From an uncultured Prevotellaceae bacterium (GTDB lineage: Bacteria > Bacteroidota > Bacteroidia > Bacteroidales > Muribaculaceae), in contig CAMVKS010000024.1 of the NCBI GenBank assembly GCA_947167995.1, positions 1 to 39,770 on the forward strand: 39,770 nt of DNA, in the 5' to 3' direction. The notes below the pieces were generated by a model. It was not told the DNA's origin. It made no database searches and saw only the letters and a list, made by a program, of their open reading frames with translations. The position numbers and the translations under genes are program-made. Of this stretch, positions 1 to 39,770 are shown piece after piece; within the stretch, counting starts at the first letter, position 1; each line of letters begins with the position of its first letter.

Positions 1-48
1 GGTGACAGGTGCGAATTGGTCGAACAATTTTTCAAATTTTTCTGCCAT
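1..48 (-). CDS. N-terminus of methylmalonyl-CoA mutase small subunit (partial, tentative)
   Basis: An ATG at 48 reads leftward off the window edge through 16 open codons, giving MAEKFEKLFDQFAPVT. The pattern of a short charged start, KLF, two or three residues, then F-x-PV resembles the N-terminus of Bacteroidota methylmalonyl-CoA mutase small (beta) subunits. That protein is the non-catalytic partner in converting succinyl-CoA to methylmalonyl-CoA on the propionate pathway. A TAnnTTTG box on the same strand at 123-130 supports a real gene start. Only 16 residues are visible, so the family name is a recollection of typical N-termini, not proof. The gene is divergent from yicC. Confidence 0.45.
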   Translation of the reverse strand, partial: MAEKFEKLFDQFAPVT

Positions 49-122
49 AACTTTTTAAAGTAAATTTATATAGTAACGTAGTAAAATTATGCGTTAAAAA
101 ATGGTTCCATAAAAAACGACCA

Positions 123-130
123 CAAAGGTA
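123..130 (-). promoter_or_regulatory. -7 box of the leftward gene
   Basis: Read on the minus strand this is TACCTTTG, a full match to the Bacteroidota -7 consensus TAnnTTTG, about 75 nt before the ATG at 48. No clear -33 TTTG is visible. The stretch 131-300 between the two divergent promoters is AT-rich and shows no gene. Confidence 0.5.
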
Positions 131-326
131 CTAATAATTTATTAATTATGGCAGATAAAGCAGGGTTTTTAAGTAATTTTACACATTAAAATATTTTTAT
201 TGGAGTGTTTCTCAAATAATAGATTAAATCTTGAGTGGAAAAAGAGTCAAAGATTAAAATGTGTTATATGTTATGGTTGGTGTGGTAATTTGGTTAAAAA
301 AAGAGTTGTGACTAAGAAAAAAGTAG

Positions 327-334
327 TATATTTG
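327..334 (+). promoter_or_regulatory. -7 box of the yicC-gmk-nadD operon
   Basis: TATATTTG matches TAnnTTTG. A TTG at 306-308 lies 18 nt upstream and could serve as the -33 element. The box ends 23 nt before the yicC ATG. It is the only good promoter match ahead of the five-gene run. Confidence 0.6.
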
Positions 335-357
335 CAATAAAAACGATAGGAATCATT

Positions 358-1233
358 ATGATACAATCTATGACAGGTTTTGGCAAAGCAACACTTGTTG
401 TGGGCAACAAGAAGCTTACTGCCGAGATAAAATCATTGAACAGCAAGCAGATGGACTTGCAGGTTAAGTTGCCGTTGGTCTATCGTGAGCTGGAACTGGA
501 ATTACGCACCACGATTGCAAAAGAGTTGCATCGTGGCAAAGTTGACGTTTATGTAACGTGCGAGTCAATCGACTGTGCGGGAGCTTCGCAAGTCAATATC
601 GAGATGCTCAAGAGCTATAAGCGGCAAGTGGACAGGATTTCGCAAGAAATGAATTTGCCAGAACCCCAAGACTGGTACAGCACACTATTCAGGATGCCCG
701 ATGTTTTCAAGCAGGACGTTAACGAAGATATTCCACAAGAAGAGCTTGATGCCGTGCGCCAGGTGGTAGAGCAGTCCCTAAGCATGCTTGTGGATTTCAG
801 AAGTCAGGAAGGCGAGAAGCTGTACACCTTCTTCAAAGAGAAAATCGCCGCCATCCAGCACCTTCTCGATTCAATCGAGCCCTACGAGCAGGTCAGAATC
901 GAGAAGATAAAATCTCGCATCTTGGAGTCGTTGCATCAGCTCGAGAAAGTGGACTACGACAAGAACCGTTTTGAACAAGAGTTGATTTTCTATATCGAGA
1001 AGCTCGACATCACCGAAGAAAAGACAAGACTTCAAAATCACTTGACCTACTTCCTTGAGACCCTCGACAAAGCCGAGCGGCAAGGTAAGAAACTGGGCTT
1101 CATAGCCCAGGAGATGGGGCGTGAAATCAACACCACAGGCTCTAAGGCCAACGAAGCCGATCTTCAAAAGCTGGTTGTTGAAATGAAAGATAACCTTGAG
1201 CAAATCAAGGAACAGGTTCTTAACGTGCTTTAA
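358..1233 (+). CDS. yicC: YicC/YloC family endoribonuclease
   Basis: This 291-residue protein is full length for the YicC family, which are stress-linked endoribonucleases; the E. coli member acts on small RNAs. The N-terminus MIQSMTGFGKA is the family hallmark. The C-terminal DUF1732 part (residues ~250-291) carries GREINTTGSKAN, matching the conserved E-x-NT-x-GSKA segment, followed by a helical tail. The ATG at 358 lies just behind a TAnnTTTG box. gmk begins 16 nt after the stop, the common Bacteroidota pairing, so the genes are probably co-transcribed. Confidence 0.93.
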   Translation: MIQSMTGFGKATLVVGNKKLTAEIKSLNSKQMDLQVKLPLVYRELELELRTTIAKELHRGKVDVYVTCESIDCAGASQVNIEMLKSYKRQVDRISQEMNLPEPQDWYSTLFRMPDVFKQDVNEDIPQEELDAVRQVVEQSLSMLVDFRSQEGEKLYTFFKEKIAAIQHLLDSIEPYEQVRIEKIKSRILESLHQLEKVDYDKNRFEQELIFYIEKLDITEEKTRLQNHLTYFLETLDKAERQGKKLGFIAQEMGREINTTGSKANEADLQKLVVEMKDNLEQIKEQVLNVL

Positions 1234-1249
1234 AGTTACTATTTATAAG

Positions 1250-1819
1250 ATGAACACAGGCAGGATAATTGTGATATCGGCACCGTCGGGCACCGGCAAA
1301 TCTACAATCATCAATGAGTTGATGAAGAATGAAGACTTGCGTTTGGAGTTTTCGATTTCGGCGACAACACGCAGTCCCCGCAAGGGTGAGGTGGACGGAG
1401 TGAACTATTATTTCCTCTCGCTCGAGGATTTCAGAAAACGCATTGACAACGATGAGTTTGCCGAGTTTGAAGAAGTGTATCAGGGTCGATACTACGGAAC
1501 ACTCAAGAGTGAGATAGAACGCATCACTAAGGCGGGCAAGAATGTGATCATGGATGTTGACGTGAAGGGTGGAATCCATGTCAAGAACCTTTACGGCGAC
1601 AAAGCGTTGTCAATCTTCATTCAGCCACCATCGATTGAGACACTCCGTGAAAGATTGCTCTCTCGTGCCACCGACGACATCGAGGAGATTAATAAGCGCA
1701 TTGACAAAGCCGCCTATGAACTGTCGTTTGCCGACAAGTTTGACTGTTGTGTTGTCAATGACGTCCTTGATAAAGCAGTAGCCGAGACTCAGGCGTTGAT
1801 AACTGATTTTATCGAGTAA
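1250..1819 (+). CDS. gmk: Guanylate kinase
   Basis: Guanylate kinase phosphorylates GMP to GDP with ATP in the cytoplasm. I start it at the ATG at 1250 (189 residues, MNTGRIIVISAPSG...). An in-frame extension to 1196 overlaps yicC and adds 18 residues foreign to the family. The P-loop SAPSGTGKST sits at residues ~10-19. The GMP-binding segment TRSPRKGEVDGVNYYF follows, then E-x-YQGRYYGT, DVDVKGG and the lid region with LRERLLSRATD. It follows yicC by 16 nt, and its stop overlaps the nadD start by one base (TAATG), which suggests translational coupling. Confidence 0.95.
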   Translation: MNTGRIIVISAPSGTGKSTIINELMKNEDLRLEFSISATTRSPRKGEVDGVNYYFLSLEDFRKRIDNDEFAEFEEVYQGRYYGTLKSEIERITKAGKNVIMDVDVKGGIHVKNLYGDKALSIFIQPPSIETLRERLLSRATDDIEEINKRIDKAAYELSFADKFDCCVVNDVLDKAVAETQALITDFIE

Positions 1820-2400
1820 TGAGAAAGATAGGCATCTTTGGCGGTTCATTCAATCCCATTCATGTGGGGCATGCATTGATAGCAAGCTATATTGTAGAGA
1901 ATTGCGGGCTCGACTCTTTGTGGCTCATGGTGTCGCCCCTGAACCCATTGAAAGAAGATAAGGAAATGATGAGCGATTACCATCGCTTGCGCATGTGCGA
2001 GTTGGTGTCTCGTCGTTTACAAAATGTAATCACGTCGGCCTTTGAATTTGATTTGCCCAAACCATCCTACACCATCGACACGTTGAATGCCTTGCAGGAG
2101 AAATTCCCCGACGACGAGTTCTATCTTGTGATAGGAGCCGACAACTGGTGCCTCTTCGACAAGTGGAAAGACGGTGATCAGATTATCGAGAAATACCACA
2201 TCCTCATTTATCCACGCCGTGGTTTTGAAATCAATATCCCCGTGCAATATAGTTCAAGGGTGAGCATTGTTGATGCTCCCATTATTGAAATTTCGTCAAC
2301 ACAAATCAGGGAAAGACTCTCGCAAATGAAAGACATAACATTCTATATCCCTGATGGAGTTGAAAGATATATTGTTAAGAACAGACTTTACATGCAATAA
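1819..2400 (+). CDS. nadD: Nicotinate-nucleotide adenylyltransferase
   Basis: NadD transfers AMP to nicotinate mononucleotide, forming deamido-NAD in NAD biosynthesis. The 193-residue protein has the nucleotidyltransferase signature GGSFNPIHVGH at residues ~8-18, with the HxGH ATP-binding motif. It also has the substrate-binding block FYLVIGADNW and the C-terminal ISSTQIRERL. The start ATG shares its A with the gmk stop codon, so reinitiation is likely. DUF5063 begins 2 nt after its stop. Length is normal for the family. Confidence 0.95.
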   Translation: MRKIGIFGGSFNPIHVGHALIASYIVENCGLDSLWLMVSPLNPLKEDKEMMSDYHRLRMCELVSRRLQNVITSAFEFDLPKPSYTIDTLNALQEKFPDDEFYLVIGADNWCLFDKWKDGDQIIEKYHILIYPRRGFEINIPVQYSSRVSIVDAPIIEISSTQIRERLSQMKDITFYIPDGVERYIVKNRLYMQ

Positions 2401-2402
2401 TT

Positions 2403-2930
2403 ATGGAAAATGATAAATTGTCACCCACGAGTCTTGCTTTCATTGCTTTAGTCAATGAATACTGCGAAACAGTAGAGAATTGTGCCAGTTACAGTAGGCA
2501 AGACTTTGCCGAAACAATGTTGAAACTGCTTCCACGCATCTATATCACGGTTGTCGACTTGGAGCCGGGGTTGGATTTTTATGATGCAATAATCAGTCCT
2601 TCTCTTGATGAGTCATCCTATGATATCGTGAGGAACAATATCGCAGCAATGATGGGTGAAGATGATGTATATCTCGAGGTGTTTGTTGAAGACATGAAAT
2701 ACTCCGATACTCCCATTGCAACATCTATTTCCGAGAATCTTGCCGATCTATATCAAGAGTTTTATAATCTTGTTGCCTCTCTACAAGATCTTAATACCGA
2801 TGACCAACGTCAACTCATAAACATCTGCAAAGATAATTTCGTTGAATACTGGGGCCAGACATTGTGCAATGTGCTACGTGCTTTGCATTGCTTTAAGTAT
2901 GGCTTTAAAGACCTCTTTGAAAACTACTAA
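2403..2930 (+). CDS. DUF5063 domain-containing protein
   Basis: This 175-residue acidic, helical protein has no signal peptide or membrane segment. Its pattern (LAFIALVNEYCETVENCA near the N-terminus, LLPRIYITVVDLEP in the middle, EYWGQTLCNVLRAL near the end) fits the DUF5063 family, common in Bacteroidota and often next to nadD. No biochemical function is known to me. Spacing of 2 nt after nadD and 13 nt before the aminopeptidase gene puts it inside the operon. The many Asp/Glu residues and the conserved W-G near the C-terminus are the only visible clues. Confidence 0.8.
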   Translation: MENDKLSPTSLAFIALVNEYCETVENCASYSRQDFAETMLKLLPRIYITVVDLEPGLDFYDAIISPSLDESSYDIVRNNIAAMMGEDDVYLEVFVEDMKYSDTPIATSISENLADLYQEFYNLVASLQDLNTDDQRQLINICKDNFVEYWGQTLCNVLRALHCFKYGFKDLFENY

Positions 2931-2943
2931 AAATAAAATAATT

Positions 2944-4236
2944 ATGAAAAGCAAATACATTGATTCATTGTTACGTTTCATGGACAGCAGTCCATGCAAT
3001 TTCCTGGCTGTCGACACAATAAAAAATATACTTGTCGAGAACGGCTTCAAAGAGAAATCGCTCAAAGATAAGATGAGTGCCAAAGCCGGTGAGAAATTTT
3101 TCTATACCAAGAACGATTCGGCGATTTTTGCTGTGAGAGTGGGCTCCAAACCCATTAAAGAGACAGGGTACAAGATTATAGCCGCGCACAGCGACTCCCC
3201 ATGCTTCCGCATCAAGCCCCATGCCGAGATGCGTTGCGATGGTGGCATTGTGAAACTCAATACCGAGGTATATGGCGGCCCAATTCTTTACACATGGTTT
3301 GACCGCCCCTTGTCGATTGCTGGACGTGTGATACTCAAAGGCGCCAGCCCGCTCGAGGTTGTTTCGAGAAATATAAAGATTGACCGTCCGCTCATGCAGA
3401 TTTCTCATCTTGCCATCCATTTCAACCGTGCCGTCAATGAGGGTAACCACTTGTCGAAGCAAAAGGACATGTTGCCAATTATTGCTAAGGTAAACAAGGA
3501 TTTCGAGACCGATAATATGCTTGTGAATCTCGTGGCTCAAGAGCTGGGAGTGGCAATCAAGGAAATTATTGACTTTGACCTGCTCCTTTATGACACAACA
3601 CCAGCTTGCACCTTCGGTCTGAACAATGAGTTTATCTCGTCGGGCCGTCTCGATGACTTGAGCATGGCTCATGCCGCTATCACTGCTATCACCGAGGCTA
3701 CCGACCACGACAGCACATGCATCGCCGCTATTTTTGACAACGAGGAAACAGGAAGTGGAACCAAGCAAGGTGCCGGCTCGCCAGTGCTTGCCAATGTGCT
3801 GCAACGCATGGCCGAGAGCCAGGGATGCAACTTTGATGACTATTGCATCGCATTGCAGAAGACATTCCTTGTAAGCGCCGACAATGCTCATGCTTACCAT
3901 CCCAACTACGGCGAAAAATATGACCCCACCAACCATCCAGCAATGGGAAGTGGCCCATGCATCAAGATAAATGCCAACTGCAAGTATATGAGCGATGCAC
4001 ATTCGGCTGCCATTTTCAAGAATCTTTGTGATGCTGCCGGTTCACCATGCCAGTACTTTATCAACCATAGCGATGTGGCTGGAGGTTCAACATTGGGAAA
4101 TATATTAACAGCGCAAATCGATATAGAGGGTGTTGACGTGGGAAATCCTTTGCTTGCGATGCACTCTGCTCGTGAGACTGCTTCATGTGACGATCATGTC
4201 AACATGATTAATGTGTTCAAAACATTCTTCAGTTGA
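2944..4236 (+). CDS. apeB: M18 family aspartyl/broad-specificity aminopeptidase
   Basis: This is a cytoplasmic di-zinc aminopeptidase of peptidase family M18 (aspartyl aminopeptidase type). I start it at ATG 2944 (430 residues), because a longer in-frame reading would overlap the DUF5063 gene by 30 codons with unrelated sequence. Metal and catalytic motifs appear in order: AAHSDSPC (His about 82), GRLDDLS (Asp about 237), FDNEETGSG (tandem Glu), SADNAHAYHPNY, and C-terminal AMHSARE supplying the last His. The HPNYGEKYDPTNHP loop is also typical. It is the last gene of the yicC operon; the next gene has its own promoter box. Confidence 0.93.
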   Translation: MKSKYIDSLLRFMDSSPCNFLAVDTIKNILVENGFKEKSLKDKMSAKAGEKFFYTKNDSAIFAVRVGSKPIKETGYKIIAAHSDSPCFRIKPHAEMRCDGGIVKLNTEVYGGPILYTWFDRPLSIAGRVILKGASPLEVVSRNIKIDRPLMQISHLAIHFNRAVNEGNHLSKQKDMLPIIAKVNKDFETDNMLVNLVAQELGVAIKEIIDFDLLLYDTTPACTFGLNNEFISSGRLDDLSMAHAAITAITEATDHDSTCIAAIFDNEETGSGTKQGAGSPVLANVLQRMAESQGCNFDDYCIALQKTFLVSADNAHAYHPNYGEKYDPTNHPAMGSGPCIKINANCKYMSDAHSAAIFKNLCDAAGSPCQYFINHSDVAGGSTLGNILTAQIDIEGVDVGNPLLAMHSARETASCDDHVNMINVFKTFFS

Positions 4237-4267
4237 CACGAGACTTGCACATTAGATGATTTATCTC

Positions 4268-4275
4268 TATCTTTG
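4268..4275 (+). promoter_or_regulatory. -7 box of the phosphohexomutase gene
   Basis: TATCTTTG matches TAnnTTTG. A TTG at 4245-4247 lies 20 nt upstream as a possible -33 element. The box ends 38 nt before the ATG at 4314. Confidence 0.6.
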
Positions 4276-4313
4276 TGGGAAAATAATAATAACAATAAAT
4301 AATACATTAAATT

Positions 4314-6068
4314 ATGAATGACGAGAAATTGATTCAAGAGTTGACGATTAAAGCCCAGCAATGGCTTGGAGAGGGCTATGACGAGGAAACCAAAGCTCAA
4401 GTCAAGGCCATGATTGAGGCCGATGACAAGACCGAACTCATAGAGGCATTCTACAAAGACCTTGAGTTTGGTACTGGTGGCCTTAGAGGCATTATGGGAC
4501 CCGGTAGCAACCGCATGAACATCTACACCGTGGGGGCTGCTACCCAAGGACTTGCCAACTATATCAACGCAGCGTTCAAAGACTTGCCCGAGCGCAAGGT
4601 GATTGTGGGTCATGACGTGCGCAACAACAGTCGCCTCTTTGCCGAGACTGTTGCCAACATTTTCAGCGCCAATGGCATCAAGGTTTATCTCTTTGAAGGT
4701 CCACGTCCCACTCCCGAAGTGTCTTATGGTATACGTCTCTTGGGTTGCCAGAGTGGTGTGAACATCACCGCCTCTCACAACCCCAAGGAGTATAACGGCT
4801 ACAAGGCCTATTGGGATGATGGCGCTCAGGTGGTATCGCCACATGATGTCAACATCATCAATTATGTAAATAATATAAAGGATGTGAGTGAGATAAAGTT
4901 TGAGGGCAACCCCGACTTGATTGAGATCATTGGCAAAGATATCGATGAAAAGTATCTTGAGGACATCCACACTCTATCACTGAGCCCTGAGGTAAATGCT
5001 CGTCACAGCGACTTGAAGATTGTCTATACTCCAATTCATGGCGTCGGACGATACATTATTCCTCAGTCAATTGAGCGTTGGGGGTTCAAGAACATCATTC
5101 ACGTGCCTGAACAGGACGTGATGAGCGGCGACTTCCCAACAGTGGAATCGCCTAACCCAGAGAACGCACCAACAATGCAGATGGCTATCGATAAGGCCGA
5201 GGAGACTCAAGCCGACATAGCTCTTGCAAGTGACCCCGATGCCGACCGCATCAGTGTTGTCTTTAAGAACAATAAGGGCAAATATGAACTTGTCAATGGC
5301 AACCAGATTCAAATCATATTCCACTACTATCTGCTCACCCGCAACCGCGAGCTGGGCAAACTCAAAGGTGACGAGTACATCGTTAAGACTATCGTTACCA
5401 GCGAGACCATCAAGCGCATGGCCGACAAGCTCGGAGTCAAGATGTTTGACTGCTACACCGGTTTCAAATGGATTGCCACTGTAATGCGTGAGATGGAAGG
5501 CAAGGGTCGCTACTTGGGAGGTGGCGAGGAGAGCTACGGCTTCCTGCCCGAGACTTTCGCTCGCGACAAAGACTCGGTTTCTTCTATTCCTCTCATGTGT
5601 GAAATCGCAGCTTGGGCCAAGGACAAAGGTATGACAATGAACGAAATGCTCATCGATCTCTACCTCAACTATGGATATTCCAAGGAGCGTGGCATCTCGG
5701 TAGTGCGCAAGGGCAAGAGTGGTGCCGAGGAGATTATCGCGATGATGAAGAAATTCCGCGAGAATCCACAGAAGGAAATCGCTGGGTCTCCTGTTGTGAC
5801 CATCAAGGACTTCCAGAGCCTTGAGGAGTTAGATGTGAAGACGGGTAAAGTGACCAAGATTGACATGCCCACCACCAGCAACGTGTTGCAGTACTACACC
5901 GAGGATGGCACCAAGGTTTCGATTCGTCCTTCGGGAACAGAACCCAAGATCAAGTTTTATATCGAGGTTCACGACAAGCTTGAAAGTGCTGCCGAGTATG
6001 ACGCTAAGAACGACTGGGCCGATGCTAAAATCGACACCATCTGCCGTGACCTGGGAATCGCCGAGTAA
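4314..6068 (+). CDS. Phospho-sugar mutase (phosphoglucomutase/phosphomannomutase)
   Basis: This alpha-D-phosphohexomutase interconverts sugar 1- and 6-phosphates, linking glycogen and nucleotide-sugar pools to glycolysis. The 584 residues fit the long PgcA-like bacterial subclass. The active-site phosphoserine motif is TASHNP (Ser about 154), the magnesium loop is DPDADR (about 307-312), the sugar-binding loop is GGGEESYG (about 405), and the phosphate-binding loop is RPSGTEPKIKF (about 538). An N-terminal FGTGGLRGIMG block is also diagnostic. Whether glucose, mannose or another sugar is preferred cannot be read from sequence. Confidence 0.92.
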   Translation: MNDEKLIQELTIKAQQWLGEGYDEETKAQVKAMIEADDKTELIEAFYKDLEFGTGGLRGIMGPGSNRMNIYTVGAATQGLANYINAAFKDLPERKVIVGHDVRNNSRLFAETVANIFSANGIKVYLFEGPRPTPEVSYGIRLLGCQSGVNITASHNPKEYNGYKAYWDDGAQVVSPHDVNIINYVNNIKDVSEIKFEGNPDLIEIIGKDIDEKYLEDIHTLSLSPEVNARHSDLKIVYTPIHGVGRYIIPQSIERWGFKNIIHVPEQDVMSGDFPTVESPNPENAPTMQMAIDKAEETQADIALASDPDADRISVVFKNNKGKYELVNGNQIQIIFHYYLLTRNRELGKLKGDEYIVKTIVTSETIKRMADKLGVKMFDCYTGFKWIATVMREMEGKGRYLGGGEESYGFLPETFARDKDSVSSIPLMCEIAAWAKDKGMTMNEMLIDLYLNYGYSKERGISVVRKGKSGAEEIIAMMKKFRENPQKEIAGSPVVTIKDFQSLEELDVKTGKVTKIDMPTTSNVLQYYTEDGTKVSIRPSGTEPKIKFYIEVHDKLESAAEYDAKNDWADAKIDTICRDLGIAE

Positions 6069-6140
6069 CACTTCGACGGTGAATCTCAAATAATTAAATT
6101 GTTTATTATTTTCTTATAATTTAAACTTATAAAATTTATT

Positions 6141-6467
6141 ATGGCAAACAAACGTCAATTGAAAAAAGCCATTACCTACGCATGCAGTGAAATGGCGGGT
6201 GAATGCTTCTTTGCTCAAGAAACTTTTGAGAACACTAATCCCGAGGATTGGGATAAGATTATCATTGACATCGCTCTGCTGCAAGCCGAGGCAGTGAACC
6301 GTGTGTCGGTCGACTTCGACAAGACTCCCAAAGACTTCCCTAACGGGAAAGAATACAAAAAAGCTCGTCGCACCTATTTCAAGGCTGTCGAGAAAGCTCT
6401 TGGAAAATATATGAAAGAAGAGAGCGAGAAGATTGTTGGTGAGATGAATGCACTCGTCAAGAAATAA
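6141..6467 (+). CDS. Small conserved hypothetical protein
   Basis: This 108-residue protein is soluble, charged and apparently all-helical. The lysine-rich start MANKRQLKKAITYAC is followed by an acidic middle and a lysine-rich end. It has no signal peptide, membrane segment or catalytic motif. I recall similar small proteins in Bacteroidales genomes but cannot attach a named family. It sits 72 nt after the phosphohexomutase and 26 nt before an acyltransferase gene. Codon use matches the neighbours. The upstream gap is AT-rich without a good TAnnTTTG box, so it may be read through from the mutase. Confidence 0.75.
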   Translation: MANKRQLKKAITYACSEMAGECFFAQETFENTNPEDWDKIIIDIALLQAEAVNRVSVDFDKTPKDFPNGKEYKKARRTYFKAVEKALGKYMKEESEKIVGEMNALVKK

Positions 6468-6493
6468 GTGAACTTCTATTTCTTATTATTGAC

Positions 6494-7060
6494 GTGATAA
6501 GTAAATTGTTAAGCCGCATCATGAAGAATCATGGGTGGAAGTTCATTGTGAACATTCCGCCTGTGAACAAGTGTGTGATTTGTGTCGCACCTCACACCAG
6601 CAACTGGGATTTCATCATGGGCGAGCTGGCAAGTCGTTCGGTGGGAATGAAAGCTAAGTTCTTGATGAAAGATACTTGGTTTTTCTTCCCACTGAAATAT
6701 TTACTCAAGGCACTTGGAGGCATACCTGTATCAAGAAAACACCGCACTAACATAACTGGAGATGTGGTCGACTGCTTTAACAAGCTCGACAAACTTGTGG
6801 TAGCAGTGACTCCAGAAGGAACACGAAGCCTTAATCCACACTGGCACAAGGGATTCTTGTATATAGCTCATGAAGCAAAAGTGCCCATTGTGTTAGGGTA
6901 TTTCAACTACCCAGAAAAGATAGTTTGCCTTGACAAAATTTTTGAGCCATCGGGTGATATAGATGCCGACATGCTATCGATTAAAAAATATTACGACAGT
7001 AGTAACATTTGTGGTAAATATCATGAGAATTTCACTACTGGATTAGAAAAACAACAATAA
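6494..7060 (+). CDS. PlsC-like 1-acyl-glycerol-3-phosphate acyltransferase family protein
   Basis: This is a 188-residue member of the short Bacteroidota acyltransferase family related to PlsC, expected to move an acyl chain onto a glycerophospholipid or similar acceptor at the inner membrane. The HX4D catalytic motif is HTSNWD (residues ~33-38), and the phosphate-binding motif is PEGTRS. The hydrophobic FFFPLKYLLKALGGIPV segment between them is typical. I use the GTG at 6494, because relatives have about 14 residues before the GWK motif. The ATG at 6521 would leave only four. The acceptor is unknown. The nitrilase-family gene starts 4 nt downstream. Confidence 0.82.
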   Translation: MISKLLSRIMKNHGWKFIVNIPPVNKCVICVAPHTSNWDFIMGELASRSVGMKAKFLMKDTWFFFPLKYLLKALGGIPVSRKHRTNITGDVVDCFNKLDKLVVAVTPEGTRSLNPHWHKGFLYIAHEAKVPIVLGYFNYPEKIVCLDKIFEPSGDIDADMLSIKKYYDSSNICGKYHENFTTGLEKQQ

Positions 7061-7064
7061 CATT

Positions 7065-7859
7065 ATGATATCAAGAAACCTGCGAGTCGCGTTAATCGAA
7101 GACAATGTTGCTTGGGGCGACAAGTATGCTAACCTCGAACAGTTAGGGCGCAATATCAAGAATGTGAGCGATGAAACCGATGTTGTCATCCTGCCAGAGC
7201 TTTTTACAACGGGTTTTGTTGTTGACCAATCGGCGAGAGAGCTTGCCGAGCGAAACACAGGTGAGACAATACAGTATTTGAAAGAATTATCCAAGTATTA
7301 TAATGTGGCCATAGCTGGCAGTTTCCTCGCCAGTACGGCAAGCCAGCTGTATAATCGTGCCTTTTTCCTCGAGCCCAATGATGAGGAAGTGTTCTACGAC
7401 AAGCGACACTTGTTCACCATGTCGGGTGAGCAGAACGTTTATAATCAAGGCCTATCAAAAGCTCCTGTTTTCCGCTTCAGGGGAATGAACATCAAGCTGA
7501 TAGTTTGTTACGACTTGCGATTCCCTGTTTTTTGCAGGAATGTAAACAACGAATTTGATGTGCTAATAGTTGTTGCCAATTGGCCCAAAGTGCGACTCAA
7601 TGCATGGAAAACTCTCCTCCAGGCTCGCGCTATCGAGAATGAGTGTTATGTGTGTGGTGTGAACCGATGCGGCAACGACCCTAAAGGACTGGAATATGCC
7701 TTTGGAGGTTCATGGGTGATTGATTATAAGGGCAAGATTATTGGTGAGAAAAGTACTTCGCCAGTGATTGAAGCCGATCTCTCGCCTGCCGACTTGGCGC
7801 GCTTCCGTGAAAAATTCCCGGCATGGCGCGATGCCGACAAATTTTCGTTAATGTTATAA
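7065..7859 (+). CDS. Nitrilase-superfamily amidohydrolase (omega-amidase/YafV-like)
   Basis: This 264-residue enzyme belongs to the carbon-nitrogen hydrolase superfamily. The Glu-Lys-Cys triad is visible: ILPELFTTGF (Glu), FYDKRHLF (Lys) and VCYDLRFPVF (Cys). The DLRFPVFCRN sequence after the Cys and the overall length resemble YafV/omega-amidases, which hydrolyse alpha-ketoglutaramate-type products as a metabolite-repair step. Substrate is inferred. It begins 4 nt after the acyltransferase stop, so they are probably co-transcribed. It ends before a strong terminator facing the convergent MFS gene. Confidence 0.87.
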   Translation: MISRNLRVALIEDNVAWGDKYANLEQLGRNIKNVSDETDVVILPELFTTGFVVDQSARELAERNTGETIQYLKELSKYYNVAIAGSFLASTASQLYNRAFFLEPNDEEVFYDKRHLFTMSGEQNVYNQGLSKAPVFRFRGMNIKLIVCYDLRFPVFCRNVNNEFDVLIVVANWPKVRLNAWKTLLQARAIENECYVCGVNRCGNDPKGLEYAFGGSWVIDYKGKIIGEKSTSPVIEADLSPADLARFREKFPAWRDADKFSLML

Positions 7860-7880
7860 ATTGTAATCGTTAACCCCAAC

Positions 7881-7924
7881 AATGAATGTCATCAAAAAGG
7901 ATGTTTTGATGACATTCATTTTTT
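7881..7924. terminator. Bidirectional intrinsic terminator
   Basis: A perfect 17-bp stem (7881-7897 with 7904-7920) encloses a 6-nt loop and is followed by T residues on the plus strand. It lies between the convergent amidohydrolase and MFS genes. The minus-strand reading ends in fewer T residues. Confidence 0.85.
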
Positions 7925-7942
7925 TAGTGGAGTGGATGTTTG

Positions 7943-9319
7943 CTATTTGTCGATATTGGCTTTTTGAAGGCCGTAGTTCTTGCGTCGGTCAATAATGAGC
8001 AGCATCACCGACACCACGATTGCCGCTATGCCTATTCCTGTGAAAATCCACATCGCTTGTGTGTAGTCTACGTTGCCGTCCACGGTGTTGCGTTGCAGCA
8101 CGCCGCCAATCACGATGGGAATAAGCATCAGCCCTATGTTCTGGATGTAATAGATGATAGAATAGGCGGTGCCCAGTTGCTTCATCGGCACAATTTTGGG
8201 AACGGCTGGCCACAGCACGCTGGGAAGCAGCGAGAAGGCAATTCCCAATATGAGCATGAGAGTAATTGCCAGAATGCTTGAGTTGAGTGGCAGCGCAAAG
8301 ACCATGAGCACAAGAGTGAGCATTACTGTGCCTATAATCATGATTGTAGCACCTTTGCCCATCTTGTCATACATGCCACCGAAGAGTGGCGTCAACACAA
8401 TTGACGTATATGGCAGAATGGCAGGGATATTGCCAGCAATCGATGGCTCTACACCATATTTGGCAATCATCATCTTCGTCGCAAAGTCGAGGAAAGGATA
8501 TAGAGCCGAGTAATAAAGCAGGCACAGCATAGTGATGAGCCAGAAGCCTGGATTCTTCATTGTCACTCCCATATCACTGAAGTGGAACTTCTCGTCTTCA
8601 TCACTTGCGGTCTCGCTTTGAGTAGAGTCGGCTTTGCGGTCCATTGAGCAGTAAATCAAGTAGATGATAAGTCCCACACCCACAGCAAAGAGACCCACGA
8701 GAATTGGGGTGCTCAGCGTGAAGTCGGTAGCGAGCTTTGGTGCTCCTGATAAAGCTAAACCTGTTCCCAGGCGTGCCAAAGCTACCTGTATACCCATCGC
8801 CAAAGCCATCTCCTTGCCAGTGAACCACTTGACCACAACCTTCGACACCGTTATGCCGCACAATTCATAGCCTATGCCAAACGTGGCAAACCCCAGCGCC
8901 GCTACAAGCACCTGAAGCTTGATAGCGGGATCGCTGTATCCAAGCCACTGAAGGTTGATGTTGACCACATGCGACGGGTCCATAAATGCTATGGCATAGT
9001 AGTCGATTGCCGTGCCTCCAAGCATGAGCACGCACGATAGCACACCAGCAAAGCGAACTCCTGTCTTGTCGAGGATGATGCCGCCCACAAATAGCATGAG
9101 AAGGAACACGTTGAAGAATCCGCGTGAGCCTGCTAAGATGCCAAACTCGCTGCTGGTCCATCCCAGGCCGCCTTCGCCTGTGGGCAACTCAAGGAAGTAC
9201 TGTAACGGCGACATCTGCTTGGCAACAATGTAGCCCATCATCATGGTTACCGACACAAGTCCAAGCACCGCCCAGCGCAGGGCAGGGGAGTTGTTGATTT
9301 TTTGCGCTACTTTTGTCAT
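7943..9319 (-). CDS. MFS transporter (second of a tandem pair)
   Basis: This 458-residue inner-membrane protein has about 12 hydrophobic segments. The MFS loop signature appears as GGIILDKTGVRFAG after the second or third helix. A hydrophilic central loop (roughly residues 228-250, Ser/Glu/Asp-rich) divides the two halves. It shares long motifs with its upstream neighbour, including KEMALAMG, ALARLG and LWPAVPK, so the pair are paralogues from a tandem duplication. Substrate is unknown. The start at 9319 lies 15 nt behind a terminator-like hairpin, leaving little room for its own promoter. Confidence 0.88.
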   Translation of the reverse strand: MTKVAQKINNSPALRWAVLGLVSVTMMMGYIVAKQMSPLQYFLELPTGEGGLGWTSSEFGILAGSRGFFNVFLLMLFVGGIILDKTGVRFAGVLSCVLMLGGTAIDYYAIAFMDPSHVVNINLQWLGYSDPAIKLQVLVAALGFATFGIGYELCGITVSKVVVKWFTGKEMALAMGIQVALARLGTGLALSGAPKLATDFTLSTPILVGLFAVGVGLIIYLIYCSMDRKADSTQSETASDEDEKFHFSDMGVTMKNPGFWLITMLCLLYYSALYPFLDFATKMMIAKYGVEPSIAGNIPAILPYTSIVLTPLFGGMYDKMGKGATIMIIGTVMLTLVLMVFALPLNSSILAITLMLILGIAFSLLPSVLWPAVPKIVPMKQLGTAYSIIYYIQNIGLMLIPIVIGGVLQRNTVDGNVDYTQAMWIFTGIGIAAIVVSVMLLIIDRRKNYGLQKANIDK

Positions 9320-9333
9320 ATATGTTCAAAAAA

Positions 9334-9369
9334 TCAGGGCGTGCAAGCCTCGTGAGCAACACGCCCTGA
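9334..9369 (-). terminator. Hairpin with U-tract between the two MFS genes
   Basis: On the minus strand a perfect 10-bp GC-rich stem (9360-9369 with 9334-9343, TCAGGGCGTG type) is followed immediately by six T residues. It begins 25 nt after the upstream MFS stop and ends 15 nt before the next MFS start codon. It should terminate or attenuate transcription into the second gene. Confidence 0.75.
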
Positions 9370-9393
9370 AATAACTTATAATTCGTTTGAAAA

Positions 9394-11037
9394 TTATGCT
9401 TCAGCAGGTTTCTCCTCTGGCTTGATATTTGGCTCCTCAAGACCCAGATTGTTCTTCTTGTCAACAACCTTGAGAAGGAGACCGAGCAGCAATGCTGCAA
9501 CGCCAAGGCAAGCAAGCATGATAAGAGGCCAGGTATAGTCGAGTTTAGTTGGATCCGATACACCAGGATTGGTCTTATCAAGAACCTTACCAATGAGCAA
9601 TGGGAACAGCCACAGACCAATGTTCTGAATCCAGAAAATCAGAGCGTAGGCCGAACCAATAATCTTCTGGTCAACCAGTTTGGGAACGCTGGGCCACAAC
9701 GATGCGGGAACCAGTGAGAATGATGAACCAAGAACAAGAATGGTAAGGTAGGCGATGGTGATACCACCAATTTCATTACCCTTGAACATTGGGAGGATGA
9801 AAGCAAATGTGAGGTGGCAAGCAATGAGAAGCAGTGAGCCAAGAACGAGCATCGAAGCTGCTTTACCCTTGTGGTCTACATAGTTGCCAAGGATTGGGGT
9901 GATACCTACAGCCAACAGTGGGAATACAGCAAATACTGTCTCGGCGCTCTGACGCATGTAACCCATGTAGCAGAAAATAACGAGGCAAATAACCGAAACA
10001 ACTAACATACCATATTTCATGGCTTTGGTCTTAGAGAAGTTGCTGATAAATGCTGTTGCGGCAACCACAAGCATGATGATGTATTGAACAATAGTCACAG
10101 TGCTTCCTGCCCAGAATGAGTTGGGATCAACCTCGTTGAATGTGAGGTTACACTGGAGCATGTTAACGGCATACTTTTGGAATGGGAAGATTGCGCTGTA
10201 GTAGAGCACGCACAGCAAAGCAACCAGCCAGAATCCACCACTTGAGAGAATCTTGCCGATATCGCTGATCTTGAATGGATCGTCTTTTTCCTCGGCCTCA
10301 CCGGTTTGTGCATCAAGCTTTTTGTCCATGAAGAAGTAAACGATGAACATGATGAGAGCAATCATCAATAGAACAACACCAAAGGCTACTGAGCGAGAAA
10401 CATCGATGCTGCCACCAAGCTTGGCAAACATGGGCGAGAAAATCATACATGTGGCAACACCAAGGCGGGCAAGAGCCATCTCTGAACCCATGGCAAGTGC
10501 CATCTCACGGCCCTTGAACCACTTAACGATACCACGGCTCACGGTGATACCTGCCATCTCAACACCACAACCAAAAATCATGAAGCCAACAGCGGCAAAC
10601 TTAGCGCTGGCTGGCATCCCCTTATAAAATGGAGAAACACCAAGCTCATCAAATCCGGGGATGTAGTTGAGGTTGTTGGTAAACCAAGTCTCAAGACCGC
10701 TACCTTTGAAAGCATCGGCTACGGCATACCACTTGATAATGGCACCAATAAGCATCACAACTCCTGAGAGCACGGCAGTGAAGCGTACACCCATCTTGTC
10801 GAGGATAATACCAGCAAAGATGAGGAAGAAAATGAACACGTTGAGGAACGTCTCACTACCTTGCATGGTGCCGAATGCAGTTGAATCCCAACCGCGGGTT
10901 GTTTCCATCAAGTCTTTAATAGGAGACAGGATGTCCATAAAGATGTAGCTGCAGAACATGGCAAGAGCCAGCAGCAACAGAGCGGTCCAGCGCCATGCGG
11001 CTGAATCGCGCAGAGTCTTTTGAATAGTTTGTGTCAT
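9394..11037 (-). CDS. MFS transporter (first of a tandem pair)
   Basis: This 547-residue inner-membrane transporter has an expanded periplasmic or loop region compared with its 458-residue paralogue. The MFS signature is AGIILDKMGVRFTA. Conserved GIVKWFKGREMALAMG and LWPSVPKLVDQK motifs match the neighbour. A charged central loop (KKLDAQTGEAEEKDD) lies between the halves, and the C-terminus is acidic (PNIKPEEKPAEA). The substrate cannot be assigned from sequence. A TAnnTTTG box at 11094-11101 on the minus strand is its likely promoter, divergent from groES. Confidence 0.88.
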   Translation of the reverse strand: MTQTIQKTLRDSAAWRWTALLLLALAMFCSYIFMDILSPIKDLMETTRGWDSTAFGTMQGSETFLNVFIFFLIFAGIILDKMGVRFTAVLSGVVMLIGAIIKWYAVADAFKGSGLETWFTNNLNYIPGFDELGVSPFYKGMPASAKFAAVGFMIFGCGVEMAGITVSRGIVKWFKGREMALAMGSEMALARLGVATCMIFSPMFAKLGGSIDVSRSVAFGVVLLMIALIMFIVYFFMDKKLDAQTGEAEEKDDPFKISDIGKILSSGGFWLVALLCVLYYSAIFPFQKYAVNMLQCNLTFNEVDPNSFWAGSTVTIVQYIIMLVVAATAFISNFSKTKAMKYGMLVVSVICLVIFCYMGYMRQSAETVFAVFPLLAVGITPILGNYVDHKGKAASMLVLGSLLLIACHLTFAFILPMFKGNEIGGITIAYLTILVLGSSFSLVPASLWPSVPKLVDQKIIGSAYALIFWIQNIGLWLFPLLIGKVLDKTNPGVSDPTKLDYTWPLIMLACLGVAALLLGLLLKVVDKKNNLGLEEPNIKPEEKPAEA

Positions 11038-11093
11038 ACTGATTGTTATTAGTTTTATAATGTTTATGTTTTTTATATTCTAAAAATCGAGTG

Positions 11094-11101
11094 CAAAGAT
11101 A
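11094..11101 (-). promoter_or_regulatory. -7 box of the MFS gene pair
   Basis: On the minus strand this reads TATCTTTG, a full TAnnTTTG match, 56 nt before the ATG at 11037. A TTTA lies about 20 nt upstream in place of the -33 TTTG. Confidence 0.55.
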
Positions 11102-11168
11102 CATTATTTTATTTAAATAAGTAAATAAAAATTGTGACAAAATGTCGCTATCGTCAAAAAGTGTGTTT

Positions 11169-11185
11169 TTGGCACAAATTGTGCA
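11169..11185 (+). promoter_or_regulatory. Candidate sigma-54 promoter of groESL
   Basis: TTGGCAC followed by AAATT and GTGCA matches the RpoN consensus TTGGCAC-N5-TTGCW with one mismatch in the -12 element. The diagnostic GG (11171-11172) and GC (11183-11184) are separated by exactly 10 nt. The start site would fall near 11196, about 60 nt before the groES ATG. No good TAnnTTTG box lies between here and groES. Confidence 0.5.
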
Positions 11186-11255
11186 TAATAAAGGTAGTGA
11201 CGTTACAATCGTCATGATATTGCAAATAATATATTAACTATAAATTCATAACAAA

Positions 11256-11528
11256 ATGACAATTAAACCATTAAGTGACAGAGTTCTTATCGAACCTGCT
11301 AAAGCCGAAGAAGTTACTGCTGGTGGTATCATTATCCCCGACAGCGCAAAAGAGAAACCCTTGAAGGGAGTAGTAAAAGCCGTTGGTCATGGCACCAAAG
11401 ACGAGGAAATGGTAGTTAAGGAGGGCGACACCGTTCTCTATGGCAAGTATGCCGGCACCGAGATTGAAGTGGATGGCGCAAAACTGCTGATGATGCGTCA
11501 GAGTGACATTTTGGCAATTGTTGAATAA
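11256..11528 (+). CDS. groES: Co-chaperonin GroES
   Basis: This 90-residue protein is full length for GroES, the heptameric lid of the GroEL chamber. [14 protein letters not shown] is the standard N-terminus, followed by the mobile loop with [15 protein letters not shown] and the C-terminal [17 protein letters not shown]. groEL starts 24 nt after the stop. The upstream region carries palindromes and a sigma-54-like promoter but no CIRCE operator, so HrcA control is not supported. Confidence 0.97.
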
Positions 11529-11540
11529 TTTTTAATGTAA

Positions 11541-13187
<1,647 letters not shown>

Positions 13188-13206
13188 AAAAGTCATCCGT
13201 AACAAT

Positions 13207-13244
13207 AAAAAAGGTCGATTCCAATTTGGAATTCGACCTTTTTT
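13207..13244 (+). terminator. Intrinsic terminator after groEL
   Basis: The left arm 13207-13222 (AAAAAAGGTCGATTCC) pairs with 13228-13244 across a 5-nt loop, with one bulged base, and the right arm ends in TTTTTT. It lies 19 nt after the groEL stop. A-rich flanks mean it may also work on the minus strand. Confidence 0.85.
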
Positions 13245-13323
13245 AGCATGAAAAAATGAAAAAAAGAGTGTTTTAACAGAAAAAAATGACTAATTTTACA
13301 CGCATTTTATGATTGTATAACTG

Positions 13324-14958
13324 ATGGTATCGAAAAAAGAACATAAGTCTATGTTGAAAGTTGGCACGATTCTGCGTGGCATCTATCGCATTGACGACTA
13401 CTTGGCAAGTGGCGGGTTTGGCAATACCTACTTAGCCACCAACATCGAGTTTGATGAGCAAGTGGCAATAAAAGAGTTCTTTATGCGTGGCGTTTCGGAG
13501 CGTGACACCGACTCGCTATCTATCGGTGTGAGCAACGAGGAGAATGTGGAGATGTTCGAGAAGCTTCTCGGCACGTTCAAGCGCGAGGCTAAGCGTCTGC
13601 ACAAGTTGGGCAAGAGAAATATCCCTCATGTGGTGAGAGTGTTTGACCTGTTTGAGGAGAACAACACGTCTTACTATGTGATGCAATACATCAACGGTCA
13701 GTCGTTAAGCGCCGTGCTCAAATCGCAGCAACGACCTTTCGACCAGCAATGGCTCATTGAGGGGCTGCTCCCGCAGATGCTCGAGGCACTTGGTGGCATT
13801 CATGCCGCAAACCTGTGGCATCTCGACATCAAGCCCAGCAACATCATGATCGACAATCAAGGAAATGTCACGCTCATCGACTTTGGCTCAAGCAAGCAGA
13901 TTGATTCAAGCAAGGGTGACCATGTGACCATGTCGAGCACATTGTCGTTCACCAAGATTTATGCGCCGTTGGAACTGTTGCATTACGACTACAAGTCGAT
14001 AGGGCCTTGGTCGGACATTTACTCTCTTGGTGCCACTCTTTATAATTTAGCGACAAACCAAAAGCCCCCGGGAGCCTATGAAATCATGAATGAGGGTGTT
14101 AATGCCTTTAATTTTCCGCAAGGCTCGAGAAACGACCTGACAAAGCTCATTGTCTGGATGATGAGCTATAAGGTCAGTGACCGTCCTCAAAACGTTGGGC
14201 AAATCAACGATATTATTAAAGGTGTCAAAGGCAAGAGTGTCCCGAAACCACCACGGGCTCTTCAACAACCTGTCGAGGTGCCTAAGCAGGAGGTTGCTGT
14301 TGTAACACCTAAGCCTGTGGTCCCGGTTGCAGCTCCTAAGGCTGACTATTCTAACGAGAATACTATCGCCGATAAGCCTGAGCCTATCGTTCCGAATAAC
14401 AATAGTTTGTCATCAAGACGTGAGCCTGATGAGTCAAAAAGCAAGAAGCCCCTTATCTTTGCACTCATTGGAGTTGCTGTGGTGGCGATTATTGCTATGA
14501 TTATTTTTAGTGTCATTAGAAACAAGAGAAATGACGACAAGCAGCCTCCTGGAGTAGAATTATCTACATCGGGTGATTCGTCACTTAATGATGGTGAGGC
14601 AAGCAGTCAGGTGGAGGATGCTGATGGCACCTACGCATTGCCATCCCGTCAATCCTCTTCCAAAAATGAGGCATCGGGAGGAAATTCACAGCAACATGCT
14701 TCGAAATCGTCTCACCAGCAACAATCTCAACAAAAGCCAGTTAATCAACCTCAGCAATCATCTAAATCGTCGCAGCCCCAGCCCAAGATTGAATTGCCAA
14801 AGCCAAAACCGACAACGTCAACGAGAAAGTCAGCTACTCAACCGATACAGCAGCAATCAAAGCCCTCATCCTCATCGGGGGGAAGTAGTAGCCGACCTAA
14901 ATCATCGGGCAGCAGTGGTGTGTCACGCCAGAATGTTCCAAGAAATACCGATAGATAA
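13324..14958 (+). CDS. Membrane-anchored Ser/Thr protein kinase
   Basis: A Hanks-type kinase domain occupies residues ~16-300. It has the glycine loop SGGFGNTY (29-36), ATP-binding Lys in VAIKEF (about 50), catalytic HLDIKPSN (166-173), DFGSSK (186-191), APLE in place of APE, and SDIYSLGATLY. All key residues are present, so it should be active. A Pro/Val-rich linker follows, then one transmembrane helix (~376-398), then a 140-residue Ser/Gln/Pro/Lys low-complexity tail predicted outside the membrane. PASTA repeats are absent. ATG 13324 is used; ATG 13351 is also possible. The FGE-domain gene follows by 72 nt and may be its partner. Confidence 0.88.
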   Translation: MVSKKEHKSMLKVGTILRGIYRIDDYLASGGFGNTYLATNIEFDEQVAIKEFFMRGVSERDTDSLSIGVSNEENVEMFEKLLGTFKREAKRLHKLGKRNIPHVVRVFDLFEENNTSYYVMQYINGQSLSAVLKSQQRPFDQQWLIEGLLPQMLEALGGIHAANLWHLDIKPSNIMIDNQGNVTLIDFGSSKQIDSSKGDHVTMSSTLSFTKIYAPLELLHYDYKSIGPWSDIYSLGATLYNLATNQKPPGAYEIMNEGVNAFNFPQGSRNDLTKLIVWMMSYKVSDRPQNVGQINDIIKGVKGKSVPKPPRALQQPVEVPKQEVAVVTPKPVVPVAAPKADYSNENTIADKPEPIVPNNNSLSSRREPDESKSKKPLIFALIGVAVVAIIAMIIFSVIRNKRNDDKQPPGVELSTSGDSSLNDGEASSQVEDADGTYALPSRQSSSKNEASGGNSQQHASKSSHQQQSQQKPVNQPQQSSKSSQPQPKIELPKPKPTTSTRKSATQPIQQQSKPSSSSGGSSSRPKSSGSSGVSRQNVPRNTDR

Positions 14959-15030
14959 CGAACCGATTCTTATAGGTGATGATAGAATATAACCTGACTT
15001 TTGCAAAAAAATAAAATAAATCATATAATC

Positions 15031-17115
15031 ATGAAAGTATTGACATATAAACGCATTGTCTTGATGCTGATAGCATTGGCACCGGTATTATCCCAAGCAC
15101 AGACTTGGGAGCAGTGGGATTATATGGAAAACTGTAAAAAGAAGGTAGATGAACTTCTACCACTCTCGCAGGCTTTTTACAACATGAATGTGAAACCAGT
15201 GGAGCAGCAGTTCAATGCTATTCCCGAGGACGTGAGCAAGGAGCAGCTCGAAGCCATGCACAGCGACCTGCAGAACAAAAAGAACGAGCTGGCATCGCAA
15301 ACCGCTACTTTTAACAATTTGAGCCAGACCATCAACAACTATATCAGCACATTGCTAAACTCACGCTGCAATCCACAGGCGGTGGCCGCCCTAAAAGATT
15401 ACCATGAGCCATCGGCCGTGGCAAATCTTGAGATGCTGAAAAACTATGAGAGCTATTCCCAGGGGCTCAGAGAACCATTGATGTCGCTGCGCACTGCTCT
15501 TGAACAGAATGGCTGGCGCAAGCTCGACGAGTCGTCACCCGCCTTGCAGAGCTTTGACCGTGCTTGGGACAACAGTTCCTATATAAATCTTGTAACTAAC
15601 AGCGATGAAGTTGGCATCCCATTCCTTAACGAGTGCGTTAAGAAAGTGATTTCGTTGCGATTCCGTGGCTTTGACAACTGCCGCGACGACATCGAGCAGT
15701 TGATTGCTAATCTCACACCCTCGAGCGATGCGGCTACAAGTCCTGCCAATTATCTTGCGCTCATCTCCAATCACGCAACCACTGCGAGACAAATCAATGA
15801 GCTCAACAAGCAAATCAATAATATTGAGAACCAGTTAGGTGAAATCAGCGACATCAACGAGCAGTACAATGAGCTTGGACAGCAGAAGTATGAGGTGGTG
15901 GAGCAATGGTACGACATGCGCGAGGAAATTGACAATGTGCTGATGGATGCCTGCAAGTATGTATTGTCGCAACCATGCGACACCTTAGGAGCATTCACAT
16001 GGATGAGCTCGCTGCTGCAGCCATTGCTCGACAACGTGTTCCACAAGTCCTATAAGGCTCGCCGTGACCGCTATGTGCAGCTGATGGCCGACTATGACCG
16101 ACATACCACCGAGTTAGGTAGCTTCCTCAAGCGCGTGTTTGTCTATTCCAAAGCCGGGCAGGTTACCGACGAAACACGCAATGAAATATCCTCTTTGCTC
16201 CATCAACTTGAGTATTATAAAGATTATTACGTTAGTCGCAATGAACAAAAGGCCGTCTCAAGCCCCTATCTAGATGGAGTAATCTATAGTTTCGAGCAGA
16301 TTCTAAGTTCTGGGTTCACTAATGGTAAGGAACAATTACAAACCCTTAGTGAGAACCTCAGGGGTGATGAACTTTATTATTCAACTCTTGAAAATGATTC
16401 TCATGAAATAAAACAAGGATATGCTACTTATTATGTAAATGGGGTTTCATTTAATATGGTACGTGTAAAAGGCGGCACATTCACTATGGGCGCCACTGCA
16501 GAGCAGGGCGGCGATGCCGATAGTGTCGAGAAGCCCGCCCATCAAGTGACATTGTCGTCGTTCATGATGGGCCAGACCGAGGTGACCCAGGAGCTGTGGC
16601 AGGCTGTGATGGGCAGCAATCCGAGCCGTTGGAAAGGTCCGAAGCTTCCTGTGGAGCAAGTCTCATGGGACGACTGTCAGGAGTTTGTCAAGAAGTTGAA
16701 CGCGCTGACCGGTCAGCACTTCCGCTTGCCCACCGAGGCTGAGTGGGAGTATGCCGCCCGTGGTGGAAGCAAGAGCCAGGGCTACAAGTACAGCGGCAGC
16801 AACAATCTTGGCGATGTGGCGTGGTATGATGACAACAGCGGCAGAACGACTCACGACGTCGCCACCAAGCAGCCCAATGAGTTGGGCATCTACGACATGA
16901 GCGGCAATGTGTGGGAGTGGTGCCAGGACTGGTATGGAGAAAACTATTACAGCTCGTCACCATCAAGCAACCCGCAAGGTCCATCTTCGGGCTCGCGCCG
17001 CGTGTGCCGTGGTGGCAGCTGGTACAGCGGCGCCGGGGACTGCCGGGTGGCATATCGCAACAGGAGCTGTGCCGACGGCCGCGGCCTCAACCTCGGCTTG
17101 CGCCTTGCTCTATAG
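15031..17115 (+). CDS. Secreted coiled-coil protein with C-terminal FGE-sulfatase (SUMF1) domain; possible DGR target
   Basis: I use ATG 15031 (694 residues) because it opens a clean signal peptide (MKVLTYKRIVLMLIALAPVLSQAQ). A TTG ten codons upstream would spoil it. Residues ~25-460 are helical with coiled-coil stretches (around EQQFNAIPEDVSKEQL and INELNKQINNIENQLGEI). From ~476 an FGE-sulfatase domain runs to the end: GGTFTMG, QTEVTQELW, LPTEAEWEYAARGG, GNVWEWCQDWYG, RGGSW. Of the paired FGE cysteines, the second aligns with Cys in GDCRV but the first position is Ser, so formylglycine synthesis is unlikely. The domain is probably a C-type-lectin-like binding module. The last ~35 residues fit a DGR variable region. 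Confidence 0.85.
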   Translation: MKVLTYKRIVLMLIALAPVLSQAQTWEQWDYMENCKKKVDELLPLSQAFYNMNVKPVEQQFNAIPEDVSKEQLEAMHSDLQNKKNELASQTATFNNLSQTINNYISTLLNSRCNPQAVAALKDYHEPSAVANLEMLKNYESYSQGLREPLMSLRTALEQNGWRKLDESSPALQSFDRAWDNSSYINLVTNSDEVGIPFLNECVKKVISLRFRGFDNCRDDIEQLIANLTPSSDAATSPANYLALISNHATTARQINELNKQINNIENQLGEISDINEQYNELGQQKYEVVEQWYDMREEIDNVLMDACKYVLSQPCDTLGAFTWMSSLLQPLLDNVFHKSYKARRDRYVQLMADYDRHTTELGSFLKRVFVYSKAGQVTDETRNEISSLLHQLEYYKDYYVSRNEQKAVSSPYLDGVIYSFEQILSSGFTNGKEQLQTLSENLRGDELYYSTLENDSHEIKQGYATYYVNGVSFNMVRVKGGTFTMGATAEQGGDADSVEKPAHQVTLSSFMMGQTEVTQELWQAVMGSNPSRWKGPKLPVEQVSWDDCQEFVKKLNALTGQHFRLPTEAEWEYAARGGSKSQGYKYSGSNNLGDVAWYDDNSGRTTHDVATKQPNELGIYDMSGNVWEWCQDWYGENYYSSSPSSNPQGPSSGSRRVCRGGSWYSGAGDCRVAYRNRSCADGRGLNLGLRLAL
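17008..17112 (+). other. Candidate DGR-type variable region at the 3' end of the FGE-domain gene
   Basis: From RGGSW to the last residue, positions usually diversified in C-type-lectin-fold DGR targets are encoded mostly by NNC or NNT codons (TAC, AGC, GGC, GAC, TAT, AAC, AGC, TGT, GGC, GGC, CTC, AAC). Each could derive from AAC or AAT by changes at A. One codon, AGG, does not fit an AAY origin. The flanking scaffold (CR-V-A, NLGLRLAL) is conserved. No template repeat or reverse transcriptase is in the window, so this is a candidate only. Confidence 0.4.
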
Positions 17116-17137
17116 TTTTACCCCGTTACTTGCGAGC

Positions 17138-17203
17138 CAGTGATATTTTTCCCATAAAGCGAGGTGCGTAGCCCGAGCGATAAAATGAGGGAAAATATCA
17201 CTG
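17138..17203. repeat. Long imperfect inverted repeat just after the variable region
   Basis: 17138-17153 pairs with 17189-17203 over 15 bp with one bulged T (CAGTGATATTTTTCCC against GGGAAAATATCACTG), enclosing about 35 nt. It starts 22 nt after the FGE-domain stop codon. It has no U-tract on the plus strand and a GC-rich inner loop, so it is not a standard terminator. Weaker CGTT-containing flanks may extend the pairing. Confidence 0.75.
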
Positions 17204-17227
17204 AGCGAGCGAACGTTATCAAAATGT

Positions 17228-17286
17228 AATTAAAGAAATTTTTAGCGCGAAGCGCTTACACAATTTTAGTGCGCAGCACTTTAATT
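17228..17286. repeat. Nested hairpin cluster
   Basis: An outer 8-bp pair (17228-17235 AATTAAAG with 17279-17286 CTTTAATT) encloses two small 5-bp hairpins with 3-nt loops, AGCGC-GAA-GCGCT (17244-17256) and AGTGC-GCA-GCACT (17268-17280). The outer stem overlaps the second hairpin by two bases. The remaining 17287-17408 holds no gene or clear structure. Function is unknown. Confidence 0.5.
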
Positions 17287-17409
17287 TCGCTCTCAGGGCG
17301 CAATGCTCCTCATTGTTGCCGCTCCAACGGGAGTGGTAATAAAACATAGACATCGATGTACAAGAGAAACAAGAGCGTTGGTCTCCTGTTACTCCAGTCT
17401 TTCATGTCT

Positions 17410-17430
17410 AAAAAAATGGACCTAAAGGTC
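17410..17430 (-). terminator. Weak terminator after the TrmH-family gene
   Basis: On the minus strand a 5-bp hairpin, GACCT-TT-AGGTC (17419-17430), is followed two bases later by seven T residues. It lies 26 nt past the gene's stop. The stem is short. Confidence 0.45.
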
Positions 17431-17455
17431 ACATAGCGTGGCGCGATGGAGATAA

Positions 17456-18250
17456 TCACTCTCGCTGCCTCACGGCTTCGAAGAGGAGGATTGCTGCGCT
17501 CACCGAGACGTTCAATGAGTCAAGCTCTCCCCGCATGGGGATGCGGATGTGGGCGGTGGCCGCTTCTCTCCAGACTTGAGTCAAACCTGTTGACTCGGTT
17601 CCCATGACAATCGCTGTGGCGCCGCGCATGGGGGTGTGGTAATATAGCTCGCTGTCCTGAAGCTGGGCGGTGAGTATCTTGATGTTGTTTTCTTTCAAGA
17701 ACTTGATGCACTCCAAGCTTGAGCAAGCGACACATGGCACGGTGAAAATTGCCCCGAGTGAGCTGCGAATGAGGTTCGGATTGTAAAGGTCGGTCAAGGG
17801 GTCACACACCACAACGGCTGTTGCTTGGGCTGCGTCGGCACTGCGAAGCACGGCTCCTATGTTTCCTGGTTTCTCCACCCCCTCAAGCACAACAATCAAT
17901 GGGTCATCACCCAAGTCAATATCACTAAGCGACATGAATCGGGGCTCGACAATGGCTATCACTCCCTCGGTCGAGCCACGATAGGCAATCTTGTCATAAA
18001 CCTGTGGCGTTACCTCTACAGTCTCAAAATCTGCGATTTGCAGTTTCTCAATGTCAAAAAGGGTGGGGCAGTAGAACACTGTTTCAATTGTGAAGCCGGC
18101 ATTGATGCAATGTTGCAGTTCACGTGCTCCCTCCACAACGATGCGATGCTCACTGCGTCGTTGCTGGGATCGTTGCTGTAGCGACATCAGTCGCTTGATT
18201 CGGGGGTTCTGAGGGCTTGAGATGAGTAATGGTGCCATGGTGTATGCCAA
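17456..18250 (-). CDS. TrmH/SpoU-family RNA 2'-O-methyltransferase
   Basis: This SPOUT-class methyltransferase is expected to methylate a ribose in rRNA or tRNA using SAM. An N-terminal substrate-binding part (SSPQNPRIKRLMSLQQRSQQRR...EGARELQHCI) precedes the SpoU domain. Motif 1 is EGVEKPGNIGAVLRSADA, motif 2 is IVMGTESTGLTQ, and motif 3 is IPMRGELDSLNVSVSAAIL. The longest reading starts at 18250 (264 residues), but a TAnnTTTG box at 18260-18267 would leave almost no leader. The ATG at 18238 (260 residues, MAPLLISSPQNP) is probably the true start. The RNA target is not determinable. Confidence 0.9.
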   Translation of the reverse strand: MAYTMAPLLISSPQNPRIKRLMSLQQRSQQRRSEHRIVVEGARELQHCINAGFTIETVFYCPTLFDIEKLQIADFETVEVTPQVYDKIAYRGSTEGVIAIVEPRFMSLSDIDLGDDPLIVVLEGVEKPGNIGAVLRSADAAQATAVVVCDPLTDLYNPNLIRSSLGAIFTVPCVACSSLECIKFLKENNIKILTAQLQDSELYYHTPMRGATAIVMGTESTGLTQVWREAATAHIRIPMRGELDSLNVSVSAAILLFEAVRQRE

Positions 18251-18259
18251 TTTTTGTTA

Positions 18260-18267
18260 CAAAAGTA
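18260..18267 (-). promoter_or_regulatory. -7 box of the TrmH-family gene
   Basis: The minus-strand reading TACTTTTG matches TAnnTTTG. It is 10 nt from the first possible ATG (18250) and 22 nt from the second (18238), which favours the second as start. Confidence 0.5.
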
Positions 18268-18310
18268 ATAAAAAAGAATGTATTTTTTATCTTGATTACT
18301 AAAAATAGTG

Positions 18311-18318
18311 TAACTTTG
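18311..18318 (+). promoter_or_regulatory. -7 box of the lipoprotein gene
   Basis: TAACTTTG matches TAnnTTTG, 31 nt before the ATG at 18350. A TTG at 18292-18294 is a possible -33 element at slightly short spacing. Confidence 0.6.
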
Positions 18319-18349
18319 CCCATGTATTAACTCTTTATTTAGTTTTGAT

Positions 18350-18874
18350 ATGAAAAAGTTCTTAAAAATTTCTTTGGCACTCATGTGCTGTGTTATGATG
18401 GGAATGTCTCTTGCTTCATGTGGAGACGATGAACCAGTTCTCACTGGAAATGTGAACAAAGCCAATCTTACAAACCCAATGTTCCTTTATGTTAATCCCA
18501 CCTCTGGAATTAGCACAATCGTCAATGGCTTTACTTTCTACTCGTTTACCGAGAATCATGTGGCTCATGGCACTTTCAATATGATGGGAGTTAGAGCATT
18601 CTTGAAATGTGATGCTATTTATGATAGCTGGGGATTGGGTAATGGCACCATTACAATTGGTTCAGGTAATGCATCTATTCTACAGGTGAATATATTAGGC
18701 GTTAAGGCCTATGAGATTAACAACGTAGTTTATCTGCCATCCAATAATACCGTTGCCGGCGTTAAGGCAGAGGATATCTTCACCAAGCTCCATTACGACA
18801 AGGACCGTCTTTGGAGAGCACTTGAGGCTGCCAAGAGCAATGGATCAGGTGTTTATATGGATGAGGTAGAGTGA
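18350..18874 (+). CDS. Small lipoprotein of unknown function
   Basis: This 174-residue protein has a lipoprotein signal peptide (MKKFLKISLALMCCVMMGMS) and lipobox LASC, with Cys about residue 24. The next residues, GDDE, are acidic, as in many Bacteroidota lipoproteins. The mature part looks like a beta-rich domain (repeated short hydrophobic strands with Gly/Asn turns) ending in a helix (DRLWRALEAAKSN). I do not recognise the family. It is monocistronic with its own promoter box, and a MITE-like element begins 41 nt after its stop. Confidence 0.8.
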   Translation: MKKFLKISLALMCCVMMGMSLASCGDDEPVLTGNVNKANLTNPMFLYVNPTSGISTIVNGFTFYSFTENHVAHGTFNMMGVRAFLKCDAIYDSWGLGNGTITIGSGNASILQVNILGVKAYEINNVVYLPSNNTVAGVKAEDIFTKLHYDKDRLWRALEAAKSNGSGVYMDEVE

Positions 18875-18915
18875 TTTTGATTGCTCGTAATCGGTTGTAA
18901 ATAATCGCTTTATAT

Positions 18916-19089
18916 GAGGGTGTGTCAAAATACAAATGTTTGATATTCGAGGTCAATGTAGGGACATGGCGTGCCATGTCCGCTTACAGATAATACCCTA
19001 ATTAACAACATAATCTACAATTCCATGTATTTCGGACAACGCACGCGTTGTCCCTACATAATGGGAATTCTGAATTTTGACACACCCTC
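18916..19089. mobile_element. 174-bp MITE-like element with nested palindromes
   Basis: Perfect 16-bp terminal inverted repeats (18916-18931 GAGGGTGTGTCAAAAT; 19074-19089 its complement) bound a non-coding element. Inside, TGTAGGGACA (18957-18966) is inverted at 19049-19058. Each copy belongs to a 9-bp-stem hairpin: 18962-18981 (GGACATGGC stem) and 19034-19053 (GGACAACGC stem). No clear target duplication flanks it. The GGTGTGTCAAAA-type ends resemble insertion-sequence termini, so it may be mobilised in trans; the parent family is not assigned. Confidence 0.8.
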
Positions 19090-19162
19090 TCCTTTATCTG
19101 TATCATCTTGAAAATTTTTCTAAAAAAATGTAATTTTTTTCGTTTTTTGCCGTTCTTATATA

Positions 19163-19170
19163 TATCTTTG
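19163..19170 (+). promoter_or_regulatory. -7 box of the D,D-carboxypeptidase gene
   Basis: TATCTTTG matches TAnnTTTG, 36 nt before the ATG at 19207. T-rich sequence upstream contains TTTG at 19146-19149, closer than usual for a -33 element. Confidence 0.55.
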
Positions 19171-19206
19171 CAACCCCAAACGATTTATAATTAAGGCATA
19201 CGAGTA

Positions 19207-20202
19207 ATGAAGTTTAAGAAAATATTTCCAATAACCATGATGAGCTGGGCACTGATTCTGTGCTCAATATTTGCTATTAATCCATTCCAGATTCAAGCTA
19301 AGGGTACTCCTAACGGGGCACCTAAGAGCACTCCTGCAATCTACAGTGCGATTCTTGACGATCCCGCGATGCCAAGTGACACTGTCGATGCTCAACTCAT
19401 GAAACTCAGCGCACAGGCTTGGTACATGGTTGATGCATCTACAGGTAGACTTTTAAGCAGCAAGAATCCCGATAAGAGAATGTATCCTGCAAGTATGACC
19501 AAGATGATGACTTGCATTCTTGCATGCGAAAGCGGTCGCCTCAGCGAGATTGTTACCATCAGCTCTAAAGCTGCTGCAACTCCTTATGGCAATGTCAAGA
19601 CCGGTGAGCAATATGTCCTCCGAGATTTGCTATACAGGGTAATGTTGCCAAGTGACAATGGTGCCGCTGCTGCTGTCGCCGAGTTCTTGGGTGGTGACAT
19701 CGCATCATTTGCTGTGATGATGAACGAGAAGGCTAAGGCTCTGGATATGAAGAACACTAATTTTGTCAATCCTCATGGACTGCCCGACAATAATCACTAT
19801 ACCACTGCTCACGACATGATGAAACTCATGAAGTACTGCATGAAGAATAAGGATTTTGCCGAGATAGTTTCCAACTCTTCTCGCAGCATCTACACTGTTG
19901 CTGGAAAAGAAATACAGCTGAGAAGCACCAACCGCCTCTTTGGGCGCTATGATGGATGCATTGGAGTGAAAACCGGTACTACTCGTGCCGCTGGTGGTTG
20001 CTTGGCTTCGGCTGTTGAGAGAAATGGTGTGAAGATTTATCTCGTTATTATGAAATGCGAACCAGCACGCGAGCGCACCGACGAGTCGATTGTTCTTTTT
20101 GACAAGGGATTTGAAATGGTAAGACATTTCGCTCAGGTTCTGCAAGACAGGGAAAACAGGAGAAGGCACGGTGGGGCGGTAGCAAGACCCAGGAATAGGT
20201 AA
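19207..20202 (+). CDS. D-alanyl-D-alanine carboxypeptidase (peptidase S11)
   Basis: This DacA-type penicillin-binding protein (331 residues) trims the terminal D-Ala from peptidoglycan stem peptides in the periplasm. An N-terminal signal (MMSWALILCSIFAINPFQIQA) is present. The three active-site motifs are intact: SMTK (Ser about 96, Lys about 99), SDN (149-151) and KTG (255-257). The C-terminal beta domain of classic DacA enzymes is missing; instead the protein ends in a short Arg-rich tail (RENRRRHGGAVARPRNR). This short form is common in Bacteroidota. A terminator follows. Confidence 0.92.
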   Translation: MKFKKIFPITMMSWALILCSIFAINPFQIQAKGTPNGAPKSTPAIYSAILDDPAMPSDTVDAQLMKLSAQAWYMVDASTGRLLSSKNPDKRMYPASMTKMMTCILACESGRLSEIVTISSKAAATPYGNVKTGEQYVLRDLLYRVMLPSDNGAAAAVAEFLGGDIASFAVMMNEKAKALDMKNTNFVNPHGLPDNNHYTTAHDMMKLMKYCMKNKDFAEIVSNSSRSIYTVAGKEIQLRSTNRLFGRYDGCIGVKTGTTRAAGGCLASAVERNGVKIYLVIMKCEPARERTDESIVLFDKGFEMVRHFAQVLQDRENRRRHGGAVARPRNR

Positions 20203-20232
20203 ACTGTCAATAAAGAATTGATAATAATATAT

Positions 20233-20266
20233 AAGTCACTCACGATTTCTCGAGAGTGACTTTTTT
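20233..20266. terminator. Terminator after the carboxypeptidase gene
   Basis: AAGTCACTC (20233-20241) pairs with GAGTGACTT (20254-20262), with a 12-nt loop and six T residues. It separates two convergent genes. A-rich sequence is lacking on the left, so it works mainly on the plus strand. Confidence 0.75.
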
Positions 20267-20273
20267 AATTGTA

Positions 20274-20648
20274 TCAAAATTGAGGAAGCGGTTCTATTTT
20301 CCGGTTGGCACTGGATTTGCTTCCCTGTTTTGAGGCTTGCTTTTTGCTTTTCTTCTTCCCTTTTTTGTTGGTGGCTTTTGATGGCGCTTCGTCTTTTGAG
20401 CCCTCTTTTGACCGACTCTGTTTCTTGGTCTTTGTTGTTTTCATGCCACTGTCTTCGGGTTTTGACTTGCCGGCTTTTTCGATATATTCGTTGAGCTCCT
20501 TCTCAGAGCCAGGCTTTACCTCGACATTGGAAGTACAACGTCTTTCTATCATCATCGCTACGAGTATCAGAACGATGACTGTCACAATAGCCCAAGCTCC
20601 GGTACGCTCTTGCTTCGACATGGAAAAAAGGTCACTTAATTTGCTCAT
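20274..20648 (-). CDS. Lysine-rich single-pass membrane protein
   Basis: This 124-residue protein has a cytoplasmic N-terminus MSKLSDLFSMSKQERTGAW, one transmembrane helix (~19-35), then a strongly basic Lys/Ser/Glu low-complexity tail ending RKIEPLPQF. The FS-x-S-K-Q-ERTG start followed by a membrane helix resembles the anchor of Bacteroidota helix-hairpin-helix (ComEA-like) proteins, but no HhH motif is present. It may be a reduced relative or an unrelated protein. Binding to nucleic acid or cell wall is conceivable from charge alone. A TAnnTTTG box precedes it at 20687-20694. Confidence 0.7.
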   Translation of the reverse strand: MSKLSDLFSMSKQERTGAWAIVTVIVLILVAMMIERRCTSNVEVKPGSEKELNEYIEKAGKSKPEDSGMKTTKTKKQSRSKEGSKDEAPSKATNKKGKKKSKKQASKQGSKSSANRKIEPLPQF

Positions 20649-20686
20649 AACATAATGAAAGTTGAATCTTTTAGAATTGTCTTATG

Positions 20687-20694
20687 CAAATATA
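20687..20694 (-). promoter_or_regulatory. -7 box of the lysine-rich protein gene
   Basis: The minus-strand reading TATATTTG matches TAnnTTTG, 38 nt before the ATG at 20648. Confidence 0.55.
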
Positions 20695-20821
20695 GAAAGA
20701 ATTATGTAAACAATGAAATCCAGGGTGCTTTTTTATTTTGAAGGCTATAGAATGTGGTAGAAACTAATGAGAATCTCAAAAAAGATGTTTATTATTATGT
20801 GTGGTTTTTGAAAAATATATT

Positions 20822-20829
20822 TAACTTTG
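20822..20829 (+). promoter_or_regulatory. -7 box of the VanZ-like gene
   Basis: TAACTTTG matches TAnnTTTG, 28 nt before the ATG at 20858. No well-spaced -33 TTTG is evident; a TTTG at 20807-20810 is too close. Confidence 0.5.
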
Positions 20830-20857
20830 CACTATCGACATGTTATAATTATTTGAT

Positions 20858-21346
20858 ATGCGTAGGTTGTTAAAAGCAATTCCAATAGGAGTATTGTCGG
20901 TAGTTGCTACTGCCGTGGTTGTATTCCTGTTGCTTTCACCGTCTTCTAATCTTTCAACAGGATGGTTCTCATGGCTGCATTTCAAGAACCATGACAAGCT
21001 CATACACTTTATCTTGTTTTTTGTGCTTTGTTTTACATACCTCTATGATTACACTAAGTATAGAAGTCCAAGGCACAACAAACTTGACAAAGATTTGGCG
21101 TTGACAAGTTTTGCTGCTCTCATAGGTCTCTTGACCGAGACAGGTCAACTGATACTTGTAAATGACCGATCGTTTGAGGTCGCTGATATAATTGCCGATG
21201 TGTTAGGTGCCTTTATCGCATTTGCTTTTATGAGATGGAGGGGAGAACACTGGCTGCGAAAATTCTCCTACGTCGGCATGCGCAAGTATAGACAGAGCAA
21301 AAAAAAGACGTTAGAAGGGAATAATAAGTGTAATCAGAATGGATAG
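20858..21346 (+). CDS. VanZ-like family membrane protein
   Basis: This 162-residue protein has about four hydrophobic helices. DKLIHFILFFVLCF, ETGQLILVNDRSFEVADIIADVLGA and the spacing between them match the VanZ-like family, whose founder gives low-level teicoplanin resistance. Most chromosomal members have unknown roles in the envelope. The C-terminus is basic (KYRQSKKKT). Its stop codon lies 13 bp inside the convergent tamL gene, so the two 3' ends overlap with no terminator between them. Confidence 0.85.
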   Translation: MRRLLKAIPIGVLSVVATAVVVFLLLSPSSNLSTGWFSWLHFKNHDKLIHFILFFVLCFTYLYDYTKYRSPRHNKLDKDLALTSFAALIGLLTETGQLILVNDRSFEVADIIADVLGAFIAFAFMRWRGEHWLRKFSYVGMRKYRQSKKKTLEGNNKCNQNG

Positions 21347-23751
21347 CCTATAGCAATGTGGAAGGCAAGTCCGTCTTTAAACTTTGGAATATTGAAATAG
21401 CCTCGTTTCCCCGTGTCGTAGGGAGCATGAAGCGCTATTCCAAGGTCGGCTCGCAGCACTATCATCCCCATGTCGAATCTAACTCCAAATCCAGTGTCCA
21501 GAGCAATCTCTTTGAAGAAATTCTTGCCTGTGAGCTTGCCTCCGGGACGGAACTCGTCTTCCTTAAGCAACCACACATTACCTGCATCAAGAAATAGTGC
21601 ACCCTTGAAGTAACCAAATAGAGGGAAACGGTATTCCCAGTTGGTCTCGAGCTTGAATGTGCCAGTCTGGTCATAGAATGACATGGCATCGGTATATTCT
21701 TGATGATAACTGCCAGGACCCAACGAACGCACCGCAAAGCCTCGCAGCGAGTTGGAACCGCCAATGTAGAATTGTTCCATATAAGGCACTTCGGGGAAAT
21801 TCCCATAGGCATGAGCGGCACCAACAAGAATGCGCCCCACAAGTTTGTGGTCGTTAAGGAATGAATGGGTCCACACAAATTGTGTCTGCAATTTCACGAA
21901 TTGCGAGAAATAGGTGTTCATGATGTGCATCTCGCCGGTTTTCACCCCAAAGGCTTTCCACACACAATAGGCGAGGTTACCGGCTTCGGTGGCAGTGATG
22001 TTCCACACAAAGTTGTCCTTGCCAAAGGTGCGGTCGAGTGTATAGGAATAGCTCATCTGTGGGATGAAGATATCCTGGAAGGCCTGGCTCACAGCACGGT
22101 TGAAGAAATAAGCCGAATCAAAGGCTTCGGTAGTGCTCAGCAGGTTGGAATAGGTGAGCTTGAAGGGCGTGAACTTGTGTTGGCTGTAACGTCGTGCATG
22201 CCATTCCCACGTCATCTCGGCACTCATGCGTGCTATCTTGAAGAAATTGGGACGGTTCATGAACTCGCCACCAATGGTGAATCGTGTCCAGTTCAGGTAA
22301 CGGCGTGTGCGGTCAATGAATCGCGGTGCCAGCAGTCTTGGGATTGCGAGACTAACATTGGCACCCACTTGATAACTGTTGAAGTCAGAATTCTTGAAAG
22401 CGCCGCCTTTACCGGTTTGCCACTCGTAGGAACCTGTGAGGTCAAAACTGAGCTGTTCGGCGCCGCCAAAGATGTTTTTGTGCTTGATACCAACACCAAT
22501 ACCCGGGCCAATGAAACTGCTGGACTTGGTTGTGCCTTTAGCTTCCACTTTTACCTCCATGGGCTTGTCGAGCGTACAATATATTCTGAGGTCCATATAA
22601 CGATTGCCATCCGAGTCGGTTGAGTCCTTGGGAACCGCTTCAATATTGATGTTGCTGAAGATGCCAGTACGTGCAAGAGCCATCTGTATATAGTCCATGT
22701 TTCCCACACTGAAAGGCCTTCCTTTACGGCCTCTGATGCATGAGGACACCAGTCGGTCGGTGATGTGCACCGGTTGTTTCCTGATAATATAGCAGTTTCG
22801 TGTCTTCACTGTGTCGGGGTCACCTATGCCAGTGAAATTCTCCACAAAAACGGTGTCGTTGCCTGCAACGAAACGGGTGAAAGCCTGTTCGGGAATCTCC
22901 GAGGCCATTATCATTTGCATGTTTATTACACCTTTTTGGCTCACACTGTCGGCAAGATATTCTATATATTCTGGCCTGAAATAGTAGTAACCACGGTTTC
23001 GTAATTCGTTGGCGATGTTAATCCTTACTGTGTTGAGCGAGTCGGTACAGTATCGACTTCCAGTCTTGAAATACTGGTTTCTGTAGGCTGTTGAGTCTAT
23101 GTAGAAGTAAATGAGAGAGTCTGGGCTGTAATATTTGCTGAAATTGAACTCTTTGCTCTTTATTGAACGGTCAATCGAGTTAATGTGGGCAGAGTCTTGA
23201 AGATAGGTGATGTTGCCCAGCGTGTAAGGTGAGCGCAAGTCTATCTCGTAGGAAATTTTTGCCTTCTTGGGGTTATTCTTGCTATACTCGAGGCTATAGC
23301 TCGATTTTGAGTCGAAATAGCCATTCTCATGAAGCAGCTCATCGATCATGGTAACGCGAGTCTGAGGACGAACGCGGCTGATGAGTATTGGTTGGGCCAC
23401 AAGTTTGTTGTATAGCCATCCTTTCAAGCCTTTCAAAGTATCGGTCTTTGATATTTTGCCATCTTTTGTTGGCGTCCAATGGTTGTAGACCCACAGACCT
23501 ATAGGGAATGGATTGCGGATGTAAGGGGAGTAAAGTGGGTTGTTTGGCTTGATGTTGATTGCACTGAAAATCTGATCTTTCACACTGCCATCAATCTTGA
23601 CAGAATCAAGATTGTTATATTGCACTTTCTTCACGCCGTTATATAGCACTTCTCCTTCACCCAGGAGTTTGGTTGTTGAGCATGCAACCATCATTCCTGC
23701 GAGAACTAAAAGCAATAATATCGTGATAGGCAACTTTCTCATGTGAGTCAA
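21334..23751 (-). CDS. tamL: Translocation and assembly module lipoprotein TamL (BamA/TamA family)
   Basis: This 805-residue outer-membrane protein of the Omp85 superfamily is lipidated, the Bacteroidota TamA counterpart. The signal peptide ends in lipobox VACS, and mature Cys is followed by STTKLLGEGEVLYNGVK. POTRA-like repeats fill about residues 30-400. The C-terminal 16-strand-type barrel contains IGGSNSLRGFAVRSLGPG, the Omp85 lid-loop motif, and ends IAIGYPF with the aromatic beta-signal. It overlaps tamB by 4 nt (ATGA), so the pair is translationally coupled. A second ATG nine bases in (23742) is an equally good start. It acts with TamB in envelope assembly. Confidence 0.92.
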   Translation of the reverse strand: MTHMRKLPITILLLLVLAGMMVACSTTKLLGEGEVLYNGVKKVQYNNLDSVKIDGSVKDQIFSAINIKPNNPLYSPYIRNPFPIGLWVYNHWTPTKDGKISKTDTLKGLKGWLYNKLVAQPILISRVRPQTRVTMIDELLHENGYFDSKSSYSLEYSKNNPKKAKISYEIDLRSPYTLGNITYLQDSAHINSIDRSIKSKEFNFSKYYSPDSLIYFYIDSTAYRNQYFKTGSRYCTDSLNTVRINIANELRNRGYYYFRPEYIEYLADSVSQKGVINMQMIMASEIPEQAFTRFVAGNDTVFVENFTGIGDPDTVKTRNCYIIRKQPVHITDRLVSSCIRGRKGRPFSVGNMDYIQMALARTGIFSNINIEAVPKDSTDSDGNRYMDLRIYCTLDKPMEVKVEAKGTTKSSSFIGPGIGVGIKHKNIFGGAEQLSFDLTGSYEWQTGKGGAFKNSDFNSYQVGANVSLAIPRLLAPRFIDRTRRYLNWTRFTIGGEFMNRPNFFKIARMSAEMTWEWHARRYSQHKFTPFKLTYSNLLSTTEAFDSAYFFNRAVSQAFQDIFIPQMSYSYTLDRTFGKDNFVWNITATEAGNLAYCVWKAFGVKTGEMHIMNTYFSQFVKLQTQFVWTHSFLNDHKLVGRILVGAAHAYGNFPEVPYMEQFYIGGSNSLRGFAVRSLGPGSYHQEYTDAMSFYDQTGTFKLETNWEYRFPLFGYFKGALFLDAGNVWLLKEDEFRPGGKLTGKNFFKEIALDTGFGVRFDMGMIVLRADLGIALHAPYDTGKRGYFNIPKFKDGLAFHIAIGYPF

Positions 23752-26700
23752 TTTTGTGGAGTGTCGTTTACTTTTATGGCGGGTATTACATTCTGCGGAG
23801 CTTGCTCGGTAGGCACTACTTGTTGTGATGGCTTCTTGCGTAGCCAGCGGAACAAATCGCCAATGTTTGATATCTTGTGCTTCATTACAAAGCTGACGCC
23901 TGTGATTGTGACTTCTCCCTCAAGAACACTTTCTATGCTCTTGTGGCGGAACAAGCGCAGGTATCGACTGCCCGTTGGGTTGAGAAGGTATTCGAACGAT
24001 ATGTCGTTGATTAAGTTCTCCGAGAAGCTCGATTCTTTCTTTGCTTCGGTTGAATACTCACCTCCAATGGCAATTTTGAAGCGGTCGCCAAAGAGTGATT
24101 TTGATAAATGATAGCTATAGCTTGTCTCGGTGCGTCCTCCACTTTCTACACCTCCTTCATACTGATTGATGCCAAACGACACGTCAATGCCTTTTAGATT
24201 GTCGGCGGCCCAGCTGTTGATTTGTGACTGCAGGAATGAGAACAATGCGCCAGTAGTCGACAAGTCGCCAGTAGTCCTCGATCCAGAGTAGGAGTTGTAA
24301 AGCAGCAGATTGATGGCGGCCTGTGAACGCTGATTGTCGGTGAGCGTCTGCAACTCGCTTTCTATGGCGGCATCATTCTTGGCTTCTAAGTCAAATTTCA
24401 AGTCTAAATCGTTAAGTGTGTTCTTGAGCATTGCTGTAATGTCGAAGTCTACAAGCCTTGAACCGTTGCCGGTGTCGTTGTCTACACTGGTTCGCACTTT
24501 GTTGGTGCCTTGCAAATTGAGCTGTGGATTAAGCATGTCGCCATTCCACGTGAGACTACTGCCTTCGACAATGTTGAACACCTTCTGTGTGATTACTGGT
24601 GGGGTATATCTGAACATACCTGATTCTATGACATAGGTGCCATGAAGGTCATCTTTTCCGGCAAAGTCGATACTGTAACGCAACTTGCCTTCACCGTTAA
24701 TGTTTACTCGGTCTCGACCCTCGGGCTGTAGGAATGCATTGATTTTTGCGCCATTCTCGATGTCGACATCGACAAATATATTAAGCGCCGAAGAAGCCGA
24801 TGCACCACCTACAATGATAATAGAATCGCCACCCATCTGCGGGTCGTTAGGATTGATGAATGTCACCATTCCCTTAGTGGCACCGCTGCTTGTTATGTTG
24901 TTTATTTCGTCCTGTAAAACATAGGTTATGTCGGAGCCTTTCAGGAGCTTGGCGTCGGCATTAACAGAGATGAGGTTGTTGCTTGAACGCAGTTTGCCGT
25001 CGATGTCGATAAATCCTTGACCAAAAATTTCGGACCATGGCTTTTGCTCACTGTTGAAGAATTGTATGTTCTTGCCCTTGACGTCCAAATTCATCTTTAT
25101 GTTGTCCAAAGAGCTGAAGTCAACATTGCCATTGATGCTTGCCGCATTGTTGTTGAGGCCAAACAACTTGTAATTCTTAAACTCGATGGTGTTGTCTTCA
25201 ATCACAATGGAGTCCTCACACAGTTTCAAAGAGCTACCATAGCGGGGAAGAGTCACAAATGCTGAGTCGCCAACTATCTTGCCGTTGATGAAGGGGGCAT
25301 CCATGCTGCCATTTAAGAAGACTTCGCCGTTGGCGTAGCCCTTTAGCCAAACCATCTTCCCAGGAATGAAAGGAGACACCTTCTCAAGTGGGAAGCGGTT
25401 CAATGTAATGCCTAAGTTTAGAGGACTGCTCGAAGTGCTGTCGTTTAAGTTGCCATAGGCCACTGCCACTTCCGATCCGTCCATGTCAAGAGTGGCGTCA
25501 AGTCGTGTCGACGACGTTTTAGGGTCAAGTGTGAGGTCGGCCACTACTTTCATGTCGGATTTACGCATTCCATTATAGGAGAACTGGGAGAGATCTATAT
25601 CGCCATTACCTATCAGGTTTTTCCCGTCAAAATAGAGTTTCATGTCGGCATCAAGTATACCCGATGTACCCGCAAGCGAAGGTATCATGTTGGTCCATTC
25701 TTCAATGACCAGGTTTTCGATGTCGACAAGTATGTTCTGTCGGTGTCCTACTTTCATAGAGTCGGTATAGAGCTTCACAAGACTTGTGTCGCTCTTAAGC
25801 TCAAGGTTGGCTTCGATTAACTTGTTCCCCATATCGACTTTGAGGAAGTTCCCTTCGTTGACATTCCACTTGCGGTAGGCAATGATAGGATTATCCAAGA
25901 AATTGACGTCAATAACTGAATTGGCAAGATCGGCATTGAGTCCCACGTTGTACCCAGTTTCGTTCTTTATGTTCTTTTGGTCAAGCATCATGTTCACCGT
26001 GGAGCCTGTTGCCGAACCCACAAGGTCGACTGTAGCCATCTCGTCCCATGTGCCCTTGCGATTGCCCATGTGCCCTGTGAAACCAATAATGTCGTCTTGC
26101 TGGTCAATGTTGAACAGCAGAGTGTCGATTGCCTTGTCACCAACGCTCAGCGAGTAGGCATTAATATCGCCTTGCAACGAATAGATACCCGACATGGGGT
26201 CTCCATCGTTTTTGATGCTTGCATTCACTTCTCGGAAGTCAATGTCCCATCGTCCCAGGAATCTCTGGATGAGACCATTTGGTCCCATGTTCACGTTGAG
26301 AGTGAATGCTGGCAATTCACCCACCAGGTCGTTCACATTAAGATCATTATTCTCACTTTGATAGTCAATCTTGTCGATAAATCCTGTAATACCACCAATG
26401 AAATCAAACATGCTATTAGGCGATGTGAAATCAATCAGGTTGTTGAATTCATCTTCATAATTTACCGACATCGATTCACCGGTAGCATTCAGCTTCAAGC
26501 AAGTCTGCTCGGAGAATATATTCTCGCCATTGTAGTTCCAGTCAAGATCATTCAAGCAGAGATTGGCATCATAGGTCATCTCTTCCAAGTTGAATGTGCC
26601 ATGCAAATCAATGTTGCCATTGCCGTCGCAAGGAATGTCAAGTACATTCAAAGCCTGAAGATCGAGACCTCTCACATTGCCTGTAAGGTCTATTCTGTAT

Positions 26701-28928
26701 TCGTTGCCGTTAATGCTGCCGCTGAAGTCAGCATAGGCATCACAGTTGGGGATTTTTGAGTCGATGTTTCCTTTGAAGGTGTTGCCTCTTAATGAAACGT
26801 CGCCTTTAAGATTGGTGAACAGTTGATCTTTGTACTCAAGCGAAGTCAAATCCACCTTGGCATCAGCCCATGTGTTACTCTTCAAGAAGTCGAAGTTTTC
26901 ACCCTTGGCATCAACTTTTGCCGTCACTCTTCCAATTCCCAAATCGGGGACAAAGTTGTCAATAAATTCGTCAACTGCAAAGTTGTTGAGGTCGGCATTT
27001 ATATCATATATGTTGCGTTTCAAGTCATAGCTTCCCTTGGCAACCAGGGTGCCGTTGTTGTGAGCGTTGACCTTGGCGTCGAAGTTCTGTCCGTTGAGCT
27101 TGACGTCGGCATCAACGTTGCGGTAGTCCTTGCCGGCATAGTCAAGATGGGTGAGCTGCACTTGCGCGTCAATCGCTGTATTGCCTTGCAAGAAGTCAAA
27201 ACCGTGACCGCTTCCCTTGATGTGGGCGGTGACATTATTGATGTCAACTGCTGGAACAATCTTCTTTACTGGCAGAGACTTGGCTGTTGCGTCGATAGTA
27301 TATCTTTCGCTCTTAAGGTTGTAATTGCCTTTACCCGCCAGCGAGCCGCCACTCTTCAACCGCATGTCTACATCACCGGCAATCTCGTTGGGGGTGTACT
27401 TGACAGTGCCCTTGAGCTTCATGGGCAGAATGTTGAATTGCTTCTGCAAGTCTTTACTCAGATATTCCTTCTTGGCAAATTCCACATTGTCGACATCGGC
27501 ATCAAAGGTTACATTGGCTTGAATTTTCTTGGGGTCGGTAATGTTTTTGATATTGCCGCCCATTGCCGCCTTTATGTGGCCGGGAATCTCGAGCGAGCCA
27601 TTCTTGATGTCTATGTCGCGTGTGTTTCCCTCAAAGGTGCCTTTAACCTTGATGGGATAACGGCTTGGAATAGCTTTGGTCACACTTGCGAGTGACGGTA
27701 GGGCAGTGCTTAGTTCGCGCAAGTCGACACTGGAATTGGTGGTTACTTTCACGCTTCCAGTGTGATCGTTGCCGGCAAACATGCTTTGATCTACACGTCC
27801 GTCAATCTTAAAACTGCTGTTCTTGGTCTTGAGTACAAAGTTTTCGACTTGGATGTCTTGTTCGTTCACCTTGGCGGTGCCATGAGCCTCGGTGATCTCA
27901 AGACCGCAGCGCTCCTTGGCAGTGAGATACTGCAATGGTACCATCACCACTGGTCCGCGGTTGTAGAAGTTGTCGACACCGAAGTTTAGGTCGCTCACCT
28001 CAAGATAGTCGGTGTCTAAACCGCGACCTGGGCGCTTGTCTCGCAGGGCATAGATGGCATGACCTCCATTCAACCGCAGGCTGTCACCTTTTATGGTCCA
28101 GGGTATGGTGTCCTTGTGCGGATCTTCTTTTTCGGGCGGCACGGGGTGATCACGGTTGAATTGCTCGGCCCATTCCTTTGAAGGGTAGATATACTTGCAA
28201 TCCACGCTGTCTATGCTCAAGTAGTTTACGTCAACACTGTGCATGCCAGTGTCGACAATGCCGTTTCTGAGCTCGGCTCTCGCCAGGTGAGTGGTGAGGT
28301 TGTCGATGGTTGGAACCATCTCCATAGTGTAGTCAACATCGTTAAGAGTCAGGTGTTTGGCTTGGATAATCCATGGCTTGCTCTCGGTGGTGTCCGATTC
28401 CTCCTTGTCTTCATCGTCAATCTTCTTGTAGGGATACATGGCCAGATAGACTTTACCGCCTGTGAGTTCGCCGTCGAGAACATTGATTTTGTTGTTTTCA
28501 AGGTCGATGTCGGTGCCCGTGAACTTACAGTGGCGCACGTCGGCTCTGAGTACCATTGAGGAGTCTTCGCTCACCATGCGATACTTGCCTTCAACGAGTT
28601 CAGCACCGTCAATCTCAAAACGCTTGTCAAACAAGGGTCTCACGGCAACGCCGGCAGTGAAGTTTTTCGCTACGACCATAGTATCGCCTTTGGCGTCAAG
28701 AAGCTGCATGTCGTCAAGGCTCAGGTCAAGGGGGAATTTTATGAGAATGCGGCCTATGGTCAGGTCCATTCCTGTTTTTTCTTTCACATAGTGGCACGCA
28801 ATGTCCTTGGCCTTGTTCTGCACCCAAGGTATATAAAGCGCAAATGGCAGCAAGATGATAAGCAGTATCAAGACGCCCAGTGTCCAAGACACTATTTTGC
28901 CAATTCTATGTGATAAACGTTTCTTCAA
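23748..28928 (-). CDS. tamB: Translocation/assembly module TamB
   Basis: This 1726-residue AsmA-like bridge protein spans the periplasm. One N-terminal transmembrane helix (~12-34) anchors it in the inner membrane. The body is a long series of beta-rich repeats (many D-V-x-V/N-x-G stretches, e.g. VDADVKLNG, INADLNNF). The C-terminal DUF490/TamB domain (roughly the last 400 residues) includes NGEGKLRY, IESGMFRYTPPVITQKVF and LNLLLYNSYSG-like sequence. TamB proteins carry lipid between membranes and support outer-membrane protein assembly. It heads an operon with tamL, and a promoter box lies at 29005-29012. Confidence 0.93.
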   Translation of the reverse strand: MKKRLSHRIGKIVSWTLGVLILLIILLPFALYIPWVQNKAKDIACHYVKEKTGMDLTIGRILIKFPLDLSLDDMQLLDAKGDTMVVAKNFTAGVAVRPLFDKRFEIDGAELVEGKYRMVSEDSSMVLRADVRHCKFTGTDIDLENNKINVLDGELTGGKVYLAMYPYKKIDDEDKEESDTTESKPWIIQAKHLTLNDVDYTMEMVPTIDNLTTHLARAELRNGIVDTGMHSVDVNYLSIDSVDCKYIYPSKEWAEQFNRDHPVPPEKEDPHKDTIPWTIKGDSLRLNGGHAIYALRDKRPGRGLDTDYLEVSDLNFGVDNFYNRGPVVMVPLQYLTAKERCGLEITEAHGTAKVNEQDIQVENFVLKTKNSSFKIDGRVDQSMFAGNDHTGSVKVTTNSSVDLRELSTALPSLASVTKAIPSRYPIKVKGTFEGNTRDIDIKNGSLEIPGHIKAAMGGNIKNITDPKKIQANVTFDADVDNVEFAKKEYLSKDLQKQFNILPMKLKGTVKYTPNEIAGDVDMRLKSGGSLAGKGNYNLKSERYTIDATAKSLPVKKIVPAVDINNVTAHIKGSGHGFDFLQGNTAIDAQVQLTHLDYAGKDYRNVDADVKLNGQNFDAKVNAHNNGTLVAKGSYDLKRNIYDINADLNNFAVDEFIDNFVPDLGIGRVTAKVDAKGENFDFLKSNTWADAKVDLTSLEYKDQLFTNLKGDVSLRGNTFKGNIDSKIPNCDAYADFSGSINGNEYRIDLTGNVRGLDLQALNVLDIPCDGNGNIDLHGTFNLEEMTYDANLCLNDLDWNYNGENIFSEQTCLKLNATGESMSVNYEDEFNNLIDFTSPNSMFDFIGGITGFIDKIDYQSENNDLNVNDLVGELPAFTLNVNMGPNGLIQRFLGRWDIDFREVNASIKNDGDPMSGIYSLQGDINAYSLSVGDKAIDTLLFNIDQQDDIIGFTGHMGNRKGTWDEMATVDLVGSATGSTVNMMLDQKNIKNETGYNVGLNADLANSVIDVNFLDNPIIAYRKWNVNEGNFLKVDMGNKLIEANLELKSDTSLVKLYTDSMKVGHRQNILVDIENLVIEEWTNMIPSLAGTSGILDADMKLYFDGKNLIGNGDIDLSQFSYNGMRKSDMKVVADLTLDPKTSSTRLDATLDMDGSEVAVAYGNLNDSTSSSPLNLGITLNRFPLEKVSPFIPGKMVWLKGYANGEVFLNGSMDAPFINGKIVGDSAFVTLPRYGSSLKLCEDSIVIEDNTIEFKNYKLFGLNNNAASINGNVDFSSLDNIKMNLDVKGKNIQFFNSEQKPWSEIFGQGFIDIDGKLRSSNNLISVNADAKLLKGSDITYVLQDEINNITSSGATKGMVTFINPNDPQMGGDSIIIVGGASASSALNIFVDVDIENGAKINAFLQPEGRDRVNINGEGKLRYSIDFAGKDDLHGTYVIESGMFRYTPPVITQKVFNIVEGSSLTWNGDMLNPQLNLQGTNKVRTSVDNDTGNGSRLVDFDITAMLKNTLNDLDLKFDLEAKNDAAIESELQTLTDNQRSQAAINLLLYNSYSGSRTTGDLSTTGALFSFLQSQINSWAADNLKGIDVSFGINQYEGGVESGGRTETSYSYHLSKSLFGDRFKIAIGGEYSTEAKKESSFSENLINDISFEYLLNPTGSRYLRLFRHKSIESVLEGEVTITGVSFVMKHKISNIGDLFRWLRKKPSQQVVPTEQAPQNVIPAIKVNDTPQN

Positions 28929-29004
28929 GTCTTACTCGTTGTTAAACTGCAGGTTATGGCTATTCAATGAATAAAAAAGAACCACTAATCTTGCAATTAA
29001 GCTA

Positions 29005-29012
29005 CAAATTTA
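29005..29012 (-). promoter_or_regulatory. -7 box of the tamB-tamL operon
   Basis: The minus-strand reading TAAATTTG matches TAnnTTTG, 76 nt before the tamB ATG at 28928. Confidence 0.5.
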
Positions 29013-29032
29013 TAAAAAAAAGATTGAAAAAT

Positions 29033-29064
29033 GGAAATGTTTCCGTAGGAAACAGACTTTTTTC
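29033..29064. repeat. Alternating GGAAA/TTTCC array
   Basis: GGAAA-TG-TTTCC-GTA-GGAAA is followed nine bases later by TTTCC, so adjacent half-sites form overlapping palindromes (GTTTCC-GTA-GGAAAC at 29039-29053). It sits between the divergent tamB and rsmF promoters and could be an operator. Confidence 0.4.
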
Positions 29065-29128
29065 CAGATTTTTTTCATGAAAAGGAATAATTCCCATGCC
29101 GTCAATTGCTCCTTTGGCTTATTTATCG

Positions 29129-29136
29129 TATATTTG
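29129..29136 (+). promoter_or_regulatory. -7 box of the RsmF-like gene
   Basis: TATATTTG matches TAnnTTTG, with a TTG 20 nt upstream (29106-29108). It ends only 4 nt before the ATG at 29141, implying a leaderless or near-leaderless transcript. Confidence 0.6.
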
Positions 29137-29140
29137 CACT

Positions 29141-30529
29141 ATGAATTTAAACGTTGATTTCAAGAAGCAGATCGACCAAATCTTGCCTGCCGATGAGGCT
29201 GCGCTCTTGCTGCAAGCCATTGAGGGTGGCCAGCCAGTTGTGTCTCTTAGGTTTAACAACGCTAAAGGCTTTGCCGTACCGCAAGCTCTCGAACGAGTGC
29301 CGTGGTGCGAAATGGGGGCTTATCGGAGTGAAAGGCCTCAGTTTACTTTCGACCCACATTTCCATGCTGGCAGCTACTATGTGCAAGATGCTTCGTCGAT
29401 GTTTATATCTCATGTAATCAAGTCGTTAGTAAAACAGCCAGTGCGCTATCTTGACCTCTGTGCGGCTCCTGGCGGCAAGACCACAGCCGCATTGCAGTCG
29501 TTGCCTGCTGGCAGCTTTGTTATCGCCAACGAAATAATGCCTCAGCGCGCACAAGTGTTGCGGGAGAACGTGATTAAATGGGGCGCTCACAACTGCATGG
29601 TCACATGCGACACGCCCGAGAAACTGGGCATGATGAAAGGCATGTTTGATGTGATTGCTGCCGATGTGCCATGCAGTGGCGAGGGTATGTTCCGCAAGGA
29701 CGAAGAGGCTGTGTCTCAGTGGAGTCGGTCGCTCGTTGAGCAATGTGCCCAGAGGCAGTGGGGCATTATCAACGATGTGTGGCATGCGCTCAAGCCTGGT
29801 GGCTTGCTTATCTATAGCACATGTACCTACAACGTTGATGAGAACGAGGCGATGGCGAGCCGTATCGCCACCCAGTTGGGTGCGACCTTTGTAGATGTGG
29901 AGGTAGAAGAGGCTTGGCACATCAAAGGATCGCTCCACGGTGACATTCCCTGCTATCGCTTTATGCCTCACCTCACGAGAGGTGAGGGTCTTTTCATGTG
30001 CGTTCTGCGCAAGGATGGGGAATCGGCAGCGATGCCATCGGCAATCTATCGCAACAAGCATAGCAAGCATGACAATAAGAAACATTGCACAATCCCTGCA
30101 CAGGCTCATGGCTGGATCAATGGCGATTTTGAGCTGAAAGAGGAGAATGGAGTAGTAAAAGCAACAAATAAAAATATTAAAGAAGTACTTGAATCTTTAA
30201 AAGATAATATCCGAATAATCAAAGGCTTTGGGGTTGAATTGGGGATAGTAAAAGGCAAAAACCTGATACCCTCACACCAGCTTGCCATGTCGCCACTCAT
30301 CAATAACGAGGCGTTCGCAAAATGTGAAGTAGACTATCCGACAGCCATAGCTTACCTGCGTGGAGAGTCGATTCGCATCGACTGCGAGCGGGGATATGTG
30401 CTTATAACCTACCAGGGAGCAACACTCGGATTTGCCAACAACCTTGGCAACAGAGCCAACAACCTTTACCCAAAACCCTGGCGCATCATGAGTACCCACC
30501 TTCCATCAACACCGCCTGTTGTCTTCTGA
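29141..30529 (+). CDS. rsmF: RsmF/NOP2-family rRNA (cytosine-5) methyltransferase
   Basis: This class I SAM-dependent m5C methyltransferase likely acts on 16S rRNA. I start it at ATG 29141 (462 residues, MNLNVDFKKQ), which fits family N-termini. A longer reading from 29096 would cover the promoter box. The SAM motif LDLCAAPGGKTTAALQ, the release cysteine in PCSGEG (about 178) and the catalytic cysteine in STCTYN (about 228) are all present. The C-terminal part (~300-462) matches the extra PUA-like/RsmF_C region of RsmF rather than RsmB. The exact rRNA position is inferred. Confidence 0.9.
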   Translation: MNLNVDFKKQIDQILPADEAALLLQAIEGGQPVVSLRFNNAKGFAVPQALERVPWCEMGAYRSERPQFTFDPHFHAGSYYVQDASSMFISHVIKSLVKQPVRYLDLCAAPGGKTTAALQSLPAGSFVIANEIMPQRAQVLRENVIKWGAHNCMVTCDTPEKLGMMKGMFDVIAADVPCSGEGMFRKDEEAVSQWSRSLVEQCAQRQWGIINDVWHALKPGGLLIYSTCTYNVDENEAMASRIATQLGATFVDVEVEEAWHIKGSLHGDIPCYRFMPHLTRGEGLFMCVLRKDGESAAMPSAIYRNKHSKHDNKKHCTIPAQAHGWINGDFELKEENGVVKATNKNIKEVLESLKDNIRIIKGFGVELGIVKGKNLIPSHQLAMSPLINNEAFAKCEVDYPTAIAYLRGESIRIDCERGYVLITYQGATLGFANNLGNRANNLYPKPWRIMSTHLPSTPPVVF

Positions 30530-31165
30530 GTGTCATTTTACACTTTGGGTTGATAAATCTGCTCAACTCAAATAACACACTTGACTCGTCTGACTCACTT
30601 TTGAAGTTATTAAAGACATTACAAATGTTAGGGCGTGTGACAATTGAATAAAATGCTCACGCTCGCAAGGCTTCAAGCAAGCTTGACTTTGTCTCGCTTA
30701 ATCGCATTTTTGTCCTTAATAAAAAGAGTACCTAAGTATTGTCTTAATTGTCTTAAAAATCACTCACTATAAAGAGGAAAAATTATATTTTGTTGATATT
30801 CAATAGTTTTTAATCGTATTTAATCGTTTGACAACCAGAGACGTGCGGCAATTGTCCTTAATAAAAAAGAGTACCTAAATCTTGTCCTTCATTGTCTTAG
30901 AAACGGGTGCCTTTCCTCTCACAAAGATGCAACTTCCTGGTTGCAGAAATTTTTATCGGACACTAATAAAATAAAATAGAGTAACTAAAATATTGTACTT
31001 GGTTGTCTCTTTTTTTGGAAGAGGGATTATAAGACAATCAATGCCAAGATAAATTGCGGTGAGTCAAGCGAGAAGTTAGAGTCGGCGATGGCTTGCTTGC
31101 TGCACTGTTATTATAAAAAATGCAAAAAATAGGGTATTATTTTCATTTATATAAGAATTAATGTG
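30530..31165. other. Gene-free stretch with degenerate direct repeats
   Basis: No open reading frame with coding character is seen. It holds two close repeats, 30710-30755 and 30852-30899, and a weaker third at about 30963-31008. They share TTGTCCTTAATAAAAA, then GAGTACCTAA, then ATTGTCTTA. An inverted TTGTCTTA box is at about 31029-31037. A small AGTGT/ACACT hairpin just after 30530 may be a weak rsmF terminator. Confidence 0.6.
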
Positions 31166-31181
31166 TAACTTCGTGAAGTTA
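31166..31181 (+). promoter_or_regulatory. Promoter with overlapping palindrome for the nucleotidase operon
   Basis: TAACTTC-GT-GAAGTTA is a perfect 7-bp inverted repeat. Its left half, TAACTTCG, is one base off TAnnTTTG, so a repressor or a hairpin could act at the promoter itself. It ends 26 nt before the ATG at 31208. Confidence 0.4.
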
Positions 31182-31207
31182 TTAACTTTTACACAAAAAA
31201 ACGAGCT

Positions 31208-32728
31208 ATGAAGAAGTTTTCTAAGATTATTTTAAGTATTGCAATAGCAATATTTGCTTTTCCTAATTTGCAAGCTGAGCACTTGATAGTGATTGGTGCC
31301 AATGACACCCATAGTCAGATAGAACCCGATGGCAACCTTGGTGGTATCTATCGTCGTCGCGCTGCTATGGACCAAATTCGTCGTGAAAACAAGCATGTTA
31401 TTGCTGTTCATGCCGGTGACGCCGTTCAAGGCACTCTCTACTTCTCAATGTTCAAAGGCGAAGTTGAGTATGCTCTCATGGACACCCTGGGTTATGACAT
31501 GATAGTTCTGGGAAATCATGAGTTTGACAATGGCATTGATGAACTTGCCGCTCATTACAAGAATATCAAAGCTGTGAAACTCTCGGCCAACTATGACTTC
31601 AGCAACACACCTCTTGCCGATGTCCTGCAGCCCTATTGCATCAGGACAGTAGCTGGCAAGCGAATAGGTTTCTTCGGTATCAACGTGAATCCCAAGGGAC
31701 TCATCAGTGATGACCGATATGAAGGAATGGTATATCTTAACAATGGTGAAGTGGCCGAGGCTACTGCCAAATATCTGAAGGAGGTTCAGAAAGTGGACTT
31801 CACCGTAATGATTTCGCACATTGGATATTATCCAGAGGCTGTGGGAGAAGTGGGCGACTCGATTATTGCCACTCGCACCCATTATATCGACATGATAGTG
31901 GGCGGACATACTCATACATTACTCAAACCTGGTGATGCAAGCACTCAAGTGAGAAATGCCGACGGAAAGATTGTTACTATTGGACAAAACGGAAAGAAAG
32001 GTAAATACATCAGTGTATATGATATCGACCTTGACGATTTCTCGGTAAAATATGACCAAATAGAGCTTGACGCATCATTTGACGCCAAAGCTAATTATCC
32101 TGAAATGGAAGCATGGCTCGCACCCTATAAATTCAAGGTGGACAGTGTGATGAGCAATGTCCTCGGCTCTTCGGCACGTGCTATGGAAGGCGGTGATATT
32201 GCATCCCAGAACTGGTTGTGTGATGCAGTGATGGAGATGCTGCCAGGCATCAGCGGAATGAAGCTCGACGGTGTTATCATGAACAAGGGAGGTATCAGGC
32301 AAAGTATGCCCAAGGGTGATGTTACCGAGGGCTTGATGGGTTCGATGTTCCCATTCGACAACCGCTTCGTTGTTGTTGAGGTTAAGGGTAGCGACCTGCT
32401 TGAGGCATTGCGCGTGATGGCAACTCGTGGAGGTGATGCTTTGAGCAAGGGCTTCAAGGTGGAATATAAAGGCACCGATGATAACCCTGTCATCACTTCG
32501 GCAAAGCTCAACGGCAAGAAGATTGACCCCAACAAGACCTATTTTATTGGTACTATCGACTACCTTGCCAACGGTGGCGACCATATGGAATCATTGGGAG
32601 CAGGAGCAAGACCATTTGTCGACACCTTGCCATACGGAGAACACATGAAGAACTATATAAAATATCTTACTGAGAATGGTCGTGTCGTTAACGCTACCGA
32701 CGAAGTGAGAATGGTTCACAAGAAATAA
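31208..32728 (+). CDS. Periplasmic 5'-nucleotidase/metallophosphatase
   Basis: This 506-residue member of the UshA/5'-nucleotidase family hydrolyses nucleotides outside the cytoplasm. A signal peptide (MKKFSKIILSIAIAIFAFPNLQA) leads into the calcineurin-like metallophosphatase domain: NDTHSQIEP, HAGDAVQGT, GNHEFDNG, SHIGYY and GGHTHTLL supply the di-metal ligands. The 5_nucleotid_C domain follows (about 310-500) with NKGGIRQSMPKGDVT, FPFDNRFV and YLANGGDHM. Many Bacteroidota carry the two domains as separate genes; here they are fused. The GH3 fusion gene starts 22 nt downstream. Confidence 0.92.
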   Translation: MKKFSKIILSIAIAIFAFPNLQAEHLIVIGANDTHSQIEPDGNLGGIYRRRAAMDQIRRENKHVIAVHAGDAVQGTLYFSMFKGEVEYALMDTLGYDMIVLGNHEFDNGIDELAAHYKNIKAVKLSANYDFSNTPLADVLQPYCIRTVAGKRIGFFGINVNPKGLISDDRYEGMVYLNNGEVAEATAKYLKEVQKVDFTVMISHIGYYPEAVGEVGDSIIATRTHYIDMIVGGHTHTLLKPGDASTQVRNADGKIVTIGQNGKKGKYISVYDIDLDDFSVKYDQIELDASFDAKANYPEMEAWLAPYKFKVDSVMSNVLGSSARAMEGGDIASQNWLCDAVMEMLPGISGMKLDGVIMNKGGIRQSMPKGDVTEGLMGSMFPFDNRFVVVEVKGSDLLEALRVMATRGGDALSKGFKVEYKGTDDNPVITSAKLNGKKIDPNKTYFIGTIDYLANGGDHMESLGAGARPFVDTLPYGEHMKNYIKYLTENGRVVNATDEVRMVHKK

Positions 32729-32750
32729 ATCTTTTATTCATAACAAACGA

Positions 32751-35729
32751 ATGACATCTCGACATTCACGATTTACAATCTTAATGCTTGTTGCACTTTT
32801 TTGTGGAGTGCAACAAGCATTCGCTATAATGCCCAACATCCTTGGCCGTGCCAATGTGGCAGCTATGGACCGATGGGTTAACGAGACCTATTCTAAGATG
32901 TCGCCCCAAGAGCGCATCGCACAGTTGATGATAATGCCCGTCAGGCCTGGCAGTGATGGGGCGAAGTCGGTTGTTGAGCGATATGTCAAGCAATACAAGG
33001 TGGGAGGTCTCATCTACGACGCCAGCACCATTGCCGCTCAAGCCGAGATTACCAACTATGCCCAGTCGATAGCGTCAATCCCGCTCATGATAGCGCTTGA
33101 TGCCGAGTGGGGACTGTCGATGCGACTTGAGGATGCTCAGCCATTCCCACGCAATTTGTTGCTCGGTGGTATAGGTGACGACAAGCTAATTTATGAATAT
33201 GGTCGTGAGATTGCCCGTGAATGCAAGTTGCTGGGGGTGCATGTTAATTTTGCACCAGTACTTGACGTGATTGACCGTCCTGGAACAGTACTCGGTGATC
33301 GCAGCTTCGGGTATAACCCCGATTGCGTTGCTCGCAATGGTGTTGCATTTGCCAAGGGGTTGGAAGATGGGGGAGTGCTCTCGACAGCTAAGCATTTTCC
33401 AGGACATGGCTCTACTATTGCCGACTCTCACAAAGAATTGCCACTCATCGAGAAGTCGATGCAGGAGATGATGATATATGATTTGGTGCCTTTTGAAAAA
33501 TATATCGGTGCAGGACTGGGCGGTATGCTCACAGGCCACATCGATGTGTCTTTCTTTGATGACGGAACTACTCCATGTTCACTCTCGCGGCAATGTGTCA
33601 ATGGCCTGCTCAGAACCGATATGGGTTTTGAGGGATTGGTGTTCACCGATGCCCTCGATATGCAAGGAGCCAGATCAATGGAAGGAGATCCTTGCGTCAA
33701 CGCCTTGATAGCAGGCAATGATGTACTGCTAATGCCACATGGCATAGAAGAAAGTATCGATTCGATCATGGCTGCCATTGATCAAGGTCGAATCTCTTGG
33801 AATGATATAGAACTGCATTGCAAAAAGATGCTGCGATACAAGTATGCAATGGGGATTCTCGATGCATCCAAATCTCCCATCAATGTCAAGACTGTGGCAC
33901 AGCAGATTAACACTCAACAAGCTCAGTGCCTCAATCGCAGGCTCATTGCCGCGGCGGTCACTGTTGCTGTCAACAAGAATGGATTGTTGCCCATTCAGGA
34001 TGTTGAGAAACCCATGCCATTGCTGTCGCTTGGCCTTGACGACAACATGTTCCAAAAGCGTTGCTCGAGCTACATGTCGATTGTGCCATTCGGCTCAGCA
34101 TCGGCTCTTAGATCGGCTCGAGATAATAATCGTGCGATAGTTGCTATTTCAGGAAAGGGATATGTGGGAGATGCACTTGCAGTAGCTCGACAGTTCAGTC
34201 ACACGATTGTCGCTATCTTTGATGAGCCCGAACGCCTTCAAGACTATGCCAATTTGATCACGAGTCCCGATGTAGACGCAATAGTGTTAGGCTATGGCAA
34301 TGACGAGGTTTGGCATGATTATGTTGCACAAGCGGTGTTTGGGGGTAATGATGTGAATGGCATCTTGCCTGTGACTGTGAAGTCCAGAGACAACAATACC
34401 GTCCTCCATGCTGGTGAAGGTGTGAGCTATAAATCAACGCGATTAGGGTTCACTTTGCCTGTGGAGGTTGGCTTCAAACCTGATATGTCGCACAAAATTG
34501 ACTCGGTGTGCAATTATGGCATTCGCCAGAAGGCCTTCCCTGGCTGTCAGGTCGTTGTGGTGCGCCATGGCAAGGTTGTGTGTGATATGGCTTATGGAGA
34601 GATTAACTTTAATTCGGGAGTCCCGGTGACAAGCAACACACTCTTTGGCTTGGCATCGGTGTCTAAAGCCACAGGAACGTTGAGTGGTGTGATGAAGCTC
34701 TATGATGACGGGTTGATAAGGCTCGATGAACCAGCAAGCAACTATATTTCAGGGTTGAGAAACACCGACAAGAGGGCTTTGACCTTTAGGCAACTACTAT
34801 ACCACGAGACGGGAATGCAGCCTTCGTTGAGCATGTGGGAAATGATGTTTGACCCTGCTACCTATTCGGGAAAACTTATTACCACACAGCCTACAGCCAT
34901 GAATACTATCAAGATTATGAATGGTGCTTATGGTCACAAGGATGCAAAATTGCGAACCGATATATTATCGACTCAGCCCACCGCAGAGTTTAATATAGAG
35001 ATTGCACAGGGCATATATGGAGGTAAGGTGACCTACGATTCGATCATGAACCGCATTTACCAGTCTAAGCTTCGTCCAAACAAGAGCTATTGTTACAGTT
35101 GCTTGAACTTCTGCCTGCTTGCCAATGCTCTTCAGAATATCACCAATAAAGGGCTGGATGAGTATGTTAATGAAGTTGTGTTTGGGCCTATTGGCGCTTA
35201 TCACACGGTCTATAGGCCACTCAATAAATTTAGTGCTAACGATATAGCCTATACCGAAGTTGACACCTATCTGCGCCGGCAGCACATTCATGGGTATGTC
35301 CACGACGAGCTGGCTGCCTTCTCGGGAGGTGTTCAGGGCAATGCGGGACTGTTCTCAAATGCCATAGATCTTGCCAAGGTGTTCCAGATGTGGCTCAATG
35401 GTGGCACCTATGGAGGAAGGACGTTTTATAAGAATTCTACCATAAACTTATTCCTTACCGATAAAAGTCCTAACTCGCATCGAGGATTGGGATTTGACAA
35501 ACCAAACGTCAGAAATCCGAAAAACTCAAACACTTGCGCCCAAGCTCCAGCTCAGGTTGTGGGGCACACGGGCTTCACTGGCACTTGTTTCTGGGTTGAT
35601 CCCAAGAATGACATGATTTACATCTTCTTGAGCAACCGAGTTTGTCCCACTCGTGACAATGCCGCCAACCGTCGAATATCTCCGCGTGATAACATACAGT
35701 CAATTATTTATAAATCTATTGTTCATTAA
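32751..35729 (+). CDS. Secreted GH3 (NagZ-type) glycosidase fused to a class C beta-lactamase-like serine hydrolase
   Basis: This 992-residue protein has a signal peptide ending QQAFA. Residues ~35-370 form a GH3 domain of NagZ/beta-N-acetylglucosaminidase type with KHFPGHG (Lys about 214), D-SH, and catalytic Asp in FTDALDM (about 300). A Rossmann-like GH3 C-domain remnant spans ~390-560. The rest is a serine beta-lactamase/PBP-like domain with SVSK (Ser about 636), Y-S-C-L-N (about 782) and HTG (939-941). The fusion suggests muropeptide turnover: one domain cuts GlcNAc, the other a peptide or ester bond. Activity is inferred. It lies between the nucleotidase and a TlpA-like gene with gaps of 22 and 8 nt. 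Confidence 0.9.
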   Translation: MTSRHSRFTILMLVALFCGVQQAFAIMPNILGRANVAAMDRWVNETYSKMSPQERIAQLMIMPVRPGSDGAKSVVERYVKQYKVGGLIYDASTIAAQAEITNYAQSIASIPLMIALDAEWGLSMRLEDAQPFPRNLLLGGIGDDKLIYEYGREIARECKLLGVHVNFAPVLDVIDRPGTVLGDRSFGYNPDCVARNGVAFAKGLEDGGVLSTAKHFPGHGSTIADSHKELPLIEKSMQEMMIYDLVPFEKYIGAGLGGMLTGHIDVSFFDDGTTPCSLSRQCVNGLLRTDMGFEGLVFTDALDMQGARSMEGDPCVNALIAGNDVLLMPHGIEESIDSIMAAIDQGRISWNDIELHCKKMLRYKYAMGILDASKSPINVKTVAQQINTQQAQCLNRRLIAAAVTVAVNKNGLLPIQDVEKPMPLLSLGLDDNMFQKRCSSYMSIVPFGSASALRSARDNNRAIVAISGKGYVGDALAVARQFSHTIVAIFDEPERLQDYANLITSPDVDAIVLGYGNDEVWHDYVAQAVFGGNDVNGILPVTVKSRDNNTVLHAGEGVSYKSTRLGFTLPVEVGFKPDMSHKIDSVCNYGIRQKAFPGCQVVVVRHGKVVCDMAYGEINFNSGVPVTSNTLFGLASVSKATGTLSGVMKLYDDGLIRLDEPASNYISGLRNTDKRALTFRQLLYHETGMQPSLSMWEMMFDPATYSGKLITTQPTAMNTIKIMNGAYGHKDAKLRTDILSTQPTAEFNIEIAQGIYGGKVTYDSIMNRIYQSKLRPNKSYCYSCLNFCLLANALQNITNKGLDEYVNEVVFGPIGAYHTVYRPLNKFSANDIAYTEVDTYLRRQHIHGYVHDELAAFSGGVQGNAGLFSNAIDLAKVFQMWLNGGTYGGRTFYKNSTINLFLTDKSPNSHRGLGFDKPNVRNPKNSNTCAQAPAQVVGHTGFTGTCFWVDPKNDMIYIFLSNRVCPTRDNAANRRISPRDNIQSIIYKSIVH

Positions 35730-35737
35730 CTGTTCAC

Positions 35738-36814
35738 ATGAGAAAGTTTTTATTTGTCTTTGCAGTCTTTTTGTGTACTGTCATGATGTCTTGCACACAG
35801 GGCTATAAAATTAATGTAAATTTTGGTGACCACATTTTTGATGGTAAAATGGCCTATCTAACCAATTACGACACTGGCGACACCATCGACAGCGTTAAGG
35901 TTGTGGAGAAACACTTGGCGCTTGAAGGAAAAGTCGACTCAGCCTTTTTCGCTCGTCTTATTGTTGACGGAAACAGGGTAGGGATTATTGTCGAACCTGG
36001 TACTATCAATGTTGAGTGGAACGAGAAAATCATTGCAAGAGGAACACCTCTCAACGACAAACTTAACATAGTGAATAATGAGATTGATGCTCTTGAGGCC
36101 GACTGGGAAAAGATCAGCACCGACTTGAGTAATCAAACTATCGACGAGCAAGAAGCCGAAAAACGTAATAAGGAACTTGAGAAAAAACAGATTGACATTC
36201 TGTTCAAGTGCTATAACGAGAACAAGGACAATGCACTCGGTGTATGGGCTTTTACTAACTATGTTAACTATAGTGCTTTCGACTCCAAGCAATTAGAGGA
36301 AGTTTTGAGCAAAGCGCCACAGAGCTACCGTGGTTATAAAAGAATTGTGAAAGCGGTTAGCGATGCCAAAGCTCTTGAAAACACTGCTGTGGGAAAACAA
36401 TACACCGACTTTAGCATGAAAGGTGTTGACGGTAAAGTTGAGAAACTCTCCGACTTCGTGGGTAAGGACGGCAAATACACTCTTGTCGACTTTTGGGCAA
36501 GCTGGTGTGCACCATGCCGCAAGGAGATTCAAGGAGCTCTCATGGAATTGCACAACAAGTATGATGGAAAAGGCCTGCAAGTAATTGGCGTAGCGGTATG
36601 GGACAACCCACAAGACACTAAGGCTGCTATTGATCAACTTTCCATCCCTTGGCATGTTATGATAGGAGATCATTACATGACTGAGCCAACCGACCTTTAT
36701 GGCATAGCAGGAATACCTCACATCATGCTTCTCGACCCGCAGGGAAAAATCCTGCTCAGAGGCTTGAATGGCAAGGAACTTATCGACGAAGTAGACAAAA
36801 TACTGGCAAAATAG
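35738..36814 (+). CDS. TlpA-like thioredoxin-fold lipoprotein (DUF4369 type)
   Basis: This 358-residue protein is a periplasm-facing thiol-disulfide oxidoreductase. The lipoprotein signal ends in MMSC (Cys about 19). The N-terminal half is a DUF4369-like domain (DTIDSVKVVEKHLALEGKV, IVEPGTINVEW) with a helical linker. The C-terminal AhpC/TSA-type thioredoxin domain has WASWCAPCRKE (Cys about 257 and 260), the cis-Pro loop GIAGIPHIMLLD and a final helix. It begins 8 nt after the GH3 fusion gene. Its partner proteins are unknown. Confidence 0.9.
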   Translation: MRKFLFVFAVFLCTVMMSCTQGYKINVNFGDHIFDGKMAYLTNYDTGDTIDSVKVVEKHLALEGKVDSAFFARLIVDGNRVGIIVEPGTINVEWNEKIIARGTPLNDKLNIVNNEIDALEADWEKISTDLSNQTIDEQEAEKRNKELEKKQIDILFKCYNENKDNALGVWAFTNYVNYSAFDSKQLEEVLSKAPQSYRGYKRIVKAVSDAKALENTAVGKQYTDFSMKGVDGKVEKLSDFVGKDGKYTLVDFWASWCAPCRKEIQGALMELHNKYDGKGLQVIGVAVWDNPQDTKAAIDQLSIPWHVMIGDHYMTEPTDLYGIAGIPHIMLLDPQGKILLRGLNGKELIDEVDKILAK

Positions 36815-36879
36815 CCATTAATTTAAAGTAAAATATACAATTAATTATTTATTTAGTTGGCGATTTTATGCTAATTATG

Positions 36880-36887
36880 TAATTTTG
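36880..36887 (+). promoter_or_regulatory. -7 box of the Cys-rich lipoprotein gene
   Basis: TAATTTTG matches TAnnTTTG, with TTG 20 nt upstream (36857-36859), 53 nt before the ATG at 36941. Confidence 0.6.
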
Positions 36888-36940
36888 CACTCGTTTTGAG
36901 AAAAGACTATAAAACAGAACTATAATAAACGAAAATTGAA

Positions 36941-37729
36941 ATGAAAAAAATCATCTTTTTGTTAACATTGCCCTTGGCTTTGATTAATGTCTCATGTGCG
37001 ATACTTGGACATCATTCGGCCAATGGAATTTGCACTTGTACCTGTGAGGCATGTCGTAACTGTTTACACAAGCTCTCTCCCGAACAGCTGGCGCATTATC
37101 AAGCAAGTCAGGATTCTCTGAGTGCCGAGGAGGCTAAAAAGCGCGCCGAGCTTGATTCTTTGTTGAACATGGACTATACAATTGTTCATTACGATATTGA
37201 AGCACCTCAAGAACCTCAGCCATATAAGTGGGAGCCTGAGGAGGTTATTGATGTCGATGCCAATACTCTTGTTCCTCTGTTCAGAACTACCAATGTTAAC
37301 CAGTCAAGTGGATATGCCGAGTATGTATACAATAATGTTAATACAAGCTTCAAAGATAATGACACTTACTTCTATTTCACCACATTGAATGGAGTGGCAC
37401 AGTCATTGCATTTTGTTGTACATTTCTATGCCGACGACCCTGTGAACTTTGTTAGCCTGAGAATCAGTGCCGACAATTTCAAATATGAATTCACCCCGAC
37501 CAATATCACTCACACACGCGATGGAGCATTCTATGTGGAGAATTTTGACAATGTAGTGGACGCTAAGTCAAAAGACGTGGTTGCCGCTCTTGCACATTGC
37601 TCTTATGCCAACATGGTAATGGTGAGTGACGGTGGTGTCAATCACCGTATCTTCTTCACCCCCGAGAATCTTAAACGGTTCAGGGAAACCTATCAACTTT
37701 TCCGTCTCATGGGAGGTAAAATTGATTAA
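36941..37729 (+). CDS. Cys-rich putative lipoprotein of unknown function
   Basis: This 262-residue protein has a signal peptide with a slightly atypical lipobox, INVSC. Shortly after comes a cysteine cluster, ICTCTCEACRNC, then a Glu/Ala-rich helix (LSPEQLAHYQASQDSLSAEEAKKR). The remaining ~170 residues look like one globular alpha/beta domain (YFYFTTLNGVAQSLHFVVHFY, VSDGGVNHRIFFTPENLKRF). I do not recognise the family. The cluster could bind metal or form disulfides in the periplasm. It has its own promoter box and a strong terminator. Confidence 0.78.
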   Translation: MKKIIFLLTLPLALINVSCAILGHHSANGICTCTCEACRNCLHKLSPEQLAHYQASQDSLSAEEAKKRAELDSLLNMDYTIVHYDIEAPQEPQPYKWEPEEVIDVDANTLVPLFRTTNVNQSSGYAEYVYNNVNTSFKDNDTYFYFTTLNGVAQSLHFVVHFYADDPVNFVSLRISADNFKYEFTPTNITHTRDGAFYVENFDNVVDAKSKDVVAALAHCSYANMVMVSDGGVNHRIFFTPENLKRFRETYQLFRLMGGKID

Positions 37730-37750
37730 TCTATAATCAAGAGATAGCAC

Positions 37751-37791
37751 AAAAAAAGAGGATGTGAACAAGTGTCACACCCTCTTTTTTT
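37751..37791. terminator. Bidirectional intrinsic terminator
   Basis: The left arm 37751-37767 (AAAAAAAGAGG then TGTGA) pairs with 37775-37791 with one A/C mismatch and a 7-nt loop. A- and T-runs on either side serve both the lipoprotein gene and the convergent winged-helix gene. Confidence 0.85.
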
Positions 37792-37821
37792 AAATGTTTT
37801 GATAAACCTCAAATTCTTTTC

Positions 37822-38031
37822 TTAGAGCAAAGTAACTTCAATCTGCTTGCCTTCGTCGTCCGAAGCAATGTTGACTTTACCTTCACGAGCGAGCCAACCA
37901 ATAGCAGCAAAAATTTCTTTCTCTTTAAGTTTAGTTACTTTCTTCAAACCTTTCATGTCCTGGGTACCATTGGCATCGTTCAATGAATTCCAAACAGCGC
38001 CTGCCCACAGACCAATTGTTTCAACGTTCAT
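37822..38031 (-). CDS. Small winged-helix domain protein (DUF2582 type)
   Basis: This 69-residue protein is almost entirely one winged helix-turn-helix domain: IGLWAGAVWNSLN, then GLKKVTKLKEKEIFAAIGWLAREGKVN, then a short hairpin. It matches the DUF2582 family found widely in Bacteroidota. A DNA-binding regulatory role is suggested by fold only; targets are unknown. The length is complete for the family. Its promoter box (38077-38084) lies in the divergent region shared with rsgA. Confidence 0.85.
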   Translation of the reverse strand: MNVETIGLWAGAVWNSLNDANGTQDMKGLKKVTKLKEKEIFAAIGWLAREGKVNIASDDEGKQIEVTLL

Positions 38032-38076
38032 AATAAATAAATTTTATGTAAAACTTCATGTTTATTAAAAACAGTG

Positions 38077-38084
38077 CAAAATTA
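38077..38084 (-). promoter_or_regulatory. -7 box of the winged-helix gene
   Basis: The minus-strand reading TAATTTTG matches TAnnTTTG, 45 nt before the ATG at 38031. Confidence 0.55.
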
Positions 38085-38161
38085 TATGTTTTATAACATA
38101 TAACCAATAAATTACATAAAGTAATTAATATTTATCGTCTGCAATCGTTTTACATTTCTTT

Positions 38162-38193
38162 TTTGGGTTTCTCAATTTTATTCTATAATTTTG
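38162..38193 (+). promoter_or_regulatory. -33/-7 promoter of rsgA
   Basis: TTTG (38162-38165) and TAATTTTG (38186-38193) are separated by 20 nt, the clearest complete Bacteroidota promoter in the window. Transcription should start near 38198, which decides in favour of the ATG at 38217 over a TTG at 38202. Confidence 0.7.
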
Positions 38194-38216
38194 TGGCATA
38201 ATTGAAAAAGACCTTC

Positions 38217-39161
38217 ATGCAACAAGGATTAGTGATAAAAAATACGGGTAGCTGGTACATTGTGCGCACGGCCGATGGCACCGAGCGCAACTGCAAAATC
38301 AAGGGGAACCTGCGCTTGAAGGGTTTCCGCTGCACTAATCCTGTGGCAGTGGGCGACAACGTGGAAATTGAGGTCAAGGATGATGGCACAGCATTCATCC
38401 GCTCGATATTGCCTCGTCGCAACTATATCATTCGCCGTGCGAGCAACCTCTCGCGTGAGTTTCAGATTCTTGCCGCCAACCTTGACATGGCTGTGCTGGT
38501 TGTCACGCTTGTCAATCCCGAGACGAGCACAGTGTTCATAGATCGCTTCCTTGCTACTGCCGAGGCTTATAACGTGCCAGTGACCATAGTATTCAACAAG
38601 ATTGACCTGCTCGTTGAGCCCGAGGACCGCGAGTTGCTCGATGCTGTTATTTATTTGTATAGGAGCATTGGTTACACAGTTGTTCCCATGTCGGTGATGA
38701 CAGGCGAGGGGCTGGATTTGCTGCGCAGTGAGTTGCGTGGAAAGACGGCACTGTTCAGCGGCAATTCGGGAGTTGGAAAGAGCTCTATTATCAATGAGTT
38801 GGTGCCTGATGCACGGCTCAAGGTAGGGGAGATATCCGAGGTGCATCACACAGGCATGCACACTACCACCTTTAGTGAGATGCTCGACATTCCTGGCGAT
38901 GATGCAGGGCACATAATCGACACACCTGGCGTAAAGGGGTTTGGCACTATCGACTTTGAGAAGAGCGAGGTTGCACACTATTTTCCAGAGTTTTTCAAGA
39001 TCTCAAAGGAATGTAAATACAACAATTGCACCCACACCCATGAGCCTGGCTGCGCAGTGCGCGATGCAGTTGAGCAGAGCCTCATCAGCCAGTCACGCTA
39101 TAACAGCTACCTGAGCATCATGGAAGACACCGATCCCGACAAATATCGCAAGCCGTTTTAG
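38217..39161 (+). CDS. rsgA: Ribosome small-subunit-dependent GTPase RsgA
   Basis: RsgA is a circularly permuted GTPase that aids late 30S subunit maturation. Starting at ATG 38217 gives 314 residues beginning [16 protein letters not shown], as in relatives. An OB-fold N-domain ([10 protein letters not shown]...VGDNVEIEV) is followed by permuted G motifs: NKIDLL (G4) precedes the P-loop GNSGVGKSS (G1), the G2 region HHTGMHTTT and DTPGVKGFG (G3). The C-terminal zinc motif is [14 protein letters not shown]. All motifs are intact. It has its own promoter and no co-directional partner in the window. Confidence 0.95.
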
Positions 39162-39214
39162 GACATTGAAGCCATTAAGGCTCTTGAAGACATTAATAGT
39201 TCCGATTCTACTCA

Positions 39215-39260
39215 AAAAAAACAAGCGGTAGAACTCTCCACATGCGAGGTTCTACCGCTT
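39215..39260 (-). terminator. Strong minus-strand intrinsic terminator
   Basis: A 12-bp stem (39223-39234 with 39249-39260, AAGCGGTAGAAC type) extends by three more pairs past one bulge. On the minus strand it is followed by eight T residues within 39214-39221. It may also slow transcripts coming from rsgA, but there is no plus-strand T-run. Confidence 0.8.
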
Positions 39261-39284
39261 ATATCTTAATAAGGTATGTAATCC

Positions 39285-39341
39285 TTATTTGCCTTCAACG
39301 GCTGCCTGAGCGGCGGTTATACGATACTGATTATCAGTGAC
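39285..39341 (-). pseudogene. Candidate 3' remnant of a lost minus-strand gene
   Basis: On the minus strand 18 sense codons (VTDNQYRITAAQAAVEGK) end in TAA 24 nt before the terminator at 39215-39260. The codons are GC-rich and gene-like, in contrast to AT-rich flanks. An in-frame stop lies immediately upstream (39342-39344), and no coding sequence continues to the right. This looks like the last codons and terminator of a gene whose body was deleted or replaced. The family is not recognised. Confidence 0.4.
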
Positions 39342-39770
39342 TTACAGGGTTAGTGTAAAGTACTGGCATCTCTTTTTAGACTCATTCTGCCCATTCTGCT
39401 CATTTTGAGTGTGATTTTACAGCAGAATTATCTTGTTTATGTCATATCTTCAAATTTTAGTTTTACACTAAATTGCACGATTTAATCTTGCAATCACTTT
39501 TGTTCATTCTGCCCATTCGGCTCATTCTGTTTGCAAATATACAATAAATTCTTTGGATTCAGACTCGTTTTGCCTATTTTTCGTGCAGAATAAGTCTCTT
39601 TTAACAAAAACAAGGTCAAACTGGAATCTAATCTTTATTATTTCAATCAAAAGAAAAGAGCCTGATTTCAACCTTGTAAGTTTAGGTTTAAGTTTAGATG
39701 TTCTTATATATATAAAAGGTAAAGTAAACCCTGAACATGATGATTGAGTTTAGTATTTTCAGTTTATAGG
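39342..39770. repeat. Gene-free right end with 9-bp repeats
   Basis: Two 27-bp blocks, 39381-39407 and 39503-39529, differ at three positions. Each is three copies of a 9-bp unit close to YTCATTCTG. A 10-bp inverted repeat (TTAGTGTAAA at 39350-39359; complement at 39462-39471) lies nearby. A minus-strand TAnnTTTG match (39534-39541) points at no gene. A 64-codon plus-strand frame at 39553-39747 lacks coding character. Confidence 0.6.

Follow-up and report, generated by a model that had tools for sequence, protein, structure and literature searches.

In Treponema denticola, isolates reported to carry neither the reverse transcriptase (RT) nor the template repeat (TR) of a diversity-generating retroelement (DGR) keep target genes that differ from the templates of their relatives mostly at adenines, and these genes have been interpreted as leftovers of lost DGRs (PMC4891356). 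The cyanobacterial gene all3226 of PCC 7120 is described as a remnant target with leftover homology between TR and variable region (VR) and with no nearby RT (PMC7517822), and VR-type sites reported without an RT in Nanoarchaeota have been interpreted either as fossils or as remotely diversified (PMC4372165). From these precedents the orphaned target is already a known kind of gene, to which the gene described here adds one. For the Muribaculaceae, a literature search in combination with DGRs matched one review, on liver disease.

Here we report the analysis of a gene within a 39,770-nucleotide stretch of DNA, referred to as the window, from a draft genome of 2.93 Mb (121 contigs, 95.9% complete). 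A first-pass annotation, made from the letters of the window, had proposed an adenine-mutagenised region, diversified in trans by a remote DGR, at the 3' end of the gene. Judged by sequence comparison, this 3' end (16990-17112) was almost certainly written by a DGR. We regard the gene, with a probability of about 0.7, as an orphaned DGR target, of which the machinery has most likely gone from the lineage and the frozen variant is probably kept for binding.

Results

Target gene, protein and domain

The features of the locus are as follows, in window coordinates.

15031 to 17115, + strand: target gene, from ATG (open reading frame listed from 15001 with TTG; stop codon TAG at 17113-17115)
16438 to 17112, + strand: FGE-sulfatase / C-type-lectin-fold domain (PF03781, E 3.1e-50)
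16990 to 17112, + strand: VR of 41 codons directly before the stop codon (ungapped alignment to the templates of genomes G005, G010 and G052)
17026 to 17028, + strand: AGC (Ser) replacing the first FGE cysteine, at a template AAC codon (structure-relative and template alignments)
17062 to 17064, + strand: AGG, codon 25 of the VR (GGG in the three sister VRs)
13324 to 14958, + strand: Ser/Thr protein kinase gene directly upstream, a possible partner (PF00069, E 5.4e-35)

The encoded protein begins with a stretch that by eye resembles a signal peptide, continues with a long middle part of helical appearance and ends in an FGE-sulfatase domain. It is probably secreted, which agrees with the earlier description of a DGR-written region on a secreted protein of the FGE/C-type-lectin fold. 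Its best solved relative by sequence is TvpA, a DGR target protein of T. denticola (2y3c, E 5.9e-44), and the placement of the variable residues on the fold is predicted purely from the alignment to this protein. A known DGR target fold, the C-type lectin, is thus recognised at the sequence level (PF03781, TvpA), and the VR occupies the 3' end of the gene, as in other DGR targets. The VR had been placed at 16996-17115; its location at the gene end holds, but alignment to the congeneric templates moves its start 6 bases upstream, to 16990, and its end lies at 17112.

The first cysteine after the RGGS of solved formylglycine-generating enzymes (FGEs) aligns with the serine at 17026-17028 and the second is retained in the window protein, just as had been noticed before. 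We take these two positions to be the catalytic pair, which is therefore incomplete, with serine at the first and cysteine at the second. This serine stands at a template AAC codon and is therefore itself a variable position. Ligand binding appears likelier than formylglycine formation for the window protein, because the first FGE cysteine has become a serine at a variable codon.

Complete DGR cassettes in related genomes

Two genomes of the same genus carry a complete cassette (G010, contig C23, and G005, contig C30), which comprises an FGE target with a VR, an accessory protein with an HRDC domain (~150 aa), the RT and, from the RT gene end onwards, a template of the same frame as the window VR. 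The RT contains PIGNLTSQ and YMDD, (I/V/L)GxxxSQ being described as a mark of DGR RTs (PMC3521204), and aligns with Brt, from phage BPP-1, along 98% of the query at 29.7% identity. Mismatches to the template number 16 and 17 in the two VRs of G010, 18 in the G005 VR near its RT and 17 in that of G052, and all of them fall on adenines; non-adenine sites show none, at 0/90 in the three VRs near the RTs of G010 and G005 and at 0/92 in G052. Another G005 VR, on contig C118, has 16 mismatches at adenines and 7/90 elsewhere relative to the G005 template. At non-adenine sites the window VR lies 12/90 from the G005 template and 14/90 from that of G010, and its sister VRs differ from the G005 template at 13 to 15 of 90. 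A template of the window copy's own was not found in the window genome, and those of the congeners differ from the window VR at non-adenine sites.

Adenine-limited variation in the window genome

Among 12 FGE places in the window genome, four genes, namely the window gene on contig C24 and sisters on C9, C1 and C2, have the common frame GSxRVxRGGxxxxxAGxCRVAxRxxxxAxxRxxxLGxRxAL; a further FGE copy on C2 is more distant from this group. With the G005 template as a ruler, 29 of 33 template-adenine columns vary among the four VRs versus 12 of 90 other columns (Fisher p = 1.5e-14). The G010 template gives the same counts and p value, and that of G052, which belongs to another family, gives 28/31 versus 13/92 (p = 1.3e-14). 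The differences are therefore concentrated at template adenines as defined by the templates of relatives, not by an own template, and the proposal of an adenine-mutagenised 3' end is borne out.

The codons follow the same pattern. At the 14 sites where the G005 template has AAC or AAT, 13 window codons are NNC or NNT (NNY), as had been pointed out (binomial p = 0.005, with 6127/10592 upstream codons as background), the remaining one being the AGG at 17062-17064. When the test is restricted to residues with alternative codons, the NNY ratio is 7:1 versus 63:38 upstream for the window alone (p = 0.15) and 22:5 versus 271:140 for the four own copies pooled (p = 0.069), the lack of significance being mainly due to the AGG/GGG site, which contributes four of the five exceptions. 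The signal of adenine mutagenesis is weak in the window sequence by itself, and comparison with relatives makes it strong. Three own FGE paralogs of 41 codons outside the group have NNY at 7/14 sites each, and a fifth, more distant own copy at 11/14. Between the VRs of C9 and C1, differences fall at codon positions 1, 2 and 3 in the numbers 11, 9 and 1, versus 27, 25 and 60 upstream, the latter being the ordinary third-position pattern.

The AGG codon had been singled out as the one that does not fit. In 66 template-like N-rich frames, which were picked by script beside related RTs and are mostly from Bacteroidota, codon 25 is AAC in 50 and AGG in nine, and a template AGG with its adenine kept or turned into G gives both the AGG and the GGG observed. 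The misfit is thereby explained.

Search for the machinery in the window genome

An RVT_1 search of the window genome gave a single match, an RT with QGGNLSP that by its motifs appears group II maturase-like, and no RT with (I/V/L)GxxxSQ; the same gene was the only match there of the G005 DGR RT at E up to 10. Searches with the window VR and a template-like probe gave long matches only in FGE genes of this genome (14 of 17 own candidates were scored in one of these searches), and the HRDC accessory had no match at E 0.001. In five own stretches (~71 kb, covering the VR loci, another FGE locus and the RT contig), no piece of a DGR RT or accessory was seen at E 0.1. The same types of search detect the cassette in G005 and G010. 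Thus, the RT, the template and the HRDC-type accessory of a complete DGR were all unfound in the window genome, a draft of 121 contigs from which any DGR left unassembled or unbinned would be missing. The genome search that the first-pass annotation had advised therefore returned neither RT nor template from the assembly, and the DGR origin stands nonetheless because complete DGRs of the same frame exist in congeneric genomes.

A look-up for a homing signal behind the VR gene found an inverted repeat at 17138-17203 with 15-nt arms and a 36-nt loop, unlike DGR homing hairpins, which are short. By eye, a piece of the loop, GCGAGGTGCG..AGCCCGAGC, occurs also after the C1 copy and is present once in the window; it is possibly a dispersed repeat. 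No Rfam family was found in the window.

Distribution of DGR targets and RTs in the genus

The G010 RT matches 15 of 101 genus genomes at E 1e-10, of which two are close (G010 and G005) and the others have 26-38% identity, whereas DNA resembling the G005 template occurs at E 1e-6 in 32 of the 101 (with at most eight candidates scored per genome). From the template-like places, with the weaker ones left out, 40 stretches were taken, six of which had no match to the frame expression; including G052, the stretches yielded 47 VR-like copies outside the window genome, in 22 genomes. Forty-two of these 47 lie in at least 19 other genus genomes without a close RT. In the 41 non-own copies of 41 codons (six of other lengths were left out of the codon counts), NNY is found at 552 of 574 randomised sites, those with AAY in the template, against 6127/10592 upstream. 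For the copies from RT-less genomes, counting residues with alternative codons, the ratio is 189:11 versus 2383:1342 upstream (p = 1e-23).

Distant RTs with the SQ motif are present in three of 19 such genomes (G016, G115 and G122); N-rich frames of other scaffolds adjoin those of G016 and G115, and no template or N-rich frame was seen near that of G122. Across the genus, RTs of the IGxxxSQ type near N-rich frames of different scaffolds were observed at loci L083, L084, L098-L101, L107-L110 and L093, and such other loci are probably further DGR families. As candidate writers, the other SQ-motif RTs of the genus were rejected: at 11 of 13 scanned loci the nearby N-rich frame belongs to a different scaffold, and L092 and L106 have none.

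Pieces of the accessory follow VR genes in G066:C47 (residues 1-93) and G114:C43 (residues 3-75), with no RT in the 12 kb and 9.5 kb examined around them, respectively. Such pieces can also stem from duplication, since G010 has a shorter one behind its second VR gene beside an intact cassette. Elsewhere in G066, a genome with no close DGR RT, a 19-kb region (G066:C9:66500-85500, L140) holds six FGE genes whose ends are VR-type or VR-like, and kinase genes lie nearby.

Is the window copy still rewritten?

Where two sister VRs have equal residues, the codons are identical at 25/26 (C9-C1), 24/27 (C9-C2) and 26/28 (C1-C2) positions, compared with 109/147, 128/153 and 105/144 upstream (p = 0.007, 0.36 and 0.015, the second non-significant; pooled p = 5e-4, the pairs not being independent). 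The VRs of C9, C1 and C2 thus appear to have been rewritten from a single template since their genes diverged, the C9-C2 pair least clearly. Codon identity of the window VR to the three sisters (19/25, 21/26 and 19/24) resembles that of the upstream part, with p 0.24 to 0.55. Its scaffold has drifted apart from theirs as far as the remaining gene has, and a currently active shared template is therefore unsupported for this copy. Either its VR came from another template or it has gone un-rewritten for as long as the gene has drifted, and we prefer the second.

These data bear on the reading proposed at first pass, in which a DGR elsewhere, on an unassembled contig, plasmid, conjugative element or prophage, still rewrites the gene in trans. 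We consider it rather unlikely. The seemingly common template of the three sisters speaks for it, as do the G005 VR on C118, a contig other than that of the cassette, and the 95.9% completeness of the assembly, and some other template might recently have been used to write the window VR. Against these stand an assembly in which RT, template and accessory were all unfound, a window scaffold that has drifted with its gene, and a genus in which a close RT is far rarer than VR- or template-like DNA (2/101 versus 32/101). On balance the claim of a remote target gives way to that of an orphaned one.

Kinase neighbour, phage and mobile context

Kinases like that at 13324-14958 lie near FGE or VR genes on C2 of the window genome, in G005, G066 and G123, and at eight of 80 fetched DGR loci. 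Sensing by the variable domain may be linked to kinase signalling, for which cyanobacterial variable proteins fused to kinases offer a precedent (PMC7517822).

A phage source of the RT was rejected, as all 144 matching phage records are below 60% identity. The FGE domain had 16 matches among phage records, none covering 80% of the domain, and a scan of IMG/VR with six short peptide patterns gave four FGE loci, none with a visible N-rich template frame. An FGE protein with a VR-like end and 66% identity to the window domain is encoded at L268:5833-6678, on a viral IMG/VR contig of 136 kb.

FGE genes with such ends on some viral contigs, as well as the scattered occurrence of VR-type genes across the genus, would fit a gene that a DGR had diversified in a different host before it was acquired horizontally. 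We hold this to be improbable: the presence in one genome of four related copies, their scaffolds partly homogenised, suggests writing in this lineage, and no mobile-element gene was seen among the six neighbours of the window gene that were scanned.

Discussion

A reading without any retroelement, in which selection for varied binding residues acted on ordinary FGE paralogs, is strongly disfavoured: with amino-acid choice taken into account, codon bias is weak in the window alone (p = 0.15; 0.069 for the own four), but the NNY excess in the 41 non-own copies and in RT-less genomes, the template-adenine specificity (p = 1.5e-14) and the complete same-frame DGRs of congeners all oppose it.

Under the orphaned-target reading, a DGR RT would once have copied an AAC-rich template RNA, inserting random bases opposite adenine, and the 3' end of the gene would have been exchanged for the cDNA, which would have made some 14 to 17 residues of the FGE/C-type-lectin-fold domain random. 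A similar template would have served to write the three sister FGE genes. From the assembly we infer that the HRDC accessory, RT and template were subsequently lost from the lineage, which would leave the gene as a frozen variant, probably ligand-binding.

A DGR footprint first inferred from one sequence is now confirmed by comparison. The counts of 32/101 and 2/101 suggest that DGR targets are far commoner in the genus than close DGR RTs, and surveys that take the RT as their starting point would overlook VR genes of this kind. Their apparent frequency in the genus is the part most worth following. Tentatively, the DGR may be a passing visitor in this rumen genus, its RT and template coming and going, while dispersed VR genes are inherited as a library of fixed randomised binders, similar to a germline repertoire, that a new DGR could restart. 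Should selection maintain the variants, they would provide natural cases of randomly diversified binders that later became fixed.

Compared with the DGRs of G010:C23 and G005:C30, the window locus has the same VR/template frame, the same FGE domain and a VR directly before the stop codon, but its genome shows no accessory, RT or template. The Nanoarchaeota targets are described as without homology to known folds (PMC4372165), whereas the window target has the FGE fold. With the remote variable proteins of cyanobacteria, the window gene shares dispersed lectin-fold paralogs and a link to kinases; there the kinase is reported to be often fused to the lectin domain (PMC7517822), and in the window it is a separate neighbouring gene. 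The TvpA system of T. denticola, as described in PMC4891356, is similar in its FGE/C-type-lectin target with a C-terminal VR and in the HRDC accessory of the complete cassette. Unlike T. denticola, the window host is a rumen member of the Bacteroidales rather than a spirochaete and carries four sister VRs in one genome, and the window protein differs from TvpA in its long, helical-looking middle part and in the kinase gene that precedes its own.
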